Below are positions 1-64,000 of a stretch of DNA of 64,000 nt, piece after piece. The position numbers and the translations under genes are program-made. The notes under the pieces are model-generated. The model was not told where the DNA came from. It saw only the letters and a program-made list of their open reading frames with translations, and did not search any database. This DNA is from Chloroflexota bacterium (lineage in GTDB: Bacteria > Chloroflexota > Dehalococcoidia > Bin125), in NCBI GenBank assembly GCA_028874365.1, contig JAPPJZ010000079.1, forward strand, positions 35,610 to 99,609, given 5' to 3'. Within the stretch, counting starts at the first letter, position 1. Every line of letters starts with the position of its first letter.

Positions 1-110
1 GGCTGGGGGGCGCGCTTTTTTTAAAACCATACCTACCCCCCGCCCCCACGGGGGGGGGGGGGGGGGGCCCCCCCCCGCCCCGGGCCGCGGGCCCCCCGCG
101 CCCGATCCCC
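1..110. repeat. G/C homopolymer tract, probable sequence or assembly artefact
   Basis: This is an almost pure G/C stretch with an 18-nt G run at about 50-67, long C runs on both sides and a short T/A block at 16-26. It interrupts a recognisable penicillin-acylase reading frame: family-like protein sequence stops at about position 110, and what lies beyond would translate only into Gly/Pro/Arg repeats. A similar tract is at 9816-9910. Unresolved consensus at a contig edge or a hairpin dropout is the simplest reading; a real slippage-prone tract is the alternative. Confidence 0.6.
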
Positions 111-487
111 AGCGTTCGGCAGAATCGGTCGACGGCGAGCGCTTCAGGCCCCGCGATCTCAGCGAGCCGGCCCATCGCCGCTCGTCGGCTCCATTGCATC
201 TGCCAGAGCCGATCCTGGGCCTGCACGTAGCCAAGCGCGAACAGTGCGTCGCTGGCCGATTCGGCGAAACAGTGCGGGATGTCATAGCGGTCGCGGATGA
301 TCTCGACCGGCGCATGGAGCCCAGCCACCGTGGTCTTGCCACGACGCCTGTGCGTCTGGGGCATCTGCATGGCATTCGCGAGCGTGGTACCGACGAGCGC
401 CTTGAGCAGCGAGCCGCCCTGCCGCATTGAGAGGGCGAGCGCACGCCAATCCAAGCCGAAGATTGTGTTGTCATGCGAAGCGACCAT
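1..487 (-). CDS. Penicillin acylase family Ntn-hydrolase, N-terminal fragment
   Basis: Reading leftward from an ATG at 487, the frame stays open to the window edge and so is partial. Residues of about 50-125 match the N-terminal signature of the penicillin acylase/amidase family: VEIIRDRYDIPHCFAES, then an ALGYVQAQDRLWQMQ block, then GRLAEI and a DRFCRTLGI segment. Family members hydrolyse amide bonds of acylated amines or homoserine lactones after autocatalytic cleavage. The catalytic N-terminal Ser of the beta chain lies beyond the window. Homology ends at about 110, where the G/C tract begins. No Shine-Dalgarno is seen, and a TAGGCT -10-like element sits 6 nt before the ATG, so the mRNA may be leaderless. 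The family is clear; the substrate is unknown. Confidence 0.8.
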   Translation of the reverse strand, partial: MVASHDNTIFGLDWRALALSMRQGGSLLKALVGTTLANAMQMPQTHRRRGKTTVAGLHAPVEIIRDRYDIPHCFAESASDALFALGYVQAQDRLWQMQWSRRAAMGRLAEIAGPEALAVDRFCRTLGIGRGGPAARGGGGPPPPPPVGAGGRYGFKKSAPPS

Positions 488-493
488 GCTGTG

Positions 494-499
494 AGCCTA
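494..499 (-). promoter_or_regulatory. -10 element (TAGGCT) for a leaderless mRNA
   Basis: On the minus strand TAGGCT is followed by 6 nt and then the ATG of the acylase gene at 487. That spacing puts the predicted transcription start on the start codon. The identical TAGGCT with a 6-nt gap precedes holA (14676-14681). No recognisable -35 box is seen. Confidence 0.4.
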
Positions 500-542
500 C
501 GCCGTCATAGACTGATGGCCGAGATTTCGCAGGGAGGCGGCC

Positions 543-1322
543 ATGGATCTGGGCTTACAGGGCAAGCGGGCGCTGATCACCGGCGCTTCGGAAGGGATCG
601 GGCTGTATTGCGCGCTGTCGCTGGCGGCCGAGGGGGCGAATGTTTCGATCTGCTCGCGACGAGCTGAGGCACTGGAACAGGCGGCGGCGAGAATCGGCGC
701 AGCCGGCGCCGGTGAGACGCATTGGACAGCAGTCGATCTGGGTGATGTCGATGCCGGCGACCGCGCGGTGGCGGGGGCGGTGGAGGCGCTGGGCGGACTG
801 GAGATCCTGATCAACAACATGGGCGTCTCACTGCGCGGCGAGGGTGACGAGGTCTGGCAGGACATGTTCGATCTCAACCTGATGGCCGCGGTGCGCACGA
901 CCCGCGCCGCGTTGCCGCACCTGGCCGAGTCAGCGTCGGGCGATGGCGCGGACAGTTCGTCGATCATTCACATCGGCTCGATCTTCGGCAGGGAAGCGGG
1001 AGGGTCGGCGCAGTACAACGCGATGAAGGCAGCGATGCACAGCCACGCGAAGTCGCTGGCGCTTGAGCTCGCACCCGAGAACATCCGAGCCAACGCGGTC
1101 GCGCCGGGATCGATCGCGTGGCCCAACTCTCGCTGGCAGACGCGGTATGAGTCGGATCCGGAAGGGATTCAGCGCAGCGTGCTCGACACGATCGCGTTCA
1201 ACCGCTTCGGACGTCCCGAAGAGGTCGCCGACGTGGTGGCGTTCCTGGCATCGCCGAGGGCGAGCTGGGTGACCGGCGCCTGCCTGAACGTCGACGGCGG
1301 TCAGACGCGCTCCAACATCTAA
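543..1322 (+). CDS. SDR family oxidoreductase
   Basis: A classical short-chain dehydrogenase/reductase of 259 aa, the usual size. The Rossmann glycine motif TGASEGIG is at residues of about 13-20, NNMG is near 92, the catalytic Ser is in HIGSIFG, and the YxxxK pair is in YNAMK near 157. The C-terminus ends in the usual NVDGG segment. It should be an NAD(P)-dependent cytosolic alcohol/ketone oxidoreductase; the substrate cannot be read from sequence. The start is supported by GGGAGG 6-7 nt upstream. It is followed after 34 nt by a co-directional membrane protein gene. Confidence 0.9.
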   Translation: MDLGLQGKRALITGASEGIGLYCALSLAAEGANVSICSRRAEALEQAAARIGAAGAGETHWTAVDLGDVDAGDRAVAGAVEALGGLEILINNMGVSLRGEGDEVWQDMFDLNLMAAVRTTRAALPHLAESASGDGADSSSIIHIGSIFGREAGGSAQYNAMKAAMHSHAKSLALELAPENIRANAVAPGSIAWPNSRWQTRYESDPEGIQRSVLDTIAFNRFGRPEEVADVVAFLASPRASWVTGACLNVDGGQTRSNI

Positions 1323-1356
1323 ACTGGCGCGCAACGGGACGAGTCGGGAGGACGCC

Positions 1357-1830
1357 ATGGCCGAGCACCGCTACGAGCACAGCCGCACCCGGCTTGGATC
1401 GTTGCCGTCGCGGGCCTGGGACACGATGGGCCCGAGGATGCTGCGACCGCTGGTTGGCGGAGCGGTCGGCGCGGCGATCGTGGTGCTGTTCCTCGCCATC
1501 AGAGGTGGTACAGCGGTCGAGTTGAACGAACTGACGGGCACGGCCTGGGGTGGTTGGAGCCGCCATGCCGATGTCCATCTGCTGATCGTGGTCAATGCGG
1601 CAGTGGTGGTTGCGATCGCGGTCAACTTCGCGGCGGAGTGGATCCACAACTGGATCTATATCTCGCTTGCCGTGATCAGCGCCGGAGTGCTGATCGCACT
1701 GCGCCAGCTTGCCGAGATCGAGGGCGCGGGCGGCAACATCATGCTGGGGCTGATTGCGTTCTTCCTGCTGATTGGCGTGGCAATCGCGGCCTGGGACGTG
1801 CGTTCACTCGGCCGCCGCAGCGGTTACTGA
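1357..1830 (+). CDS. Four-helix membrane protein of unknown function
   Basis: A 157-aa protein with a polar N-terminal 28 residues and four hydrophobic segments at about 31-49, 72-90, 95-115 and 128-145. It has no catalytic motif that I recognise. The ATG has GGGAGG about 7 nt upstream. It follows the SDR gene by 34 nt on the same strand, so the two may be co-transcribed. It ends 37 nt before the convergent cupin gene. Coding potential is good; the function is unknown. Confidence 0.7.
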   Translation: MAEHRYEHSRTRLGSLPSRAWDTMGPRMLRPLVGGAVGAAIVVLFLAIRGGTAVELNELTGTAWGGWSRHADVHLLIVVNAAVVVAIAVNFAAEWIHNWIYISLAVISAGVLIALRQLAEIEGAGGNIMLGLIAFFLLIGVAIAAWDVRSLGRRSGY

Positions 1831-1867
1831 GACCCGTTCCGAGCTGGGATTCCGGCGAGCTGGTCGA

Positions 1868-2254
1868 TCAATCTTCGGTGACCTCCGTGACCGAGTCGCG
1901 GCGTGTGATGGCCAGGTGTGACATCGGCGAGCCGGTGTCGGCGGCGCCGTGGAAGTGATCCTCGCCGGCCGGGATGATGGCGAAATCGCCGACGGAGATG
2001 GTGTGCTCTTCGTCGGCGGTGCCGACCTTGCCGATGCCGGAGACGACGTAGAGCATCTGCTCCGAGCTGTGCGTGTGCATCTTCGTCCGCGCACCCGCGC
2101 CAAACTGCACGATCGCGAGGTTGAAGTCGGCGTCGTCGGCTGCGTTCTGACCACCGATCGAGCCGGCCAGGGCTCGGACCCAGACGTTGCCGCCGGTGAA
2201 GATTGGGGCGTTGGCCTGGTTGGTGTCGCCATCCGATGATTTGGTTACGCGCAT
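1868..2254 (-). CDS. Cupin domain protein
   Basis: A small single-domain cupin of 128 aa. The first cupin motif carries metal-ligand-type residues in KMHTHSSEQMLYVVSG, and the second is in GDFAIIPAGEDHFH, followed by HLAITR. Such proteins are metal-binding beta-barrels, often dioxygenases, isomerases or sensors of small acids. I chose the ATG at 2254 because AGAAAGG lies 8 nt upstream. An in-frame extension to 2362 would run back through the palindrome at 2305-2329 and adds only low-complexity sequence. The substrate is unknown. Confidence 0.85.
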   Translation of the reverse strand: MRVTKSSDGDTNQANAPIFTGGNVWVRALAGSIGGQNAADDADFNLAIVQFGAGARTKMHTHSSEQMLYVVSGIGKVGTADEEHTISVGDFAIIPAGEDHFHGAADTGSPMSHLAITRRDSVTEVTED

Positions 2255-2304
2255 TCGGAACTGCCTTTCTTGATTCGAGCCGGTGCCCCCCTCTGCCTTC
2301 GGCA

Positions 2305-2329
2305 TCTCCCCCCGCTGCGCGGGGGGAGA
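2305..2329. repeat. Perfect GC-rich hairpin, 11-bp stem with 3-nt loop
   Basis: The arms at 2305-2315 and 2319-2329 (CTCCCCCCGC and its complement, plus a closing T-A pair) surround the loop TGC. It lies between the 3' end of the dienelactone hydrolase gene and the start of the downstream cupin gene on the minus strand. It has no T-tract, so it is either a factor-dependent terminator or processing hairpin, or a dispersed palindromic repeat. Confidence 0.7.
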
Positions 2330-2375
2330 GGGGAATTCCGGGTGTTCTCCCGCCGCTGTCATTGAGAGAGCATGG

Positions 2376-3134
2376 TCAGCTGTTGGCCGCGATGAATGCC
2401 TGGATTCGCTGCCAAGCGTCGTTGCAGGCGTCGACGTGTTCGTCGTAGCTGCGATCGAAGAAGCTGTGCGGGGCGCCCTCGTAGGTGACGATCTCTCGGG
2501 TGACCCCGCCGGCTCCGAGGGCGGCGTCCCACTCGGCGACGGCGTCGGCCGGGATGCTCTCGTCGGCTCCGCCCATCAGACCGAGGATCGGGCACGCGAT
2601 CTCGGAGACGGTGGCTGAGGGCGCGGGAGCGCCGTTGAGGCCCTCGGCGGTCGGACGACCGTAGAAGCCGATCGCGCCCGCGAGGCCGTGTCCTGCGGAG
2701 GCCTGCAACCAGCTATTGCTGCCGCCGAAGCAGAAGCCGACAGTGAAGACGGCGCGGTCGGCGTTGTTGGCCCGTAGGACCGCGACCGCTGCTGCGGTGT
2801 CCGCGGAGACACCCTCGGCGGTCGTGCTGCGAACGTGAGGCCAGAAGTCGAACTCCGCGTCGCGCTTGGAGACGCCGGCGGTGCGGCCGAAATAGTCAAT
2901 GGCGACGGCGTCGACGCCGATCTCGGCGAAGCGGATGGCGAGCTCTTCGTAGAAGCGGAAGAGGCCGCGCACGTCGGGCAGGATGACCATTCCGGGTCCG
3001 GTCGGGGATTCGGCCCTGGCGTGGAAGGCCGCGAACTCGACGCCGTCGGAAGCGGTCAGGGTCAGGTCTTCAACGTCGACGGCCGCTCCGGCGATTGGAG
3101 TGATCGCAGGCAGGGCTTCGTATCGGTGGCACAT
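2376..3134 (-). CDS. Dienelactone hydrolase family protein
   Basis: An alpha/beta hydrolase of 252 aa. The nucleophile is Cys in GFCFGGS, the feature that separates dienelactone hydrolases from Ser esterases. The acid is in GGADESIP and the His in APHSFFDR, which completes a Cys-Asp-His triad. Family members open dienelactones in chlorocatechol breakdown, but many bacterial paralogs have other ester substrates. The ATG start (MCHRYE) is typical for this group. The cupin gene follows on the same strand after about 120 nt and a hairpin. Confidence 0.88.
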   Translation of the reverse strand: MCHRYEALPAITPIAGAAVDVEDLTLTASDGVEFAAFHARAESPTGPGMVILPDVRGLFRFYEELAIRFAEIGVDAVAIDYFGRTAGVSKRDAEFDFWPHVRSTTAEGVSADTAAAVAVLRANNADRAVFTVGFCFGGSNSWLQASAGHGLAGAIGFYGRPTAEGLNGAPAPSATVSEIACPILGLMGGADESIPADAVAEWDAALGAGGVTREIVTYEGAPHSFFDRSYDEHVDACNDAWQRIQAFIAANS

Positions 3135-3210
3135 CTTGGGTGTCCTCTCAGGCTGTTGTCAGCCCTGCGAGGATAACCCGCTTGGCCATTGACTCTGTTA
3201 TCGGACGGAA

Positions 3211-4449
3211 TCAGATGATCCCTGCTTCGCGCAGCTCCGCTCGGCTGGCTGCGTCGAGACCAAGGAGGTCTCCGTAGATCTCCTCATCGTGCTCGCCGCG
3301 GTTGGGAATCGGCGCTGAGAGCGCGGCCGGGGTTCGGGCCATCTTCCAGGGGGTGCCGGTGTAGAGCGATCCGCCGCGTAGCGGCTCGGCGGCCGGTGAA
3401 CCGAGGTCGATGCTCGCGTGCGACAGGGTGGCGTAGTCCTCGTCGATCAGCAGCGCGGTCGGATCCATCATCGGGAAGGCGGGCACGCCGACGCCCTGGA
3501 GCTGGATGCTCAACTCCATCGCTTCGTGATTGCGAGTCCAACTTGAGACGGCTGCGTCGAGCGCGTCCTGGTCGTTGAGGCGGCCTCGCATGGTCGACCA
3601 TTCCGGCTGCTCCAATTGCGGGGCGAGGTCACAGAGCGCGGACCATTCGTCGTCGGAGCGGACCACAATGGCCAGCCACGAGTCCTCGTCCATTGCGGGA
3701 TAGACGCCGTGCGGGGCCATCGCCGAGGATCGGTTGCCCTGCGGTCCGGCATCACGTCGATTGAGTAACCAGTCCATGAGCGGCTGGGCTGCGCGCTGCA
3801 GGGTGGCCTCGCCCTGGGCGAGGTCGATGAACTGTCCGCGTCCCGTGCGCTCGCGATACTCGAGCGCTGCCAGCAGGGCAACGAAGGCGTGGCCCGCGGC
3901 GGTCGGGTCGAGGTCGGCGGTGTCTTCGCGCGGCTGGGGGTCGTCGGGATAGCCGAGCAGCGACTTGAGCCCGTAGAGCGCGGCCAGCGACGGTCCGTAG
4001 GTCACCAGGTTTCGCCAGGGACCCTCGGTCGCGCCGGAAGCCGAAAGCGCGACCATGATGAGTCGTGGGTTGACTTCGGAGAGCACGTCGTAGGAGAGCC
4101 CAAGCGACGGCATCACGCGCGGGGAAAAATTCTCCAGCACGACATCGCACTGTTCGACCAGGCGCAAGTAGAGGTCGCGCCCGCGAGGATCGCCGAGGTG
4201 GATTGCGATCGACTTCTTGCCCCGGTCGAGACCGTGAAAGGCGCGCGGATCGTCGGCTGCGGTCGAGCCGCGGTCACCGCCGATCGAACCAACGGGAGCA
4301 CGCTGCCCGCCAATGGAGACTCCGGAGAGTCGGTGCGGAGCACCGACCTTGATCACCTCAGCGCCGAGGTCGGCGAGGAACATGCCGAGCAGCGGTCCGG
4401 CCCAGACGTGGCCGTGGTCGAGGACTCGAACTCCGGTGAGGGGCGGCAT
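3211..4449 (-). CDS. CaiB/BaiF CoA-transferase family protein (class III)
   Basis: A 412-aa class III CoA-transferase. The N-terminus is diagnostic: GVRVLDHGHVWAGPLLGMFLADLGAEVIKV, with the catalytic-type Asp probably in the VVLENFSP region and a later GHAFVALLAAL-type helix. Members move CoA between carboxylic acids such as carnitine, bile acids, oxalate and 2-methylacyl substrates. I took ATG 4449 as the start because a TAGAAT -10-like box ends 8 nt before it and upstream sequence lacks family similarity; the frame is open to 4566. It is monocistronic, with a 503-nt spacer upstream. Confidence 0.9.
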   Translation of the reverse strand: MPPLTGVRVLDHGHVWAGPLLGMFLADLGAEVIKVGAPHRLSGVSIGGQRAPVGSIGGDRGSTAADDPRAFHGLDRGKKSIAIHLGDPRGRDLYLRLVEQCDVVLENFSPRVMPSLGLSYDVLSEVNPRLIMVALSASGATEGPWRNLVTYGPSLAALYGLKSLLGYPDDPQPREDTADLDPTAAGHAFVALLAALEYRERTGRGQFIDLAQGEATLQRAAQPLMDWLLNRRDAGPQGNRSSAMAPHGVYPAMDEDSWLAIVVRSDDEWSALCDLAPQLEQPEWSTMRGRLNDQDALDAAVSSWTRNHEAMELSIQLQGVGVPAFPMMDPTALLIDEDYATLSHASIDLGSPAAEPLRGGSLYTGTPWKMARTPAALSAPIPNRGEHDEEIYGDLLGLDAASRAELREAGII

Positions 4450-4457
4450 GGTTTGGG

Positions 4458-4463
4458 ATTCTA
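4458..4463 (-). promoter_or_regulatory. -10 element (TAGAAT) for leaderless caiB mRNA
   Basis: The minus strand reads TAGAAT, then 8 nt, then the ATG of the CoA-transferase at 4449. There is no Shine-Dalgarno between them. The predicted start of transcription falls on or next to the start codon. Confidence 0.45.
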
Positions 4464-4588
4464 GGTCGTGTTCTCCATTCGTGGGGATCGGTCGAGGTTG
4501 GCCGGTTTCAGGTTTTGGCGAAACTTTTTTCAGGGACCGGACAGAGCGCGATCCCGCGTTAAACACTGGAGATCGTGCGCTTGGACCT

Positions 4589-4620
4589 TCAGGTTCTTTC
4601 AGGTTCTTTCAGGTTTTTTC
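4589..4620. repeat. Three direct copies of a 10-bp repeat
   Basis: The unit aggttctttc occurs twice in tandem, followed by aggttttttc and preceded by a partial copy, all in the non-coding spacer between the CaiB and MBL-fold genes. The unit size is close to one DNA helical turn, so a protein could bind all three copies on one face. Confidence 0.7.
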
Positions 4621-4845
4621 GGCTCACCTTGTTTGGATTTGTTCGGATCTGTTCGATTTTGGACCCTTTCGGTCGGCTCCGGTCGGCCTGTGCGGGCCTG
4701 GTCGGAAGGGTTCGGTCGTGGTCGGTGAGGTTGAACTGGCCATGGTCGGGGTCCTGTGTGGGCATTGCAACGGTTCTGGGTGCAATCTTATACGGACATG
4801 CGTTCGATGAGGTAGGGAACGAATGTAAAGGTAGCAACGGGGGAG

Positions 4846-4865
4846 ATTCCCGCGTTCGCGGGAAT
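4846..4865. repeat. Perfect palindromic hairpin (ATTCCCGCG, TT loop)
   Basis: The 9-bp arms at 4846-4854 and 4857-4865 pair perfectly around a 2-nt TT loop, and the right arm runs on into ATGACGG. The word CCCGCG-TTCGCGGGAATGACG resembles intergenic repeats that are widely scattered in many bacterial genomes. Only one copy is seen in this window. Confidence 0.65.
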
Positions 4866-4952
4866 GACGGGGTGGGCCTGGAAGCGACTGAGGCGAGGGA
4901 ATCAGGTGTCGGGCGTTGTGTTGGGGGTAGCCTGCAGCGAGGAGCTTGAGCC

Positions 4953-5777
4953 ATGCGCATTACGTTCTGTGGGTCCGGGGCGGGGGCAGCGGTGAACCCG
5001 AGGCGGGGTGCTTCTTCGATCCATCTGGCTCATGGGGATGCCCAGGTCCTGGTGGATACGGGACCGGGCTTCATGGAGCGGATGGCGGACTCGGGGCTGG
5101 AACCGGATTCGGTTCAGGATGTCGTGTTCTCGCACCTGCACTTCGACCATGCGATGGGCGTGGTGGAGTTGTTTACCCGGCTGATTGTTCGGCGCGGCGC
5201 CCCGGTGACGGTGTATGGACCGCGCGACACCGATTCGTACATCGAGGCGGCGCTGGGGTTTGCCCGGGTCAATGCGACCAACGAATTCATCAGGAACTGG
5301 TTGGACGGGGTGTCGGTGGTACTGACTCGTCCGGGCGATGAACGCGAGATTGGCGGAATCGATGTGCGCTCGGTCGAGGTACCGCATGCGCCGTACCTGG
5401 AATGTCTGGCGCGGCGGTTTGAAGCCGGCGGACGCTCGCTGGTCTACACGGGCGACACAACCTACGCGCCCGATGTCCTGGTCCCGCTGGCGGATGGGGC
5501 GGACGTGTTGGTGCACGAGGGATTTACCGAGTCGTGCCTGACGCGGATGGCGGAGGGACTGTCCGAGTCGGGCCGACAGGGTCTGTTCAAGGGGGTGCGG
5601 GGGACGCACTCGAGGGCGGAGTCGGCGGGGCAGATTGCCCGCGACGCCGGCGTGGGCACGCTGGTCTTAACGCACATCATGCCGCTGGAGCGAGACTGGG
5701 AACTGGTGGAGGAGGCGCGGCGGGCGTTCGACGGGACGATCGTGGTCGCTTCCGACGGACTGTCGCTAGAGATCTGA
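4953..5777 (+). CDS. MBL-fold metallo-hydrolase, RNase Z/arylsulfatase-like
   Basis: A metallo-beta-lactamase-fold hydrolase of 274 aa. The metal-binding motif is SHLHFDHAMG near residue 60, with further ligands probably in VEVPHAP, VYTGDTT and LTHIMP. The layout resembles tRNase Z-like and arylsulfatase-type hydrolases that use two zinc ions. It lacks a clear exosite arm, so tRNA processing is not assured. GAGGAG lies 8 nt before the ATG. The next two genes follow with a 9-nt gap and then a short spacing or overlap, suggesting an MBL-VOC-SRPBCC operon. Confidence 0.88.
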   Translation: MRITFCGSGAGAAVNPRRGASSIHLAHGDAQVLVDTGPGFMERMADSGLEPDSVQDVVFSHLHFDHAMGVVELFTRLIVRRGAPVTVYGPRDTDSYIEAALGFARVNATNEFIRNWLDGVSVVLTRPGDEREIGGIDVRSVEVPHAPYLECLARRFEAGGRSLVYTGDTTYAPDVLVPLADGADVLVHEGFTESCLTRMAEGLSESGRQGLFKGVRGTHSRAESAGQIARDAGVGTLVLTHIMPLERDWELVEEARRAFDGTIVVASDGLSLEI

Positions 5778-5786
5778 GACTGCGCC

Positions 5787-6155
5787 GTGGAAGTGCGGGA
5801 GCTGACGATCATGGTTGGTACGGACCAGATAGAGGCGATGACCCGCTTCTATGGCCCGACGCTGGGGCTCGAGCGGGTCGCGAAGTTCCGCGATCCGGTG
5901 TTCGAGGCAGCCGGTGGGTTCATTCGGCTGCTGGATCATTCCGATATCTCGGGACCGACACTGGAGCCGGCTCGTATGCAGATCAATCTGTTCGTGGACG
6001 ATGTCTCGAGCGAGTTCCGACGCGTGGTCTCCGCTGATCCGGATGTTCGGATTCATCGGCGACCTGAGCGTGAGTCGTGGGGCGGTGAGGTTGCGACGTT
6101 GTTGGATCCTGACGGCAACTTCGTGCAGTTGTTGGAGCTGGTCGCGGACGAGTGA
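5787..6155 (+). CDS. VOC (glyoxalase/bleomycin-resistance fold) protein
   Basis: A 122-aa single-module vicinal-oxygen-chelate protein. It has the FYGPTLGLERVAKFRDPVF start of the fold, a central MQINLFVDDV strand, and a C-terminal LLDPDGNFVQLLEL that carries the usual metal-ligand Glu position. The function could be a lyase, an isomerase or a binding protein. The start is GTG at 5787, 9 nt after the upstream stop codon. It is the middle gene of a three-gene plus-strand set. Confidence 0.85.
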   Translation: MEVRELTIMVGTDQIEAMTRFYGPTLGLERVAKFRDPVFEAAGGFIRLLDHSDISGPTLEPARMQINLFVDDVSSEFRRVVSADPDVRIHRRPERESWGGEVATLLDPDGNFVQLLELVADE

Positions 6156-6184
6156 CCGAGACGGGAGACATGGAGGCTTCCCAA

Positions 6185-6610
6185 ATGGCAAAGACGATCT
6201 CCGTCAGCGAGACGATCGACGCACCGCCCGATCGCGTTTGGGAAGTGCTGACTGACTGGCCGGGCGCCGTTCGCTGGATGAACGGGATTGAGTCGATGTC
6301 GATTGAAGGTGAGACAGTCGAAGGGGCTCGGGTCCATTTCTTCACCCGGGGACAGGACCGCGAGTCCGTGATCACGCACTGTGAGCCCGGGCGGTCGGTG
6401 ACGCTCCGATCTCAGCAGGGCGGGGTGACGGCGGACTACCGATATTCGATTGAGCCGGCGGGGACATCGAGCAGCCTGGTCAGCCTTGAGGCGGATTGTC
6501 AGTTCCGCGGGTTGCAGTACCTGCTGCTGGGGCCTGTGATCCGACTTGCGATCCGGCGGACGGACGGCGGGCAGATTGCGGCGCTGAAGCGGGTGATCGA
6601 GGGTCGCTAG
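6185..6610 (+). CDS. SRPBCC family protein (polyketide cyclase/START-like)
   Basis: A 141-aa helix-grip-fold protein that begins MAKTISVSETIDAPPDRVWEVLTDW, the characteristic N-terminus of SRPBCC proteins, and ends with a long C-terminal helix. The fold forms a hydrophobic ligand cavity. I favour ATG 6185 because TGGAGG is 8 nt upstream; in-frame GTG 6152 would overlap the VOC gene by 4 nt and remains possible. Its end overlaps the convergent thyX gene by 4 nt. The ligand is unknown. Confidence 0.85.
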   Translation: MAKTISVSETIDAPPDRVWEVLTDWPGAVRWMNGIESMSIEGETVEGARVHFFTRGQDRESVITHCEPGRSVTLRSQQGGVTADYRYSIEPAGTSSSLVSLEADCQFRGLQYLLLGPVIRLAIRRTDGGQIAALKRVIEGR

Positions 6611-7440
6611 CGGATGAAGGCGGGTGCGTCGTCGGTGTCGGCGGCGATGATGGCCATGTCCTCGGCGTCGAGATCGTCGAGCTCGCCCTTGCGGTAGGCG
6701 TCGTAGAGGCTGAAGAGCTCCGACTTGTGCGGTCGCTTGCGGCCGATCGGACAGTCCTCCCAGGCCTCGTAGTCCTCGTCGCAGTAGCCGAGCCGGCGTT
6801 CACCGCACTTGGGCTGGAGCTGACGGCCCAGTTCGGGCGCGACCTTGACGACTTCGGCCCGCATCAGGGAGACGACCTTGCGGAACTCCCACTGGGCCCT
6901 GGTGCAGAGGCGCAAATCGGAGATATGCAGCAGTGAGGCGAAGTTGACCGTGATCTTGAAGTTGGTGTTGGTCGCATTGGGCAAGAGGAAGCGGGCGTCC
7001 TCGGCGGGCACGCCGGCCTCGACCATCTTCTCGTAGAGCGCCCCGGCCTGGGCGAAGAGGGCCGTCATGTCGTCGCCGAGCCCGGCTTTTTCCACGGTCC
7101 TGGGCACGGAGTAGGGGAAGGCGCCGCCCTTGTAAGTGACGTAGCGCTGGCTCTGCTGCTCGAAGCTGATCCCGATGCGGTGACGCACGAACTGGTGCGA
7201 GAAGGCGCGCGAGACGCCGGAGATGCCGAACTCGAAATGGACCTGCTCCAGCGGTGACATGTGTCCGGTCAGCAGCCGCGCCTCGACGAAGTCGAGCATC
7301 TTCTCCTGTGAGATGCGCTCGTCGTCGATGCGGTCGAGCACCTGCTGCGGCGTCAGGGCCGAGTAGCAGACGCGATACGCCATATAGAGGGCGCGGATCG
7401 GGTCCTTGGTGTGGTCGATCAGTTTGACGGAGATTGCCAC
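6607..7440 (-). CDS. thyX: Flavin-dependent thymidylate synthase ThyX
   Basis: It makes dTMP from dUMP using FAD, NADPH and methylene-tetrahydrofolate. The 277-aa protein contains the ThyX signature at residues 86-100 (RHRIGISFEQQSQRY, i.e. RHRxxSxxxxSxR) plus the downstream NFRI-like LRLCTRAQWE block. It is somewhat longer than many ThyX proteins because of a C-terminal extension of about 40 residues rich in acidic residues. No thyA is seen in the window. It stands alone on the minus strand; its tail overlaps the convergent SRPBCC gene. Confidence 0.95.
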   Translation of the reverse strand: MAISVKLIDHTKDPIRALYMAYRVCYSALTPQQVLDRIDDERISQEKMLDFVEARLLTGHMSPLEQVHFEFGISGVSRAFSHQFVRHRIGISFEQQSQRYVTYKGGAFPYSVPRTVEKAGLGDDMTALFAQAGALYEKMVEAGVPAEDARFLLPNATNTNFKITVNFASLLHISDLRLCTRAQWEFRKVVSLMRAEVVKVAPELGRQLQPKCGERRLGYCDEDYEAWEDCPIGRKRPHKSELFSLYDAYRKGELDDLDAEDMAIIAADTDDAPAFIR

Positions 7441-7528
7441 GTCTACTCGGTCTCCAGGTACGGCAGAAATCGGGTCAATATGTCAACTGAATATAGCGGA
7501 GGGCGAATTGAGGCGGTCATCGGCCGAC

Positions 7529-7843
7529 TCAGATAAATCGAGCTGTGCTCCACGGCCGCCAGCCGCTCTTGCGCCAGATGCGCAGGGCGTAGCGGGCGTT
7601 GTAGAGCGGACGCATGGCGAGCACCGGATCCAGGCATTCGCCGATCTCCTCGTCGCCGAAGTATCTCCACCAGGCATTGATCTGGAAGAGCCCGTAGCTG
7701 CCGCCGGAAGGATCGTCCTTGTTGATCGCGCGAGGGTTCCAGCGACTCTCGTGGTAGGTGATCGTGAGGGCGTTGTCCAGTTCGTCCTTCGGCCAACCTG
7801 CCGCGCGCAGGATCTCACGGAGACGTGGTTCGGCGATGGTCAC
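7529..7843 (-). CDS. Small lysozyme/lytic transglycosylase-like (SLT-fold) protein
   Basis: A 104-aa protein with the core of a lysozyme-like or SLT domain: a catalytic-type Glu in TYHESRWNP near residue 31, then SYGLFQIN near residue 49, and a C-terminal NARYALRIW helix. It would cleave peptidoglycan glycan strands. No signal peptide or membrane anchor is visible from the GTG start, so it may be exported by another route, used for lysis, or cytosolic. It is short for a lytic transglycosylase. It lies downstream of the SCP2-like gene with a 33-nt gap. Confidence 0.75.
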   Translation of the reverse strand: MTIAEPRLREILRAAGWPKDELDNALTITYHESRWNPRAINKDDPSGGSYGLFQINAWWRYFGDEEIGECLDPVLAMRPLYNARYALRIWRKSGWRPWSTARFI

Positions 7844-7876
7844 AGTTTGAGCCCTGAGTTGGTGATTGGCGCGACG

Positions 7877-8302
7877 TTAGGCGAAGGTCGTCTCGACCGA
7901 CGACGACGCGTCGAAGAAGTCCTGGAGGGTCTGGTTGAAGCGATAGAAGAGGTCTCGGCGTGTGTAGTCCTCGCCCTTTGCGAGTTCCTCCGGGCTCTCC
8001 AGGTCGATCGTGTTGAGCGTGTGATGCAGATCGGCGTGGCCGTTGGTCTGGATGTTCTCGATCATCTCCTGCCAACGCTCTTCCGGCATCACCAGGGTGA
8101 AGTCGAGGTCTTCGTCGTTGGTCGTACTGGAGATATCGGCGATTTCCGGGATCTCGTAGCCGTCGAAGACGAGCTTGATCGTGGTCTCGCCGACGTTGAC
8201 GCCCATGGCGCAGTCCATCATGCCGAAGTCGCGCCAGTGCGGGTCGTCCTGGACGGTGTCGCGAAGCGCTTCAAACCATTCAACGGAGGGGAACTGCGGC
8301 AT
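7877..8302 (-). CDS. Small acidic protein, possibly SCP2-like
   Basis: A 141-aa acidic protein starting at MPQFPSVEWFEALRD. The middle segment (IKLVFDGYEIPEI, then LDFTLVMPEERWQEMIE) resembles the strand-helix pattern of SCP2 sterol-carrier domains, which bind hydrophobic ligands, but the match is weak. ATG 8302 is preferred over 8335 because GGAG lies about 8 nt upstream. A TAAGAT box on the same strand at 8369-8374 may be its -10. The gene is convincing; the function is tentative. Confidence 0.6.
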   Translation of the reverse strand: MPQFPSVEWFEALRDTVQDDPHWRDFGMMDCAMGVNVGETTIKLVFDGYEIPEIADISSTTNDEDLDFTLVMPEERWQEMIENIQTNGHADLHHTLNTIDLESPEELAKGEDYTRRDLFYRFNQTLQDFFDASSSVETTFA

Positions 8303-8403
8303 GGTCGGTCTCCGGTCGTCGTGTCTCGGTGTCACATCTCAGTGGTATGTGTCTGCGGTACGTGGGTGATCTTAGCAAGCATGGGCGAATCGCCGGTATG
8401 GCG

Positions 8404-9330
8404 CTATTCCTCCCATTGCTCACCGTTCGACGCTGGCGTCGGCCGGAACAGATCGCCGACGGCGACGACGCCGGCCGCTGTCACAGCGAGCAGTCCCAGC
8501 GCTTTGAGATGCAGCCGACGGGCGCGACTGAAGTCGTCGATGTCCGGCGCCGGTCGCTGCCAGCCCACGGCGCGGCCGTTCCACGAGGTGCGGCGATCGA
8601 GCGCCACCGACATGGCGGTGACCGGAATCGGCGTCTCCGAGCCGAGAGCCAGTTCTTCGAGCTCGGGTGGTTGCAGATCGGAGCGGCCGCGCGCGGCGAG
8701 GGTGGCGGCAGCGGCGATGGCGTCGCGCGCGCGTCGCACCGACACGAGGCGGCGGCGCGGATCGAGGATCGCGGTCAAGGGGCCTTCCGAGCCCGGTCCG
8801 GCCATGGGTCCGCCGAGCGATTCGACGGCCGCGTAGGCGACCGCGCCGGACAGGTCGAAGGCGGCGTAGGCGGCCCACGGGCCGACCACGCTCTCGCTGG
8901 GCGCGTTCGCGAGGCGGCCGATCTCTGCCTCGATGCGCTCGCTGTCGAGCGCGGCGACGGGCCTTCCCTGGTCGTCCAACGGCGCATTGGCCAGGTGGCG
9001 TTGCACGGAGTCGGATGCTCTGAGTCCACGCCAGGCATCGAAGGTGGCCGCCAAAAGGATCGCCTGGATCAGGATCGACGCAGCGCGTCCGCCACCGCCG
9101 GGTCGAGCCCGCTCGGCCAATGCGGCCACGCGAATTGAGACGGCGGAGGCAGCGAACGGCGCGAACACGCGAAGTCGCGGCGGCAGTGAGGCGAGGTGGC
9201 GACTCTTCGAGAGCGCCCACGCGAGCCAGGTCGGCCGTCCGTCGGGGGGCGGGCCGAGCAGGTACTGCAGCGCGGCCTGGATGATCAGAGCCAGGATGAA
9301 GATCGTGAGGCGGTCGGTCGTGCGGCGCAT
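8404..9330 (-). CDS. Diverged CobD/CbiB-like membrane protein
   Basis: A 308-aa protein with an N-terminal membrane segment (residues about 8-26) and further hydrophobic stretches near 85-100 and at the C-terminus. By eye it aligns along its length with adenosylcobinamide-phosphate synthase (CobD/CbiB). An ILLAATF helix is followed by a DSERIEAEIGRLAN...VVGPWAAYAAF block like the family's ESVAEN...DGVVAPLFY, and a late PVTAMSVAL...DIDDFSRARRL segment is like its AMAGAL...DIRRALRL. Several canonical residues are replaced, so catalysis is uncertain. ATG 9330 gives the family length; the frame is open to 9510. A palindrome lies 42 nt upstream. Confidence 0.6.
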   Translation of the reverse strand: MRRTTDRLTIFILALIIQAALQYLLGPPPDGRPTWLAWALSKSRHLASLPPRLRVFAPFAASAVSIRVAALAERARPGGGGRAASILIQAILLAATFDAWRGLRASDSVQRHLANAPLDDQGRPVAALDSERIEAEIGRLANAPSESVVGPWAAYAAFDLSGAVAYAAVESLGGPMAGPGSEGPLTAILDPRRRLVSVRRARDAIAAAATLAARGRSDLQPPELEELALGSETPIPVTAMSVALDRRTSWNGRAVGWQRPAPDIDDFSRARRLHLKALGLLAVTAAGVVAVGDLFRPTPASNGEQWEE

Positions 9331-9371
9331 TGGACTTTGAGCATATCCGCCGTGCCCGATGTTCCCTGTTG

Positions 9372-9387
9372 TGTGTCGCGCGACACA
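9372..9387. promoter_or_regulatory. Perfect 16-bp palindrome, candidate operator
   Basis: TGTGTCGC joined directly to GCGACACA gives a perfect dyad with no spacer. It lies 42 nt upstream of the CobD-like gene (minus strand) and 80 nt before the -35 box of the divergent zinc-ribbon gene. Such symmetry is typical of a dimeric repressor site. The cognate regulator is unknown. Confidence 0.45.
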
Positions 9388-9466
9388 GAGCATTCGGGCT
9401 GGCGGTGAATTTTTTCCGGGAACGGCGGCGCAACGGTAGGAAAATCCCCAGCAGTTCGTGAAAAAG

Positions 9467-9496
9467 TTGACAAGCGAGGATTTACCGGCTGATAAT
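9467..9496 (+). promoter_or_regulatory. Sigma-70-type promoter for the zinc-ribbon gene
   Basis: It has a consensus -35 box TTGACA (9467-9472), an 18-nt spacer and a -10 box GATAAT (9491-9496), five of six matches. The predicted transcription start is near 9503, ahead of the small zinc-ribbon gene. This is the best consensus promoter that I see in the window. Confidence 0.7.
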
Positions 9497-9582
9497 GTGC
9501 ATCGTTTCACAAACTCCCAGTTGTGCGGACATTCACAAAGTCAGTGCGCAGGATTAGTGGAGTAGGAAAGCGAGTCGGCCCG

Positions 9583-9792
9583 ATGCCCGTTACTCCTCCG
9601 TCGAAATGCCCCCGCTGCTCAGGCATGATGCTGGTCGAGTCGGACGCGCACAGCGTGTATTCGAGTTGCCTGTCGTGCGGGTATGTCTACGAGAGCAACA
9701 TCATCTCGGTCTTCGAGCTTGAGCGTGAGCAGGCTGTCGAGGAAGGCCGCCAGCGCCGCCGACAGCCGTCGCACGGCAAGCTCCGCCTCTAA
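9583..9792 (+). CDS. Small zinc-ribbon protein
   Basis: A 69-aa protein with two knuckles, CPRCSG and SCLSCGYVYE, 20 residues apart, the pattern of a single zinc ribbon. It is followed by a charged helix (ELEREQAVEEGRQRRRQ). Such proteins bind nucleic acid or a partner protein. The start is uncertain: ATG 9583 lacks a close Shine-Dalgarno, and in-frame GTG 9523 would add 20 basic residues. A strong promoter is at 9467-9496. The C-tract begins 24 nt after the stop codon. Confidence 0.65.
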   Translation: MPVTPPSKCPRCSGMMLVESDAHSVYSSCLSCGYVYESNIISVFELEREQAVEEGRQRRRQPSHGKLRL

Positions 9793-9815
9793 CCTCACGC
9801 GCCCAACCGGCCCCC

Positions 9816-9910
9816 GTCCCGGGGGGGCCCCCCGCGGGCCCCCGCCCCCCCCCCCCTCTACCCCCCCCCCCCCCCCCCCCCCGCCCCCCGGCGCCCCCCC
9901 CGCCCCCCCC
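9816..9910. repeat. C-rich homopolymer tract
   Basis: This intergenic stretch is almost only C and G and includes an uninterrupted run of 22 C at about 9861-9882, plus shorter C runs and a GGGGGGGCCCCCC block at its left end. It separates the zinc-ribbon gene from the Cys/His-rich gene. It resembles the tract at 1-110. It may be a sequencing consensus artefact at a strong hairpin, or a real slippage-prone tract. Confidence 0.7.
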
Positions 9911-9992
9911 GATCCCGCGCCCGCGCTAGCCTGAGTTCGGCGCGTCCACGGAGAAGTCTTGGACGTTCGCCTCTGAAGTCGGGGTTGGCGGC

Positions 9993-10418
9993 GTGGAGAT
10001 TCGCGAGTATCGCAAGGCGACCCGCTGCGAACACCGCGGCCGCATTCGCAAGTGCCGCGAGCCCTTACTCGGACAGTGCCAGTACTGTGCACGTGGATTC
10101 TGTTCCCGCCACGGACAGGTGCACGACGACGGACAGGAAGTCTGCGTCGAGGACCGTTGCGGGCGTCTCCAGTTCGATGTCGAGCAGCACCTCATCTTCA
10201 AGGGGGCCGCCCGCTCCCGCAACCAGGAACAGCTCTGCGGCGAGCCCGAATGCTCGCGCCCGTTCTCGCTGCTCTGCGAGCGTTGCTACTGCCGCTACTG
10301 CGAAGACCATGTGCGGCAGGTGATCATGACCGTCTCGCGCGGCGGGGAGCTCCAGACGGAAGCGCTGGCGATGTGCGACCACTGCCGGGGGCGACTACCG
10401 CTCTGGTCGGAGGAATGA
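9993..10418 (+). CDS. Cys/His-rich, probably multi-zinc protein of unknown function
   Basis: A 141-aa protein from a GTG start with about 14 Cys in ordered knuckles: CEHRG, CQYC, CSRHG, CVEDRC, CGEPEC, CERCYCRYCEDH and CDHC. The pattern resembles cross-braced zinc fingers such as the B-box or AN1 type (CxxC...CxxH...), but I cannot assign a family. A TAGCCT -10-like box is at 9927-9932, directly after the C-tract. Its 3' end overlaps the convergent NUDIX gene by 24 nt. Confidence 0.65.
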   Translation: MEIREYRKATRCEHRGRIRKCREPLLGQCQYCARGFCSRHGQVHDDGQEVCVEDRCGRLQFDVEQHLIFKGAARSRNQEQLCGEPECSRPFSLLCERCYCRYCEDHVRQVIMTVSRGGELQTEALAMCDHCRGRLPLWSEE

Positions 10419-10877
10419 TGCGAGGATCGACTCGTCGTGGGGAAACACGGGTCGGGGCCTGGTGGCTGAGCGACCGATCGGGATCCAAGCCGCGGCAAGC
10501 GCTTCCGGTCCGGGTCTGAGCGCTCCACCGCTGGCCGAGGCACGGAAGGCGATGACGACGGTCTGGTCACCAGTTGCGGACCAAACCCCCAGGAGTCTGC
10601 CGATCTCCACCTCGACGCCCGTTTCTTCGCGCACTTCTCGGACCGCGGCGTCTTCGACTCGTTCGCCGGCGTCAACGAAGCCCGAGGGCCAGGCCCATCG
10701 GTACATGGCCGGTTCGTGGTTGCGGCGGACGTAGAGCAGCCGACCCTGCTCGTCAGACGCAAGCACCACGACCGCGACTTTCGGGTCGCGGTAGTTGATC
10801 CAGTCGCAGACGTCGCAGTTCTCGGGGGACAGGAGCGGAGCGGCGCACTGGGGACAGTATCTCGGCGGAGGCGGCAT
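10395..10877 (-). CDS. NUDIX hydrolase with N-terminal zinc ribbon
   Basis: A 160-aa protein with a short zinc ribbon (CPQCAAPL...CDVC, residues 8-25) followed by a Nudix domain with an intact box: GFVDAGERVEDAAVREVREETG, i.e. Gx5Ex7REUxEExGU. The architecture resembles NudC-like or ADP-ribose-type pyrophosphatases that hydrolyse nucleoside diphosphates linked to another moiety. The full NudC SQPWPFP motif is not seen. It lies 17 nt downstream of the LmbE-type gene on the same strand, so the two are probably co-transcribed. Confidence 0.88.
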   Translation of the reverse strand: MPPPPRYCPQCAAPLLSPENCDVCDWINYRDPKVAVVVLASDEQGRLLYVRRNHEPAMYRWAWPSGFVDAGERVEDAAVREVREETGVEVEIGRLLGVWSATGDQTVVIAFRASASGGALRPGPEALAAAWIPIGRSATRPRPVFPHDESILASFLRPER

Positions 10878-10894
10878 CGTGCCGCTCGTCTCGA

Positions 10895-11647
10895 CTAGAA
10901 GACCGGCAACGAGACTCGTTCAAAGTGCTCGTAGTAGCGGCCGTCCTCGGAACTCCAGCGCTTCTCGACGTTGGCGATGAAGTCCTCGCCGCGGTCGCCA
11001 AACTGCGAGACGTGCCGGGTGAGCGCGCGAATCTTCGTCTGGATCACATCGGTGATGTCAATGTCGCAATTGGCGGCCATGCTTCCCCAGATGAAGAGCT
11101 CGGCGACCTTGTGGCATTCGAGGCCCTCCTCGAGATGCTCCGGGTAGTTGAGTCGATCCCGGGCGGTCGGGTAGACCGCGTCGATCGTCATCTCGCCCGT
11201 GCAGCGGTGGTCGCGGTGGTTGATGAAGCCGCGGAACTCCGAGAGCGGGTCGGTCGGGTCCGCCTCGAGGGCACGGCGATGGATGAAGTCGGTCGAGTGC
11301 GTGAATACGGCGTGCGGACGAATCTTGCGGATCGCCTTCACGATTCCGCCGAGGTACTCCCTGGTGTACTCGAGCTCGCCGTCCTCGCCGCCGAGGAAGG
11401 TGCATGTCAGGACGCCCAGCTCCTCGGCCGCGTTGCGCTGTTCAACCTCGCGCATTGGCACAAGCTGTTCCGAGGTCATTTCCGGATCGGCGGTGCCCTT
11501 GGCCCCGTTGGTGACGATCAGGTAGTGCATCTCCCAGCCGAGGGTGGTCCAGAGCGCGGCGGTGCCGCCGGCGCCAAAGTCGGGATCATCCGGATGCGCG
11601 GCGACCACCAGGCCGACCTTGTTGTCGGTATCGGGAGGAACTGTCAT
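10895..11647 (-). CDS. PIG-L/LmbE family N-acetylglucosaminyl deacetylase-like protein
   Basis: A zinc-dependent deacetylase of 250 aa. The metal motif AHPDDPDFG is near residue 17, and a second ligand region is in INHRDHRCTGEM. The family removes acetyl groups from GlcNAc-type substrates, as in mycothiol, bacillithiol or GPI pathways; the actual substrate is not readable here. The start is an ATG with GGAGGAA close upstream. It is divergent from lexA across a 260-nt regulatory region and is followed by the NUDIX gene. Confidence 0.88.
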   Translation of the reverse strand: MTVPPDTDNKVGLVVAAHPDDPDFGAGGTAALWTTLGWEMHYLIVTNGAKGTADPEMTSEQLVPMREVEQRNAAEELGVLTCTFLGGEDGELEYTREYLGGIVKAIRKIRPHAVFTHSTDFIHRRALEADPTDPLSEFRGFINHRDHRCTGEMTIDAVYPTARDRLNYPEHLEEGLECHKVAELFIWGSMAANCDIDITDVIQTKIRALTRHVSQFGDRGEDFIANVEKRWSSEDGRYYEHFERVSLPVF

Positions 11648-11804
11648 GGAACCACACTTTCAGGTCTGCGCATAATTTTGCACAGGTCGGGGTCTGAGCG
11701 CGACATTGGGGAACACAGGACGCTTGACAGCGGCACTACGGACGTGGCACTATTGTGACTATAACTACGAACGGAGGTTCCGCACACGTGCGCGGAGACT
11801 GTGC

Positions 11805-11810
11805 TAGGAT
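11805..11810 (+). promoter_or_regulatory. -10 element (TAGGAT) of the probable lexA promoter
   Basis: TAGGAT in the context GTGCTAGGAT would place transcription start at about 11817, immediately beside the inverted repeat at 11818-11840. A nearly identical context (GTGCTAGGTT) is found at 44585-44593. No good -35 box is seen; a TTGACA at 11724-11729 has no well-spaced -10. Confidence 0.4.
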
Positions 11811-11817
11811 TGCATTA

Positions 11818-11840
11818 TGTCACTAGTAGGCATAGTGACA
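11818..11840. promoter_or_regulatory. Perfect inverted repeat TGTCACTA-N7-TAGTGACA, probable LexA operator
   Basis: Perfect 8-bp arms (11818-11825 and 11833-11840) surround a 7-nt spacer, 67 nt upstream of lexA and at the predicted transcription start. lexA genes are commonly autorepressed through a dyad in this position, so this is the leading candidate SOS box. It matches neither the E. coli CTGT-N8-ACAG nor the Gram-positive CGAAC-N4-GTTCG type. Confidence 0.6.
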
Positions 11841-11907
11841 GCGGATTGCACAGCCAGTCACTGATCGAACCACCCGAGACGGACTTGCCAGGAACGAGGT
11901 ATTCATC

Positions 11908-12633
11908 ATGGCAGAGTTGACCAACAGCGAGGCTGAGCAAGCCAGTACGCCCCGACGGCGGGGAAAACGCGGACCGCGCTCCGACAAGCCGGAGCGCATC
12001 CTCGCCTTCCTGCAGGATTACTTCTCGCGTTACCACTATCCGCCGTCGGTGCGCGACATCGTCGAAGGTTGCGAGCTCTCGTCGACATCCGTCGCCGACT
12101 ACAACCTGAAGATCCTCGAACGCGAAGGCCACATCAGGCGTGATCGAGAGCGGGCGCGCACAATCTCTCTGACCCAACCGGTCGAGCCGATCCAGTCGGC
12201 CACGCTTGAGCGGAGTGCGACTTCGCTGGAGGTTCCGATGCTCGGCTCGATTGCCGCGGGCACGCGGTCGCTGGTACCCGAGGGCGTTGATGTCGCCCAC
12301 GCGGAAAGTCGGATTAGTGTCACTGCCGACATGCTCGGCGGACGCGACCCGGAACAGGTCTTCGCCCTGACTGTCCGCGGAGACTCGATGATTGACGCTC
12401 TGATCGCGGACAACGACACGGTCATCCTGGAGGAGACCGCAGATGTCGCGAACGGTCAGATGGCGGCGGTCTGGCTGCGGGAAGAGAACATCTGCACGCT
12501 CAAGCGGCTCTACTACGAAGGCGGGCAAGTGCGCTTGCAGCCGGAGAACCCGACGATGCAGCCGATCTTCACCGACGAATCGAACATGCAGGTCCAGGGC
12601 CGCGTCGTGTCGATCATCCGTCGACCTCAGTAG
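11908..12633 (+). CDS. lexA: LexA repressor
   Basis: The SOS repressor, 241 aa. The N-terminal winged helix-turn-helix is near residues 25-85, with YPPSVRDIVEGCELSSTSVADYNLKIL in place of the common S-TV-HL helix. The self-cleavage site is Ala117-Gly118 in SIAAGT. The catalytic Ser160 is in VRGDSM and Lys199 in CTLKRL, giving a complete S24 peptidase domain. It is longer than E. coli LexA because of a 24-residue basic N-terminal tail and a longer linker. It is probably autoregulated through the dyad at 11818-11840. Confidence 0.95.
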   Translation: MAELTNSEAEQASTPRRRGKRGPRSDKPERILAFLQDYFSRYHYPPSVRDIVEGCELSSTSVADYNLKILEREGHIRRDRERARTISLTQPVEPIQSATLERSATSLEVPMLGSIAAGTRSLVPEGVDVAHAESRISVTADMLGGRDPEQVFALTVRGDSMIDALIADNDTVILEETADVANGQMAAVWLREENICTLKRLYYEGGQVRLQPENPTMQPIFTDESNMQVQGRVVSIIRRPQ

Positions 12634-12672
12634 GTCGGTCGCTTTCCAGCCGGCACTTGTGCGTACACTGCA

Positions 12673-13668
12673 ATGGTGCCGCCGGTTCTGAGCATCGACG
12701 ACGTCAGCATCGAGTACAACACTCGCGAGGGTCCAGTGCGCGCGGTTCGCGGCGCCTCGCTGACGATGAATCGGGGCGAGATCGTCGCCCTGGTTGGCGA
12801 GAGCGGTTCCGGCAAGACGACACTGGGCCTCGCGATTCTGCGCATTTTGCCGCGCAACGCGGACCAGACCACGGGCACGATCCGCTACGAACACCGCAAC
12901 ATCGGCGAAATGGACCGCACGGAGCTGCAGCGCATTCGCGGCGACCAGATCTCAATGATCTTTCAGGATCCGATCGCCGGCCTGAACCCGATCATCACGG
13001 TCGGGCAGCAGGTCGAGGAAGTGATCACCTCGCATCGGCCGGTGTCCAAGGACCAAGCGAGGGAGCGAGCGCTCGACGCGCTCAATGCGATGCGCTTGCC
13101 GGATCCCGTCAGGATCGCCAAATCGTACCCGGGCGAACTGTCAGGCGGCATGTGTCAGCGGATCATGATCGCGATCGCGACGGCGCTCGACCCGCAGGTG
13201 CTCATCGCAGACGAGCCGACCGCCTCGCTGGATGTCACGGTGCAAGCGCAGATCCTGTACGAGCTGGAGCGGCTGCGCGACGAACGCGGTACAGCGATCC
13301 TGTTGATCACGCACGACATGGGCGTCGTCGCCCAGGTCGCGGAGCGGGTGGCGATTATCTATGCGGGCAAGATGATGGAGGTGGACGACGTGGTGCCGCT
13401 GTTCCAACAGCCCCGCCATCCGTACACCTGGGCGATGCTGGACACGCTGCCGAGGTTGGACCGGCGGCGTCGATCGCGACTGCGCCAGATTCCGGGCGGA
13501 CTTCCAGACCTGACCGACGAGGAGATCGGTGATCACTGCGCCTATCTCTCGCGCTGCCCCAAGGCCCTGACGAAGTGCCGGACCGACGACGAGCCAGACT
13601 TGGCCGAGGTGTACGGCGGGCGAGTCGGGCAGCGCGTGGCCTGCTACAACCCGGTGCTCGAGGTCTAG
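12673..13668 (+). CDS. Oligopeptide/dipeptide ABC transporter ATP-binding protein (OppD/DppD type)
   Basis: A 331-aa ABC ATPase with Walker A GESGSGKTT near residue 41, signature LSGGMCQRIMIA, Walker B VLIADEPTASLD and the switch His in LLITHDMG. The C-terminal oligopeptide-type extension carries Cys residues (CAYLSRCPKALTKC). In OppD/DppD such subunits energise peptide or nickel uptake with a partner ATPase and two permeases, none of which is nearby. It starts 39 nt after lexA without a clear Shine-Dalgarno. A TACACT box lies just 3 nt before the ATG. Its end overlaps convergent holA by 4 nt. Confidence 0.92.
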   Translation: MVPPVLSIDDVSIEYNTREGPVRAVRGASLTMNRGEIVALVGESGSGKTTLGLAILRILPRNADQTTGTIRYEHRNIGEMDRTELQRIRGDQISMIFQDPIAGLNPIITVGQQVEEVITSHRPVSKDQARERALDALNAMRLPDPVRIAKSYPGELSGGMCQRIMIAIATALDPQVLIADEPTASLDVTVQAQILYELERLRDERGTAILLITHDMGVVAQVAERVAIIYAGKMMEVDDVVPLFQQPRHPYTWAMLDTLPRLDRRRRSRLRQIPGGLPDLTDEEIGDHCAYLSRCPKALTKCRTDDEPDLAEVYGGRVGQRVACYNPVLEV

Positions 13669-14669
13669 CGCCGACCGGCGCCGGCCAACTCCGCCACCAA
13701 CAGCTCCACTGCTACATCTTCGGGTAGACCTCCGCGGCCACTGCGGTAGTCAATGATCGCCACCTCGGCGTCGAGAATTCGCGCCAGCGCGGCGTCGGCT
13801 GACGCCTGGGTGTAGGCCTGCGCCTGGCGCCGCAGCCTGCGAGCGAGCCAAGAGAAATTGGTGTTGACGGCCGATTGGATGTCCTCGTTCGAGCCGCCAC
13901 GATCGAGCACCTCTCGCGAGACGACGACCTGGCGGTATGTGCGCGCCAACATCTGGATGATGCGGGTCTCCGGCTCCCCTTCGGCGCGGACCCCGTCGAG
14001 CGCCTGCATCGCATCGGCGAGCCGACCCTCTGCGACCGCGTCCACCAAGTTGAAGATGGTGACCGAACGTACGGCCGGGACCATCGCCTCGACAATCGTC
14101 TCGTCAACGTTGGCGTCGCCCGCGTAGAGCGCGAGTTTGTCGACGGCCTGGGTGAGCGCGCCGCGGTCGCCGCCGGCGCGATCGACCACGGCCTGTGCGG
14201 CGTTTCTGGTCATGTGCAGACCGCGTCGGCGCACCTCGACGCGCAGCCACTGGAGCGCCTGCTCCGGCTTGAGCCGGGCGAACTCGCGAACGTCTGCCAG
14301 CGGTTCGATGAGTTGCAGCATGGGATTGCGGCGGCGCAGCTCGTCCTCGACGAATACGAGCACGGTCGTCGGGGGGATCTGCTCCAGGATGTCGGTCAGG
14401 CCATCCCAGTCACCGATCTGGCGCCCACGTCGTGCGCCGGGTTGGAATCCGAAGCGGGCGCAGAGTCCATCGACTCGCACCCAGCGGACCGCGCCAAGGA
14501 ACGGCGCGGCAGAGACGGCCGCGCCGAGTTCACCCAGCGACACGCGTGCGCCGTCGAGGTTGACGGAGTTGTTGACGAGCGAGCCGTCGCTGTCGTGCTC
14601 GCGCCGCAAGGCTGCAACCGCCTCGAGACGGGCAAATCGGTCCTCACCGTGGAACAGGTAGACGGACAT
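13665..14669 (-). CDS. holA: DNA polymerase III subunit delta (HolA)
   Basis: A 334-aa clamp-loader delta subunit. The N-terminus MSVYLFHGEDRFAR is the typical start of bacterial HolA, followed by a degenerate AAA+ region without Walker A, and a C-terminal helical collar with the FNLVDAVAEGRLADAM and LARTYRQVV segments. It opens the beta clamp in the DnaX complex. It lies 57 nt downstream of addA on the same strand and also has its own leaderless-type TAGGCT box 6 nt before the ATG. Its 3' end overlaps the ABC gene by 4 nt. Confidence 0.92.
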   Translation of the reverse strand: MSVYLFHGEDRFARLEAVAALRREHDSDGSLVNNSVNLDGARVSLGELGAAVSAAPFLGAVRWVRVDGLCARFGFQPGARRGRQIGDWDGLTDILEQIPPTTVLVFVEDELRRRNPMLQLIEPLADVREFARLKPEQALQWLRVEVRRRGLHMTRNAAQAVVDRAGGDRGALTQAVDKLALYAGDANVDETIVEAMVPAVRSVTIFNLVDAVAEGRLADAMQALDGVRAEGEPETRIIQMLARTYRQVVVSREVLDRGGSNEDIQSAVNTNFSWLARRLRRQAQAYTQASADAALARILDAEVAIIDYRSGRGGLPEDVAVELLVAELAGAGRR

Positions 14670-14675
14670 GGACTG

Positions 14676-14681
14676 AGCCTA
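14676..14681 (-). promoter_or_regulatory. -10 element (TAGGCT) for leaderless holA mRNA
   Basis: The minus strand reads GCTAGGCT, 6 nt, then the ATG of holA at 14669. No Shine-Dalgarno fits in the gap. The same box and spacing occur at 494-499. Confidence 0.45.
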
Positions 14682-14726
14682 GCGACCACATGCCGGCCGA
14701 CCTGGCCGAGTTGGGGACAGTGGTGG

Positions 14727-17700
14727 CTATCGCGGCTCCGTGGTCTGGATCGTCTCTGGGTCGCGGGGCAGCCGCTCTCTGACTTGCTGCATCGCAGCGT
14801 CGAGATTGGTCACTTCACGCTCTTCACCGGGATGGAGGAATAGCAGAACGCAACGCTCGACTCGGCGCTTGAGGGACTGTTCGAGGATCAGCGCATACGA
14901 CGCGGCCTGCAGGCGGTAGCCATCCAGCGCATGGTCGACGGCTTCTGCTTCGTGCAACGCATCGGTCTTATAGTCGACCACGACGAGATTGCCGTTCGGC
15001 AGTTCGTAGAGCAGGTCGATGAAGCCGTCGAGCAGGACGCCATCGATTTCGACGGCTGCGTAGATCTCCCGCCAGAGGCGTGGAGCGTGCACCGCCGCGC
15101 GTACGGTACGGCTCTCAAGCGCGCGCTTGACGAGCCGTTCGACTTCGTCGGCGGCCGGCCTCCTCAGCGATTCAGCCGCGGCCTGGGCACGGGCGGCATT
15201 TGCGATCTCCGCCTCGCGCGGGTTGTTCAAATCGATGACCTGGAGCACGCCGTGGGTGGCGCGGCCGATCGCGGTTCCGGCGCGACCGCGCCGCCAGGCA
15301 GGGAGATCATCGTCCGGCTCGAAGTTCGGATTCGCGACTGGCGCAAGCCCGTCATCGATGGTCGGCCTGGCGACTCCGGTAGCCGACTCGTGCGGCATTG
15401 ACGCCCACTCCCGTATCGCCTGCTCCCGGTCCTCAAGCCAACGGGTTCGATCTTCGAGCGCGCCTTCCTGGGCAACGGTCGAGGACGATTGCTGGGAACC
15501 CTCATACTCGGGAATCTCGTCATACGAGAGGCGGCGGTATTGCGGTTGCGCCTCGCTGAGCACGTCGTCGATCTGTTGGGCGTCGCTCTTCCCGGAGTCA
15601 CCTCGATACAAGCTGATGATCAGGTAATCGCGCGCTCGAGTCGCCGCTACATAGTTGCGACGCACGTACTCCTGACGTTCGAGATCACGTTCGCGGTCTC
15701 GGAGCGAGAGGAAGCCGGGTGTCTCCAGCCCGGAGCGCCATCGGACCTCTACCCGTCCGTCGTCGTGCCAGAGCAAGGGGAGGGCGTCGCTGCGCGGCGC
15801 AGAGTTGAGGCCGGCAAACACGACGACCGGAAACTCCAGACCCTTGGCCGCGTGGATCGTCATGATCCTCACAGCGTCGTGGTCTTCCTCGGGTACGACC
15901 GACTCGATCACCTGGGTGTCTTCCTCGGCCTGATGTTGGGCCCATTGCAGGAACTCGCTCAAGGTCGAACCGCCGCGATCGCTGAACGCACGCGCCTGAT
16001 CGACCATGAACCGGTAGCGTTGCCAGTGCTCGCGAGGCTGCCGCTCCGCGACCGCCAACTCCATCAGTCGGCGTTCACGGATGATGAGCCCGACGAGCTC
16101 GCTGACCGACATCTGCCAGCGGCGCTGCGCTGTCGCACGCAGCCAGCGCATTGAGTCGGCGACCGGATCATTCCTGGCGACTTCTCGCGGCTGCTCGCGT
16201 CGATAGTCCCAGTGCCCGCGGGCAGTGCTCCAGCGATAGAGGTCGTCGTCGGCGCATGCGAACCCGGGCGACTTGAGCGCCGCCAACAATGCGATTTGGT
16301 CGGTTGGATCGTCGATCGCCTGGAGAATGCTGAGCAGGTCGCGCACCTCCCGGGAGTCGTAGACAAGCGAGCGGCTCTCCAGCCGGTACGGAATGCCGTA
16401 TCGCTCGAGCGCGGGCAAGATGTGCGTCAGTCCCGTTCTGGTGGCGACGAGGACGGCGACGTCGGCGAACCGCGCATCGCGGGTTGCGTCGATGGCCTGG
16501 TCGTGGATCTGCCAGCTCTCCTGGTTGACGTGTCCGATTATGCGCGCCAGTGCGTCGCCTTCGGTTCGGCGAACGCCGGCGATTGGTCCCGACATGGCGC
16601 CGCCGACCACGGTAACGGCGTGCGATGCGTCATCAGGCGACGGTCTGAAGGCGTTCAGGTCTTCCCACTCGGCCTGATCCGGGCCGCCCGCCTGCATCAG
16701 CGGGGCGAAGACAGCATTGACGAATTGGGTTACGCCGGGCGCGGAGCGGAAGTTCTGGGTCAGTCGGGTCAAGCCTGTTTGCTCGCGGCGCTTGACCTCG
16801 TTGAACTGGCGGATGTCGGCGCGGCGGAAGCGGTAGATGGATTGCTTGGGATCGCCGACGAAGAAGGCGCGACCGGGCAGCCGTTTCGTGATCGCGTCCA
16901 CGATCCGCGTCTGCAGGGGATCGTTGTCCTGGAACTCGTCAACGAGGATGCGCTGGAATCGATTTCCAACCGCCTGCGCAACCTCGTCGTTTCCCTCCAA
17001 CAACAACCGCGCTCGGATGAGCAGGTCCTGGAATTCGAGCGTGCCGCGGCGTCGGCGATCCTCGGCGTAGTCGCCGACGAACATCCTTAGTTGATCGAAT
17101 ATTGGAGCGCTGAAGCGGAGCGCCAGTCTGCCGCGCAGTTCGTCGCGCTGCTGATCCAGGCTGCCCATGACCTCGCGAATCTCGTCCAGCACCTGGTTGG
17201 GCCAGTTGGCCTTTCTGCCAGCGTTCTGAACCTTGAGCGAGGTTGGCGTGGTGTGGATCAGCAACCTGGCGAGCCTGCCGGGTGACTCCAGGGAATCCTG
17301 CAGGCGTTGGAGGAAGGGGTCTAGCTGGACCAGCCGGAGGTAGAGCTTGTCCTTCTCGTCGGAGCAGTGATGCCGCGCTTCGATGGCCCGACCGAGAGCG
17401 GCGATGAAGAGAGCCGCGTCGGCCTCGTTTGCTTCGAGTCGCGCGGCGTCGGCCTGCGCACGGTCCCAATCCTCGTGCAGACGGCGAGCCACCTGGCGCA
17501 GGTCGTCCAGCTCGACCCCGGCGTCAAAGGCATACAACAGATGGTCGGCCAGGGCCTTGTCCTCCAGCAGGGCATCCAGCGCCTGCTGCCAGCGCTCGGC
17601 GAATGCGAGTGAGGACTCGGTCTCGTCGAGGATTCTGAAGCCAGGCGGCAGTCCGGCCTCGATGGGATACATCCTCAGTATCCGCGCGGCGAAGGCGTGT

Positions 17701-18011
17701 AGCGTCTCGATCGCGGCGTTGTCCAACTGTTCCGCAGCGTCCGCGAAGCGCAGTTGCAGTTGCGGGTCGGTCTCCTCCAGCCGACGCTCGTCGAGTCGCT
17801 CGAGAACGCGGTCATAGAGCTCGGCAGCCGCTTTCTCTGTGAACGTGATCGCAGCAATCTGGTTGGCTCGGACATCGCCGCTGGCGATCAGATTGACGAT
17901 CCGACGCACCAGCGCTTCGGTCTTACCGGTGCCGGCGCCAGCCTCGACGAACAGCGTGTCGTTGAGACTCTGTTCGACGCGCTCACGGGCAGCCTGATCG
18001 GCGATCGTCAT
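14727..18011 (-). CDS. addA: UvrD/Rep-type helicase-nuclease, AddA-like
   Basis: A 1094-aa SF1A helicase with a C-terminal nuclease, the AddA subunit of an AddAB/RecBCD-type end-processing enzyme. Walker A EAGAGTGKT is at residues 23-31, the DEFQD box at 358-362, motif III/IV GDPKQSIYRFR at 386-396, and a late VMTIHAAKGLEFPVV-like motif. The nuclease domain has DGFIDLLYE...VVVDYKTDA near the C-terminus, with the RecB-type D...DYK residues. The start at ATG 18011 overlaps the addB stop by 4 nt; an in-frame extension to 18263 lies inside addB and is not family-like. Confidence 0.92.
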   Translation of the reverse strand: MTIADQAARERVEQSLNDTLFVEAGAGTGKTEALVRRIVNLIASGDVRANQIAAITFTEKAAAELYDRVLERLDERRLEETDPQLQLRFADAAEQLDNAAIETLHAFAARILRMYPIEAGLPPGFRILDETESSLAFAERWQQALDALLEDKALADHLLYAFDAGVELDDLRQVARRLHEDWDRAQADAARLEANEADAALFIAALGRAIEARHHCSDEKDKLYLRLVQLDPFLQRLQDSLESPGRLARLLIHTTPTSLKVQNAGRKANWPNQVLDEIREVMGSLDQQRDELRGRLALRFSAPIFDQLRMFVGDYAEDRRRRGTLEFQDLLIRARLLLEGNDEVAQAVGNRFQRILVDEFQDNDPLQTRIVDAITKRLPGRAFFVGDPKQSIYRFRRADIRQFNEVKRREQTGLTRLTQNFRSAPGVTQFVNAVFAPLMQAGGPDQAEWEDLNAFRPSPDDASHAVTVVGGAMSGPIAGVRRTEGDALARIIGHVNQESWQIHDQAIDATRDARFADVAVLVATRTGLTHILPALERYGIPYRLESRSLVYDSREVRDLLSILQAIDDPTDQIALLAALKSPGFACADDDLYRWSTARGHWDYRREQPREVARNDPVADSMRWLRATAQRRWQMSVSELVGLIIRERRLMELAVAERQPREHWQRYRFMVDQARAFSDRGGSTLSEFLQWAQHQAEEDTQVIESVVPEEDHDAVRIMTIHAAKGLEFPVVVFAGLNSAPRSDALPLLWHDDGRVEVRWRSGLETPGFLSLRDRERDLERQEYVRRNYVAATRARDYLIISLYRGDSGKSDAQQIDDVLSEAQPQYRRLSYDEIPEYEGSQQSSSTVAQEGALEDRTRWLEDREQAIREWASMPHESATGVARPTIDDGLAPVANPNFEPDDDLPAWRRGRAGTAIGRATHGVLQVIDLNNPREAEIANAARAQAAAESLRRPAADEVERLVKRALESRTVRAAVHAPRLWREIYAAVEIDGVLLDGFIDLLYELPNGNLVVVDYKTDALHEAEAVDHALDGYRLQAASYALILEQSLKRRVERCVLLFLHPGEEREVTNLDAAMQQVRERLPRDPETIQTTEPR

Positions 18012-21000
18012 GATTCCGAGGCCTCGGGTCGCTCGCCCTCGCTGAGTTCTACGTAGTCGGCGAGCTGAGGGTCGAGCCGAATCCGTTCCCAGTTTCTCCG
18101 TCGTTCTGCGGGGCATATGGCATCGAAACTGCAGTAGGCGCAGTGCCTGCCTCTGGTGCGGCGATACTCCTCCCCAGGGTTGGCGGGAAATCGGCCGTGC
18201 TTGATGTTTTCGATGACCAGATCGACGACCGACCCAAAGCGAGCGCTGTTCTCGTCGCTCCATGGCACTTCATTGAAAGCGAAGCCGCCTCTCTCCGTGA
18301 TGTACCAGTACGCGGAGCGGACGACGTCCCCGACGCCGGACTCGAGCAGTTGCCGAGCGGCGACCGCGTAGATCGGTAGCTGCAGATATTGTCCGCCGAC
18401 GACCGGATCATCTTCCAGTTCGCGCTTTCGGGGAAACTCACCGCCCGTCTTATAGTCGATGACCATGATCAGGTCGCCGTCGTCGGACTGATCGATGCGG
18501 TCGATCCTGCCGCGCAACGGCAATGTGCTGCCATCGCCGAGGGCGAGCTCCACAGGCCCGGCGCTGCCGTCGAGCCTGCCGAACGTCAGCTCTCCGGCGA
18601 TCTGCCGTACCTGGAATCGGGCGCGATGGAAATCATCCGCATCGAGCAGTGTGCGTAAATCGTCGAGGATGCGCTGTCGGTCGCGTTGCCAGAGCAGCCC
18701 TCGACCGGTCAAACCTTGCTCCTCAGCGTGCTGCATCCGGTGCTCGGCGATGGCGAAGAGACGGTCGCGGTCGGCGTCGGACCAACCGGCCCCCGGTTCC
18801 GGCTGCGTCGGAGTCGTCTTGAAGAACCGCTCGAGGATGTCGTGAATCAGGGAGCCCTTGTCGAGCGGGGTGATTTGCAGATCGTCGCGCGGGTCTTCGC
18901 GCTCCTCGAGGTGAAGCACACGCCCGAGGAAGTAGCGATAGGGACAGGTCGCCCAGTCTTGCAAGGCGCCCGCCGAGTGCGGCTGGCTCGCGGCCTGCGG
19001 CACACCGTCCGCGATCAACCCATCCCAGCGGGTCAACGCCTGCGCCGCTCGCCAGGAGCGCTGTTCGTAACCTCGACTCAGGGACGGGGTCGCCAGAGCC
19101 AGATAGTGTGCGGCCGGGTTAGCACTGCGCCTCAGTCCCGCGAGGTCGTATTCGTTCAAATCGGCGTATTCGGTTTCGTTGGTCACCGCCTGTTCAAATG
19201 ACGGCGTGACTTCGATGGCGCCTCCGCCGATCTCATTGATCTTTGAGGCATAGACGCGTTCGCCATGCAGCGCGGTTGCCGATTCCAGCAACCAGCGGCT
19301 GGGCAGGCGAGCCTGCTGTGCCCGAACGTCGGCGCGCGCATAACTGAGGACCCGCCGGTCGGCGGCATGTAAGGCGGCCAGGAAGTCCGACCGTTCGCGC
19401 CGCATAAGATCGCGGCTGACCGGAAGCGAGGCGCGAGCCCGGAGTTCGTCGGACAACAGCGGATCCTCAGCGCGGGCCGCAGGCAACGACCGCTCGGCCG
19501 CGCCGACGATGTAGACGACGTCCCACTCCATGCCGAGCGCTGAATGCAGCGAGCCGACATAGACGCCGTCGCCGAGCCGGCCGTGATGTCCGACCTGCCG
19601 GGCGAGACCTCTCGCGGCCGCCGAGGCGAAGCGGATGCGCGTCGTTGCGCCAAGATCGTCGAGAGCGCTCAGCGACTCCAGCAGGGCTTCGACATCGTCC
19701 CAGCGGGCCAACTCGAGGTCGTCATCCCCGAGGTGCACGGCCTGGGCGAAGGCGTTGCGATCACCGGTGAGCGTACGTAGCTGCCGGCGTGTCCGCTCGG
19801 CGAACTCTGACCATGCAGCGTCAGCCGGCAGATCGTGGAGGAAGTCAGCGAGCTGGGTCGTGAACCGAACGAGCTGGTCAATCTGCGTGATTTCGCTTCT
19901 CACCCATGACAGGCGTCCGGGCCGTTCGTCATCGGGGTCACGCTGCAGACGTTCCAGGTCTTCCTGGCGATTGGCGCGATAGCGCTGCAGCCTGACGAGC
20001 CAGTCCTGAGGACCGCGCTGGAGATTGGCGCTTCGCGCGAGCTGGTTCCAGCGCGCCGTTGGCGCCGGATTTCCATCTCCGTCACGGACCGGACCTGCTG
20101 CAAGCCAGGGTGCGACGTCGGAGGCCCAGGATGGGGTCGATTCCTGGAGTAGCCGAAGGACTCCGGCGAGCACGCTGCCGGCGATGCTCTGACCCAGAGT
20201 TCGCGCGTTGCGTCCGTTCCACGGAACGGCGGCTGCGTCGAGCTGTTCAGCACAGATCCGGGCATAGGGATCGGGCTCTCGATAGAGAATCGCGGCTCGA
20301 TGCAGCGGCGTCGGATCTTCCGACTGCAGCGAAGCGGTGATATCGCGAATCGCCGAGCGTACCTCCTCCTCAGGGTCCGGCGCCTGCACAATCCGCTGCG
20401 CAACGGGGACCGCGGGGCGCGAGGTTTCGCCCGCCACGCTCCAGTAATCCAGGACGCGATTGTCGACGGACTCGGCGTCGCCGCTGAGGCCAACGATCAC
20501 GCGCACGTCGGTGTAACGCGTCAGGGCTTCCAGGAATCGCCTTTCCGATGCAGTCAAGTCTTCAGGCAGGTAGACGATGACCGAGCCAATGTCATCGAGC
20601 GTGCTGGGCCGTCCGCTGAGCGCGGTGATCGCCGACTCGCTCAGGTCTCGGTTCGAGTAGAAGCTGGCGGTCAAACCGCGGAATGCTCGATAGCGATTGA
20701 CCAGGTAACGAGGAACGACCCCGCCTGCGCTGATCAGGTCAAGCGCGTCGTCGTCGCACTGGTCGAACTCGGCGAAGCGTTGTTCGAGCGTGCGCAGCAT
20801 CGCGTCCTCGATTGGCAGGTCGCCAAACGCTGAGCGGTCGGCTTCGGCCACGGCGCGGATCGCTTCGTGCCGGTAGGCATCGCCGAGCGGCCGTCGACCC
20901 TGATTGGCCAACTCGCCCGAGCCGATCAGTTCAAGCAGTGCCCGCAACGGCTTGAACTGGACGTTGACGAGGCCTCCCGGTAAGCGTCCGAACGCGCGCC

Positions 21001-21154
21001 TGACGTGATAGCCCGACAGCGATGAGGGGGCCACGATCGTGACCGGCGCGAGCGGATCGTAGGCTCCATCGATGGTTTTGCACCGCTTGATGGCCTCTCG
21101 CAGCGCTTGTTGCGCTTCGCGACCGTACGCGTGGGCTGTCGCCTGGATCGCCAT
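18008..21154 (-). CDS. addB: AddB-like helicase-nuclease subunit with 4Fe-4S nuclease
   Basis: A 1048-aa partner of AddA. The N-terminal region is an inactivated helicase: the Walker A position is replaced by VAPSSLSG. The C-terminal RecB-type nuclease has LRGRIDRID then MVIDYKTGG near residue 900, ending in QLPIYA. Four cysteines fit the AddB iron-sulfur staple: Cys737 (CPYRYF) and Cys1005, 1008 and 1014 (HCAYCSFDAICP). The two subunits resect double-strand breaks for RecA. It starts 17 nt after the DUF3892 gene and overlaps addA by 4 nt. Confidence 0.9.
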   Translation of the reverse strand: MAIQATAHAYGREAQQALREAIKRCKTIDGAYDPLAPVTIVAPSSLSGYHVRRAFGRLPGGLVNVQFKPLRALLELIGSGELANQGRRPLGDAYRHEAIRAVAEADRSAFGDLPIEDAMLRTLEQRFAEFDQCDDDALDLISAGGVVPRYLVNRYRAFRGLTASFYSNRDLSESAITALSGRPSTLDDIGSVIVYLPEDLTASERRFLEALTRYTDVRVIVGLSGDAESVDNRVLDYWSVAGETSRPAVPVAQRIVQAPDPEEEVRSAIRDITASLQSEDPTPLHRAAILYREPDPYARICAEQLDAAAVPWNGRNARTLGQSIAGSVLAGVLRLLQESTPSWASDVAPWLAAGPVRDGDGNPAPTARWNQLARSANLQRGPQDWLVRLQRYRANRQEDLERLQRDPDDERPGRLSWVRSEITQIDQLVRFTTQLADFLHDLPADAAWSEFAERTRRQLRTLTGDRNAFAQAVHLGDDDLELARWDDVEALLESLSALDDLGATTRIRFASAAARGLARQVGHHGRLGDGVYVGSLHSALGMEWDVVYIVGAAERSLPAARAEDPLLSDELRARASLPVSRDLMRRERSDFLAALHAADRRVLSYARADVRAQQARLPSRWLLESATALHGERVYASKINEIGGGAIEVTPSFEQAVTNETEYADLNEYDLAGLRRSANPAAHYLALATPSLSRGYEQRSWRAAQALTRWDGLIADGVPQAASQPHSAGALQDWATCPYRYFLGRVLHLEEREDPRDDLQITPLDKGSLIHDILERFFKTTPTQPEPGAGWSDADRDRLFAIAEHRMQHAEEQGLTGRGLLWQRDRQRILDDLRTLLDADDFHRARFQVRQIAGELTFGRLDGSAGPVELALGDGSTLPLRGRIDRIDQSDDGDLIMVIDYKTGGEFPRKRELEDDPVVGGQYLQLPIYAVAARQLLESGVGDVVRSAYWYITERGGFAFNEVPWSDENSARFGSVVDLVIENIKHGRFPANPGEEYRRTRGRHCAYCSFDAICPAERRRNWERIRLDPQLADYVELSEGERPEASES

Positions 21155-21171
21155 GTCGTGGCTTCCTGCGC

Positions 21172-21432
21172 TCAGCAGCGCGGTAGCTGGCTGAGCAGAT
21201 CGTCTCCGGCGTCCTGGTGCGAGCGGACGATCTTGCCGTCGGTCGTGATTGCGATCACCACGTCCACGCGGCGTCCAAACGGACCGGTGACGAAGTAGGA
21301 GTGACGCCCGCCCTCGATGTCGTCGATCAGATCATGGATCCATACGTTCCAGCGGAACGGCTCGTCACCGCAGAACGAGAGTGAGTTGCCGGCTCGGTCA
21401 CGACCGACGGCCTTGATCTCCCACTCAGCCAC
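21172..21432 (-). CDS. DUF3892-like small protein
   Basis: An 86-aa protein with the pattern of DUF3892: EIKAVGRDRAGNSLSF at the N-terminus, an IHDLIDDIEGGRHSYFV helix-strand, and the terminal DGKIVRSHQDAGDDLLSQLPRC, which matches the family's GKYLRT...NLL-LP-C ending. The function is unknown. Its place is unusual: 16 nt after dnaN and 17 nt before addB, inside a replication/repair gene string. It may be only a passenger. Confidence 0.7.
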   Translation of the reverse strand: MAEWEIKAVGRDRAGNSLSFCGDEPFRWNVWIHDLIDDIEGGRHSYFVTGPFGRRVDVVIAITTDGKIVRSHQDAGDDLLSQLPRC

Positions 21433-21448
21433 GATTCGGCGGCCCGGC

Positions 21449-22597
21449 CTAGGCGTCTTCCCACTGAACGAACATCGGCATCAGGACATGCACGTAGTTG
21501 TCGCGTCCGACGACCCGGAACACGCCGGGATTGCTGGGGCCGCTGGTCTCCATCGCGATCTCGGCCGAGGACGCGCCGCTCGCGATCTGCAACACATCCT
21601 GGAGGTAGCGCACGTTGTAGGCGATGCGTGAGTCGTCGCCCTCGATAGCGGCGTCGACGCGGCCGCGGTGATTGCCCAACTCTTCGGCTCGAGCCGTGAG
21701 GGTGATGTTCTGATCGGATGTCTCGCCGTTGAAGATCAGGCGGATGATTCCGCTCGATTCGCGCGCGAAGACGGCCGCCGAACGCACGCCTCCCTGCAGG
21801 ACTGCTCCCGGCAGGATCGCGCGAGTCTGGTACTCGGCGGGGATGAGCTGGTCGTAGCTGGGGTAGTTGCCCTGGATCAGCTGCGCGGTCATTTGCACCG
21901 AGCGGACATGGAAGCGCACGTAGGTGCGGTCGGCGTGGATGTACATCTCAACGGCCGCGTCGTCGTCGGTCAACAGCCGCTCGAGTTCGTTCAACGCCCG
22001 CGCCGGCACCGTGATCTCCAGGCGTTCGGTCAGCTCCGAGGCGACGTTCATGTCGTATACCGCCAGGCGAAAACCGTCGGCGGCGGCGAGCGTCATCTTG
22101 TCGCCCTCGAAGCGGAAATGCACGCCCGTCAGCACGGGGCGACCGTCGTCGGTCGCGGCGGCGAACACGACGTGGCGCAGCGCCTCGCGCAGGTCGCGGG
22201 CCACGATCTTGATCCAGTCGCCCTCGCTGATGCCGGGGATGTTCGGATACGTCGTTGGCGACATGCCGTGGATTGAGGACTCGTTCGCGTCGGAGGCGCG
22301 AATCTGAGCGACCATGGAGTTTTCGGCGACATCGATAGTGATCTCGGCGGAGGAGAGCGCCGAGACCAAGTCGTTGATGAACCGATGCGGAATCGTGATC
22401 CCGCCGGGTTCGGATACGACCGCATCGATCGAACAGATCATCGCGATCTCGGTGTCAGTCGCGGTTAGGCGGACGCCGTCCTCGTCGGCCTGGACGTGTA
22501 CGTGGCGTAGTTGGTCGAGTGAGTGTCGGGCCGCCACCGCGCGGGCGACAACGCCGAGCCCGTGCTGCAGCGCCGCCTGGGATGTCTGGATACGCAT
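21449..22597 (-). CDS. dnaN: DNA polymerase III beta sliding clamp (DnaN)
   Basis: A 382-aa protein, normal beta-clamp length, with the three-fold repeated clamp domain. Recognisable blocks are TATDTEIAMICSID in domain I, RPVLTGVHFRFEGDKMTLAAADGFRLAVYD in domain II and YLQDVLQIASGASSAEIAMET plus a final VLMPMFV in domain III. It tethers polymerase III and repair factors to DNA. There is no dnaA or recF nearby; instead it leads a dnaN-DUF3892-addB-addA-holA string. GAGGGC lies 8 nt before the ATG. Confidence 0.95.
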   Translation of the reverse strand: MRIQTSQAALQHGLGVVARAVAARHSLDQLRHVHVQADEDGVRLTATDTEIAMICSIDAVVSEPGGITIPHRFINDLVSALSSAEITIDVAENSMVAQIRASDANESSIHGMSPTTYPNIPGISEGDWIKIVARDLREALRHVVFAAATDDGRPVLTGVHFRFEGDKMTLAAADGFRLAVYDMNVASELTERLEITVPARALNELERLLTDDDAAVEMYIHADRTYVRFHVRSVQMTAQLIQGNYPSYDQLIPAEYQTRAILPGAVLQGGVRSAAVFARESSGIIRLIFNGETSDQNITLTARAEELGNHRGRVDAAIEGDDSRIAYNVRYLQDVLQIASGASSAEIAMETSGPSNPGVFRVVGRDNYVHVLMPMFVQWEDA

Positions 22598-22631
22598 CGC
22601 GCCGCCCTCGATTCGAGTCCGTCGGTTTGGT

Positions 22632-22650
22632 CCAAGTATTGATCACTTGG
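22632..22650. promoter_or_regulatory. Inverted repeat CCAAGT-N7-ACTTGG upstream of dnaN
   Basis: Six-bp arms with a 7-nt spacer lie 35 nt upstream of the dnaN start, next to an AT-rich stretch at 22651-22682 that probably holds the promoter (minus-strand words TATATC and GATAAC). The spacer length equals that of the dyad upstream of lexA, but the arm sequence differs. Confidence 0.35.
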
Positions 22651-22742
22651 GTTATCGATATACACATAGTTTATCTGATGAGGGAGCGACGACGGCGACC
22701 TGTTGATGGCCGGTTGACAGAGTGTGGACTATTGCTGTCGGG

Positions 22743-23555
22743 TCAGGCGGGAGCGCGTTCCGGGAGCGCATCGAGGATGCCGGTGAGGTCCTGTCCGCTC
22801 CAAGTGGGATGAGCGCGCATCATCTTCTCGCGATCGGGGTCCGGGTAACGCGAGACCCAGTAGACCGGGAGGCCGGCATTGTTGGCGCCGGTGACATCGG
22901 CCCAGGGGCTGTCACCGACATAGAGCACTTCGCAGGGGTCGAGATCGAGCCGTTCGCAGAGTTGCTCGAAAAACGGAAGGCGCGGCTTGTACGATTGGGC
23001 CTCTTCGGAGGAGAGCACCATTTCGACTTCGATGCCGGCTTTCGCAAGCGCGTGTTCGAGATGGTCGTCATCCGCATTGCTGCCGATGGCCACCCGGTAG
23101 CCACGCCGCTCGAGTTCAGCGAAGACGGTCTTGACCTCGGGATAGGCGGGAGCGACGGAGAGCACATCCCAGAGATGCTGGAAGGCGGTCGCCGGCGGGA
23201 TCGTTTCGACGGAATGATGCTTGAACGCCTCGCCGAAGAAGTACGGCCAGGTCTCGGAGAATGGGCGGAATGTCGGTTCAGGGCCTTCGAGCGGACGCTC
23301 GGGATTGCGACCCTCGCGCTTGGCCATCTCGCGAGACGCCTCCAGCCACGCGTCCCAGACATCTTCACCGCTCGCGTGGTCGACCCCGTGATCGTGCAGC
23401 ATGTCCTGGATCAATGAGGCGAACTCCCGCTCCTCGAGCTGCAACAGCGTGCCGTAACAGTCGAAGGCGACGGCGCGGACGGTCTCGACCGCTTGATCGG
23501 GTCCGACTGTCGGGGCTTCCGGTTCGCGCGGCGTCTCCTGGCTCGAATCGCTCAT
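22743..23555 (-). CDS. HAD-superfamily hydrolase (HAD-IA, haloacid dehalogenase-like)
   Basis: A 270-aa HAD protein with a full set of motifs: the nucleophile Asp in AFDCYGTLL near residue 34, the Ser/Asn motif in IGSNADDD, the Lys motif in SYKPRLPFF, and the acidic motif VGDSPWADVTGA. Between motif I and II is a C1-type helical cap. The Cys-Tyr-Gly version of motif I (DxYGT instead of DxDGT) resembles 2-haloacid dehalogenases, but many phosphatases share it. It lies between hemB and dnaN on the same strand, with more than 100 nt to each. Confidence 0.88.
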   Translation of the reverse strand: MSDSSQETPREPEAPTVGPDQAVETVRAVAFDCYGTLLQLEEREFASLIQDMLHDHGVDHASGEDVWDAWLEASREMAKREGRNPERPLEGPEPTFRPFSETWPYFFGEAFKHHSVETIPPATAFQHLWDVLSVAPAYPEVKTVFAELERRGYRVAIGSNADDDHLEHALAKAGIEVEMVLSSEEAQSYKPRLPFFEQLCERLDLDPCEVLYVGDSPWADVTGANNAGLPVYWVSRYPDPDREKMMRAHPTWSGQDLTGILDALPERAPA

Positions 23556-23619
23556 GCGAGGTTTCGCTTCCTTCGAGGTTCGTTGGATGGGTTAGCCGAC
23601 CCGTCGAGCGTTGCTGCAG

Positions 23620-23691
23620 GCGCCCCGACGGACGTTAGCTCAAGCGCCCTAACGGACATTAGCTCAAGCGCCCTGACGGGCGAGCCAACGC
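23620..23691. repeat. 24-bp tandem repeat covering the hemB stop codon
   Basis: Three units lie at 23620-23643, 23644-23667 and 23668-23691. The first two differ at only a few positions; the third is the real 3' end of hemB (codons for the last LARQGA residues) and has diverged more. The array therefore looks like a duplication of the gene's terminal codons and stop into the downstream spacer. Confidence 0.75.
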
Positions 23692-24692
23692 GCGGCGTCC
23701 TTGGCGTGATAGGTGAGAATCATGTCGGCGCCGGCCCGACGGATGCCGGTGAGGGTCTCGAGGACGACACGCTCCTCGTCGATCCAACCGTTGCTGGCGG
23801 CCGCCTTGAGCATCGCGTACTCGCCGCTGACGTTGTAGGCGGCCAGCGGGACATCGAAGCGCTGCCGCGCGTCCCGCACGAGGTCGAGATAGGCCAGGGC
23901 CGGCTTGACCATGACCATGTCGGCGCCTTCGGCGAGGTCGCGCTCGATCGCGCGCATCGCCTCGCGACCGTTGGGCGGATCCATCTGATAGCCGCGACGA
24001 TCGCCGAATTGGGGCGCAGAGTCGGCCGCGTCGCGGAACGGTCCGTAGAAGGCCGATGCGAATTTGGCCGAGTAGGCGAGCAGCGTGCGGTCGTCGAAGC
24101 CGGTCTGGTCGAGTGCCTGTCGAATGACCCCGACGCGGCCGTCCATCATGTCCGAGGGAGCGATCACGTCGGCGCCGGCCTCAGCCTGCGAGACGGCGGT
24201 CTGCGCAAGCAGTTCGACCGAATCGTCATTGAGCACCGAACCGTGCTCGTCGAGCACACCGCAGTGGCCGTGGTCGGTGTATTCGCAGAGGCAGACGTCG
24301 GTGACGACGATTAACTCAGGCTGTGCTTCTTTGATTGCACGGGTCGCTTGTTGAATGATGCCGTCGCGAATCCATGCGCCGCTGCCTTCGGCGTCTTTCG
24401 CGGCAGGCAGACCGAAGAGCAGGATCGCCGGGATGTCGAGGGAGCGAAGCTCGGCGGCTTCCTGTGCAAGCTGATCGACTGACAGTCGGGACTGACCGGG
24501 CATCGACGGAATGGGTTCGCGCACGCCCTCTCCAACGGTCACGAAGATCGGGTAGATGAAATCCGACGGACTCAGGCGAGTCTCGCGCACCATGCGGCGC
24601 AGACCATCGGAGCGGCGCAAGCGGCGCATTCGATGACCGGTTGGAATCCCGCCGACGTTGATGTCTGTGGCAGGATGCTGCGCGCTGGTCAT
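23664..24692 (-). CDS. hemB: Porphobilinogen synthase (delta-aminolevulinate dehydratase, HemB)
   Basis: It condenses two 5-aminolevulinates to porphobilinogen. The 342-aa protein has the [18 protein letters not shown] start and the metal-site region [15 protein letters not shown] with three Cys, which suggests a zinc-type enzyme. Both active-site lysines are present, in [18 protein letters not shown] and [13 protein letters not shown]. It is the last gene of a tightly overlapping operon; its start overlaps the cobA/hemD fusion by 4 nt. Its final codons form one unit of a 24-bp tandem repeat. Confidence 0.96.
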
Positions 24693-26227
24693 GCTGGTTC
24701 CAGTTCCGGATCGTCCGGCGGTCCAAGGCTGGCGACGTAGCGCCCGACTGCCCGAACCAACCCTTCGATCGTGTGTGTCTCAGCAGTCGCGACGACGCGG
24801 AGACCAAGTTGCCGGGCCGCCTCGGCCGTCACCGGGCCAATGCACACGGTATGCAATGAGTCTAAATCGACGAGATCGCCAGCCAACTCGACCAGCCCTC
24901 GCGCCGTCGATGGCGATGTCAAAGTGACCACATCGACGCCCCGTCGGAGCTCGGCCAGCGCATCCGCATCAACGGACGGCGTGACGATGTCGTAGAGCGC
25001 CACCTCGTCCACCTCAGCGCCGGCGTTGCGGAGCCGATCGCTGAGCTGGCGCCCGGCCTGTGCCGCCCGAGCGAGCAGCACCCGCTTGCCGCGCAAGTCC
25101 TGCTGCGTCAATGCCTCAGCCAGGGCGTCTGACGTGAATACGGTCGGCACGACATCAGTGGTGATGCCGCGCTCCGCTAGCGCCCGCGAGGTCTCACTGC
25201 CGATTGCGGCAACTCGGGTGTTCGCCAGCGCTCTCGAATCCAGCCCGCGCCTGCGCATCGCGTTCCACAGTCGAGTGACGCCGTTGACGCTGGTGAGCCC
25301 CACGATGTCGTAGCGCCCTTCCGCCAATCGCCGAATCGCCTCGTTGACGTGTTCGCTGTCGATCGGTTTGATCTCAATGGTCGGCAGTCGCACGACGTGA
25401 GCGTTTAGTGCGCCCAGACGTTGGACCAGCGAGTCCGCCTGCGCCGCAGCCCTGGTCACGACGACACGTCTCCCCATGGTGCTCCACGAGACCTCAGGGG
25501 TGGCCAGCGACGTCACAGCCCCGATCACCACGGTCACCGGAGGCTCCATGTCCGCGGCCCGAGTGCGAAGCTCGCCAAGCGGAGCAAACACGGCACGCTG
25601 CGATGAGGTCCACGCCTGTTCGATGGCCGCAGCCGGCGCTTTTGCCGGCAGCCCCGCTTCCACCAGTCGGCGGGCGATCGCGTCGAAGTTTCGCCAGCCC
25701 ATCATCACGACGATTGTCCCTCCGGCCTGCGCCACCGCCTCCCAGTCGACCGGCGGCGCGTCGCCGTCGCCCTCCGATCCCGTTACCACCGTGACCGCGG
25801 AAGCCGCGCGGCGGTCCGTGACCGGGATTCCGAATGCAGCCCCTGCCGCATGGGCACTGGAGACACCTGGGACCAGCTGAACCGGGATCCCTGCCGCAGC
25901 GAGGGCGGTGGCCTCTTCCCCGCCGCGACCGAAGATGAACGGATCGCCGCCTTTGAGCCGGACGACACGCTGTCCGCGGCGCGAGCGCTCGATCATCAAC
26001 TCGATGATCTGCTCCTGTGTGGTCGTTGGCCCGTCGGGTGTCTTGCCGACGTCGATTACTTCGGCGCCGTCAGCCAGCTTGACCAGGTCCCTAGCAACGA
26101 GGCGATCGTGGAGTAGGACGTCGGCCTCACGAATGGCCTCCGCGCCGGCGAGCGTGATCAGCCGGGGATCGCCGGGACCGGCGCCGACCAGGTACACGGT
26201 TCGCACGTCGCCCGGGATGTCGCTCAC
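24689..26227 (-). CDS. Uroporphyrinogen-III C-methyltransferase / uroporphyrinogen-III synthase fusion (CobA-HemD)
   Basis: A two-domain enzyme of 512 aa. Residues about 8-250 are an SAM-dependent uroporphyrinogen-III methyltransferase: [11 protein letters not shown], then [17 protein letters not shown] and [20 protein letters not shown]. Residues about 260-500 are Hem[25 protein letters not shown]...LTSVNGV. It thus closes the tetrapyrrole ring and directs part of it to precorrin-2. The GTG start at 26227 overlaps the hemC stop (GTGA); the frame is open upstream to 26527 inside hemC but is not family-like there. Confidence 0.93.
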
Positions 26228-27129
26228 GACTCCGCATCCTCTTCCATCAACCGTCGGCCACCCCGTTCGAGTAGCGTCGCCGCGACCTCTGCGCCGACCG
26301 ACTCGGGGTCTTCTCCGGATCGTTGGACCTCGATTCGCTCCGAACCATCCCCGCTCAACAAGCGCCCGGCCACGAGCACTTCTCCGCCCCGCGCGCCTCC
26401 AAGCGCTGCCAAGGGGAGTGAACAACCGGCGCCCAACGCGCGCAGCATCGCCCGCTCGGCAGAGACCGCCAGGCACGTCGGCGCGTCGTTGGCTGCCGAG
26501 ATCAGCTCCGCGTCCTCGGATCGACACTGAACCACCAACGCTCCCTGTCCGGGAGACGGCATCATCAGATCGATTGGCAACACCTCCGTGGCCACGCGCT
26601 CCAGCCGCTGTAGTCCGGCCGCCGCGACGATCACGGCATGGAACTCGCCCGCCTCCACCTTCCCAATGCGCGTATCCACATTGCCGCGAATGTCGACGAC
26701 CTCCAGGTCGGGCCGCAGGCGCAACAGTTGAGCAGCGCGTCGGCGCGATCCGGTTCCGACCGTTGCACCCTGCGGCAGATCGAGCACCCCCAGGTCGCCC
26801 CGGCTGACTAGCGCGTCGCGGACATCGCCGCGCGGCAGGTATGCCGCCAAGCTCGTGCCCTCGCTGACCGTTGGCGGCACGTCCTTAGCCGAATGCACCG
26901 CCAGATCTATCTCGCCGTTGAGCAGGGCGGCCTCGACCGCCCGCACGAATACGCCCTGCCCTCCAATCGACCGCAGGCTGGACGTGCGGTCGCGATCGCC
27001 CTGGGTCACGATCGGTACGAACTCGGTTTCCAGACCGATCGCCGCCAACGCCTGAGAGGCCAGGTCGGCCTGGACCAACGACAGCTTGCTGGCGCGTCCT
27101 CCCAGGCGCAGCACCCGCGACATGGTCAT
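26224..27129 (-). CDS. hemC: Hydroxymethylbilane synthase (porphobilinogen deaminase, HemC)
   Basis: It polymerises four porphobilinogens to hydroxymethylbilane. The 301-aa protein has RLGGRASKLSLVQA at the N-terminus, HSAKDVPPTVSEG, GTGSRRRAAQLLRLRPDLEVVDIRGNVDTRIGK split over the substrate-binding region, and the dipyrromethane cofactor Cys in LRALGAGCSLPLAA. The ATG start at 27129 overlaps the upstream precorrin-2 dehydrogenase stop (ATGA). It is the second gene of the operon. Confidence 0.96.
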   Translation of the reverse strand: MTMSRVLRLGGRASKLSLVQADLASQALAAIGLETEFVPIVTQGDRDRTSSLRSIGGQGVFVRAVEAALLNGEIDLAVHSAKDVPPTVSEGTSLAAYLPRGDVRDALVSRGDLGVLDLPQGATVGTGSRRRAAQLLRLRPDLEVVDIRGNVDTRIGKVEAGEFHAVIVAAAGLQRLERVATEVLPIDLMMPSPGQGALVVQCRSEDAELISAANDAPTCLAVSAERAMLRALGAGCSLPLAALGGARGGEVLVAGRLLSGDGSERIEVQRSGEDPESVGAEVAATLLERGGRRLMEEDAES

Positions 27130-27782
27130 TCGTCCGTTGCCACAGCCGCCGTCTGGAGACGCGACAACAGCAGCGTCTTCGCCTCGTCTCGGCGGCGCTG
27201 TGCCAGGAGGATGCGCAGCTGACCATCCATCGCCGTCTGCCAGGCCTCCGCGGGAATCGAGCGAAACACGCCCTGCTCTCTCAGTTCGGCTCTGACCTCC
27301 GCGACCAGTTCAGCCAGGCTCGACGTTTCCGCATCGAGATAGTCAGACAGTTCTTCCCGCACGCGGCGCGCCATGGCCGGGCTCCCGCCCCCGGTGGAGA
27401 TCGCCACCGTAAGCGGCGCTCGACGCACCACAGCCGGCAGGATGAAGTCGCAGTTGGCGGGATCGTCGGCGGCGTTGAGCGGCACACCAACGGCGCGTGC
27501 ATCGGCGTGCAGCGACGCATTGGCCGAGGTATCGCCGCCGGCTGCCATGACCAACGCTCGCCCGTGCATATCTCCGGATTGGTAGTCGCGGGGCAGATGC
27601 TCGATCCGCCCGGCGTCGCGCAACGCGGCCAACTCTTCAGTCAGGCCGTGTGCGACCACGCTGACGCGGGCTCCGGCGGCGAGCAGACCCTCAACCTTCT
27701 CCAACGCCAGTCGGCCGCCGCCAATGACCAGCACCGAGCGGTCCTTGAGGTCGAAGAAGACGGGGTAATACTCACGAACCAC
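27126..27782 (-). CDS. Precorrin-2 dehydrogenase / sirohydrochlorin ferrochelatase-like (CysG N-terminal, Met8 type)
   Basis: A 218-aa protein that starts YYPVFFDLKDRSVLVIGGGRLALEKVEGLL, the classic NAD-binding N-terminus of the CysG/Met8 siroheme enzyme, followed by VPLNAADDPANCDFILPAVVRR and STGGGSPAMARRVREEL. It oxidises precorrin-2 to sirohydrochlorin and in Met8 also inserts iron. It is the first gene of the tetrapyrrole operon, from a GTG start. In many bacteria hemA (glutamyl-tRNA reductase) follows this gene; here hemC does. Confidence 0.92.
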   Translation of the reverse strand: MVREYYPVFFDLKDRSVLVIGGGRLALEKVEGLLAAGARVSVVAHGLTEELAALRDAGRIEHLPRDYQSGDMHGRALVMAAGGDTSANASLHADARAVGVPLNAADDPANCDFILPAVVRRAPLTVAISTGGGSPAMARRVREELSDYLDAETSSLAELVAEVRAELREQGVFRSIPAEAWQTAMDGQLRILLAQRRRDEAKTLLLSRLQTAAVATDE

Positions 27783-27801
27783 GTCGACCCCGCCGCATCA
27801 A

Positions 27802-28737
27802 CTAGCCGGCATCGAGCTGCGCGATGCCGATCCCGCGTTCGCCCTGGACTGTGTAGAGCAGGTACGCGTTGCCGTTGTCCTCGAAGATCGCGGGATCGCG
27901 CAATTCGTGGACCGGTTCGGGCGCGAACCCACGCACGCTCGGCGTGATCGGCAGGTTGGCCCCTTCCCAGTCGTAGACCGGGCGCAGCACTTCTCGCTGT
28001 TCACCTGCGGCCCACGAACGCCAGTCTCCGGACAGTTCGATCGGTGAGACGAAGATCCGCTCGGGAGCGTCTCCAGCGTTGGACCAGAACACCCACAGCG
28101 TTTGGCCGCGACGCAGCAGCGCGCAGTGGCGCATGGTGTCGGCGAAGAGCTGCGGTCCCTGCTCGAATCCGCCGAGGCCGTCGTCGGAGCGGTAGATGAT
28201 CCCGGGCATCGACATCCCGTACCAGCCCGGTTGGTCCACGTCGCGCAGGTAGATCATGCGCAGGTAACTGGTGGAGAGGATCTCCTCGCCCGCCTCGAAA
28301 TTGATCCCGTCCCCCGATGTCGCTACCCGAGACACCTGGCGTCCGTCGTAGAGCTGACCGTGGAAGTAGAGCCGGATCTGATGCGACTCCTCGTCCACGA
28401 TCGCATCGGGGGAGGCGATATGCGGATAGACGTGTCCCAGCTTCCGGGCCGGCCCCAGCCTCGGGTCGAACTCACCATCCGACTTCGGAAATGCGGTCTG
28501 TGAGAGCTGTAACGCGCCTGGCTCGTGCATGGTCCAGGGACCGAGCAGATGATCGGCGGCCGCCAGCCGGATGTAGGAGCCCTTGTGGTCGGCGAAGTAG
28601 AGGTAGAACTCGCCCAAGCGATGTGGCAGCCACTGCGGCGCGCGAATCAATGACGGCCCGTTGATGTTGTCGCCCATTCGCTGATCCATGTTCGGCCGGA
28701 TGATCGGGCCGTCGGTGGATAGCCGAACTGCTCGCAT
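27802..28737 (-). CDS. Five-bladed beta-propeller glycoside hydrolase-like protein (GH43-type fold)
   Basis: A 311-aa protein with repeated beta-propeller blades of the type found in GH43/GH32-like proteins: NGPSLIRAPQWL, GEFYLYFADHKGSYIRLAAA, PHIASPDAIVDE, IRLYFHGQL and a final ELRDPAIFEDNGNAYLLYTVQGERGIGIA. The RDPAIFED block and an Asp in PDAIVDE fit GH43-like catalytic positions, but no signal peptide is visible. ATG 28737 has GGAG 8 nt upstream. It is divergent from lepB across 70 nt. Confidence 0.7.
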   Translation of the reverse strand: MRAVRLSTDGPIIRPNMDQRMGDNINGPSLIRAPQWLPHRLGEFYLYFADHKGSYIRLAAADHLLGPWTMHEPGALQLSQTAFPKSDGEFDPRLGPARKLGHVYPHIASPDAIVDEESHQIRLYFHGQLYDGRQVSRVATSGDGINFEAGEEILSTSYLRMIYLRDVDQPGWYGMSMPGIIYRSDDGLGGFEQGPQLFADTMRHCALLRRGQTLWVFWSNAGDAPERIFVSPIELSGDWRSWAAGEQREVLRPVYDWEGANLPITPSVRGFAPEPVHELRDPAIFEDNGNAYLLYTVQGERGIGIAQLDAG

Positions 28738-28794
28738 CTCCGAAACTCCGTAAAGGCTCAATCGCACCCTGCTTTCGCCCATAGTAGGGGCGGA

Positions 28795-28800
28795 TAAGCT
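28795..28800 (+). promoter_or_regulatory. -10 element (TAAGCT) for leaderless lepB mRNA
   Basis: TAAGCT is followed by 7 nt and the ATG of lepB at 28808. No Shine-Dalgarno is present. A minus-strand TACTAT at 28781-28786 may serve the divergent propeller gene. Confidence 0.35.
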
Positions 28801-28807
28801 CAATCGT

Positions 28808-29422
28808 ATGAGGCTGCAGTACGGTCCGCTGCGTGAGATCATCGAGACCGCTATCCTCGGGCTGATCGTCTTCCTGCTGGCCCGTGAGGCGGTGCAGAAC
28901 TTCCAGGTTGAAGGCCGCTCCATGCAGCCCACGCTGGCCAGTTCCGAACTGGTGCTGGTCAACAAGATCGGCTATTGGGAGGTCGATCTGGGACCCTTCG
29001 ACGCGCTGGTACCGGACCGCGAGAACGGCGACTTCCTGCTCTCGGGTCCGCATCGTGGGTCAGTGATCATCTTCCGACCGCCCTACCAAAGCGCCCACGA
29101 TTTCGTCAAACGCGTGATCGGATTGCCCGGCGACACCGTGGAAGTCACCGCCGGCCGCGTCTTCGTCAACGGCACCGAGCTGAACGAGCACGGCTACACA
29201 TTTGAGCCGCCCCGTTACCAGTGGGGCCCGGCCGTGATTCCGCCTGAGCACTACTTCGTGCTCGGCGACAATCGCAACAGCAGCCAGGACTCGCACGCCT
29301 TCGGCCCGATCCACGAGGACCAGATCGTTGGAGAGGTGATGTTCCGCTGGTTCCCGTTCAACAAGATCTCGAGCGACATCTCGAGGGACGCTACCGACTA
29401 TGAGGGGAACATTCTCCCATGA
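28808..29422 (+). CDS. lepB: Signal peptidase I (LepB)
   Basis: It cleaves signal peptides at the outer face of the membrane. The 204-aa protein has one N-terminal membrane anchor (residues about 11-30), the catalytic Ser38 in EGRSMQPTL, the Lys101 general base in DFVKRVIGLPGD, and the conserved LGDNRNSSQDSHAFG block. It is a short, single-anchor form as in Gram-positive and Chloroflexota-type enzymes. It overlaps pyrE by 4 nt. Confidence 0.95.
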   Translation: MRLQYGPLREIIETAILGLIVFLLAREAVQNFQVEGRSMQPTLASSELVLVNKIGYWEVDLGPFDALVPDRENGDFLLSGPHRGSVIIFRPPYQSAHDFVKRVIGLPGDTVEVTAGRVFVNGTELNEHGYTFEPPRYQWGPAVIPPEHYFVLGDNRNSSQDSHAFGPIHEDQIVGEVMFRWFPFNKISSDISRDATDYEGNILP

Positions 29423-29994
29423 GCAACGCCGGCTCGGACGCGATGAGTTTGCTGGAGGAGGCGGGAGCGGTGCTCAAGGGTCACTTCCAGTACGCGTCGG
29501 GTCGTCACGGGGACACGTACATCGAGAAGTTCCGCCTGCTGGAGAAGCCACACGTCACCGAAGCCCTGTGTGGGCAATTGGCCGATCATTTCCGACGGCT
29601 CGCGCCTGAGTTGGTCGTCGGTCCGACGACCGGCGGCATTCTGCTGGCCCATGAAACGGCCAAACAGCTGGGTGAATCGATCAACGCGTACTTCGCGGAG
29701 CGCAGCGAGAGTGGTGGTCGATACCTGGGCCGGGGGTTCGTGGTCTCCGCGGGTCAGACGGTGCTGGTCGTCGATGACGTGCTGACGACGGGCGGCTCGG
29801 TGAGAGACACGCTCGACGCGGTCGTCAGTGCTGGAGGCCGGCCCATAGGAGTCGGGCTTGTGGTCGATCGCACCAACGGGGCGACGAGTTTTGGGGAACT
29901 CGAGACGTTTGCCTGCCTGGCTATCGATGTCGCCAGCTATGAACCGGACGATTGCGAGCTGTGCGAAGCCGGGGTCGAGCTGACGATCACTTAG
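29419..29994 (+). CDS. pyrE: Orotate phosphoribosyltransferase (PyrE)
   Basis: It converts orotate and PRPP to orotidine monophosphate in pyrimidine synthesis. The 191-aa protein has the PRPP-binding motif VLVVDDVLTTGGS near residues 116-128, an upstream VVGPTTGGILLAHETA loop and SGRHGDTYIEKFRLLEKP at the substrate side. It is translationally coupled to lepB (4-nt overlap) and overlaps the convergent membrane protein gene by 4 nt. Confidence 0.94.
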   Translation: MSNAGSDAMSLLEEAGAVLKGHFQYASGRHGDTYIEKFRLLEKPHVTEALCGQLADHFRRLAPELVVGPTTGGILLAHETAKQLGESINAYFAERSESGGRYLGRGFVVSAGQTVLVVDDVLTTGGSVRDTLDAVVSAGGRPIGVGLVVDRTNGATSFGELETFACLAIDVASYEPDDCELCEAGVELTIT

Positions 29995-30674
29995 CGGATC
30001 GCGTGAACGAAGAGACCGGAGCCGACGCCGGCCAGGTCAGCCAACAGCGATAGCGCCAGCGCGTAGATGCCGAACCCGATTCCGACGCTGACGATGGCTG
30101 CGCGGTCGTCCGCATCTGGTGCGGCGGCTCGCACCGCGATCACGGTCAACATCACGCTGGCGATCGTCACGATCAGTCCGACGGCGAAGCTGGCGGGGCC
30201 CACGAACATGAACACCTGCCACGCGGCGAATCCGCCGACCAGCGCCATCGAGCGCATGAGCGCGCGGAGGTCGACGTTGACTTCGAAGATCGCCCGAAGT
30301 GCCTGCCAGGTGATCGCAAGCCAGAGCGCCCAGCCACCCAGCGACGCTAGCGAGCCCAGCAGCAACACTTTCAGCGCGGGATCGGCGACCGCGGCGCCGC
30401 CGGTATCGATCACGAGCCAGAGCCAGCCGCCCACGCTAGCGAACAGCACTCCAAACACGAGCACGGCCAGCGTTGGCCGCGTGTCGGACTCCTTCCTCGT
30501 CACGTCGCCGACGACGCCGAGTTCGCCGGCCAGTAGGCGTCGGAGCAGGACCAGCGACCGTCGCCAGTCAACCGGGGCTTCGATCGAGGCATTGGGGCGA
30601 GACCCGAACAGACGGCGTCCTCGACCCAATGATCGATTTTGGACGCCGGCGGGCAGAGATCTGATCTGAATCAT
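29991..30674 (-). CDS. Multi-pass membrane protein, Yip1-domain-like
   Basis: A protein of about 227 aa with a polar N-terminal 55 residues and about five hydrophobic segments: TLAVLVFGVLFASVGGWLWL, VLLLGSLASLGGWALWLAIT, ALVGGFAAWQVFMFV, FAVGLIVTIASVMLTVI and GIGFGIYALALSLLADL. The arrangement resembles Yip1-domain proteins. The start is uncertain: the ATG at 30674 shares bases with the divergent uracil-DNA glycosylase ATG, and 30692 is also in frame. The function is unknown. Confidence 0.65.
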   Translation of the reverse strand: MIQIRSLPAGVQNRSLGRGRRLFGSRPNASIEAPVDWRRSLVLLRRLLAGELGVVGDVTRKESDTRPTLAVLVFGVLFASVGGWLWLVIDTGGAAVADPALKVLLLGSLASLGGWALWLAITWQALRAIFEVNVDLRALMRSMALVGGFAAWQVFMFVGPASFAVGLIVTIASVMLTVIAVRAAAPDADDRAAIVSVGIGFGIYALALSLLADLAGVGSGLFVHAIR

Positions 30675-31410
30675 GGCGTCGAATCTGGACATCGAACTGT
30701 CATGGCTCCACTATGGGCTGATGGCGCAGGTCCACGATCCGCAAATCGGTAAATTCGACATCGCCGAGCTAAACGATGCGGTCACTCGCTGCCGCCGTTG
30801 CCCGCGACTGGTCGAATGGCGCGAGCAAGCCGCGACCGACAAACGCGCCGCATTTCGCGATCAGGACTACTGGGGCAAGCCTGTACCTTCCTTCGGTCCC
30901 GCCGATGCCCGCATCCTGGTCGTCGGACTCGCGCCCGCGGCGCACGGCGCAAACCGCACAGGTCGGATGTTCACGGGCGACCGTTCCGGGGACTGGCTCT
31001 ACCGGGCGATGTGGCGTGCGGGCCTAGCGAGCCAACCGGAGTCAACCTCAGCCGGCGACGGTCTCGAACTGGTCAACACCAGGATCACATCGATTGTACG
31101 GTGCGCGCCGCCGGACAACAAGCCAACCGTCGACGAACGCGACCGCTGTCTGCCCTACTTCCGACGCGAGCTTGAACTCATCACGGACCTGCGAGTGGTC
31201 GTTTGCCTTGGCGCCTACGCCTGGGAGAACTCCGCCCGACAACTCGGTATTCGACCGCGCCCGAAGTTCACGCACGGCCTGGAGCACTCCATTGGAGACC
31301 TGACCGTGGTGTGTTCCTATCACCCGAGCCAGCGCAACACCTTCACTGGCCTCCTGACCGAGAACATGCTGGCCGAAATCTTCCAGCGCGCAGCGAAGCT
31401 GGCAAGCTAG
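30673..31410 (+). CDS. Family 5 uracil-DNA glycosylase (UDGb-type)
   Basis: A 245-aa DNA repair enzyme. The N-terminal CRRCPRL (Cys40, Cys43) and later Cys residues fit the 4Fe-4S site of family 4/5 enzymes. The motif GLAPAAHGANRTGRMFTGD lacks the Asp/Asn of other UDGs, as expected for UDGb, and the second motif is CSYHPSQRNTFTG. It removes uracil and some other deaminated bases. The ATG at 30673 may be too early; ATG 30721 (MAQVHD) is an alternative. It shares start-site bases with the divergent Yip1-like gene. Confidence 0.92.
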   Translation: MASNLDIELSWLHYGLMAQVHDPQIGKFDIAELNDAVTRCRRCPRLVEWREQAATDKRAAFRDQDYWGKPVPSFGPADARILVVGLAPAAHGANRTGRMFTGDRSGDWLYRAMWRAGLASQPESTSAGDGLELVNTRITSIVRCAPPDNKPTVDERDRCLPYFRRELELITDLRVVVCLGAYAWENSARQLGIRPRPKFTHGLEHSIGDLTVVCSYHPSQRNTFTGLLTENMLAEIFQRAAKLAS

Positions 31411-31411
31411 A

Positions 31412-31440
31412 CCCCCGACGCGCTCAGCGCGCGTCCGGGG
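31412..31440. terminator. GC-rich hairpin between convergent genes
   Basis: The arms CCCC-C-GACGCGC and GCGCGTC-C-GGGG (one C/C mismatch) surround a 5-nt loop at 31424-31428. The loop contains the stop codon of the minus-strand nucleotidase, and the glycosylase gene stops 2 nt before the left arm. There is no T-tract, so it would act as a bidirectional, probably factor-dependent or RNA-stabilising 3' end. Confidence 0.4.
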
Positions 31441-33688
31441 ACTCGAACACCGTGTCGCGCGCGCCGGCGACGCCGAGGTTCTGAATCCGCCGATCGTCGA
31501 TTGCGCTGGTCTCAGCGCGGTCAAAGGGCGTGTCGCGGTGGAATTGGGCGAGGTACTCCGCGAGCGCATCCTGCTCCGTGCCCGGTGCCGCAAAGTCGAC
31601 CAGGCCCGGATCGACGGCGACGGGATCATCGATCAGGCCGTTGCCGTTGGTGTCCGGGAACTCGGCCGAGGGCGGATTGTATTGACCCGCTTCTCCCGCG
31701 AGATCGATCCGGCCAGGCGCGGGCAACGCAAACGGATAGCCGTCCCCGCCGTTGGCAGTGAAGTTCAGTACCGCTATGTGAATCGCGCGCTCGGGATGGC
31801 CGACCAGGACGCCGTTCTCGACTACGCGGTCCGTGACTCGATCTTCGTCGTCGACGATGGCGAGGGAACGAATCCGTCGTCCTGGTGGGCCGACGGGATC
31901 GAAGCTGAAGCGGACGCCGGCGACCTGCGGGAAACGACCGTCCGGGACCTCGCCGACGCCGTCGAAGCCGACGCCATGTTCGAGCAGGTCGACCAGCTTC
32001 CGCGCCGTGATCGGGACGATGACGAGTCCGTTGTTGAAGCGCAACACGCTCTCGACGGCGAATCGCGAGATGTCGCCGTCGCGCTTGCCGCTGGCCGGAT
32101 TGCCGGCTGGCGGAGCGAACGCGACCTCGTCCGCCTGCAGCGCCCCCGCTGGCTGCCAGACGCGGCCGATCTGATCTCGAATACCGCCGGAGTTCTTGAG
32201 CGCAACCGCGACTCGAGGATCGTACTGACGCGCGAGCCACAGAAATGCGTCGGCGACGAGGTTGCCGAGATTGGTTTCCTGCGTGCGGACATCGCTTCGT
32301 CGCCCGGCGAGATAGACACTCGTCCGCCCCACGATCTCGCGGTCCCGTTCTTGGATCACTGCGCGCAGCGTTCGGACGATTCGGCTTACGCCCGGGATTG
32401 GTGCGGCCGCGGACGCCGCCGAACCCTCCTTGTCGGTGGCGTAGATGCCGCTCACCGAAGGATCGACGCTCTTCGCCATCACCAGCCCATCGCGATCGAA
32501 ACGGACAACGAGGCGACCGAGGTAGCGATAGTCCGCGTCCGTATTCACGAGCAACAGTGGCTCGCCGCTGGCCGACCTCATGCGCAGCGGATAGTTCCCC
32601 GCCGCTCGATCCCCGTCCCGCAAACGGTCCGTCTTGTCGGCGAGGATGGTATTCGAGCCCCCTGCGACGATGATGTCGACGTCCTTCAGCAGGCTCGCCA
32701 ACTGTTGCTCGATCGCAATCTGCTGCATGTGCGCGAGCAGAATGATCTTGTTGACGCCCTGCCCGGTCAGATGGTCCACCGCCTGCTGAATGACCTCGGC
32801 GAGCGCATCGAGGTCGAATCCATCCGCAGGTTCCACCGTGACGGCACCAGCGCTGGAGATCCAGGCCAGATGCGGTGTCGTCGCCCCGACGATGCCGATG
32901 GACTCCCCGTCCAGGTCGACGATCACGCTGCGCGCCAGGCTGCCGGCGGCCAGTGGGGCGCGCTGGGCATCGGCAGTCACCAACGGCAGCAGGGCCGGAT
33001 CGTCGGCCAGGCCCAGATTTGCTGACAGGTAGGGGAAGGCGGCGCCGACGTAGCGGCCATCCTCTCCCTGCTCGGGCGCGATGATCGAAGCGAGCGCGCG
33101 GGGGCCGAGGTCGAACTCATGGTTGCCCAGCGCCGCGGCTTGAAATCCCATCGCATTCAATAGGGCGATATCGCCGCGGCCGATCCCGGGCACTCCCAGG
33201 AACGCGGCGGTACTTGGGTCGGCTGCTCCGTAGAACCGCGGACCGGGGATGAAGTTGTCCCCGGAACTCAGGACTAGCGTGCGCTTCGGCATATGCCGAC
33301 GGAAGCCATCAAGCAGCGCAGAGAATGTCTCGACGTTGTCGAGCGCGCCAACCGCGCCGTCCATGTCGGCCGCGTGCAGCAGCTGCACGGCAAATCCCGA
33401 GTCCGCCGCCGCCGGTGACTCCGTCGTTACAGCGACGCTGGCGCTCGCTGGTTCGACGTTCGAGTCGCTTTCGCGCTCGGCGGGCCGAGGTGCGGGTTGC
33501 CGGGCGGGTGGACGCGAAGGCGCTCCAGCCTGCGCTGCTACCTGAACTTCCGATGCTTGAACCTGTGCCGACTCAACTGTCCGGGTCGAGTCGGCGTCGG
33601 TGTCGGAATCACACGCGCTGACAAGACAGACCGCGGCCGCCAACCCAAGGGCGAGCAGCGTGGCCGCCCCGCGGCGCGGCCCATCCAT
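31424..33688 (-). CDS. Lipoprotein 5'-nucleotidase/2',3'-cyclic phosphodiesterase-like (UshA family)
   Basis: A 754-aa exported protein. From ATG 33688, MDGPRRGAATLLALGL leads to a lipobox with Cys26 (LVSAC), then a low-complexity Pro/Ala linker to about residue 90. A calcineurin-like phosphoesterase domain follows (LLHAADMDG, SSGDNFIPGPRF, GNHEFDLGP, ILLAHMQ), and a C-terminal 5'-nucleotidase domain (NSGGIRDQIG, RFNNGLVIVPITARKL). It hydrolyses extracellular nucleotides to salvage phosphate and nucleosides. The metal-site Asp-x-His is changed to ADMDG. It is longer than E. coli UshA. In-frame TTG 33709 is a less likely start. Confidence 0.88.
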   Translation of the reverse strand: MDGPRRGAATLLALGLAAAVCLVSACDSDTDADSTRTVESAQVQASEVQVAAQAGAPSRPPARQPAPRPAERESDSNVEPASASVAVTTESPAAADSGFAVQLLHAADMDGAVGALDNVETFSALLDGFRRHMPKRTLVLSSGDNFIPGPRFYGAADPSTAAFLGVPGIGRGDIALLNAMGFQAAALGNHEFDLGPRALASIIAPEQGEDGRYVGAAFPYLSANLGLADDPALLPLVTADAQRAPLAAGSLARSVIVDLDGESIGIVGATTPHLAWISSAGAVTVEPADGFDLDALAEVIQQAVDHLTGQGVNKIILLAHMQQIAIEQQLASLLKDVDIIVAGGSNTILADKTDRLRDGDRAAGNYPLRMRSASGEPLLLVNTDADYRYLGRLVVRFDRDGLVMAKSVDPSVSGIYATDKEGSAASAAAPIPGVSRIVRTLRAVIQERDREIVGRTSVYLAGRRSDVRTQETNLGNLVADAFLWLARQYDPRVAVALKNSGGIRDQIGRVWQPAGALQADEVAFAPPAGNPASGKRDGDISRFAVESVLRFNNGLVIVPITARKLVDLLEHGVGFDGVGEVPDGRFPQVAGVRFSFDPVGPPGRRIRSLAIVDDEDRVTDRVVENGVLVGHPERAIHIAVLNFTANGGDGYPFALPAPGRIDLAGEAGQYNPPSAEFPDTNGNGLIDDPVAVDPGLVDFAAPGTEQDALAEYLAQFHRDTPFDRAETSAIDDRRIQNLGVAGARDTVFESPDAR

Positions 33689-33696
33689 CCGTGGAG

Positions 33697-34173
33697 CTAG
33701 CCGACGCAAAGACCGCCATCGGCGCAGCAGTCTTCGATCGATTCTGCGCCCGCAGCGACATCGGCCAACGGGATCAGGTTTTGGGCACGGGACGCGTAGG
33801 ACGCTTCGGGCAGGTCATCGGTGATCGTGTAGACCTCCCAGCGCGTGCCGGATGGATCGGAAACCCAGACCTTGTCCTGCTCGGCGTGGCAGCAGACCAC
33901 CGCGTCTTCGATCTCCATCTCGAGTCCGAGCCCACCAAAGCGTTGCGTTTCGGCGTGGACTTCGGATGTCGTCGCAACCTCGACGCCGAGGTGGTTCAGT
34001 GGAGCTGCCGCGGACGGATTCTCAATGAGGACCAGTTTCAGCGGGGGGTCTTCGACCTCGAAGTTCGCGTAACCGGCACGCACCTTGTGCGGCTGGGTCT
34101 TGAACATTTGCGTGTAGAAGTCGATCGCCGAATCAAGCTCGGCCACGTTCAGCGCCAGTTGCACGCGCGACAT
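33697..34173 (-). CDS. ArsI/CadI-like VOC protein (possible C-As lyase)
   Basis: A 158-aa protein with close likeness to the CadI/ArsI family: MSRVQLALNVAELDSAIDFYTQMFKT, AGYANFEVEDPPLKLVLIEN, NHLGVEV and QDKVWVSDPSGTRWEVYT. His61 and the Glu of WEVYT are probable metal ligands. The adjacent Cys94-Cys95 correspond to the paired thiols that bind trivalent organoarsenicals in ArsI, and Cys149/150/156 form a further C-terminal cluster. Known ArsI cleaves the C-As bond of methylarsenite. No ars operon is adjacent. Confidence 0.75.
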   Translation of the reverse strand: MSRVQLALNVAELDSAIDFYTQMFKTQPHKVRAGYANFEVEDPPLKLVLIENPSAAAPLNHLGVEVATTSEVHAETQRFGGLGLEMEIEDAVVCCHAEQDKVWVSDPSGTRWEVYTITDDLPEASYASRAQNLIPLADVAAGAESIEDCCADGGLCVG

Positions 34174-34185
34174 CTCAGACCCTCC

Positions 34186-35304
34186 TCAATCAGCGACGGC
34201 CAATTCGCGCTCGTCGCTCGTCAAGCTCAGCCTATTGCGTTCATGGACGATCGGCATGACCCAATCACCGAAGCGCTTCGCCTCGTCGTCGTGGGGGTAA
34301 CCGGACAGGCAAAACTCGGTGCAGCCGATCTCAACAAACTCCTGCAGCGTATCGGCGACCTGCTGCGGATTGCCGACGACCGCGAGTCCGGCGCCGCCGC
34401 GCACGGTGCTTAGCCCGCTCCAGAGATGGGGCGCGATGCGATAATCGTTGTCCTTCGACTCGTCCGCCAATTGCCACATGCGGCTGTCTGCTTCCGACTC
34501 TCCGCGCCACTTCTTTCGGGCCTGCCGCTGTCGCTCCGTCGTGCCCGTAATCAGGCTATGCGCTGCTTCCCAGGCCTCGTTCTCCGTCTCGCGCACGCAG
34601 ACTTGTAAGCGCATGCCGAAGCTGATGTTGGGCCGGCCGAAGCCCTCGGCGCGGCGCTTGACGTCAACCACCTTGACGGCGGTCGCCTCCGGCGTGTCGC
34701 CCCAGAAGAAGTAGCAATCGGCGTGCCTGGCGCCGACGTCCCGCGCGGCTTCGGACTCACCGCCGATGTAGAAGCGCGGCCACGGAGCCTGGTACGGCTT
34801 GGGATAGGCGTGCGCTCCCTTGAGCTGGTAGTGCTTGCCTTCCCAGTCGATCCGCTCCTGCGACGTCCAGAGCGCCTTCATCACCTGAACCGATTCGTCC
34901 ATCACCTCGTATCGCTCGTCGTGGCTGTAGGTGATGCCGTCGCCGGCCAGTTCCTTTGGATTGCCGCCGGCGATCAGGTTGATGTACACGCGCCCCTGCG
35001 AGAGCTGGTCGAAGGCCCCGATCATCCGCGCCATCTGGGTCGGCAAAATGTAACCGGGTCGCGCCGCGACCAACATTTTCAGCGTCGTCGTCTTGGCCGA
35101 CATCATCGCCGTCGAGATCCAGGCCTCCCAGCAGGTCGGCGTAACCGGAACGAGCGCATACTCAAAGCCGGCCGATTCGGCGGCCAGCGCGACGCGCTCG
35201 AACATCTCCATGGAGGCTGGGATGAACTGCTCGGGATCGGCGAAATTGGTCAGGTCCCCGTGCGTGGGAATGTACCAGCCGAAACGAATCTGAGAATCAG
35301 GCAT
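34186..35304 (-). CDS. LLM-class flavin-dependent monooxygenase, SsuD-like
   Basis: A 372-aa luciferase-like monooxygenase. FGWYIPTHGDL at the N-terminus, LVAARPGYILPTQMARMIGAFDQLSQGRVYINLIAGG in the core and FYIGGESEAARDVGARHADCYFFWGDTPE match the alkanesulfonate monooxygenase (SsuD) branch, which needs FMNH2 from a reductase and releases sulfite. No reductase or sulfonate transporter is adjacent, so the substrate may differ. I prefer ATG 35304 over the TTG at 35316. A TAGAAT box lies at 35335-35340 on the same strand. Confidence 0.9.
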   Translation of the reverse strand: MPDSQIRFGWYIPTHGDLTNFADPEQFIPASMEMFERVALAAESAGFEYALVPVTPTCWEAWISTAMMSAKTTTLKMLVAARPGYILPTQMARMIGAFDQLSQGRVYINLIAGGNPKELAGDGITYSHDERYEVMDESVQVMKALWTSQERIDWEGKHYQLKGAHAYPKPYQAPWPRFYIGGESEAARDVGARHADCYFFWGDTPEATAVKVVDVKRRAEGFGRPNISFGMRLQVCVRETENEAWEAAHSLITGTTERQRQARKKWRGESEADSRMWQLADESKDNDYRIAPHLWSGLSTVRGGAGLAVVGNPQQVADTLQEFVEIGCTEFCLSGYPHDDEAKRFGDWVMPIVHERNRLSLTSDERELAVAD

Positions 35305-35463
35305 AGACACATCCAACCTCGTTCAAGTCAGTGAATTCTACGGTAGCTGCGCCGGGGGGCCTGTCGGGATGGCTGCCATGTCCATGGGGAAGCGGCCGTT
35401 GACCAACGTGACGATACAGTGTGTGCGGACGACCTCACGGGTTGAACGTCACGGGAGATCACA

Positions 35464-35889
35464 ATGACCCTAAACACCTACCTGACCTTCGAAGACAACT
35501 GCCGCGAAGCGTTCGAGTTTTACCGCTCGGTGTTCGGCGGCGAGTTCTCAGAACTACAGACCTTCGGCGACGGCCCGCCGGACATGGGCGTACCCGATGA
35601 CGCGAAGGCACGCATCATGCACGTCTCGCTGCCGATCGGTGAGAGCGTTCTGATGGGCAGCGACTCGAACCCGGCATTCGGCCCGGGACCAGTCGTGGGC
35701 ACCAATTTTTCGATCAGCTTCGCCGCCGCCAGCCGGGCCGACGCGGATGAAAAGTTTGCCGGGCTCTCGGCCGACGGGCAGGTGGACATGCCGATGGCCG
35801 AGATGTTCTGGGGTGACTACTTCGGCTCTTGCAGAGATCAGTTCGGAATTGCCTGGCAGGTCCTCTGGCAGCCGCCGCAGGATGACTGA
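35464..35889 (+). CDS. PhnB-like VOC family protein
   Basis: A 141-aa protein of the PhnB/glyoxalase group: MTLNTYLTFEDNCREAFEFYRSVFGGEF, a mid-region MHVSLPIGESVLMGSD and the typical C-terminal FWGDYFGSCRDQFGIAWQV. PhnB-like proteins have no settled enzyme role; the fold is a VOC dimer. GGGAG lies 6-7 nt before the ATG. It is followed by the SDR gene after about 75 nt with its own TAGGAT box at 35903-35908. Confidence 0.88.
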   Translation: MTLNTYLTFEDNCREAFEFYRSVFGGEFSELQTFGDGPPDMGVPDDAKARIMHVSLPIGESVLMGSDSNPAFGPGPVVGTNFSISFAAASRADADEKFAGLSADGQVDMPMAEMFWGDYFGSCRDQFGIAWQVLWQPPQDD

Positions 35890-35965
35890 ACCCAGCCCTC
35901 GCTAGGATCAAGCTCAGCGCGCCGACCCACCCAGGGTCGGGTGTCTTGACCGGTTGGAGGTTCGC

Positions 35966-36766
35966 GTGGGCAAACTCGACGGCAAAGTCGCAATCATCAC
36001 CGGCGGCAACAGCGGAATCGGCGCCGAGACCGGTCGGCTCTTCGCGGCCGAAGGGGCGAAGGTCATCCTGATGGCCCGACGAGTTCCCGAAGGCGAAGCG
36101 ATCGTGGCCGAGATCAAGGAGTCGGGCGGTGAGGCCACCTTTGTCGCCTGCGACGTCGGCGACAACGACTCCGTCGTCGCGGCGGTCGACCAGGCCGCGG
36201 ACGCCTATGGCCAGATTGACCTGCTGTTCAACAACGCCGGCGGCGGTGCGGGCGAGTACTTCCCCAACGAGCCCAATGAGATGTGGCTACGGGTGATCAA
36301 CGTCAACCTGACCGGCACGTTCTACGTCAGTCAGGCGGTCTGGCCGCACATCGTCGCTGCGGGGGGCGGCGCAGTCGTGAACATGTCCTCGTTGGCCGCG
36401 CAACGAGGCTTCTCCTCGCGCATGCAGGACGAGTTCGGCACGACTTCCGCCTCGTACTACGCGGCCAAGGCCGGTGTCGACGCCTTAACCCGCTACATGG
36501 CCGGCGTCGGCGGTCGCGACAACATCCGCGTCAACTGCGTGCGGCCGGGACAGATCATCACTCCGGGCGCGACCCGCGGTACCTACAACGACCCCGACGG
36601 CGGGCACCATGTCTTCGAGAAGATGTTCGACTTCGCCCAGATTGTGCAGGGCCCTGGCTACTCAGTCGACGTGGCGAACCTAGTGCTGTTCCTGTCCTGC
36701 GATGACTCGAGGTTCATCACCGGCGAGATCATCAACATCGACGGCGGCGTCGCCGCGAAGATCTAG
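35966..36766 (+). CDS. SDR family oxidoreductase
   Basis: A 266-aa classical SDR: GKLDGKVAIITGGNSGIG, NNAGGG, the catalytic Ser in VNMSSLAA, YYAAK as the YxxxK pair, and a C-terminal GEIINIDGG. The insertion between Ser and Tyr (RGFSSRMQDEFGTTSA) is longer than usual. GTG 35966 with GGAGG 5 nt upstream is preferred over the in-frame TTG at 35954. The substrate is unknown. The 3' end overlaps the convergent SnoaL-like gene by 4 nt. Confidence 0.9.
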   Translation: MGKLDGKVAIITGGNSGIGAETGRLFAAEGAKVILMARRVPEGEAIVAEIKESGGEATFVACDVGDNDSVVAAVDQAADAYGQIDLLFNNAGGGAGEYFPNEPNEMWLRVINVNLTGTFYVSQAVWPHIVAAGGGAVVNMSSLAAQRGFSSRMQDEFGTTSASYYAAKAGVDALTRYMAGVGGRDNIRVNCVRPGQIITPGATRGTYNDPDGGHHVFEKMFDFAQIVQGPGYSVDVANLVLFLSCDDSRFITGEIINIDGGVAAKI

Positions 36767-37248
36767 GACGCAGCTTCGCTGACGCTGCAGGCCGACTGGC
36801 CGGCCGTCACTTCGGCGTTGATGTCCGCATCGATCCAGTCGGTGAGGATCTTGCGGTGCGCGATCTTCCAGACGCCGTCGACCCGCCGCAGCCGATCTTC
36901 GTACCGGCCCTGGAACGTGATCCGGGCGGGCTCACCAAATGGATTGTCGCGGCTCCCCGCAGTGACGACCGTGCAGTAGGACCTCATGGTCGCCTCATCG
37001 CCGTCGCCATCAATCACGAAGTTTGAGGGTTGGTGGCGCGACACGCGGTCATCATCGTTGTCGGTGACACCGGATGCCAGGCCCCAGAGCGCGTCGCCGG
37101 TGATCCAGAGTTCCTGCAGTTCCATTTCCATGACGGCGTCGTCGGTGAAACAGGACCGCCAGCCATCCGGATCGCGAAGATCCAGCGACTGGCTATAGCG
37201 TCCGGCCAGCACAATGATTTCTGAACGATCGTCAGCGGTGAGCGGCAT
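36763..37248 (-). CDS. SnoaL-like/NTF2-fold protein
   Basis: A 161-aa protein with the cone-shaped NTF2/SnoaL pattern: DDRSEIIVLAGRYSQSLDLRDPDGWRSCFTDDAVMEM at the start, a central HQPSNFVIDGDGDEATMRSYCTVV and GRYEDRLRRVDGVWKIAHRKI at the end. This fold includes SnoaL cyclases, ring-hydroxylating dioxygenase small subunits and hydroxylating hydratases. It is not in an obvious dioxygenase operon. The substrate is unknown. Confidence 0.85.
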   Translation of the reverse strand: MPLTADDRSEIIVLAGRYSQSLDLRDPDGWRSCFTDDAVMEMELQELWITGDALWGLASGVTDNDDDRVSRHQPSNFVIDGDGDEATMRSYCTVVTAGSRDNPFGEPARITFQGRYEDRLRRVDGVWKIAHRKILTDWIDADINAEVTAGQSACSVSEAAS

Positions 37249-37328
37249 GGCGCGCTCCTTTCGTCTGTTTGATGCGGAATGCCGACAGGCTAGAGATTTC
37301 GAAACGGCCCGAAGGCCACGTCGTCGGG

Positions 37329-38081
37329 TTAGCCCTGGTACTCAGGTTCCCGCCGCTCGGCAAATGCGCGCGTGCCCTCCCGCGCGTCGTCCGAGCTGAA
37401 TGCCAGCCTCGAGTATTCCTGGTAGAGGCGCAGCCCGTCGGCCAGTGACATATCGCGGCCGCGGCGGGCCAGTTCCTTGGTCAGCCGGATCGCCAGGGGA
37501 CTGTTGACGGCAATCTTGGCCGCCATGTCGTTGGCGGTCGAGATCAGCTCCTCCGGCTCAACGACCTGGCTCACAAGACCGATGCGCAGCGCTTCTTTGG
37601 CGTCGATGAACTCTCCGGTCAACAGCAGGCGCATCGCGTCGGATGTGCCGACGAGGCCCGGTGTGCGCAACGCCCCGTAGCCGTGCAAGATGCCCCAACG
37701 CGGCTCGGGACATCCGAACTGGGCGGTCGTGTCGCAGATCCTGATGTCGCAGTAGAGCGCCAGCTCGAGGCCGCCCGCGAGGCAGTAGCCGTTGATTGCC
37801 GCGATTGTCGGCTTGGCTGTCTCCAACCCGTTGTCGAAGCGCTCCGCCGCCCACGGCCTCCACGCCTGGCGCTCGCCAAACTCGAGCAGGTCGTGACCCG
37901 ATGTGAACGCCCGCCCGGATCCGCTGATCACGACACAGCGCACCTGCGGATTAGAATCGGCTTCCTTGAACGCGTCGCCGATTGCGTGGTACATCTCGTC
38001 GGTCATTGCGTTCAGCTTTTCCGGGCGCAGCAACTGGACCGATGCAATGTGCCCGTCCACCGAATAGCCAATCTCGTCCAT
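37329..38081 (-). CDS. Enoyl-CoA hydratase/isomerase family protein
   Basis: A 250-aa crotonase-fold enzyme. The oxyanion-hole blocks are VISGSGRAFTSGHDLLEF and AINGYCLAGGLELALYCDIRIC, followed by FGCPEPRWGILHGYGALRTPGLVG. The first catalytic Glu position of authentic hydratases is occupied in a changed context (LELALYCD), and the second region has EPRWG, so the exact reaction (hydration, isomerisation or hydrolysis) is open. It is divergent from the VOC gene across 140 nt. Confidence 0.9.
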   Translation of the reverse strand: MDEIGYSVDGHIASVQLLRPEKLNAMTDEMYHAIGDAFKEADSNPQVRCVVISGSGRAFTSGHDLLEFGERQAWRPWAAERFDNGLETAKPTIAAINGYCLAGGLELALYCDIRICDTTAQFGCPEPRWGILHGYGALRTPGLVGTSDAMRLLLTGEFIDAKEALRIGLVSQVVEPEELISTANDMAAKIAVNSPLAIRLTKELARRGRDMSLADGLRLYQEYSRLAFSSDDAREGTRAFAERREPEYQG

Positions 38082-38222
38082 TTCATTCTTCTCCCGACGC
38101 TCGAATTCACTTGTTCAGGTTGACTGTCAAGATAAGAAATCGCGGGCCGCGCCCCGTCAGGCATAGAATGAGGCGCAGATATCTGCCGCGTCTGCGCGGC
38201 ACTTGGTACGAAGGAGAGACCG

Positions 38223-38663
38223 ATGCAGGTCAAGGAACTCGGTCACGCAGTCATCAAGGTCCGAAACATGGAGCGCTCGGAAGCGTTCTATGGCGACGTA
38301 CTGGGCATGAAACTCGCCGCTCGGCACGAACAGATGCCGATGACGTTCTACACGCTCGGCAACCACCACGACCTGGCCCTGCTCGAAGTGGGCGAGGACG
38401 GCCCCGAGACCGCCGACCCCAAGGCGCCGGGCCTTTACCACCTCGCCTTCTGCATCGGCGACACGCTGGACGAGTTGCGCGAAGCGCGAGACGAGCTCGA
38501 AGCCGCAGGGGTCAAGGTGTTTGCGACGATCGATCACGTGGTCTCGAAGTCGCTCTACCTGAACGACCCGGACGGCAACGGCGTCGAGCTCTACGTAGAC
38601 GGTTCAGACATCTGGAAGACCGACCCCCAGCAGGTCGCCCAGGGCGCGCCGATGGAGCTGTAG
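38223..38663 (+). CDS. VOC family protein, extradiol dioxygenase-like
   Basis: A 146-aa VOC module: ELGHAVIKVRNMERSEAFYGDVLGMKL, with His8 as a likely metal ligand, YHLAFCI with a second His, and YLNDPDGNGVELYVD ending with the ligand Glu. This H-H-E set is that of extradiol dioxygenases and glyoxalases. AAGGAGAG lies close before the ATG and a TAGAAT box at 38164-38169. The flavoprotein gene follows after 53 nt, so the two could act in one oxidative pathway. Confidence 0.87.
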   Translation: MQVKELGHAVIKVRNMERSEAFYGDVLGMKLAARHEQMPMTFYTLGNHHDLALLEVGEDGPETADPKAPGLYHLAFCIGDTLDELREARDELEAAGVKVFATIDHVVSKSLYLNDPDGNGVELYVDGSDIWKTDPQQVAQGAPMEL

Positions 38664-38716
38664 CTCTCACGCTTCGGACAGTCGCTGCACTGTTCCGACG
38701 TGGCGCCCGCAAGCTC

Positions 38717-39880
38717 ATGAGTACCTCGTTCGGCGTGACCCCTGAAGAGCGCGAGGGTCTGCTGGAGGCCGCTCGTTCGATCGCGCCGAAGATTCGCGAG
38801 TCCGCCGGCGAGATTGAGGCCGCTCGGCAGCTTCCCGGGCATATCGTCGACTTGCTGAAGAGCGTTGGCGCGTTCCGGCTACTCCAACCGCGTTGGCTGG
38901 GCGGACACGACGCCGACCCCGTGACCCAGATCCTGTTCATCGCCGAGCTAGCCAGAGCCGACGCCTCGACCGCCTGGTGTGTGATGATCGGCTGCGACGG
39001 CGGCTTGCTGACCCGGGAGCTTGAGCCAGACGTCGCCCGCGAGATGTACGCCGACATCGACGCCGCCACTTGCGGGGCGGGCTACCCGCCGGGGACCGCT
39101 CGAAGAGTCGAAGGCGGCTACGTGGCCAGCGGTCGCTGGCCCTACATGAGCGGGATTACCCACGCCGACTGGGTGCAGATGAACTGCCGGTTGAGCGGAG
39201 ACGATGCGCCATCGGACGGACCGCCGTTCATCAGACTGGTCGCGCACCGCGACGAGGTCACGATTCTCGACACCTGGAAGACGGGCGGCATGTGCGGCAC
39301 CGGCAGTCACGACGTTGAGGTCAAGGATCTATTCGTTCCTGACGAACGGAGCGTTCCTCCGCGCCCCGGTAATCGCTCCGTGCCGGACGATCCGTTGCGT
39401 CATCCCGCTTGGCTGCTGCCCAAGCACCTCGGCGTGGCGCTCGGTCTGGTCCAGGCGGCGCACGACGAGGTGATGGAACTCGCCCGCGACCGGATCGCCT
39501 TTCGCGGTGCGCTGCGTGACGACCCGCTGACCCAGGCAACACTCGGCGAGACGGCGGCACAGATCGCCGCCTGCCGCGCATATGCGCTGTCGGCGTCCGA
39601 TGCCGCCTGGCAGGAGGTCTGTGAGACCGGCGAAATGTCCGACGCGAACCGGGTCAATCTGCGCCTGTCGATTACACACGTCCACCAGGAGTGCCAGAGA
39701 GTCGTCGAGCAGCTCTACGCCGTCGCCGGCTCCGCGGCGCTGTACTCGGATCGCTCCGCACTCGACCGACGGCTGCGCGACATCCACGCGATGAATCAGC
39801 ACGTAGTGCTGGGAGCGTCAAACTATGCGGCGGCGGCGCGCGTACTGCTCGGTGACGAGGCCCGCGCTCCATTCTGGTAG
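38717..39880 (+). CDS. Acyl-CoA dehydrogenase-fold flavoprotein (group D monooxygenase-like)
   Basis: A 387-aa acyl-CoA-dehydrogenase-fold protein resembling HsaA/HpaB-type flavin monooxygenases: LLEAARSIAPKIRESAGEIEAARQLP, LRQPRWLGGHDADP-type N-terminal helices, ADASTAWCVMIG, then the beta domain VEGGYVASGRWPYMSGITHADWVQM and WKTGGMCGTGSHDVEVKDLFVP, with a C-terminal four-helix bundle. No acyl-CoA dehydrogenase catalytic Glu is clear. I use ATG 38717; the open frame to 37982 overlaps the VOC gene and is not protein-like. Confidence 0.88.
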   Translation: MSTSFGVTPEEREGLLEAARSIAPKIRESAGEIEAARQLPGHIVDLLKSVGAFRLLQPRWLGGHDADPVTQILFIAELARADASTAWCVMIGCDGGLLTRELEPDVAREMYADIDAATCGAGYPPGTARRVEGGYVASGRWPYMSGITHADWVQMNCRLSGDDAPSDGPPFIRLVAHRDEVTILDTWKTGGMCGTGSHDVEVKDLFVPDERSVPPRPGNRSVPDDPLRHPAWLLPKHLGVALGLVQAAHDEVMELARDRIAFRGALRDDPLTQATLGETAAQIAACRAYALSASDAAWQEVCETGEMSDANRVNLRLSITHVHQECQRVVEQLYAVAGSAALYSDRSALDRRLRDIHAMNQHVVLGASNYAAAARVLLGDEARAPFW

Positions 39881-39899
39881 CGGACCGGTCGTCGATCGC

Positions 39900-41069
39900 T
39901 TAGCTGCGATACATCGGCGCCATGAAGAACCAGACCGGCTGGGGCGCGCCCTGGGCGGCGAGCGCTTTCCGCACGGTCAGGATCAGTTTGCCCGCCTCCG
40001 TGCGTTCGAAGAACCAGTCTTCGGTCTGATGACCGCCGGGATTGGGCGCGTCGGCCAGTTCCAGCGCGGCCTCTTCGTAGTAGGCGCGAATGTCGTTGGC
40101 CAGCGCCGTCGTGTGTCCGCCCGGGATGCCGGCTTCCTTCCACGGCGTGCCATTCACGATGTTCTGGAGCACATCCAGGGCATGCGGCACGCCATCGGCG
40201 TCGACGGCGTTGCCGACTTCGCTGACCCCGCGGCGAGCGAGGGCGCGATCGTAGGCCTTGCGCAATCCCCGTGCCTCGTCCACGGCCGGCGCCAGATCGG
40301 GATCGAATCGCGGCGGCACCGTGCAACTCAATGGCTCTTCGACGCCCACGATTTCCTCGGGATGAACATCCAGCACCGGACCGGAATCGCGCTCCAACAA
40401 CGAGAACGCGCGGCGCAGCACGTCGTGCTGGAAATCGGGATCGTTGGTCTTCCCCAGCGGCCGTCCAAGCGGGAACTCGCAATGCAGCACTCGCGGCGGG
40501 CGCATGCGTTCGCCGACGGAGCGAATCGAGGTGATCGTCACGGTCGACAGACCAGCCGCCTCGAAGACGTGGGCCAGCGTACACACGGTACGCGAGCAGA
40601 GCGGTCAAACCGGGGTCAGGAAGACAACGTCGACGCCGTCGGCCTTGAGCTCGGCTGCGCATGCCGGACCGGAGTCGTTGCGGATCGTGGCGACATCGTC
40701 GGGCTGATTGCCGGCAAACGCGTAGTGCTTCGAGGCAACCGAGCCGATGATGCCCTGTTCGACCAGCTCATCCAGGCGTGCCAAGGGATAGACGACGTTG
40801 TAGTCGATGCCGAATGCGGAGCGGTCGAAGTTGGGGCTCCAGTGGCCCATCACCAGCTGGCGGTCGTCGTGGTCAAGCGCGCGATAGCTGGTGTCGGTTA
40901 CCGTGAACGACTCCCCGCCGCGCGGATACAGGGCCGCCGAGGTCACGACCGCCACTCTCGCTTCGGACAGCGGCGGTGGCACGGTCCAGGCCGTCTCGGA
41001 GAACTCGGGGACGGGCTGCTGGCCGACCTGTGCTCGTATCAGGGCGTCGCCAGATGGTTGCTCTGCCAT
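39900..41069 (-). CDS. Probable selenoprotein, glycine/sarcosine/betaine reductase selenoprotein B (GrdB)-like
   Basis: Two co-linear ORFs (41069-40605 and a Met-less continuation to 39900) lie in the same frame and are separated only by one TGA at 40605-40607. Reading it as Sec155 gives one 389-aa protein. The junction reads LTPV-U-PLCSRTVC, so Sec155, Cys158 and Cys163 form a UxxC redox motif, at the place where GrdB has its UxxCxxC. The context (GVDVVFLTPV before, LAHVFEAAGLSTVTITS after) is typical of the GrdB/PrdB family, in which reductive cleavage is carried out by Sec. A SECIS-like hairpin starts 7 nt after the UGA. It lies 38 nt downstream of the carboxylase gene. A premature-stop pseudogene or sequence error is the alternative. 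The substrate is unknown. Confidence 0.78.
40573..40597 (-). promoter_or_regulatory. SECIS-like hairpin downstream of the in-frame UGA
   Basis: On the mRNA the UGA (40607-40605) is followed after 11 nt by GCGUAC, a 5-nt loop CGUGU and GUACGC, a perfect 6-bp stem. After a C/U mismatch three more pairs (one a G/U wobble) extend it to 40597-40573. The apical loop has G at its second position and begins 18 nt after the UGA. This agrees with the bacterial SECIS model of an apical loop 16-37 nt downstream with a G in the first two loop positions. Confidence 0.7.
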
Positions 41070-41107
41070 TGATTACTTCCTCACGCTGGACTTGCGCTGT
41101 TTGAGAT

Positions 41108-44100
41108 TTACCACGTGTCGATGTTAGGCCGCCGGCCGCGACGGATCGGCTCCGGGTTCTCGCAGGCCATCAGTCCTCGGACGATCCAGCGGCGGGTGTC
41201 GGCCGGATCGATCACGCCGTCGTTCTCGTGGACCGAGGCCGAGTTGATCGCGTTGCCCCGCCAATAGGCGTCGGCGACCAGCGCCTCGTAGCGGGCGGCG
41301 CGTTCCTCGATGTCCCCGATCGCTTCCAGCTCGGCCCGGTTGCCCAGGCGGACAGCCGCTTCGAGATTCATGCCGCCCAGCTCGGCCGTCGGCCAAGCGA
41401 GCGCGAATAGCGGCGCACGCGAGCTGCCGGTCATCATTGCCTGCGCCGCCAGACCGTAGGACTTGCGCAGGATGATCGTGAATCGCGGCGACTGCGCGTT
41501 GGCCAGCGTGACGAAGACGTTGTTGCACTTGCGGGCGAGGCCGGTGCGCTCGATGTCGGGTCCGACCATCATCCCGGTCGTGTCGACCAGCACGAGGATG
41601 GGGATGTTGAAGCAGTCGCAGAGCTGCGCGAAGCGGCAGAGCTTGTCGGCGCCATCGCTGTCGACTGCGCCACCAAGATGTTCGTTGTTGTTCGCGATCA
41701 CGCCGATCGGGTGGCCCTCAATGCGGATCAGCGAAGTGATGATCCCGACGCCAAACTCGCCGCGTAACTCGAGCACCGAGTCGATGTCGGCCATCTGCTC
41801 GATCACCTTGCGCACGCTGAAGGGTCGCTTGCGGTTCTCGGGAATCGCGTGTCGCAGGTGTCGCTGATCAACGCAATCCCAGCTCGGAATCGAGCCCTGG
41901 AAATAGGACAGATACTGCTTCGCCGCAGCGATCGCCTCGTGTTCGTCCTCGACCAGGATGTCGACGCTGCCGGCCGGGCCGAGATCGGACATCGGGCCGA
42001 TCTCTTCGGGCGTAAACAGGCCGAGCCCGCCACCCTCGATGGTTGCGGGTCCGCCCATGCCGATGTTGGCGTCGCGGGTGGCGATGATGCAGTCGGTGAT
42101 GCCCAGGATCGATGCGTTGCCAGCGAATGTACGGCCCGCTGTGATCCCGATCATAGGCACCGTGCCGCTGATTCGCGCCATCATGTCGTACGTCGGCACC
42201 CACTGGCCGGCAGACGAGACATCGGAGAAATCGGTGTCACCGGATCGGCCGCCGGCGCCCTCGGCCCAGACGATCAACGGCGTCGCCTGTTCGTCGGCGA
42301 ACTTGATCACCCGGTCGGTCTTCTGGTGGCCCATCATGCCCTGGGTGCCGGCCCAGACCGTCTCGTCGTACATCGCGACCAGGGTGGTCGCGCGGTTTTC
42401 GTCGAACAGGTTGCCGTTGACTGTGCCGATTCCGGTAATCATGCCGTCGGCCGGCGCGCGCACCCGCATTTCTTCAATAGACATGATTCTGTGTCGAGCA
42501 GGCAGGACCAGTTCTCCCATCTCGACCCAGCTGCCGTCGTCGACCAGCTCCGCCAGGCTCTCGCGCTGCGTCAGCTTGCCCTTCTCGTGCCGGCGCTCCA
42601 CCCAGGGCTGGCGGTTTTCGTCCTTGCCGGCGTCGAGATTGTCAAACAGCTTTTGCAGATCGGGCCGGATGTAGTCGAGAGCGATTTCCTGCTGTTCTTC
42701 GCGAATCGCGTCGCCGACGTCGGCCTGCTCAATGAAGGCGAGCGGGTGTCCTTCGTAGACCACGTCGCCGACCGCGACCGTGAGCTGTCGCAGGTAGCCG
42801 CCGATGTCGGAGTTGATGATGTGCTCCATCTTCATCGAGTCCATCACGAACATCTGCTGGCCCTCGCGAACGGCGTCACCTTCTTCGACCAGGATCTGGA
42901 TGATCGTGCCCTGTAGCGGAGAGTCGATCGGCTCCGTCCCCGGCGGCCCCACGATGTTCGGCGCCGGCTGTGTCCCCGGCGTCATCGTCGCGACGCCCTG
43001 CTGCGCCCTGGTCCCTGAGCCTTCGCGGAAGTAGTTCAGTCCGGCGAGCGGATCGAGCGTGTCGAGTTGCGCTCCTGCAAGTCCGGCCTGCGAATCGGAA
43101 GCGCCATTTTGAGCGGGCAGATCGAGCTCCGGCTCCGCAGCAAGCTCTGCGACATGGTCATCAACCCAGCGGGTGTAGATCGCGCCAGACCCGAAGTCGT
43201 CGTGCGCCAACGAATGTTCCAGGAATGACAGGTTGGCCTCAACCCCCTCGATCCGAAACTCCTTGAGCGCGCGGCGCGTCCTACCAACGACATCGCCGAA
43301 ATCCGCTGAGGACGAGTAGGCGATCACTTTGGCCAGCAGTGAATCGAAGTTGGGATTTGTCGTGTAGCCGGGATAGCCGTAGGTGTCAACCCGCACGCCG
43401 GGTCCCGAAGGAGGCTCGAACGCGGTCAACGTCCCGCCGGACGGACGCACATCGCCGCTCGGCTCCATGCGCTCCATGTTGACACGCGCCTGAATCGCGT
43501 AGCCACGAGCGGCCGGAACGTCCGCTTGAGAGAGTCCGATCTTCGCCAGCGATTCTCCGCCCGCGATCCGGAGCTGCGCGCGGACGAGATCGACGCCGGT
43601 CACTTCTTCGGTCACCGTGTGCTCGACCTGGAGACGCGGATTCGCCTCGATGAAGGCCAGATCAGTCTCATCGTTGCTGTTGACCAGGAATTCGAACGTG
43701 CCCAGACTGCGGTAGCGGTCCGACGCCGCCAGGCGAACGGCGGCGGACGTCAGTCGCTCGCGCGTCTCATCCGAGATCGACGGGCTCGGCGCCCATTCGA
43801 CGACCTTCTGATGCCGCCGCTGCAGGCTGCACTCGCGTTCGCCCAGGTGCGCGACCGCGCCGGAGCCGTCGCCGATGATTTGCACTTCGACGTGACGCGC
43901 AGTGGTCATCAGGCGTTCGACCAGCAGGTCGCCGTTGCCGAACGCTGTGGCAGCCTCCGACTGGCAACGCTCGAACGCCTCGGCAATCTGATCCTCGGTC
44001 GTGACTACACGCATTCCCCGTCCGCCTCCTCCCGCGATCGCCTTGAGCACCATCGCACCGTCATCGCCGAGCGATCGGAAAAAGTCGCTCGCGCCTTCGA

Positions 44101-44518
44101 GATTGACGGCTGCTTCGGTCCCGGGCAGAACAGGAACGTTCAGCTCCACGGCCAATGCTCGCGCCCGCGCCTTGTCGCCGAACAGTTCCAATGATTCTGG
44201 CGTCGGGCCAACAAAGGTAATCCCGGCCGCGTCACACTGCCGCGACAGTTCCGCGCTCTCCGCGAGGAAGCCGTATCCCGGATGCAGCGCGTCGCAACCG
44301 GCGTCAATCGCAGCGCCGACGACCGACTCGACATCGAGGTAGGCGCGAGTCCCGGCGCCTTCCAACGACACCGCCTCGTCGGCCAACCGCAGAGGCAGCG
44401 AGTTGGCGTCGTCCTGGGAATGGATCGCGACGGAGGCGACGCCAAGTTCGCGCGCGGCGCGGATGATCCGAATAGCGATTTCGCCACGATTGGCGACCAA
44501 CAGTTTGCTGACAGGCAT
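41108..44518 (-). CDS. Single-chain acyl-CoA carboxylase (BC-BCCP-CT fusion)
   Basis: A 1136-aa enzyme with all parts of a biotin-dependent acyl-CoA carboxylase in one chain. Residues 1-450 are biotin carboxylase (LLVANRGEIAIRIIRAARELG, KAIAGGGGRGMR, FIEANPRLQVEHTVTEEVTG). The biotin carrier has VMDSMKMEH with biotinyl Lys563. Residues about 620-1136 are the carboxyltransferase (TGIGTVNGN, ATTLVAMYDETVWAGTQGMMGHQKTDR, GPATIEGGG, AQAMMTGS). This layout matches the single-chain long-chain acyl-CoA carboxylases (LCC) known from mycobacteria; the substrate here is not readable. It is followed by the selenoprotein gene and is divergent from the gene at 44625. Confidence 0.93.
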   Translation of the reverse strand: MPVSKLLVANRGEIAIRIIRAARELGVASVAIHSQDDANSLPLRLADEAVSLEGAGTRAYLDVESVVGAAIDAGCDALHPGYGFLAESAELSRQCDAAGITFVGPTPESLELFGDKARARALAVELNVPVLPGTEAAVNLEGASDFFRSLGDDGAMVLKAIAGGGGRGMRVVTTEDQIAEAFERCQSEAATAFGNGDLLVERLMTTARHVEVQIIGDGSGAVAHLGERECSLQRRHQKVVEWAPSPSISDETRERLTSAAVRLAASDRYRSLGTFEFLVNSNDETDLAFIEANPRLQVEHTVTEEVTGVDLVRAQLRIAGGESLAKIGLSQADVPAARGYAIQARVNMERMEPSGDVRPSGGTLTAFEPPSGPGVRVDTYGYPGYTTNPNFDSLLAKVIAYSSSADFGDVVGRTRRALKEFRIEGVEANLSFLEHSLAHDDFGSGAIYTRWVDDHVAELAAEPELDLPAQNGASDSQAGLAGAQLDTLDPLAGLNYFREGSGTRAQQGVATMTPGTQPAPNIVGPPGTEPIDSPLQGTIIQILVEEGDAVREGQQMFVMDSMKMEHIINSDIGGYLRQLTVAVGDVVYEGHPLAFIEQADVGDAIREEQQEIALDYIRPDLQKLFDNLDAGKDENRQPWVERRHEKGKLTQRESLAELVDDGSWVEMGELVLPARHRIMSIEEMRVRAPADGMITGIGTVNGNLFDENRATTLVAMYDETVWAGTQGMMGHQKTDRVIKFADEQATPLIVWAEGAGGRSGDTDFSDVSSAGQWVPTYDMMARISGTVPMIGITAGRTFAGNASILGITDCIIATRDANIGMGGPATIEGGGLGLFTPEEIGPMSDLGPAGSVDILVEDEHEAIAAAKQYLSYFQGSIPSWDCVDQRHLRHAIPENRKRPFSVRKVIEQMADIDSVLELRGEFGVGIITSLIRIEGHPIGVIANNNEHLGGAVDSDGADKLCRFAQLCDCFNIPILVLVDTTGMMVGPDIERTGLARKCNNVFVTLANAQSPRFTIILRKSYGLAAQAMMTGSSRAPLFALAWPTAELGGMNLEAAVRLGNRAELEAIGDIEERAARYEALVADAYWRGNAINSASVHENDGVIDPADTRRWIVRGLMACENPEPIRRGRRPNIDTW

Positions 44519-44587
44519 AAGGGTTCCTCCGTCGGAGAGCAGAATACTGGCGCTCCCGACATGGACATTCGGCGCTCACGGCTGTGC

Positions 44588-44593
44588 TAGGTT
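44588..44593 (+). promoter_or_regulatory. -10 element (TAGGTT) upstream of the 44625 gene
   Basis: GTGCTAGGTT lies 31 nt before the ATG, with GAAGGAG between. It shares the GTGCTAGG core with the lexA -10 region at 11801-11810. Confidence 0.35.
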
Positions 44594-44624
44594 GCGCTCG
44601 TGCGACGACTCGAAGGAGATACCG

Positions 44625-45209
44625 ATGACTACCCAAACAGCACCGACAGCAACCGCCGCCGAGGTTTGGACACGCGAACGTGTACTTGAACTGAGCCGCG
44701 AGGAACTGATCGCGCTTTGGGGCGAAGCGCAGGCTGTCGACATGGCGGAGCTGAACGGCGAGTACGAGGGCCTCGTGCCCAATGCCGGCGACCCCGAGGC
44801 CGAAGCCCGCACGGCCGACGTGATGTACAACGAACACAGCGCGATCGGCTACTGGCTGGGCAAGGCCTACACGCCGCTAACCGAAACCACCGGCGACGGC
44901 TACAACCGCTGGCGCCGGGCGGGCGGCAAGGTGGAGCGCAATATCCGCTTCGGCACGGAGATGGGTCCGTCGCTAATCGATGGCAAGCCGGCTCTGTTGA
45001 TGTGCTACGGCGCCTACGTTCGTGCCGACGGCAGCCAGCCGCGCTCAACGCTGATTGACGAGATTCGCAAGCTGGCCGAGGGCGTCTACCTCGGCATGGG
45101 CACCGTCGAGGAGGCGGACGGCAGCCGTTCGCGGCCAGGCCACTTCGCGATGGTCGGTCCAGTCGGGGAATGGGTCGGTGTGGACGACCCTGACGCCGAA
45201 ATCGAGTAG
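44625..45209 (+). CDS. Conserved-looking protein of unknown function
   Basis: A 194-aa soluble protein from an ATG with GAAGGAG 6-7 nt upstream. It has an N-terminal helix (VLELSREELIALWGEAQAVDM), an AELNGEYEG segment, then several Trp/Tyr-rich strands: IGYWLGKAYTPL, YNRWRRAGGKVERNIRFGTEMG, ALLMCYGAYV and YLGMGTVEE. The NGEYEG and GYWLGK segments would fit a lipocalin- or GxWxG-like beta barrel, but I cannot assign a family. It is divergent from the carboxylase and convergent with the SRPBCC gene. Confidence 0.7.
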   Translation: MTTQTAPTATAAEVWTRERVLELSREELIALWGEAQAVDMAELNGEYEGLVPNAGDPEAEARTADVMYNEHSAIGYWLGKAYTPLTETTGDGYNRWRRAGGKVERNIRFGTEMGPSLIDGKPALLMCYGAYVRADGSQPRSTLIDEIRKLAEGVYLGMGTVEEADGSRSRPGHFAMVGPVGEWVGVDDPDAEIE

Positions 45210-45231
45210 CCGAACGTACCCATAGAGGCGT

Positions 45232-46125
45232 TCAGGCAGCCTGCGCCAGTTCGGCGGCCAACTTGTCGAAGCTCTCGACCCAGCCTTGATCGGCTCCCTC
45301 GGGAACCTGGTTGTTCGGCCAGCCTGTGTGGTCCAGGGTCAATCGAGTGCGACCGTCGCTAAGATCCTCCAGGGTGACGCTGAGCAGCATTCTTAGCAGG
45401 GCGCCGGGCTCAGGCTCAATCTCCATCGTTGCGACGAAGCTTTCGAGCGGAACGATCTCCTGGAACACACCCGTGGTACGAATCTCCGTGCCATCAGGTG
45501 TGCGTTCTGTGATTGCGTAGCGGCCACCAACACGACAGTCGATCTCGCAAGCGGGGACGGTGAAGTCATTGGGGCCGTACCAAGCGGCTAGACGATCTGC
45601 GTCGGTCCAGGCACGCCAGACGAGTTCACGAGGTGCGTCGAAGACGCGCTCGATCACCAGGGCTTGCAAGCTGCTGGAGGCCAGTGTGGCCTCGAGTTTG
45701 TCCAGCGCCTGGGCCCATCCGCCGCCGGCGCCTTCGGCCATCTGCGGGTCGGGCCAGCCGTCCTGGCGCATGGTCAGTTTTGTGCGGCCGTCGCCGAGAT
45801 CTTCGATTTCGACGGTCAGTGTCGTCTCGTCGTGCATGTCGGCCGACATTGTGGCCACAAACCGTTCGCCCGGCACGATCTCCTTGAACTCGCCGAAGTT
45901 GCGCATTTCCCAGCCGTCCGGGGAGCGCATGACCAATGAGTACTCGCCGCCAACGCGGAAGTCGAATTCACAAGTCGGGACGGTGAAGCCCTCTGGACCG
46001 TACCAACGAGCGAAATGTTCGGCCTCGGTCCAGGCCTGCCAGACGAGCGCTGCCGGCGCATCAAAGATGCGCTCGAGCTGCACGCCACGTGCATCGGTCG
46101 TGATGGTGCTTTCTGCTGCGGTCAT
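45232..46125 (-). CDS. Tandem SRPBCC (AHSA1-type) protein
   Basis: A 297-aa protein with two copies of the AHSA1/CalC-like domain: residues about 10-150 (LERIFDAPAALVWQAWTEAEHFARWYGPEGFTVP ... WAQALDKLE) and about 158-295 (IERVFDAPRELVWRAWTDADRLAAWYGPNDFTVP ... VESFDKLAAELA). The copies are clearly homologous, so they arose by duplication. Single-domain versions paired with an ArsR regulator are common; the fused double form is less usual. It overlaps the upstream arsR-type gene by 4 nt and is therefore under that regulator's promoter. Confidence 0.9.
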   Translation of the reverse strand: MTAAESTITTDARGVQLERIFDAPAALVWQAWTEAEHFARWYGPEGFTVPTCEFDFRVGGEYSLVMRSPDGWEMRNFGEFKEIVPGERFVATMSADMHDETTLTVEIEDLGDGRTKLTMRQDGWPDPQMAEGAGGGWAQALDKLEATLASSSLQALVIERVFDAPRELVWRAWTDADRLAAWYGPNDFTVPACEIDCRVGGRYAITERTPDGTEIRTTGVFQEIVPLESFVATMEIEPEPGALLRMLLSVTLEDLSDGRTRLTLDHTGWPNNQVPEGADQGWVESFDKLAAELAQAA

Positions 46126-46529
46126 CTCGGGGGCTCCTGTTCTTCGGTCTCGCCTAGCTGTGTCGTGTCACGCTCTTGATCGCCGTCAACGTGGCGCTGC
46201 AGGTCGCTGAGATACTCGTCGAGGCGATCGAGTCTCGGATCCCAGAATTGCCGGTAGCGCTCGACCCAGTCGGAGACGTCCTTGAGCGGTTCTGGGGATA
46301 GCCGGCAGGGCCGCCATTGGGCGCGGCTGCTGCGTTCGATCAGACCGGCCCGCTCCAGCACCTTGAGGTGCTTGGACACCGCGGGCAGCGTCATCTCAAA
46401 CGGCTCGGCCAGCGCGGTCACCGAGGCCTCGCCGTCGGCCAAGGTCGTCAGGATTGCCCTGCGCGTCGGGTCGGCCAGCGCTGCGAATGTGGCGCTGAGC
46501 GGATCGCGGGATGGAGCGGTGACCGGCAC
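46122..46529 (-). CDS. ArsR-family winged-helix transcriptional regulator
   Basis: A 135-aa regulator starting with GTG: FAALADPTRRAILTTLADGEASVTALAEPFEMTLPAVSKHLKVLERAGLI is the ArsR helix-turn-helix, followed by the RAQWRPCRLSPEPLKDVSDWVERYRQFWDPRLDRLDEYL helix typical of the regulator paired with SRPBCC proteins. No paired Cys metal site (ELCVCDL) is present, so a metal is probably not the signal. It probably represses its own two-gene operon through the dyad at 46538-46563. Confidence 0.92.
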   Translation of the reverse strand: MPVTAPSRDPLSATFAALADPTRRAILTTLADGEASVTALAEPFEMTLPAVSKHLKVLERAGLIERSSRAQWRPCRLSPEPLKDVSDWVERYRQFWDPRLDRLDEYLSDLQRHVDGDQERDTTQLGETEEQEPPR

Positions 46530-46537
46530 TGTATTTC

Positions 46538-46563
46538 ACCAATCGGTTATCTAACCTGCTGGT
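46538..46563. promoter_or_regulatory. 26-bp dyad, probable operator of the ArsR-type regulator
   Basis: The pattern is ACCA-N3-GGTTA-N2-TAACC-N3-TGGT, so 9 of 13 positions per half are symmetric. It begins 8 nt upstream of the regulator's GTG start on the minus strand, where it would block transcription or early elongation. The length and two-block structure fit a winged-helix dimer. Confidence 0.6.
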
Positions 46564-46621
46564 AAAGTACACTGTGTGATCAGGGACGTCAAGCCTTCCG
46601 TCGCGACTAGACGGCGGAGGC

Positions 46622-47623
46622 CTAGAAGGAAAACGCGTCGGCCCGGTTGCAGGCGTCCGCGATGTACGCCTCGATCCCGTGGCGGCGTCCCAGTTCCGGT
46701 CGCTCCCACTGCCAGCTAATCAGCACCAACCGACGAATCAGCAGGAAGAGCGGCAGCAACGAGAGCGCCTCCTCGCTGAACGGACGAATCGAGCGATAGC
46801 CGGCCACGAGGGCATCGGTAATCGCATCGAAGTAGGGCAGGTCCTCCAGACCGAAGAGAACGACCGCCAGGTCGTACTGGTGCCAGCCGAAGCCGGCGTC
46901 GTCGAAGTCGAATGCCTGGAGATTGCCTGATGGATCGATCAGGATGTTGTGCGCACGGAGATCGGCGTGAATCATCGAGTAAGTGCCTCGACGCTTGCCG
47001 TAGTCACTGAGCGTTTCGCGAATCCCCGCGCGGGCCCGAGAGAGCACGTCGCGCTGGCCCTTCGTCAGTGGGGGAATGTCCCAGAATCGTCCCCAGAACG
47101 GGTCCTCGCCAACGTAGCCGGGGACATCGAAGGCATGCCTCGTGAACGCGGGCGGCGGCGCCCAGGCGCTCGCCTGATTGTTCATGGCAGCCAGGACCCG
47201 ACCGATCTGATGAAAGTGGTCGACCGCCCCTGTCTCATCGGTTTCGTCCTCGATGACCGAGCTCAGGAGCTCGCCCTCGAGCCAGTTCACCAGTCCGACG
47301 GCCCGGCTCGACTCCCCATCAGGCGTCGGGATCGTGGCATAACCGGGGCCGTCCAGTGTTCGCACCCCGACCGGCACACGAATCCCCGCATCGTTGAGCG
47401 CCTGCGTCCAGAGCAGTTCCGATTCGAGTTCGGGCAGCGTGTGGTAGCCGGGCCGGTGAATCCGTAGCGCATAGCGCCGTCGATCGGGCATGTCGAGCCG
47501 GAAGACGGTATTTTCGCTGCGCGAGACCAACTCCATCGCTTCGGGCTGTAGCCCCCAGGAGGGGAGTGACTGTTCCGCGATCGCGTACAGATCGGCGTCG
47601 CTCAGATTCGTCGGCTCGGGCAT
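46622..47623 (-). CDS. Aminoglycoside phosphotransferase (APH)/kinase family protein
   Basis: A 333-aa kinase-fold protein: SRSENTVFRLDMPDRRRYALRIHRPGYHT is the nucleotide loop with the Arg-rich strand, YSMIHADLRAHNILID is the catalytic loop (HxDxxxxN) and LQAFDFDDAGFG the metal-binding DFD. APH-fold small-molecule kinases include hydroxylysine kinase, homoserine kinase II and SrkA. It starts 4 nt after an AGXT2L-like PLP enzyme, which makes a role as the small-molecule kinase for that lyase plausible. Confidence 0.88.
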   Translation of the reverse strand: MPEPTNLSDADLYAIAEQSLPSWGLQPEAMELVSRSENTVFRLDMPDRRRYALRIHRPGYHTLPELESELLWTQALNDAGIRVPVGVRTLDGPGYATIPTPDGESSRAVGLVNWLEGELLSSVIEDETDETGAVDHFHQIGRVLAAMNNQASAWAPPPAFTRHAFDVPGYVGEDPFWGRFWDIPPLTKGQRDVLSRARAGIRETLSDYGKRRGTYSMIHADLRAHNILIDPSGNLQAFDFDDAGFGWHQYDLAVVLFGLEDLPYFDAITDALVAGYRSIRPFSEEALSLLPLFLLIRRLVLISWQWERPELGRRHGIEAYIADACNRADAFSF

Positions 47624-47627
47624 CGGC

Positions 47628-48911
47628 TCAGGTGGGATCGGAGATCGCGGCCTCGAACGCCTCGAGGAACAGATCGGCCTGCTCGCGCTTGAGCACGAGC
47701 GGTGGTCGCACCTTGAGCACGTTGCCGTGCTCCCCGGCCTGGCCCATCAGGAATCCGGCATGCCGCAGACGATTGACGATCACCGCGGCGCCCTCGCGGT
47801 CCGGTTCCTTGCTTTCGCGGTCCTTGACCCACTCCATGCCGATGAACAGGCCGTGGCCGCGGACGTCCGCCATCGGCTCGCAGCCTTCCTGCAGCGACCG
47901 CAGGTTCTCGATCAAGTAGCCGCCGACATCGGCGACGCTGTCGACCAGCCCCTCGCCTTCGATCACCTCCAGCACCGCCTTGCCCACGGCCGCCTGCAAG
48001 GGACTCGAAGCGAACGTGTTGAAGTAACGGGTATGGTCGCGGAAGGTCTCGACCAGTTCCTGCGATGCCACAACGCCGGAGAGCGGCAGCCCGTTGCCCA
48101 TCGGCTTGCCCATACTGACGATGTCGGGGGTGACCTCAGTGGTCTCGTAGCCCCACCAGTTGCCGGAGCGGGCGAAACCGGCCTGGACCTCGTCGCAGAT
48201 GAAGAGCCCGCCGGCGTCGCGAACCATGTCGGCCGCGCGAGACATGAAGCCGGTCGGGATATCGGGCAAGCCCTCGTTGGCCAGAATTGAGCAGACCATC
48301 ATGCCGGCGAACGGGACGCCGTCCTCGGCGAAGCCATCAATCTCGGTCCTGAGCCGTCCCAGGTAGGCCTCTGACAGCGACTCGTCGTCAAGACCCTCCT
48401 CGATCGGCCGGTAGCGCTGGGGTACCGGGATCGAGCGGAACTCCGGCTCGTTGTCGCCCCGCAGACGTGAGAGCTTGCGCACCTCGGTTGAGTTGCCGTG
48501 GTAAGCGGCTTGCGTATAGATGAGCCCACGACCGCCGGTCGCCGCCCGAGCCATCAGGACCGCGATCTCGTTCGCTTCGGTCCCGCTGCAGGCAAAGACG
48601 GCGGAGGTCAAGTGGTCGGCGTGGACGGAGGTCAGGTGCTCGGCGTAGTCGAGGATGCCCTCGTGCAGGTAACGCGAGTGCACGTTTAGGGTCTCGGACT
48701 GGCGCTGCATCGCCTCGACCACGTGCGGGTGCCCGTGGCCGACGCAGGGCACGTTGTTGTAGAGGTCGAGGTAGCGCCGTCCGTCGGCGTCGTAGAGCCA
48801 GACGCCCTCGCCGCGCACAATGTGGACCGGGTCGTCGTAGAAGGTGGCGATGCCCGCCCCCAGCAGCCGTTCCCGACGCTCGAGCAGGTCTTGGGTAGTG
48901 AGTGTCGTCAT
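47628..48911 (-). CDS. Class III PLP enzyme, AGXT2L/phospholyase-like
   Basis: A 427-aa fold-type I PLP enzyme. YLDLYNNVPCVGHGHPHVVEAMQRQSETLNVHSRYLHEGILDYAEHL closely resembles the AGXT2L group (ethanolamine-phosphate and 5-phosphohydroxylysine phospholyases) rather than ornithine-type transaminases. The cofactor-stacking region FICDEVQAGFARSG and the Schiff-base Lys in VSMGKPMGNGLP are intact. Together with the adjacent APH kinase it could phosphorylate an amino alcohol or hydroxylysine and then eliminate phosphate. ATG 48911 follows a GACAAT box after 6 nt and has no Shine-Dalgarno. Confidence 0.88.
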   Translation of the reverse strand: MTTLTTQDLLERRERLLGAGIATFYDDPVHIVRGEGVWLYDADGRRYLDLYNNVPCVGHGHPHVVEAMQRQSETLNVHSRYLHEGILDYAEHLTSVHADHLTSAVFACSGTEANEIAVLMARAATGGRGLIYTQAAYHGNSTEVRKLSRLRGDNEPEFRSIPVPQRYRPIEEGLDDESLSEAYLGRLRTEIDGFAEDGVPFAGMMVCSILANEGLPDIPTGFMSRAADMVRDAGGLFICDEVQAGFARSGNWWGYETTEVTPDIVSMGKPMGNGLPLSGVVASQELVETFRDHTRYFNTFASSPLQAAVGKAVLEVIEGEGLVDSVADVGGYLIENLRSLQEGCEPMADVRGHGLFIGMEWVKDRESKEPDREGAAVIVNRLRHAGFLMGQAGEHGNVLKVRPPLVLKREQADLFLEAFEAAISDPT

Positions 48912-48917
48912 GGGCCG

Positions 48918-48923
48918 ATTGTC
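48918..48923 (-). promoter_or_regulatory. -10-like element (GACAAT) before the PLP enzyme gene
   Basis: The minus strand reads GACAAT, 6 nt, then ATG at 48911, the same leaderless geometry as for holA and the acylase gene. The match to TATAAT is four of six. Confidence 0.3.
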
Positions 48924-49005
48924 AGTGCTGCAGCGCACGGTTGCAAGCTCCGGCGCGTAGACTCGGCCAAAGCCTCAACGGCGATCGCCCTTCTGGAGGG
49001 AGCCC

Positions 49006-49755
49006 ATGATGAGCGATTCCATCACTACGACGCCCGGCGCGAAGATGATGTTCATGATCCGCCGCCGCGAAGACGCGTCGCGCGACGAGATGATCGCCCA
49101 CTGGTACAAAAGCCACATGCCCGGCGTGCTCGAAGCGCAAGAGGCGGCGAAGGCCGCAGGCCGACGGCCGGCGCGCAAGTACCTGGTCACCCTGTTCAAC
49201 GGCGAGCAGGGCGAGCACGTTGCTCGGCCGACCTACGACGGCATGGCCCAGCTCTGGTTCGACAAGCCATTGCGCAAACCCGACGGTCCGATGTTCAGCG
49301 AGCCGCGAGACACATTCGATCAGAAAGTCGAACCGTTCGTGCCCTGGGCGACGACTGAGCATGTCGTGATCGACGGTGCTGACGACCTGCCGGTTGTGCC
49401 GTTGACGCTGAACGAGCCATTCCCGACGACTCGCAGCAACCTGTTCAAGGTCTCGTTCCTGGTCAAGGCGAAGGACGGCGTCGACTGGGATGAGTTCTTC
49501 CGCGTCTGGCTGGAGGACCATGCGCCCAACGTCAAGCGGACCATGCACAAAGTCGGCGGGCTGCGCTACGTGGTGAGCCACAGCATCAACCCCGACGACG
49601 AACCCTACGCCGGCATGGCCGAGCTCTACTTCCGTGACCTGTCCGGCTGGGCTCGCTACGGCGAAACCATCACGCCCGACGCGTTTGGTCCCCTGGTCGA
49701 CAGGGATGAGACCATTTGGTTCGGCGCGGACACGGAGTTGATCGGGATTCCCTGA
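49006..49755 (+). CDS. EthD-domain (dimeric alpha-beta barrel) protein, two domains
   Basis: A 249-aa protein with two ferredoxin-like modules of the EthD/ABM type: KMMFMIRRREDASRDEMIAHWYKSHMPGVL near the start and FKVSFLVKAKDGVDWDEFFRVWLEDHAPNV near residue 145. The W-x-x-x-H-x-P signature is seen in HWYKSHMPG and WLEDHAPN. EthD-like proteins support degradation of ethers and other compounds or act as small monooxygenases. GGAGGG lies upstream of the ATG, and a TAGACT box at 48958-48963. The amidase gene follows after 42 nt. Confidence 0.85.
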   Translation: MMSDSITTTPGAKMMFMIRRREDASRDEMIAHWYKSHMPGVLEAQEAAKAAGRRPARKYLVTLFNGEQGEHVARPTYDGMAQLWFDKPLRKPDGPMFSEPRDTFDQKVEPFVPWATTEHVVIDGADDLPVVPLTLNEPFPTTRSNLFKVSFLVKAKDGVDWDEFFRVWLEDHAPNVKRTMHKVGGLRYVVSHSINPDDEPYAGMAELYFRDLSGWARYGETITPDAFGPLVDRDETIWFGADTELIGIP

Positions 49756-49797
49756 GCGGCGGGACCGGAAATCAACAGACGCGGACGGAGCCTCCCG

Positions 49798-51195
49798 ATG
49801 ACCACCGACCTTGCCTACGCCACGATCGAAGAACTCGCCCCGCGGATCGCCTCGGGCGAGCTGTCGCCCGTTGAGTTGACCCAAGCCCAGTTGGACCGCA
49901 TTGCCGCCCACGACGGCCTGCTCAAGAGCTATGCCACGGTGATGGCCGAATCGGCGCTGGCTGAGGCGCAACAGGCGGCGGACGAGATTGCGGCCGGCAA
50001 CTATCGAGGGCCATTGCACGGGATTCCGATCGCGGTCAAAGACCTTTGCTACACGACCGGCGTGCGCACCATGGGCGGGACGAAGGTGCTGGAAGAGTTC
50101 GTCCCCGACTTCGACTCAACAGTCGTGGCCCGATTCAAGGACGCCGGCGCGGTGATGCTGGGCAAGCTCAACCTGACCGAGGGCGCGATGGCCGGCTACA
50201 ACCGCGCCCGCCAGGTGCCGGTCAATCCCTGGGACGCCGGGCGGTGGACGGGCGTGTCGTCCAGCGGCTCCGGCGTGGCCACGGCTGCCGGGCTGTGCTA
50301 CGCGTCATTGGGCAGTGACACCGGCGGCTCGATCCGCGGGCCGTCGGCATCGTGCGGGATCGTCGGGCTCAAGCCGACCTGGGGCCGGGTCAGCCGTTAT
50401 GGCGTACTCGACCTGGCGCAGTCGCTCGACCACGTTGGACCGATGTGTCGTTCGACCTGGGATTGCGCCGTCACACTCGAGGTGATCGCCGGAGACGACC
50501 CCAACGATCCGACCACGCTCCCGGAACCGGCTCCCTCGATGCTCGAAGGAATCGAGGGGGGCGTCTTGGGCATGCGCATCGGCTACGACGAGCGCTATGC
50601 GACAGAGGAAGTGTTCCCGCCGATCGCCGAAGCGGTCGCTGCGTCGGTTGAGACGCTGGCGTCGCTGGGCGCGGAGATCGTCTCGGTTGAGTTGCCGGAG
50701 TTCGAGCCCTACATGGCCGACTGGCCCACGCTCTGTTCGGTTGAGGCGCTGCACGCGCATCTCGACCACTATCCCAGTCGGGCCGGCGACTACGGCAACT
50801 GGTTCGGCGCCTGGCTGGAGTTGGGGTCGTCGGTCAGCGCAACCGACTACGCGGACGCCTGCATCCGGCGAGAGGAGTTGCGCGGTCTGCTGGCTCGGGT
50901 ATTCGCCGAAATCGACATGCTCGCTTGCTCTGCGCAGGGCACGCTGCCGCACCAGGTGACTGAAGACATGATGTACGACGACACTCCGGGCGAATTCCAG
51001 TGGTCGCGGCTGCAGTACACCGCGCCCTGGGACATGAACCGCGCCCCGACGCTGACGCTGCCCAACGGCTGGAGCGATCAGGGTCTGCCGCTCGCGCTGC
51101 AGCTCGTTGGCCCACTGGGCAGCGAGCAGGCCCTCTGCCGGGCCGGCTACGCCTACGAACAGGCCACCGACTTCATGCGCAACCCGGAGCTCTAG
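49798..51195 (+). CDS. Amidase signature family hydrolase
   Basis: A 465-aa amidase of the GatA-like amidase signature family. The catalytic Lys is in GIPIAVKDLCYTTG, the cis-Ser in the VSSSGSGVATAAG loop and the nucleophile in GSDTGGSIRGPSASCGIVGLKPTWGRVSRYG. It hydrolyses carboxylic amides; without GatB/C partners it is probably a free amidase for small amides rather than the tRNA amidotransferase. It follows the EthD protein on the same strand, and its stop overlaps the convergent hydratase gene by 4 nt. Confidence 0.93.
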   Translation: MTTDLAYATIEELAPRIASGELSPVELTQAQLDRIAAHDGLLKSYATVMAESALAEAQQAADEIAAGNYRGPLHGIPIAVKDLCYTTGVRTMGGTKVLEEFVPDFDSTVVARFKDAGAVMLGKLNLTEGAMAGYNRARQVPVNPWDAGRWTGVSSSGSGVATAAGLCYASLGSDTGGSIRGPSASCGIVGLKPTWGRVSRYGVLDLAQSLDHVGPMCRSTWDCAVTLEVIAGDDPNDPTTLPEPAPSMLEGIEGGVLGMRIGYDERYATEEVFPPIAEAVAASVETLASLGAEIVSVELPEFEPYMADWPTLCSVEALHAHLDHYPSRAGDYGNWFGAWLELGSSVSATDYADACIRREELRGLLARVFAEIDMLACSAQGTLPHQVTEDMMYDDTPGEFQWSRLQYTAPWDMNRAPTLTLPNGWSDQGLPLALQLVGPLGSEQALCRAGYAYEQATDFMRNPEL

Positions 51196-52016
51196 TAGTC
51201 CGTCGCCTCACCTCGCTCCTGCTGTGCCTTGCGCTGGTTCATGAAGTCACGCATGCTGCCGGCGCTGTCCGGTGGCGGCGGTGCCATGCGGAGCCAGGAG
51301 TTGAGACTGGTCGTGTAGCGGAACTGCGCGCCCCAGCCGAGCATATCGGCCTGCGTGTGCCACATCTCCTTCTTGGTCAGCAGACTCGCCAGCGGCGCCT
51401 CCGCAACGCTTTCGGCCATCTGTCGCACCGTCTCGTCAAGTTCGGACGACGGGACGCTGCGGGTTATGAGGCCCCACTCCTCGGCTTCCTTGCCCGAGAG
51501 CACGCGACCGGTGAAGAGCATGTCGTTGGCGCGACGTGGGCCGACGAGATAGCTCCAGAACGGGATCGAACTGGCGCCGCCCATGCGCATGAATGGCTCT
51601 CCGATTAGCGCTTCGTCGGCCGCGACGACCAGGTCACAGAGCATGGAAATGTACATCCCGCAAGCGATGGCGTGACCCTGGATCTGCGCGATGATCACCT
51701 TCGGGTTGTCCCAGATCGCCTCGTATATCCCGCGCATGATCCGCTGGTGTTTGTGCCCGTTGACGATGTTCCACTCGGAGTCGCCGTCGGGCGTATTGAT
51801 GTAAGGACTGCCATCGATGTCGTACCCCGCGCTGAATGCCGGACCATTGGCGCGAAGAATGGCGACCTTGAGCGAGTCGTCCTCGGCGACGACATTGAGC
51901 GAGTGCAGCAGGTCGTCGAGCAACGCGTGGTTGAGCGCGTTGCGTTTTTCTGGCCGGTCCATCGTGATCGTCGCGATCGGGCCGTCGGTCTCGAACTCGA
52001 TGGCGGTGTAGGTCAT
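51192..52016 (-). CDS. Enoyl-CoA hydratase/isomerase family protein
   Basis: A 274-aa crotonase-fold enzyme: EFETDGPIATITMDRPEKRNALNHALLDDL, ILRANGPAFSAGYDIDGSP as the first oxyanion loop, IAQIQGHAIACGMYISMLCDLVVAADEA as the second, and GEPFMRMGGASSIPF. The Glu pair of classical hydratases is not conserved, so isomerase, hydrolase or decarboxylase chemistry is equally possible. AAGGAG lies close before the ATG. It lies downstream of the two carboxyltransferase genes after 58 nt and may be part of their operon. Confidence 0.9.
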   Translation of the reverse strand: MTYTAIEFETDGPIATITMDRPEKRNALNHALLDDLLHSLNVVAEDDSLKVAILRANGPAFSAGYDIDGSPYINTPDGDSEWNIVNGHKHQRIMRGIYEAIWDNPKVIIAQIQGHAIACGMYISMLCDLVVAADEALIGEPFMRMGGASSIPFWSYLVGPRRANDMLFTGRVLSGKEAEEWGLITRSVPSSELDETVRQMAESVAEAPLASLLTKKEMWHTQADMLGWGAQFRYTTSLNSWLRMAPPPPDSAGSMRDFMNQRKAQQERGEATDY

Positions 52017-52074
52017 CGTTTTGCTCCTTGCATACAGGTCGGCGGGCTGACCAGGGGCGCCGTGATCGCTGCCG

Positions 52075-53508
52075 CTATGTCATGTCGTGGATCTGCTGGC
52101 CTCGGTCGTAGTGGGCCGCTGGCAGGGCTCTGCCGGGGCCGAGCAATCGTAGTGAGCGAGCGAGCCACGGCCGAGTGTCGGCCGGGGTGATCATCTCCGA
52201 GACCAGGCCCAGATCCGCGGCCTGCCATGGATCCTCGGAGGGTGGGGACTCGGGATCGCGGGCGACGTAACCGGGACTGTCGGTCATCGCCGGCCGGGCC
52301 GACGGCCAGCACCAGATGAAGTCGAATCCGGTGCCCATGCCGCCGAGGGCGAAGTCGCCGAGCGCGTGACCCCAGCCGGTGATGATCGTGATCTTCGCCG
52401 CGTGCGAGGCGCGCAGCGACTCGACCGCGCGGGCGGCGGCGAACATGAACTCGGCCGTGGCCGCATCGGACGGGTCGTAGCCAAGCGTGTCCTGGGTCGA
52501 GAGAAACGGAATCTGGTAGTCGGCGCTCCACGAGGCTGCGCGGGCGATTCGCTTCATGTCCGAGGTCGTCAGCGGCGCTCTCGGCGATCCGCCGGTCAAC
52601 GCGAAGGCGACCGGGACGCCTTCAACCTGGCCCACGCCGACCGCACAGCTCGCATCGGCCGGACCCAGCAACGTCACGCTGGCGGCGTCGAAGATCGCAT
52701 CCATCTGCTCGCGCGGCGTGGCGTACATGTCCTCATCCGTTAGGTTGAGCGCAGCCTCGGTCGACGCATCGCCGACCGGGGCAAGCGGCGAGCCGAGATC
52801 GGCTGGCAGCGTCGCGAGAAACCGTTGCGCGGCGCCGATCGCCTCGGCATCGCTATCGCAAACCAGGTCGGCTACCGAGTCGGCTGTGCCCTCGTGTGCC
52901 CCGAAATGGGCGCGATCCGTGGCCACGAGCAAATCCGAGCGCACCGCCAGGGCGCCGTTCTGACCGGCGCAGAGGCCGCAGGCGATTGTCACCAACGGCG
53001 CTTCGCGCTCGGCGATATCGCGGGCCGGCAACTGCTCGGCCACGCGACTCAGCAGTACTCCGGCGTGGGCGTCGAACTCGGGAACCACGTCGGATGTGCC
53101 GTCCGCGAGGTACACAATTGGCAAGCGACGGTAGATCGCATTGGAGAGCATCCGGTTGCGCTTGTTCTTGCCCACCTGTGCGTCGGAGTTCGCCAGCGCG
53201 ATCGGATCTTCCGCGATCACGACGGTCCGGCGCCCGGAGACCTCCGCGTAGCCTACGATCACGCCGTCGGCCGGCGTCTCCTCAGCGACCTCATGGTGCT
53301 GGCTCTTCGCAAACGCGCCGATTTCGAGGAACGACCCCTCATCGACCAACAGCTCGACCCGCTGGCGCGGGGTCAATTGGCCCGGCTGCAGCTCTCGCTC
53401 GCGATCAAACGCCTCGATATGTGCACGCTCTTCGTCAACGCGCTGCAGCCGCTCGGCGATGGTCAGATTCTTCTCCGGGCTGACGTGCCGCTGGCGTCGA
53501 CTCGTCAT
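52075..53508 (-). CDS. Acyl-CoA carboxylase carboxyltransferase-like protein (second of a pair)
   Basis: A 477-aa protein of the crotonase-fold carboxyltransferase family. It begins NLTIAERLQRVDEERAHIEAFDRERELQPGQLTPRQRVELLVDEGSFLEIGAFA, which is the propionyl-CoA carboxylase beta N-terminus, then ETPADGVIVGYAEVSGR. The C-terminal half is more diverged, and the usual GA(Y)GAGY-type oxyanion segments are not clear. It probably pairs with the preceding gene, with which it overlaps by 4 nt. No biotin carboxylase or carrier gene is adjacent. Confidence 0.82.
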   Translation of the reverse strand: MTSRRQRHVSPEKNLTIAERLQRVDEERAHIEAFDRERELQPGQLTPRQRVELLVDEGSFLEIGAFAKSQHHEVAEETPADGVIVGYAEVSGRRTVVIAEDPIALANSDAQVGKNKRNRMLSNAIYRRLPIVYLADGTSDVVPEFDAHAGVLLSRVAEQLPARDIAEREAPLVTIACGLCAGQNGALAVRSDLLVATDRAHFGAHEGTADSVADLVCDSDAEAIGAAQRFLATLPADLGSPLAPVGDASTEAALNLTDEDMYATPREQMDAIFDAASVTLLGPADASCAVGVGQVEGVPVAFALTGGSPRAPLTTSDMKRIARAASWSADYQIPFLSTQDTLGYDPSDAATAEFMFAAARAVESLRASHAAKITIITGWGHALGDFALGGMGTGFDFIWCWPSARPAMTDSPGYVARDPESPPSEDPWQAADLGLVSEMITPADTRPWLARSLRLLGPGRALPAAHYDRGQQIHDMT

Positions 53509-54995
53509 CTGCGTCCCCCTCTTCCTAGCGCTTCGAAGGCCTGAACCACACGGGGTCGCGTTTCGACCGGGTCAATAATGTTGTCGATTGTGGCCATCTG
53601 CGCCCCGCGCCAAGGGTTCATGTTGCGTCGGAACGGCTCGGCCAGTTCGTCGAGCAGGAGCCGGTGGTCGTCGCGGTCTTCGATTTCCGCGAGTTTCTTC
53701 CGATGCACGACCGCAGCGCCGCCCTCTGGCCCGAGATAGGCGATCTGCGTCGTTGGCCACGAGAGCGTGATTGCCTCCGGGTCGCTGCCGCCCATGATGA
53801 AGTAGCCCATCCCGATGCCTTTGCCCAGCGTCACGCAGACCGTCGGCACCTCGGAGGCCATCTTTTCGGAGATGTAGACCGTGGTCTCGGTCAACAGCCC
53901 CTTGTGCTCCTCCTCCTGCGTGGTCATGATCCCCGGCGTGTCGCAGAAGCTGAGCAGCGGCAGCGAAAACGTCCTCGCCGTCTTGACGATGCGGCGCGCC
54001 TTGATCAGGGCATTCATATCGATCGCCCCGCCACGCACCTTCGGCTGGTTGGCCATGACTGCGACGGTGTGCCCGTCCAGACGGGCGAAACCTGTGACCA
54101 TGTTCATGCCGAACTCGGGCTGCCACTCGAAGAAACTGTCACGGTCCACGACCCGCTCGATGATCTTGCGCACCTCATAGGGCCGGTTCGGATACTTCGG
54201 CACCAGCGACCGCAACTCCTCGTCGCAACGATCCCTGGGGTCGCCGCTCATGATCCGCGGCGCAGACTCGAAGGCATGGCCGGGCAGATAGGAGAAACAG
54301 GTGCGCAGCGTCTCCATCGCCTCAGCTTCGTCTTCCGCCCGCCGGCAGATTTGACCGGTCATCCTGGTGTGCACATCGACGCCGCCCATCTCGTAGAGGT
54401 CGGGGCGCTTGCCGGTGGCAAACTCGATGATGTACGGACTGACGAAGGTCGCCGTCGCGCGCGGGGTCATCACCGAGAAGTCGGCCACGGAGGCAGCCCA
54501 TGGTGCAAACGAGTTGCCCAGGATGGCGGTGAATACGCCGCCTCTGCGGGGCACGCTCGAACGAGCACCGACGTTGTGTCCGCCGACGGCGGAGAATCCC
54601 GAGGACATGACGTGGTCCTCGATCTGTCCACCCGCCCCCTGGAACAGGTAGAACATGGGCAGCGCGGCCTTGTCGACGATGTGGCCGACGGCGCGCATGT
54701 TGACCCGCGAGCGCAGGTTGTACGCGCCCGCGCCTCTTGACGCGTCATGTGCCTTGTAAAGCACCGGTCGGCCGTGGATTTCGCCGAAACCCAACTGCAG
54801 CGGCGTCGGCCCCAGACCGTAGCTGAACGCCCACTGGCTTCCCGGATCCAGCAGCAACTCGATTCGCTCGTTGGCAGTCAGCAGACCTCGACTGTGGGCC
54901 CGCTCGTCGCCTTCCGGATTCGGTGCGAAGAACTCGTCTCTTCGACGCCGCAGTTCGGCGAGATGCTCCAGGTCAGCGGGACTAGCCGTTGACAC
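53505..54995 (-). CDS. Acyl-CoA carboxylase carboxyltransferase subunit
   Basis: A 496-aa carboxyltransferase with better conservation than its neighbour: RGLLTANERIELLLDPGSQWAFSYGLG, FYLFQGAGGQIEDHVMSSGFSAVGG, GGVDVHTRMTGQICRRAEDEAEAMETLR, LLSFCDTPGIMTTQEEEHKG and GKGIGMGYFIMGGSDPEAITLSWPTTQIAYLGPEGG. It transfers carboxyl groups between carboxybiotin and an acyl-CoA. The start is ambiguous: GTG 54995 (14-nt overlap with the ThuA gene) is preferred to TTG 55010. It would need a biotin carboxylase/carrier from elsewhere. Confidence 0.88.
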   Translation of the reverse strand: MSTASPADLEHLAELRRRRDEFFAPNPEGDERAHSRGLLTANERIELLLDPGSQWAFSYGLGPTPLQLGFGEIHGRPVLYKAHDASRGAGAYNLRSRVNMRAVGHIVDKAALPMFYLFQGAGGQIEDHVMSSGFSAVGGHNVGARSSVPRRGGVFTAILGNSFAPWAASVADFSVMTPRATATFVSPYIIEFATGKRPDLYEMGGVDVHTRMTGQICRRAEDEAEAMETLRTCFSYLPGHAFESAPRIMSGDPRDRCDEELRSLVPKYPNRPYEVRKIIERVVDRDSFFEWQPEFGMNMVTGFARLDGHTVAVMANQPKVRGGAIDMNALIKARRIVKTARTFSLPLLSFCDTPGIMTTQEEEHKGLLTETTVYISEKMASEVPTVCVTLGKGIGMGYFIMGGSDPEAITLSWPTTQIAYLGPEGGAAVVHRKKLAEIEDRDDHRLLLDELAEPFRRNMNPWRGAQMATIDNIIDPVETRPRVVQAFEALGRGGRR

Positions 54996-55800
54996 CGGTG
55001 CCCCATTCAATCGCGTTCTTCAATAGCTGCTCGTATGGCTCAGTCTCCCACGGACCTCGGAAGCGGAGCGGCACTTTGCCATCCGGTGAGATGCTCTCGT
55101 GAACCGATGGCTGTCCATTGGTTAGCGGTGTATGGCAATGACCCGGCGCGATGTAGGCGATCTCGCCCTCTCCGACCTTGCGGGCGAAGCCGAGCGCATG
55201 CGACTTGCCGTCGGGCAGCAGCGACAGGTCGCCGCCGTAGAGCTCGTCAACGAACGGCGGCTTCTCTACATCCTCGGTCGTCAGCAAGACCTGCGTGTCG
55301 GGATGAATGACCTCGACCATGTAGGGCTCGTCCTGGACCGGGAAGCTGCCGGGCAGGTTGTAGGTCAGCGGATGGTTGTGGTCCGAGACCTTGACGTCCA
55401 TCTCCCGGATCGGCGGGTGGGTCATGAAGAATCCGCCCAGCGCCTCGTGGTAGTCCATCTTGGCCATGCGGCGGCGGCCGTCCTCGCGGCCGAGGCGCTC
55501 GGCCTTGCCACCGGTGGACCCGTGCAGCGCCAGCCAACGCCCGCCGTCCCCGAGCCAGTCGCGGATCACGCCGGTCTGGTAGTCGTCAGCGAACGGTCCG
55601 GCGACGTAGCAAATCAGCAGGTGCGCGTCACGGATCCACTTGTGGCAGTCGGTGAAGTCGCTGCTCACGGTCGTATGAACATCCTCGTTGGATTGCAGAG
55701 CCATCAGGATGCGCATGCGGGCATAGTCCATGTCGTGCCCGGCGTGCTTGCCCGGAGGAAATCCCCCTACGACGACGTGGGCTCGGATTGGTGTACTCAT
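54982..55800 (-). CDS. ThuA-like domain protein
   Basis: A 272-aa protein of the ThuA/class I glutamine amidotransferase-like fold: HVVVGGFPPGKHAGHDMDYARMRI at the start, DAHLLICYVAGPFADDYQTGVIRDWLGDGGRWLALHGSTGG in the middle, LGGFFMTHPPIREMDVKVSD and IAYIAPGHCHTPLTN at the end. ThuA-like proteins occur in trehalose and carbohydrate catabolism; the exact reaction is not settled. ATG 55800 has AGGAG 7 nt upstream; a TAGCAT box is at 55833-55838. It heads the ThuA-CT-CT-hydratase string. Confidence 0.85.
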   Translation of the reverse strand: MSTPIRAHVVVGGFPPGKHAGHDMDYARMRILMALQSNEDVHTTVSSDFTDCHKWIRDAHLLICYVAGPFADDYQTGVIRDWLGDGGRWLALHGSTGGKAERLGREDGRRRMAKMDYHEALGGFFMTHPPIREMDVKVSDHNHPLTYNLPGSFPVQDEPYMVEVIHPDTQVLLTTEDVEKPPFVDELYGGDLSLLPDGKSHALGFARKVGEGEIAYIAPGHCHTPLTNGQPSVHESISPDGKVPLRFRGPWETEPYEQLLKNAIEWGTGVNG

Positions 55801-55885
55801 GACTCTTCTCCTGTGCTGCTCAGCTAGCAGCGATGCTAGCGCCACTGAACACTAGCCTGCGTCGAAGGCAAGAGGAGCGAACGTC

Positions 55886-56386
55886 ATGGAACCACTGCAA
55901 CCGATGGCTGAAGCGATCGCCGGACTGCTGCGTGAACGGGGCGAGACGGTCGCGATTTGCGAAACGACCGCGGGCGGACTCGTTTCGGCAGCGCTGCTCT
56001 CGATTCCCGGAGCATCGCGCTACTACGCCGGAGCGGCTGTGACTTACACCGGCGTTGCGCGCTCAACGTTCCTCGGGATCGAGCTTGAGGACTTTCCGGG
56101 GGTCCGCTCCAGCAGCGAGCCCTACGCCCAGATCATCGCCAATACGATTCGCGAACGCCTCGGAGCGACCTGGGGCATCGGCGAGACCGGCGCCGCAGGT
56201 CCTGGCGGCAATGTCTACGGCGACGCCTCAGGCCACACCTGCATCGCCATTGCCGGGCCAACCGAGCACGTCGAGACCCTCGAAACCGGTCTTGAGGACC
56301 GCGAAGAGAACATGTGGCTCTTCACCAGACGGACGCTGGAAGTGTTCGAATCGGTGCTGCGTGGGTCTTCCAGCCAGGGGTCTTGA
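55886..56386 (+). CDS. CinA C-terminal domain protein (PncC-like nicotinamide-nucleotide amidase)
   Basis: A 166-aa stand-alone CinA C-terminal domain: AICETTAGGLVSAALLSIPGASRYYAGAAVTYTG is the amidase core, and GETGAAGPGGNVYGDASGHTCIAIAGP carries the second conserved loop. PncC deamidates nicotinamide mononucleotide to recycle NAD. The usual AES(C/L)TGG motif is ETTAGG here. A TAGCCT box at 55853-55858 and a GAGGAGCG Shine-Dalgarno precede the ATG. Divergent from the ThuA gene. Confidence 0.85.
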   Translation: MEPLQPMAEAIAGLLRERGETVAICETTAGGLVSAALLSIPGASRYYAGAAVTYTGVARSTFLGIELEDFPGVRSSSEPYAQIIANTIRERLGATWGIGETGAAGPGGNVYGDASGHTCIAIAGPTEHVETLETGLEDREENMWLFTRRTLEVFESVLRGSSSQGS

Positions 56387-56443
56387 ATTCGCGTTCGCCG
56401 GCCCGGAACCTGGCCCTCAATTTGAACCGGTCTGCTCCACTCG

Positions 56444-56845
56444 CTACTCACTCAGGGTCAGGATAAGCTCTGCGTACTGTTTCCCCTGCGGATCGACCTT
56501 GTGGATCTCGATTCCGCCCGGCATCGCGTGTTCAACCTCGTAGTGGTCCTTGGTCCAGAACTGGTAGATCTTCCCTGACAGCTCGTCTTCCGTCTCGGCC
56601 GTCAGAATGCGAGTCGCGGGAAACTCATACTCCACTTCCAGCGAATCGAAGTCCTCGGTCGAGATGTGGTCCGGGAGACTCTCACCGGAGATGCCAACGA
56701 AGTGAGTCACGCCGACGCCGTCGGGGACGTAGACACAGGTATGGTCCGGCAGCTCGGCCAAAGCGCTCGCAGCGAGCTTGGCCCAGGTGTCGGGCAATGT
56801 GCTGAGGTCGCTGGATCCCTGAAACCCCACGAAGGTGAATCTCAT
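56444..56845 (-). CDS. Hypothetical protein, 133 aa
   Basis: A soluble acidic protein with Pro/Gly-rich stretches: MRFTFVGFQGSSDLSTLPDTWAK, HTCVYVPDGVGVTHFVGISGE, and IYQFWTKDHYEVEHAMPGG. The pattern of strands could fit a small dimeric alpha-beta barrel, but I cannot name a family. It is convergent with the CinA-like gene and upstream of nothing obvious on its strand; the SMP-30 gene precedes it by 46 nt. Codon use and a clean start support a real gene. Confidence 0.6.
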   Translation of the reverse strand: MRFTFVGFQGSSDLSTLPDTWAKLAASALAELPDHTCVYVPDGVGVTHFVGISGESLPDHISTEDFDSLEVEYEFPATRILTAETEDELSGKIYQFWTKDHYEVEHAMPGGIEIHKVDPQGKQYAELILTLSE

Positions 56846-56891
56846 CAGCTGAACTCTCTCCGACGGCTATCGGGCCTACAGGGGCACACTC

Positions 56892-57803
56892 CTAGCGCGA
56901 ACCCGGCACGATCCCGCGAACCGACGTCTCGATGCTGAACAGGCTTGTCCCCGCTGTCATGAACAGCGTCGAGAAGTCGTCCCCGCCGAACGTCAGGTTG
57001 GCGGCGTGCTCGTCCATCTCGAAGACGCCGAGGTATGCACCGTCGGCCGCGTGGGCTGAGACGCCGCCGGCGCCGGTCGTCCAGAGACGGCCATCCGTGT
57101 CGACCTTCATACCGTCGGGTGCGCCGAGGCGGTCGTCGTTGGACTGGTCGACAAAGACGATGCGGTCTCCGAGCGTCAAGTCGTCGTTGACGTCGTAGCG
57201 CCAGATCAGGCCTTCTTGCGAGTCGCCGATGTAGAGCTGCGACTCGTCGGGATTGAAGGCGAGCCCGTTGGGGCCGGAGAAGCCAGTCGGCGCGACGCAG
57301 TGCAGGGAGCCGTCGGCGTCGATTCGGTAGACGCCCTGGAAATCGAGCTCCTGCTGCTGGCCCTCGTAGCCGAAGCGCGGCGTGCGGCCGGTGTCGTTGC
57401 CATACGGCGGATCGGTGAAAAAGATCGCGCCAGATGAATGTACCACCAAGTCATTGGGACTGTTCATCTGCTTGCCGTCCCAGGAGTCGGCCAGCGACGT
57501 TTCGCTGCCTGGCGATCCGTACGGCGCGCTGGACACGCGGCGGCCGCCGTGCTCGCATGCGAGCAGATTGCCGGCCGCGTCGAGCGTCAGCCCGTTGGAC
57601 CATCCCGATGGCTCACGGTAGACCGCGGCCTCGGAGTCGCCGGGCCTCCAGATGTGCTGCCGATTGCCCGGGATGTCGCTGAATACCAGGGCGTTGTCTG
57701 CGGCAATCCAGATCGGCCCTTCAATGAAGCCGAATCCGCCGCATAGACGAGTCTCCTCGCCGATCAGCAGGCCAGAGATCCCGTTGTCGTCTTCGATTCG
57801 CAT
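56892..57803 (-). CDS. SMP-30/gluconolactonase family protein
   Basis: A 303-aa six-bladed beta-propeller lactonase: GGFGFIEGPIWIAADNALVFSDIPGNR carries the metal-ligand Glu, SNGLTLDAAGNLLACEHGGRRV, SPNDLVVHSSGAIFFTDPPYG with Asn/Asp ligands, GPNGLAFNPDESQLYIGD and GAPDGMKVDTDGRLWTTG. Members hydrolyse sugar lactones such as gluconolactone, or act as paraoxonase-like esterases. No signal peptide is visible. It is followed by the small hypothetical gene and preceded by the CapA gene (20 nt gap). Confidence 0.93.
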   Translation of the reverse strand: MRIEDDNGISGLLIGEETRLCGGFGFIEGPIWIAADNALVFSDIPGNRQHIWRPGDSEAAVYREPSGWSNGLTLDAAGNLLACEHGGRRVSSAPYGSPGSETSLADSWDGKQMNSPNDLVVHSSGAIFFTDPPYGNDTGRTPRFGYEGQQQELDFQGVYRIDADGSLHCVAPTGFSGPNGLAFNPDESQLYIGDSQEGLIWRYDVNDDLTLGDRIVFVDQSNDDRLGAPDGMKVDTDGRLWTTGAGGVSAHAADGAYLGVFEMDEHAANLTFGGDDFSTLFMTAGTSLFSIETSVRGIVPGSR

Positions 57804-57823
57804 GAACGATTCCCCATCCAGTT

Positions 57824-59524
57824 CTAGTTCTCAGGGATGGTAGCCGCCTCGGCAGGACGTGTGGGCAGGCGATCCGTGGCGTTCCAGATTCGGTCCATGA
57901 TTGGCCGCCCTTCCGTCGCAGGATCGACGAACTCGGGTCGATAGAGCCATGGCAGTTCGCTCGAGTGGGCTCGAATGACGACCGGACGGATCCGATAGCC
58001 CAACAGTCGATCTCTCGTGAAACCCAGCTCCATCAACATGCCCTGTGTTGTCTGCACGGACCAGTTCTGGTCGAAGATGAAGTTGCCGAACGAGTACGCC
58101 ACGAACTGATTGTCGAAGTGTTCCACCGCTTGAACCCAGTGCGGGTGGTTGCCGAACAGAAACGTCGCGCCGGCCTCCATTGCCACTCCGGCGAGCTCGC
58201 GTTGGTAGGCAACCGGATTGGCGGTGTACTCCACGCCCCAGTTGACGCCGACGAGCACGTGATCGGCGAGCTCGCCAGCCAGCCTCACGTCTCGACGGAG
58301 ATACTCCGCTGCAAGCGGCGCGGTGCCGGGTTGGTCTTCCTCCGCGTGATACCAGGGCGCGATGATGTCGTAGCCGAGGAAGGCGAAGCTGACCGGTCCT
58401 TGCCGAGTCGGCACGCTGACCAGTGCGGGTGTGCGCGCTGCCTGCAGGTTGCTGCCCGCTCCGGTGGTGACGATGCCGGCGTTCCGCAACCTCCCCAGCG
58501 TTTCGTAGAGCGCGGCCACGCCGGAGCAGCCCTTCCAGCAGTCCATCATGTGGTTGCCGATCGTCAGCACTACATCGAGCCCCGCGTTGGCCATGGCCGA
58601 CACGGCCTGGTAGCTGCCGGTGAAGACCACCGTCTCGACGCACGGCGTCAGTTCCTTGTTGGCCGTCAACGGCAACTCGAGCGGCGCAATAGCAAGGTCG
58701 GCTGCCAGGATGGCGTCGCGCACCCCATCGAACATGGCGTCGTAGTCCCCGAGCGCCGCCAGCACGTGATTGGTGCAACGCACGGGAATCAGCTCGCCAG
58801 TGATCAGCAGTCCAGCCGGATCGAACGGCGGGGCAATCCGGAGGAAATCGCGGAAGAACCGCGGGAGTTGGTCGGGGCTGCTCGGGGGCGGGATCCAGCG
58901 CACCAGCCGAATGGGCGACTCGATACCGGGATCGCGGTACGGATCGTGCCCGTTCACGGTCAGCGCCAGCACGCCCAGACGCAGGCGCTGCGGTCGCACA
59001 AGCGCGAACGCGCCGGGAGTCCGCTCGACCAGATCCATGATCTGGTCATCAGGGACCACCTCGATAGCAAGCTCGGCCATCGACAGGCCGAACGCGTTGG
59101 TGATGAGACCTGCTTGAGACCTAGGCAGATAGCCAGCGATGGGAATCGGGCTGCCGCCCAATGCCGACCAGTCGCGCACTCTACCGGTGAGAATCCGAAC
59201 GACATCGCTGCGCCGCAGATCCAGCACATCGCGACGCTGATCGGTAATCGCCGCCCAGTGGGCAACGACGACGCGCAGTGATCGAGGCCTCAGACTGCTC
59301 TGGTCGTTCAGGGCGGCATCTTCGGCCGCCTGCGTTGAGATCGTGAAGGCGTTTGAGTCGAGCGACGCGCCGATGTCGGTGTCCGGTCCTCCGCTGTCCG
59401 ACGATGCAACCAGCACCATCGATGCGACAACCAAGGCGGCCAGATGGGAACCGCGCCGCCTCAACAGTGCCGCGCCGCCGCGCACGAGCAGCCGCAGCCT
59501 CGACGCGATCTCTGGCAGAAGCAT
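57824..59524 (-). CDS. CapA (PGA synthesis-like) protein with N-terminal binding-protein domain
   Basis: A 566-aa exported protein. A signal/anchor segment lies near residues 27-41 (LAALVVASMVLVASS). Residues about 60-220 resemble a periplasmic phosphate-binding-type domain: LDLRRSDVVRILTGRVRDWSALGGSPIPIAGYLPRSQAGLITNAFG. Residues about 235-530 are a CapA phosphoesterase-like domain: GELIPVRCTNHVLAALGDYDAMFDGVRDAILAADLAIAPLELPLT, TIGNHMMDCW, VLVGVNWGVEYTANP, FGNHPHWVQAVEHF and FGNFIFDQ. CapA takes part in poly-gamma-glutamate capsule formation; the fused binding domain is unusual. TAGAAT is at 59555-59560. Confidence 0.85.
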   Translation of the reverse strand: MLLPEIASRLRLLVRGGAALLRRRGSHLAALVVASMVLVASSDSGGPDTDIGASLDSNAFTISTQAAEDAALNDQSSLRPRSLRVVVAHWAAITDQRRDVLDLRRSDVVRILTGRVRDWSALGGSPIPIAGYLPRSQAGLITNAFGLSMAELAIEVVPDDQIMDLVERTPGAFALVRPQRLRLGVLALTVNGHDPYRDPGIESPIRLVRWIPPPSSPDQLPRFFRDFLRIAPPFDPAGLLITGELIPVRCTNHVLAALGDYDAMFDGVRDAILAADLAIAPLELPLTANKELTPCVETVVFTGSYQAVSAMANAGLDVVLTIGNHMMDCWKGCSGVAALYETLGRLRNAGIVTTGAGSNLQAARTPALVSVPTRQGPVSFAFLGYDIIAPWYHAEEDQPGTAPLAAEYLRRDVRLAGELADHVLVGVNWGVEYTANPVAYQRELAGVAMEAGATFLFGNHPHWVQAVEHFDNQFVAYSFGNFIFDQNWSVQTTQGMLMELGFTRDRLLGYRIRPVVIRAHSSELPWLYRPEFVDPATEGRPIMDRIWNATDRLPTRPAEAATIPEN

Positions 59525-59592
59525 GGAGAGGCCCAAACCACCACCCGGCAGTCGATTCTAGCGCGGGTTGTGCGTCGGCCCGGGCGATGGCG

Positions 59593-60123
59593 CTAGCTGT
59601 CGGCCCGAGACTTGAGGCTGAGCGGTAGGCCGGCAGCCATGAAGTACACCTCGTCGGCCGCCGCGGCGACCATCTGGTTGACGCGGCCCAGTTCTTCCGC
59701 ATAGACGCGGCCCAGTCTGGTCGGTGCGATGAGGCCCAACCCGACTTCGTTGCTGACGATGATCCAGGAAGCATCGCCAGCGCGGTAGAGGTCAAGTAGG
59801 CGGCGGGCCTCCGCGGGGACATCCGCTTCGGTCTCGGCCAGCATCAGGTTGCTCACCCAGAGTGTGAGGCAATCGAGCAGGACAGTGTCGTAGCGCCGCA
59901 GTATCGGCGTGAGGGCGCCGACGATGTCCAGTGGCTCCTCCAATGTGTCCCATGCGGATGGTCGGGCCTGCTGGTGAGCGCGAATGCGCCTGGTCATGTC
60001 GTCATCTCGGGCTTCCGCGGTGGCGACGAACAGGATCCGCTCACCTGCTTCCGCGAGCTGTTGCGCGTACGTGCTTTTGCCGGCGCGGACACCGCCCAGC
60101 ACGAGGGACAGCCGCTTGCTCAC
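59593..60123 (-). CDS. cobU: Adenosylcobinamide kinase/adenosylcobinamide-phosphate guanylyltransferase (CobU)
   Basis: A 176-aa protein with Walker A LVLGGVRAGKSTYAQ near residues 5-19, EARDDDMTRRIRAHQQARP carrying the guanylylated His position (RIRAHQ), LLDCLTLWVSNL and WIIVSNEVGLGLIAPTRLGRVYAEELGRVNQ. It phosphorylates and then guanylylates adenosylcobinamide. It is the last gene of the minus-strand cobalamin cluster and starts 3 nt after cobC. Confidence 0.94.
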   Translation of the reverse strand: MSKRLSLVLGGVRAGKSTYAQQLAEAGERILFVATAEARDDDMTRRIRAHQQARPSAWDTLEEPLDIVGALTPILRRYDTVLLDCLTLWVSNLMLAETEADVPAEARRLLDLYRAGDASWIIVSNEVGLGLIAPTRLGRVYAEELGRVNQMVAAAADEVYFMAAGLPLSLKSRADS

Positions 60124-60126
60124 GGG

Positions 60127-60789
60127 TTACTCCTTCAGATCCGTCGTGAGGTGGCTGGTGTCGTTCCACAGCTCCAGCACACCGGCATCGGAGAAGGTTC
60201 GCACGATAGAGAGGCCGGTCGGGTTCATCCGAAAACGGAGCACGTACTCAACTGGCATCCCCAACAGGCAGATCAGCAACGACAGCATGGATCCGCCGTG
60301 TCCGACGACGAGAATGTTCTCCCCAGACAGGTGAAGTGGTCGCACCCGACTGTGAAACTGCCGCACTCGATCCACCAACTGATACGTGCTCTCTCCGCCG
60401 GGTGGGGTGTATTCCGCATTCTGACGAGTCATCCGTTCTGCGAAGCCCTCGGGGTCGCGCGCTTCGGCTTCGGCGAACGTCAGCCCTTCCCATTCCCCGT
60501 AGTCAATCTCACGAAGCTCTGGGGTTGGGACGATCGCTTCACTCTTGTCCGCAGCGACCAACTGGGCAGTTTGCATCGTTCGTGACAGGTCGCTGGAGTA
60601 GACCGCTGAGAAGTCGATTTCGGCGAGGCGCATACCGAGCAGCGCGGCTTGCCTCCGACCCTTCGCGTTGAGTGATGTGTCGGATTGGCCCTGGATTCGA
60701 CGCTCTCGGTTCCAGTCCGTCTCGCCGTGACGGGCGAGATACCAGCTGCAACCGGAATCCCAGGGCACAAACTCGGTCTCGTCGCTCAT
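60127..60789 (-). CDS. cobC: Histidine phosphatase family protein, probable alpha-ribazole phosphatase (CobC)
   Basis: A 220-aa phosphoglycerate-mutase-like enzyme with the RHG motif in WYLARHGETDWN near residue 18, YSSDLSRTMQTAQLV, ELREIDYGEWEGLTF and the second His in ILVVGHGGSMLSLL. The fold alone covers many phosphatases, but its place between cobU and cobS supports the alpha-ribazole 5'-phosphatase step of B12 assembly. It starts 10 nt after cobS. Confidence 0.85.
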   Translation of the reverse strand: MSDETEFVPWDSGCSWYLARHGETDWNRERRIQGQSDTSLNAKGRRQAALLGMRLAEIDFSAVYSSDLSRTMQTAQLVAADKSEAIVPTPELREIDYGEWEGLTFAEAEARDPEGFAERMTRQNAEYTPPGGESTYQLVDRVRQFHSRVRPLHLSGENILVVGHGGSMLSLLICLLGMPVEYVLRFRMNPTGLSIVRTFSDAGVLELWNDTSHLTTDLKE

Positions 60790-60799
60790 GTCGGAACTC

Positions 60800-61561
60800 T
60801 CACCAGAAGGGAGCTTCGAAGAGGTTGGCCAGCGCGGACGCCATGGCTATGCCCGAGACGAGGATCGCGACCTCGCCAACTTCATTGACCGCACCGTACG
60901 CGTCGCCGGTCATGCCGCCCAGCAGGCCGGTGATCCAGCGGCCGAGCCCCAATGCGGCAATGATCGCAATGCCGGACAGAACCAAGCCGCCAGCCCCGAG
61001 GAACAGGCCGCCGGCCAGAGCCCCCGTCGCCAGGCCAGCTATCACCTGCCACCGCGAGGCTCCTTCCTGAAGCGTCGTGCCGGCGCCTGCTCGACGCGCA
61101 TAGGGAAACAGGGACATCGTCAGCAGCATCCCCGTCCGCGACAAGCAGGGGAACACAAGCAGCAGGCCAATGCGCGCGCCGTCGGGAAGACTGGCCAACA
61201 GTCCCCACTTCAGGATCAGCAGCGCCGCACCGCCGATCACGGCAAAGGCGCCGACGTGGGTGTCGCGCAGGATCTTCAGTCGAGCATCCGGTGTGTAGGC
61301 ACCGAACAGACCGTCGCAACAGTCGAGGAATCCTTCGGTGTGAAGCGCACGCGTGACGATCAACATCGCTGCCAGCAGCAGCGCTCCGACCACGATCGCG
61401 GGCAGACCCAGACGCAAGAGAGCGTCGAGCCCGACCAGAAGCGCTCCTACTGCGAGTCCAACGAAGGGGAACCAGGTTCTCGACGACGCATTTGGCGGCT
61501 CGTCGGCCGGCGCAACCGGCAGGATCGTGAGGAAGCCGAACGCGTGCCGCATGCTGTCCAC
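60800..61561 (-). CDS. cobS: Adenosylcobinamide-GDP ribazoletransferase (cobalamin synthase, CobS)
   Basis: A 253-aa membrane enzyme with several hydrophobic segments: FPFVGLAVGALLVGL at the start, ALLLAAMLIVTRALHTEGFLDCCDGLFG with the acidic DCCDG motif, RLKILRDTHVGAFAVIGG, and SRTGMLLTMSLFPYAR. It joins alpha-ribazole to adenosylcobinamide-GDP. The DCCDG sequence replaces the more usual LADTADG, with both Asp residues kept. The GTG start overlaps the cobT stop by one nucleotide. Confidence 0.92.
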   Translation of the reverse strand: MDSMRHAFGFLTILPVAPADEPPNASSRTWFPFVGLAVGALLVGLDALLRLGLPAIVVGALLLAAMLIVTRALHTEGFLDCCDGLFGAYTPDARLKILRDTHVGAFAVIGGAALLILKWGLLASLPDGARIGLLLVFPCLSRTGMLLTMSLFPYARRAGAGTTLQEGASRWQVIAGLATGALAGGLFLGAGGLVLSGIAIIAALGLGRWITGLLGGMTGDAYGAVNEVGEVAILVSGIAMASALANLFEAPFW

Positions 61562-62658
61562 TAGCGAGGCTCGTTCGACTCGACGGAAGGCTGCTGCACC
61601 GGATCGGACACCCCAGCCTCGCCGAAGGTGGCCATGTCGTTGAGGCAGGCGGCCGCCGCATCGACGATGCCCATGGCCAGCACCGCACCGGATCCTTCGC
61701 CGAGCCGCATGTCGAGGTCAAGCAGCGGCTTCAGCCGCAGCTGCTCCAGGGCGATGCGATGTCCACGCTCCGCAGAGCGATGGCCGGCGATCAGGTAGTC
61801 GCGGCTCATGGGCACGATCGACTGTGCGATCAACGCGGCCGCGGCCGTGATGAAGCCGTCCAGCACCACGGGCGTACGCCGCGAGGCTGCTCCCAGCACA
61901 ACACCGGCCAGGACACCGATCTCGAACCCGCCGAGCGTGCGCAGCACTTCGATGCCGTCTGTCGGGTCGGGCCGGTTGACGGCGATCGCCTGTTTCACGA
62001 CGGCGACCTTCGCGGCAAGCTGTTCGTCGCTTCGAGACGCGCCTCGACCAGTGACTTCCTCTGGCGGACGCCCGCAGAGCACCGAGACGATCGCGGCGGC
62101 GGAGGTCGTGTTGGCGATGCCCATCTCTCCGACGCCGATGATGTCGTCGTAGGCCGCCGCGGCGCGCGCGATCTTGGCGCCCGTGTCGAGTGCGACCTCA
62201 GCCTGATCCAGTGTCATCGCCGGCCCATCGGCAATGTTCTGCGTCCCGAATCCGAGCCGCACCGAGACCAACTCGTCCGACGGACCCACCGGTATGGCAA
62301 CTCCGGCGTCGACGATGGTCAGTTCGACGCCAGCTCGTTGTGCGAGCGCGTTGACGGCTGCCCCGCCTTCGAGGAAGTTCTGCACCATCTGGGCGGTGAC
62401 CTCCTGCGGATAGCTGCTCACGCCGCTCGCCGCGACGCCGTGATCTGCAGCAGCCAGGATGAGCTGCTTGCGATACGCGCGCGGATGCTCGTCGCCCTGC
62501 ATGCCGGCCAGCAGAATTGACAGCTCCTCCAGCCGTCCCAGGCTGCCCGGCGGCTTCGTCAACTGCCGCTGGCGCCGCTCCGCCGCCGCCATGGCTTCGC
62601 GGTCGAGCGGTTCGATGATCCGAAGGATGTCGTCGAGCATGATCATCTCAACGGCCAC
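61561..62658 (-). CDS. cobT: Nicotinate-nucleotide-dimethylbenzimidazole phosphoribosyltransferase (CobT)
   Basis: A 365-aa protein: LTKPPGSLGRLEELSILLAGMQG at the N-terminus, VFAADHGVAASGVS-like AADHGVAASGVSSYPQEVTAQMVQNFLEGGAAVN, GVGEMGIANTTSAAAIVS with the GEMGI loop, and LGGFEIGVLAGVVLGAASRRTPVVLDGFI near the end. It activates the lower ligand base as alpha-ribazole phosphate. The start is uncertain: GTG 62658 (7 nt after cobO), ATG 62646 or ATG 62640. Confidence 0.95.
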   Translation of the reverse strand: MAVEMIMLDDILRIIEPLDREAMAAAERRQRQLTKPPGSLGRLEELSILLAGMQGDEHPRAYRKQLILAAADHGVAASGVSSYPQEVTAQMVQNFLEGGAAVNALAQRAGVELTIVDAGVAIPVGPSDELVSVRLGFGTQNIADGPAMTLDQAEVALDTGAKIARAAAAYDDIIGVGEMGIANTTSAAAIVSVLCGRPPEEVTGRGASRSDEQLAAKVAVVKQAIAVNRPDPTDGIEVLRTLGGFEIGVLAGVVLGAASRRTPVVLDGFITAAAALIAQSIVPMSRDYLIAGHRSAERGHRIALEQLRLKPLLDLDMRLGEGSGAVLAMGIVDAAAACLNDMATFGEAGVSDPVQQPSVESNEPR

Positions 62659-62665
62659 GTGCTCT

Positions 62666-63229
62666 CTAGAACTCGATGCCGGGCTGGGCTTTGATTCCCT
62701 GTTCCTCGTAGGGATGCTTGACGAGTCTCATCTCGGTCACGAGATCGGCGAAATCGACCAGCTCCTGAGGCGCGTAGCGGCCGGTGATGATCACGTGCAT
62801 CCGCTTCGGCCGGCGACCGAGTGTCTCGATCACGTCGGCCACGTCGACCCAGCCGTAGTGCATGGCGTAGGTGAACTCGTCGAGCACGATGATGTCTTCC
62901 TCGCCTTCGACGATCGCTTCCTTGCAGCGCTCCCACTGGGCGACGGCCAGCGCGGTCGTCTCGTCCATGTCCTTCGAGAGCCAGGTGAAACCGTCTCCGA
63001 GGGACTCGATCGGGAACTCCAGCAGTTTGGCTGCCCGATGCTCGCCGAACTTCGCGGTCGAGTGCTTGATGAACTGGAACATGCGCACCCGGAAGTCACG
63101 GCCACGGGCGCGGAAGAGCACGCCCAGCGCTGCGGTCGTCTTGCCCTTGCCCTCGCCGGTATTGACGATCACGAGGCCATGCTGGCGCTGACGGCGGCGC
63201 TCGACCGAAGCGCGCTCAGCGGATGCCAC
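62666..63229 (-). CDS. cobO: Cob(I)yrinic acid a,c-diamide adenosyltransferase (CobO/BtuR)
   Basis: A 187-aa ATP:corrinoid adenosyltransferase: LVIVNTGEGKGKTTAALGVLFRARGR is the P-loop, then RMFQFIKHS, EDIIVLDEFTYAMHYGWVDV and HVIITGRYAPQELVDFADLVTEM. It adenosylates the corrinoid cobalt. GTG 63229 gives the family length and overlaps the ABC gene by 14 nt; the open frame runs to 63307. Its place behind an ABC ATPase gene suggests adenosylation of newly imported corrinoid. Confidence 0.94.
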   Translation of the reverse strand: MASAERASVERRRQRQHGLVIVNTGEGKGKTTAALGVLFRARGRDFRVRMFQFIKHSTAKFGEHRAAKLLEFPIESLGDGFTWLSKDMDETTALAVAQWERCKEAIVEGEEDIIVLDEFTYAMHYGWVDVADVIETLGRRPKRMHVIITGRYAPQELVDFADLVTEMRLVKHPYEEQGIKAQPGIEF

Positions 63230-64000
63230 TGGTCGCCTCGCTTCGCGCCGCGACAGCCTGCTCGCCGGACCGCGATGCCGTAGTTTCCCGACGAACCGGA
63301 GCCTCAACTGCCGCGGCCTCAGCCGGGGCGATCAAGCTGATCGCCAGGGCCCCGGTGGCGGGCTCGCGGTAGACCGCCGCCTCTACGCCGAACACGGTTT
63401 CAATCGTCTCAGCGGTTAACACATCGCCAGGTGCACCTTCAGTCCGCACCTCTCCCTCAGCGAGCAGGACCAAGCGATCGCAAAATCGCGCGGCCATGTT
63501 CAGGTCATGGATTGCGGCGACCGCTGTCAACCCTTCGTCGACCAGGTCACGCACGAGCTTCAGGATCTTGAGCTGATGCAGAACGTCGAGGTTCGAGGTC
63601 GGCTCATCGAGTAGCAGCACCCGCGGCTGCTGCGCGATCGCCCGCGCGAGGAACACCCGCTGGCGTTCGCCCCCAGAGAGTGTCTCGAGGGTCCGGGTCG
63701 CGAACGATTCCGTCTCTGTCAGCCGCATCGCCCGCTCAGCGATCGCGTCGTCCTCCTTGCCCTCAACCTGGAAACGGCCCATGTGCGGGTAGCGGCCCAT
63801 CAGCACCAGTTCGAACGCGGTAAAGCCCTGCGTGTACGGAGCGATTTGCGGCACCAGCGCAAGGATCTCCGCCACTTGCCGAGCCGGCAGCTTGTCGAGG
63901 TCCTCACCGAGCAGGCGGACCGAGCCCTCGTCGTAGCTGAGCACGTTCGAGATCGAGCGAAGCAGCGTCGTCTTGCCGGCGCCGTTGGGCCCAATCAGAC
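63216..64000 (-). CDS. ABC transporter ATP-binding protein, BtuD/FecE-type (5' end outside the window)
   Basis: At least 261 aa, truncated by the right window edge. The visible part begins LIGPNGAGKTTLLRSISNVLS (Walker A) and continues with VPQIAPYTQGFTAFELVLMGRYPHMG, signature LSGGERQRVFLARA, Walker B VLLLDEPTSNLD and the switch His in AAIHDLNMAARF. This is the pattern of the cobalamin/siderophore uptake ATPases. About 35 low-complexity residues at the C-terminus are extra. The overlap with cobO strongly suggests corrinoid uptake. Its start and any riboswitch lie beyond 64000. Confidence 0.88.
   Translation of the reverse strand, partial: LIGPNGAGKTTLLRSISNVLSYDEGSVRLLGEDLDKLPARQVAEILALVPQIAPYTQGFTAFELVLMGRYPHMGRFQVEGKEDDAIAERAMRLTETESFATRTLETLSGGERQRVFLARAIAQQPRVLLLDEPTSNLDVLHQLKILKLVRDLVDEGLTAVAAIHDLNMAARFCDRLVLLAEGEVRTEGAPGDVLTAETIETVFGVEAAVYREPATGALAISLIAPAEAAAVEAPVRRETTASRSGEQAVAARSEATSGIR

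What the first reader, a model, noticed from the sequence alone, without database searches (positions are those of the whole stretch)
39900..41069. Hidden selenoprotein: GrdB-like gene read through an in-frame UGA with a SECIS-like hairpin
Two ORFs in the same minus-strand frame are divided only by a TGA at 40605-40607. Read through, they give a 389-aa GrdB/PrdB-like protein with Sec155-x-x-Cys158 at the expected redox site. There is no frameshift, no decay on either side, and the second half has no credible start of its own. The hairpin at 40573-40597 has an apical loop 18 nt after the UGA with G at loop position two, as in bacterial SECIS elements. It lies directly downstream of a single-chain acyl-CoA carboxylase, far from any classical glycine-reductase operon (no grdA/grdC, trxA or trxB), so its chemistry may be new.
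Basis: partly seen in the sequence, partly recalled or inferred. Interest (0 to 1): 0.9.

Follow-up and report, generated by a model that had tools for sequence, protein, structure and literature searches.

The report
PrdB-like selenoprotein without its usual partners
This gene, which looks split by a stop codon, almost certainly reads that stop as selenocysteine to make one 389-residue protein; it belongs to a marine selenoprotein family already reported but never characterised, here in a long form with an extra domain and without the partner subunits its well-studied relatives need.

Summary
Confirmed. The two ORFs are one gene with an in-frame UGA (40605-40607). In 82 of 82 homologues where the site could be read, across several phyla, it is TGA. 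Known PrdB genes have their Sec codon at the same column, and aerobic alphaproteobacterial relatives have Cys. The genome encodes tRNA-Sec, SelA, SelB and SelD. Both halves are under similar purifying selection. The hairpin fits the bacterial SECIS model and shows a compensatory change.

What it is: not a D-proline or glycine reductase subunit. The PrdB core (26-226) matches the PrdB model far below its cut-off. The pyruvoyl-subunit family (PrdA/GrdE) is absent from all 20 genomes of its family, though found in 14 other genomes of the class. The protein adds a ~150-residue C-terminal helical domain without a Pfam match, holding an invariant Cys249.

UxxC 'PrdB' selenoproteins are already reported as abundant in ocean metagenomes, so this is a variant of a known kind. 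Its reaction is open: most likely Sec155-Cys158 redox chemistry on a small organic substrate. The carboxylase neighbour is conserved only in the genus and says little.

The parts
39900..41069 (-). Selenoprotein gene, 389 aa with UGA read as Sec; PrdB-like core plus C-terminal domain
40605..40607 (-). In-frame UGA, Sec155
   Evidence: TGA in 82 of 82 homologues; aligns with the Sec codon of PrdB and with Cys in alphaproteobacteria
40573..40597 (-). bacterial SECIS hairpin: 6-bp upper stem, 5-nt loop CGUGU, short outer helix
40596..40598 (-). Codon of Cys158, second residue of the UxxC redox pair, invariant
   Evidence: 78 of 78
40392..40994 (-). PrdB-like domain, residues 26-226
   Evidence: TIGR04483 E=1.2e-32, 113 bits against cut-off 300; PF07355 over its cut-off
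39903..40352 (-). C-terminal helical domain, residues 240-389, without Pfam match; contains invariant Cys249
41108..44518 (-). Upstream single-chain acyl-CoA carboxylase (biotin carboxylase, biotin carrier, carboxyltransferase), 38 nt before the start; context only
   Evidence: neighbourhood found in 6 loci of the same genus only

Best explanation
It is one gene for a genuine selenoprotein. The UGA at codon 155 is read as selenocysteine by the genome's own SelB/tRNA-Sec system, guided by the SECIS hairpin just downstream. The protein is a stand-alone, long-form relative of PrdB, the Sec subunit of D-proline reductase. Supported by comparative sequence evidence: Sec155 and its partner Cys158 are fixed, the machinery is present, and the pyruvoyl subunit is absent. 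Inferred: the selenolate of Sec155 attacks a small organic substrate (a C-N, C-S, C-O or C-halogen bond, or an oxidised group), Cys158 resolves the selenide intermediate, and a thiol donor or the invariant Cys249 of the C-terminal domain helps to re-reduce the pair. Sub-probabilities: selenoprotein 0.97; not a D-proline/glycine reductase subunit 0.95; reductive substrate chemistry rather than general thiol or peroxide redox about 0.5.
For: tRNA-Sec 70.2 bits over cut-off and ARAGORN anticodon tca; SelA 530 bits, SelB 319-342 bits, SelD 352 bits, all over cut-off; TGA in 82 of 82 homologues; Sec codon of annotated PrdB genes at the same column, Cys in Haematobacter and Roseomonas; dN/dS below 0.14 on both sides of the UGA; SECIS conservation and covariation; PF09338 absent in all 20 genomes of the family but found in 14 other genomes of the class; PrdA and GrdA not found; invariant C155, C158, C249 in 78 of 78. 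The attack-and-resolve chemistry is taken from the mechanism proposed for PrdB (PMC3091704) and for GrdB-like FarB in C-F cleavage (PMC10838667).
Against: There is no protein-level evidence. PrdA/GrdE activate their substrates through a pyruvoyl group, and without such a subunit the known mechanism cannot be copied as it stands. Neighbours differ between lineages, so no substrate is indicated. Cys249 lies in a stretch of low model confidence.
Confidence: 0.85

Rival explanations
1. A general redox protein: Sec155-Cys158 works as a selenol/thiol peroxidase or oxidoreductase that protects the cell, not as a substrate-cleaving reductase. (A rival to the inferred chemistry only, not to the selenoprotein claim.)
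For: The UxxC motif is typical of thiol redox proteins; the pyruvoyl subunit is absent; oxygen-using enzymes lie nearby (luciferase-like monooxygenase in the window; PhyH dioxygenase in a relative). A paper whose title reports peroxidase activity of GrdB is cited in PMC3091704.
Against: The core keeps many invariant non-Cys residues (N80, D82, H115, R203), as expected of a substrate pocket. Genomes hold up to four or more divergent copies, which suggests different substrates.
Confidence: 0.4
2. A true D-proline or glycine reductase Sec subunit (PrdB/GrdB) whose operon was scattered.
For: Homology over nearly the whole PrdB length, Sec at the same column.
Against: 113 bits against a cut-off of 300; no PrdA, no PF09338 in any of 20 genomes of the family, no GrdA; extra C-terminal domain absent from PrdB.
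Confidence: 0.03
3. The TGA is a sequencing error or the gene is a pseudogene.
For: The window comes from a draft assembly of 82 contigs, probably a metagenome bin.
Against: The same TGA occurs in independent assemblies of the genus and in 82 of 82 homologues; purifying selection downstream.
Confidence: 0.005
4. UGA is read as another amino acid or as a regulated stop that yields a short product as well.
For: Sec insertion is usually incomplete, so some 154-aa product is likely (own knowledge).
Against: The genome has a tRNA-Sec with UCA anticodon; Cys replaces the position in relatives without an internal stop; no other internal UGA in the gene.
Confidence: 0.02

Closest known systems
D-proline reductase Sec subunit PrdB (TIGR04483; C. 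sticklandii CLOST_2232, Sec152 of 242)
   Same: Homologous over about 200 residues; Sec at the same column; UxxC
   Different: 28-32% identity to annotated PrdB; far below the model cut-off; no PrdA partner; extra ~150-residue C-terminal domain
Marine 'proline reductase PrdB' selenoproteins of the Sargasso Sea and GOS metagenomes
   Same: UxxC PrdB-like selenoproteins (pfam07355), 42 and 235 sequences; very probably include this group
   Different: The passages read give no tested function and do not mention a long form; sequences not compared here
GrdB/GrdF/GrdH (TIGR01917, NF040794, NF040795) and FarB of Cloacibacillus
   Same: Distant homology, UxxC Sec motif
   Different: GrdB has an N-terminal extension instead; works with GrdE and GrdA, both not found here
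'Glycine/sarcosine/betaine reductase selenoprotein B family protein' of alphaproteobacteria (Haematobacter, Roseomonas)
   Same: Stand-alone PrdB-like proteins without a reductase operon beside them
   Different: Cys instead of Sec; 302-308 aa; about 29% identity

Membership tests
Bacterial selenoproteins | In-frame UGA aligned with Cys or Sec in homologues | tested here: met
Bacterial selenoproteins | tRNA-Sec, SelA, SelB, SelD in the genome | tested here: met
Bacterial selenoproteins | bSECIS: loop 3-9 nt, stem 4-16 bp, G in the first two loop positions, 16-37 nt after UGA, MFE at most -7.5 (PMC13188914) | tested here: met
   5-nt loop, 6 bp, G at position 2, 17 nt, -10.9 to -11.7 kcal/mol
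Bacterial selenoproteins | Sec present in the protein | not testable with these tools
   Needs 75Se labelling or mass spectrometry
D-proline reductase PrdB (TIGR04483 equivalog) | Score over the curated cut-off of 300 bits | tested here: not met
   113.3 bits
D-proline reductase PrdB (TIGR04483 equivalog) | Pyruvoyl partner PrdA in the genome | tested here: not met
   TIGR04480 no match; PF09338 no match in own genome or family, with positive genomes elsewhere in the class
GRDB superfamily (Pfam PF07355) | Score over gathering cut-off | tested here: met
   25.8 against 22 bits; found at E<=0.1 in 36 of 36 aligned members
Glycine reductase | GrdE (pyruvoyl subunit family PF09338) present | tested here: not met
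   No match in own genome; 14 positive genomes elsewhere in the class
Glycine reductase | GrdA present | tested here: inconclusive
   PF04723 no match, but no control genome rang

The most novel reading that the evidence does not exclude
A selenoenzyme class of probably aerobic bacteria that does PrdB-type selenolate chemistry without a pyruvoyl subunit, with its own C-terminal domain and Cys249 supplying substrate activation or re-reduction, expanded to four copies per genome in these Chloroflexota.
Probability: 0.4. Interest if true: 0.7.

Novelty: new variant of a known kind. Interest (0 to 1): 0.45.

Why it matters
PrdB-like selenoproteins have been listed among the most abundant selenoproteins of the surface ocean since 2005, under the name of an anaerobic amino-acid reductase that this subfamily cannot be, because the partner subunit is missing. 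This report defines one clear long-form subfamily, with fixed residues (Sec155, Cys158, Cys249) and a SECIS element that can be tested directly, and shows that the usual name is misleading for it. Automatic annotation probably splits or truncates these genes.

Tried and rejected
Rfam scan of 40400-40700 gave no SECIS family. Whole-region folding of 43-53 nt after the UGA is not more stable than shuffles, so thermodynamic stability alone does not support the hairpin. A first bSECIS test with uninterrupted stems missed the focal element, and a test allowing internal mismatches was used instead. Fold searches gave no significant match: best E 3.8e-3 to photocobilin proteins, VIA Z at most 7.8 to common Rossmann-like and periplasmic-binding folds over residues 32-240; the C-terminal domain alone had no match under E=1. 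phmmer against solved structures found nothing of note, PHROGs nothing. Neighbourhood comparison gave no conserved partner across lineages. Papers on selenoproteins in SAR202/Chloroflexi: none found.

Full report
Observation. On the minus strand, 40605-41069 (154 aa) and the frame down to 39900 are one reading frame divided only by TGA 40605-40607. Read through, it gives 389 aa with U155-P-L-C158.

Is the UGA real and coding? Of 82 homologues whose site could be mapped, from Chloroflexota, Acidimicrobiia-type Actinomycetota and a few bins labelled Gammaproteobacteria, Deltaproteobacteria and Akkermansiaceae, all 82 carry TGA there. In a profile search of 393 genomes of the class, all the listed matches that cover the site contain an in-frame TGA. 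Annotated clostridial and enterococcal PrdB genes have their Sec TGA at the same alignment column, and the stand-alone relatives of Haematobacter and Roseomonas have no internal stop and align Cys there. dN/dS against seven congeners is 0.06-0.13 upstream and downstream of the UGA alike. Sequencing error and decay are excluded.

Machinery. The genome (3.12 Mb, 96% complete) has tRNA-Sec (70 bits, ARAGORN tca), SelA, SelB and SelD, each over its curated cut-off. The SelD gene itself contains one in-frame TGA.

SECIS. The hairpin 40573-40597 meets all four published bSECIS constraints (PMC13188914). By itself this means little: 17.6% of random TGAs in this window pass. However, synonymous shuffles reach its stability in 0.06% of cases, 65 of 67 orthologues pass, 63 with identical spacing and loop, and the stem pair of columns 18 and 28 is U-A in 39 and C-G in 17 distinct sequences, with one exception. 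That pair joins a silent Arg codon position (CGT/CGC) to the first base of the codon for Thr or for Val/Ala (48 CGT-ACG, 18 CGC-GNG, 1 CGC-ACG), so the silent change follows the amino-acid change, as an RNA constraint would require. Relatedness inflates the counts, but the C-G form appears in several separate lineages of the tree.

Family. Residues 26-226 match PrdB (TIGR04483, 1.2e-32) at 113 bits against a cut-off of 300, and GrdB-type models more weakly. PrdB is about 240 aa with Sec at 151-152. Residues 240-389 form an extra helical domain (pLDDT 84.5) without Pfam or structural match. Sec155, Cys158 and Cys249 are invariant in 78 long-form proteins, whereas position 163 varies. The genome has three further long-form relatives, two of them in tandem, all with TGA.

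Partners. No PrdA or GrdA was found, but no control genome rang in those two searches. For the pyruvoyl subunit family PF09338 the class search gives a proper control: 14 of 393 genomes have it, none of the 20 genomes of the window's family. The protein is therefore very unlikely to act as in D-proline or glycine reductase.

Surroundings. Upstream (38 nt) is a single-chain biotin-dependent carboxylase, conserved as neighbour in six loci of the genus only. In one group of Acidimicrobiia, a conserved set (SDR, EamA transporter, this gene, MFS transporter, a POR/DUF6537 protein) surrounds it. Elsewhere there are amidohydrolase, MaoC or sulfatase-like neighbours; the sulfatase naming rests on reading the sequence. 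The common theme is small-acid or acyl-CoA metabolism and transport; no substrate follows from it.

Mechanism. The selenol-thiol pair is strongly indicated by comparative evidence. Selenolate attack on substrate followed by resolution by a Cys is inferred from the scheme proposed for PrdB (PMC3091704); a GrdB-like relative has been implicated in C-F cleavage (PMC10838667). A simple peroxidase or disulfide redox role is a serious rival. A part for Cys249 is a guess based on its invariance. That the organism is aerobic is inferred from nearby oxygen-using enzymes, not tested.

Novelty. PrdB-like UxxC selenoproteins were the third most abundant known family in the Sargasso Sea set and 235 sequences in GOS. 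This is therefore a new variant (long form, no pyruvoyl partner) of a known, uncharacterised kind.

Noticed in passing
L019 (G000:C18:83058-83999): The genome's SelD is itself read through an in-frame TGA, so it is probably a selenoprotein (a known kind).
   Followed up: partly
L131 9380-12435 and L132 7400-8615: Three more long-form PrdB-like selenoprotein genes in the same genome, two in tandem beside SDR and enoyl-CoA hydratase genes; adjacent pairs also occur in congeners.
   Followed up: partly
L142 774-3711 (Peptoclostridium acidaminophilum plasmid): A prdB annotated without prdA beside it, with an EamA transporter upstream, as in the Acidimicrobiia group where EamA directly precedes the selenoprotein gene.
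   Followed up: no
L095 1170-8076, L096, L106, L113: Conserved cluster SDR - EamA transporter - selenoprotein - MFS transporter - POR/DUF6537 protein in marine Acidimicrobiia.
   Followed up: partly
L118 6001-7148: The homologue in an Akkermansiaceae bin appears frame-broken in its first part; probably a misassembly or binning error.
   Followed up: no
window 38690-39880: A convergent acyl-CoA dehydrogenase-like gene directly downstream, kept in several loci of the genus.
   Followed up: no
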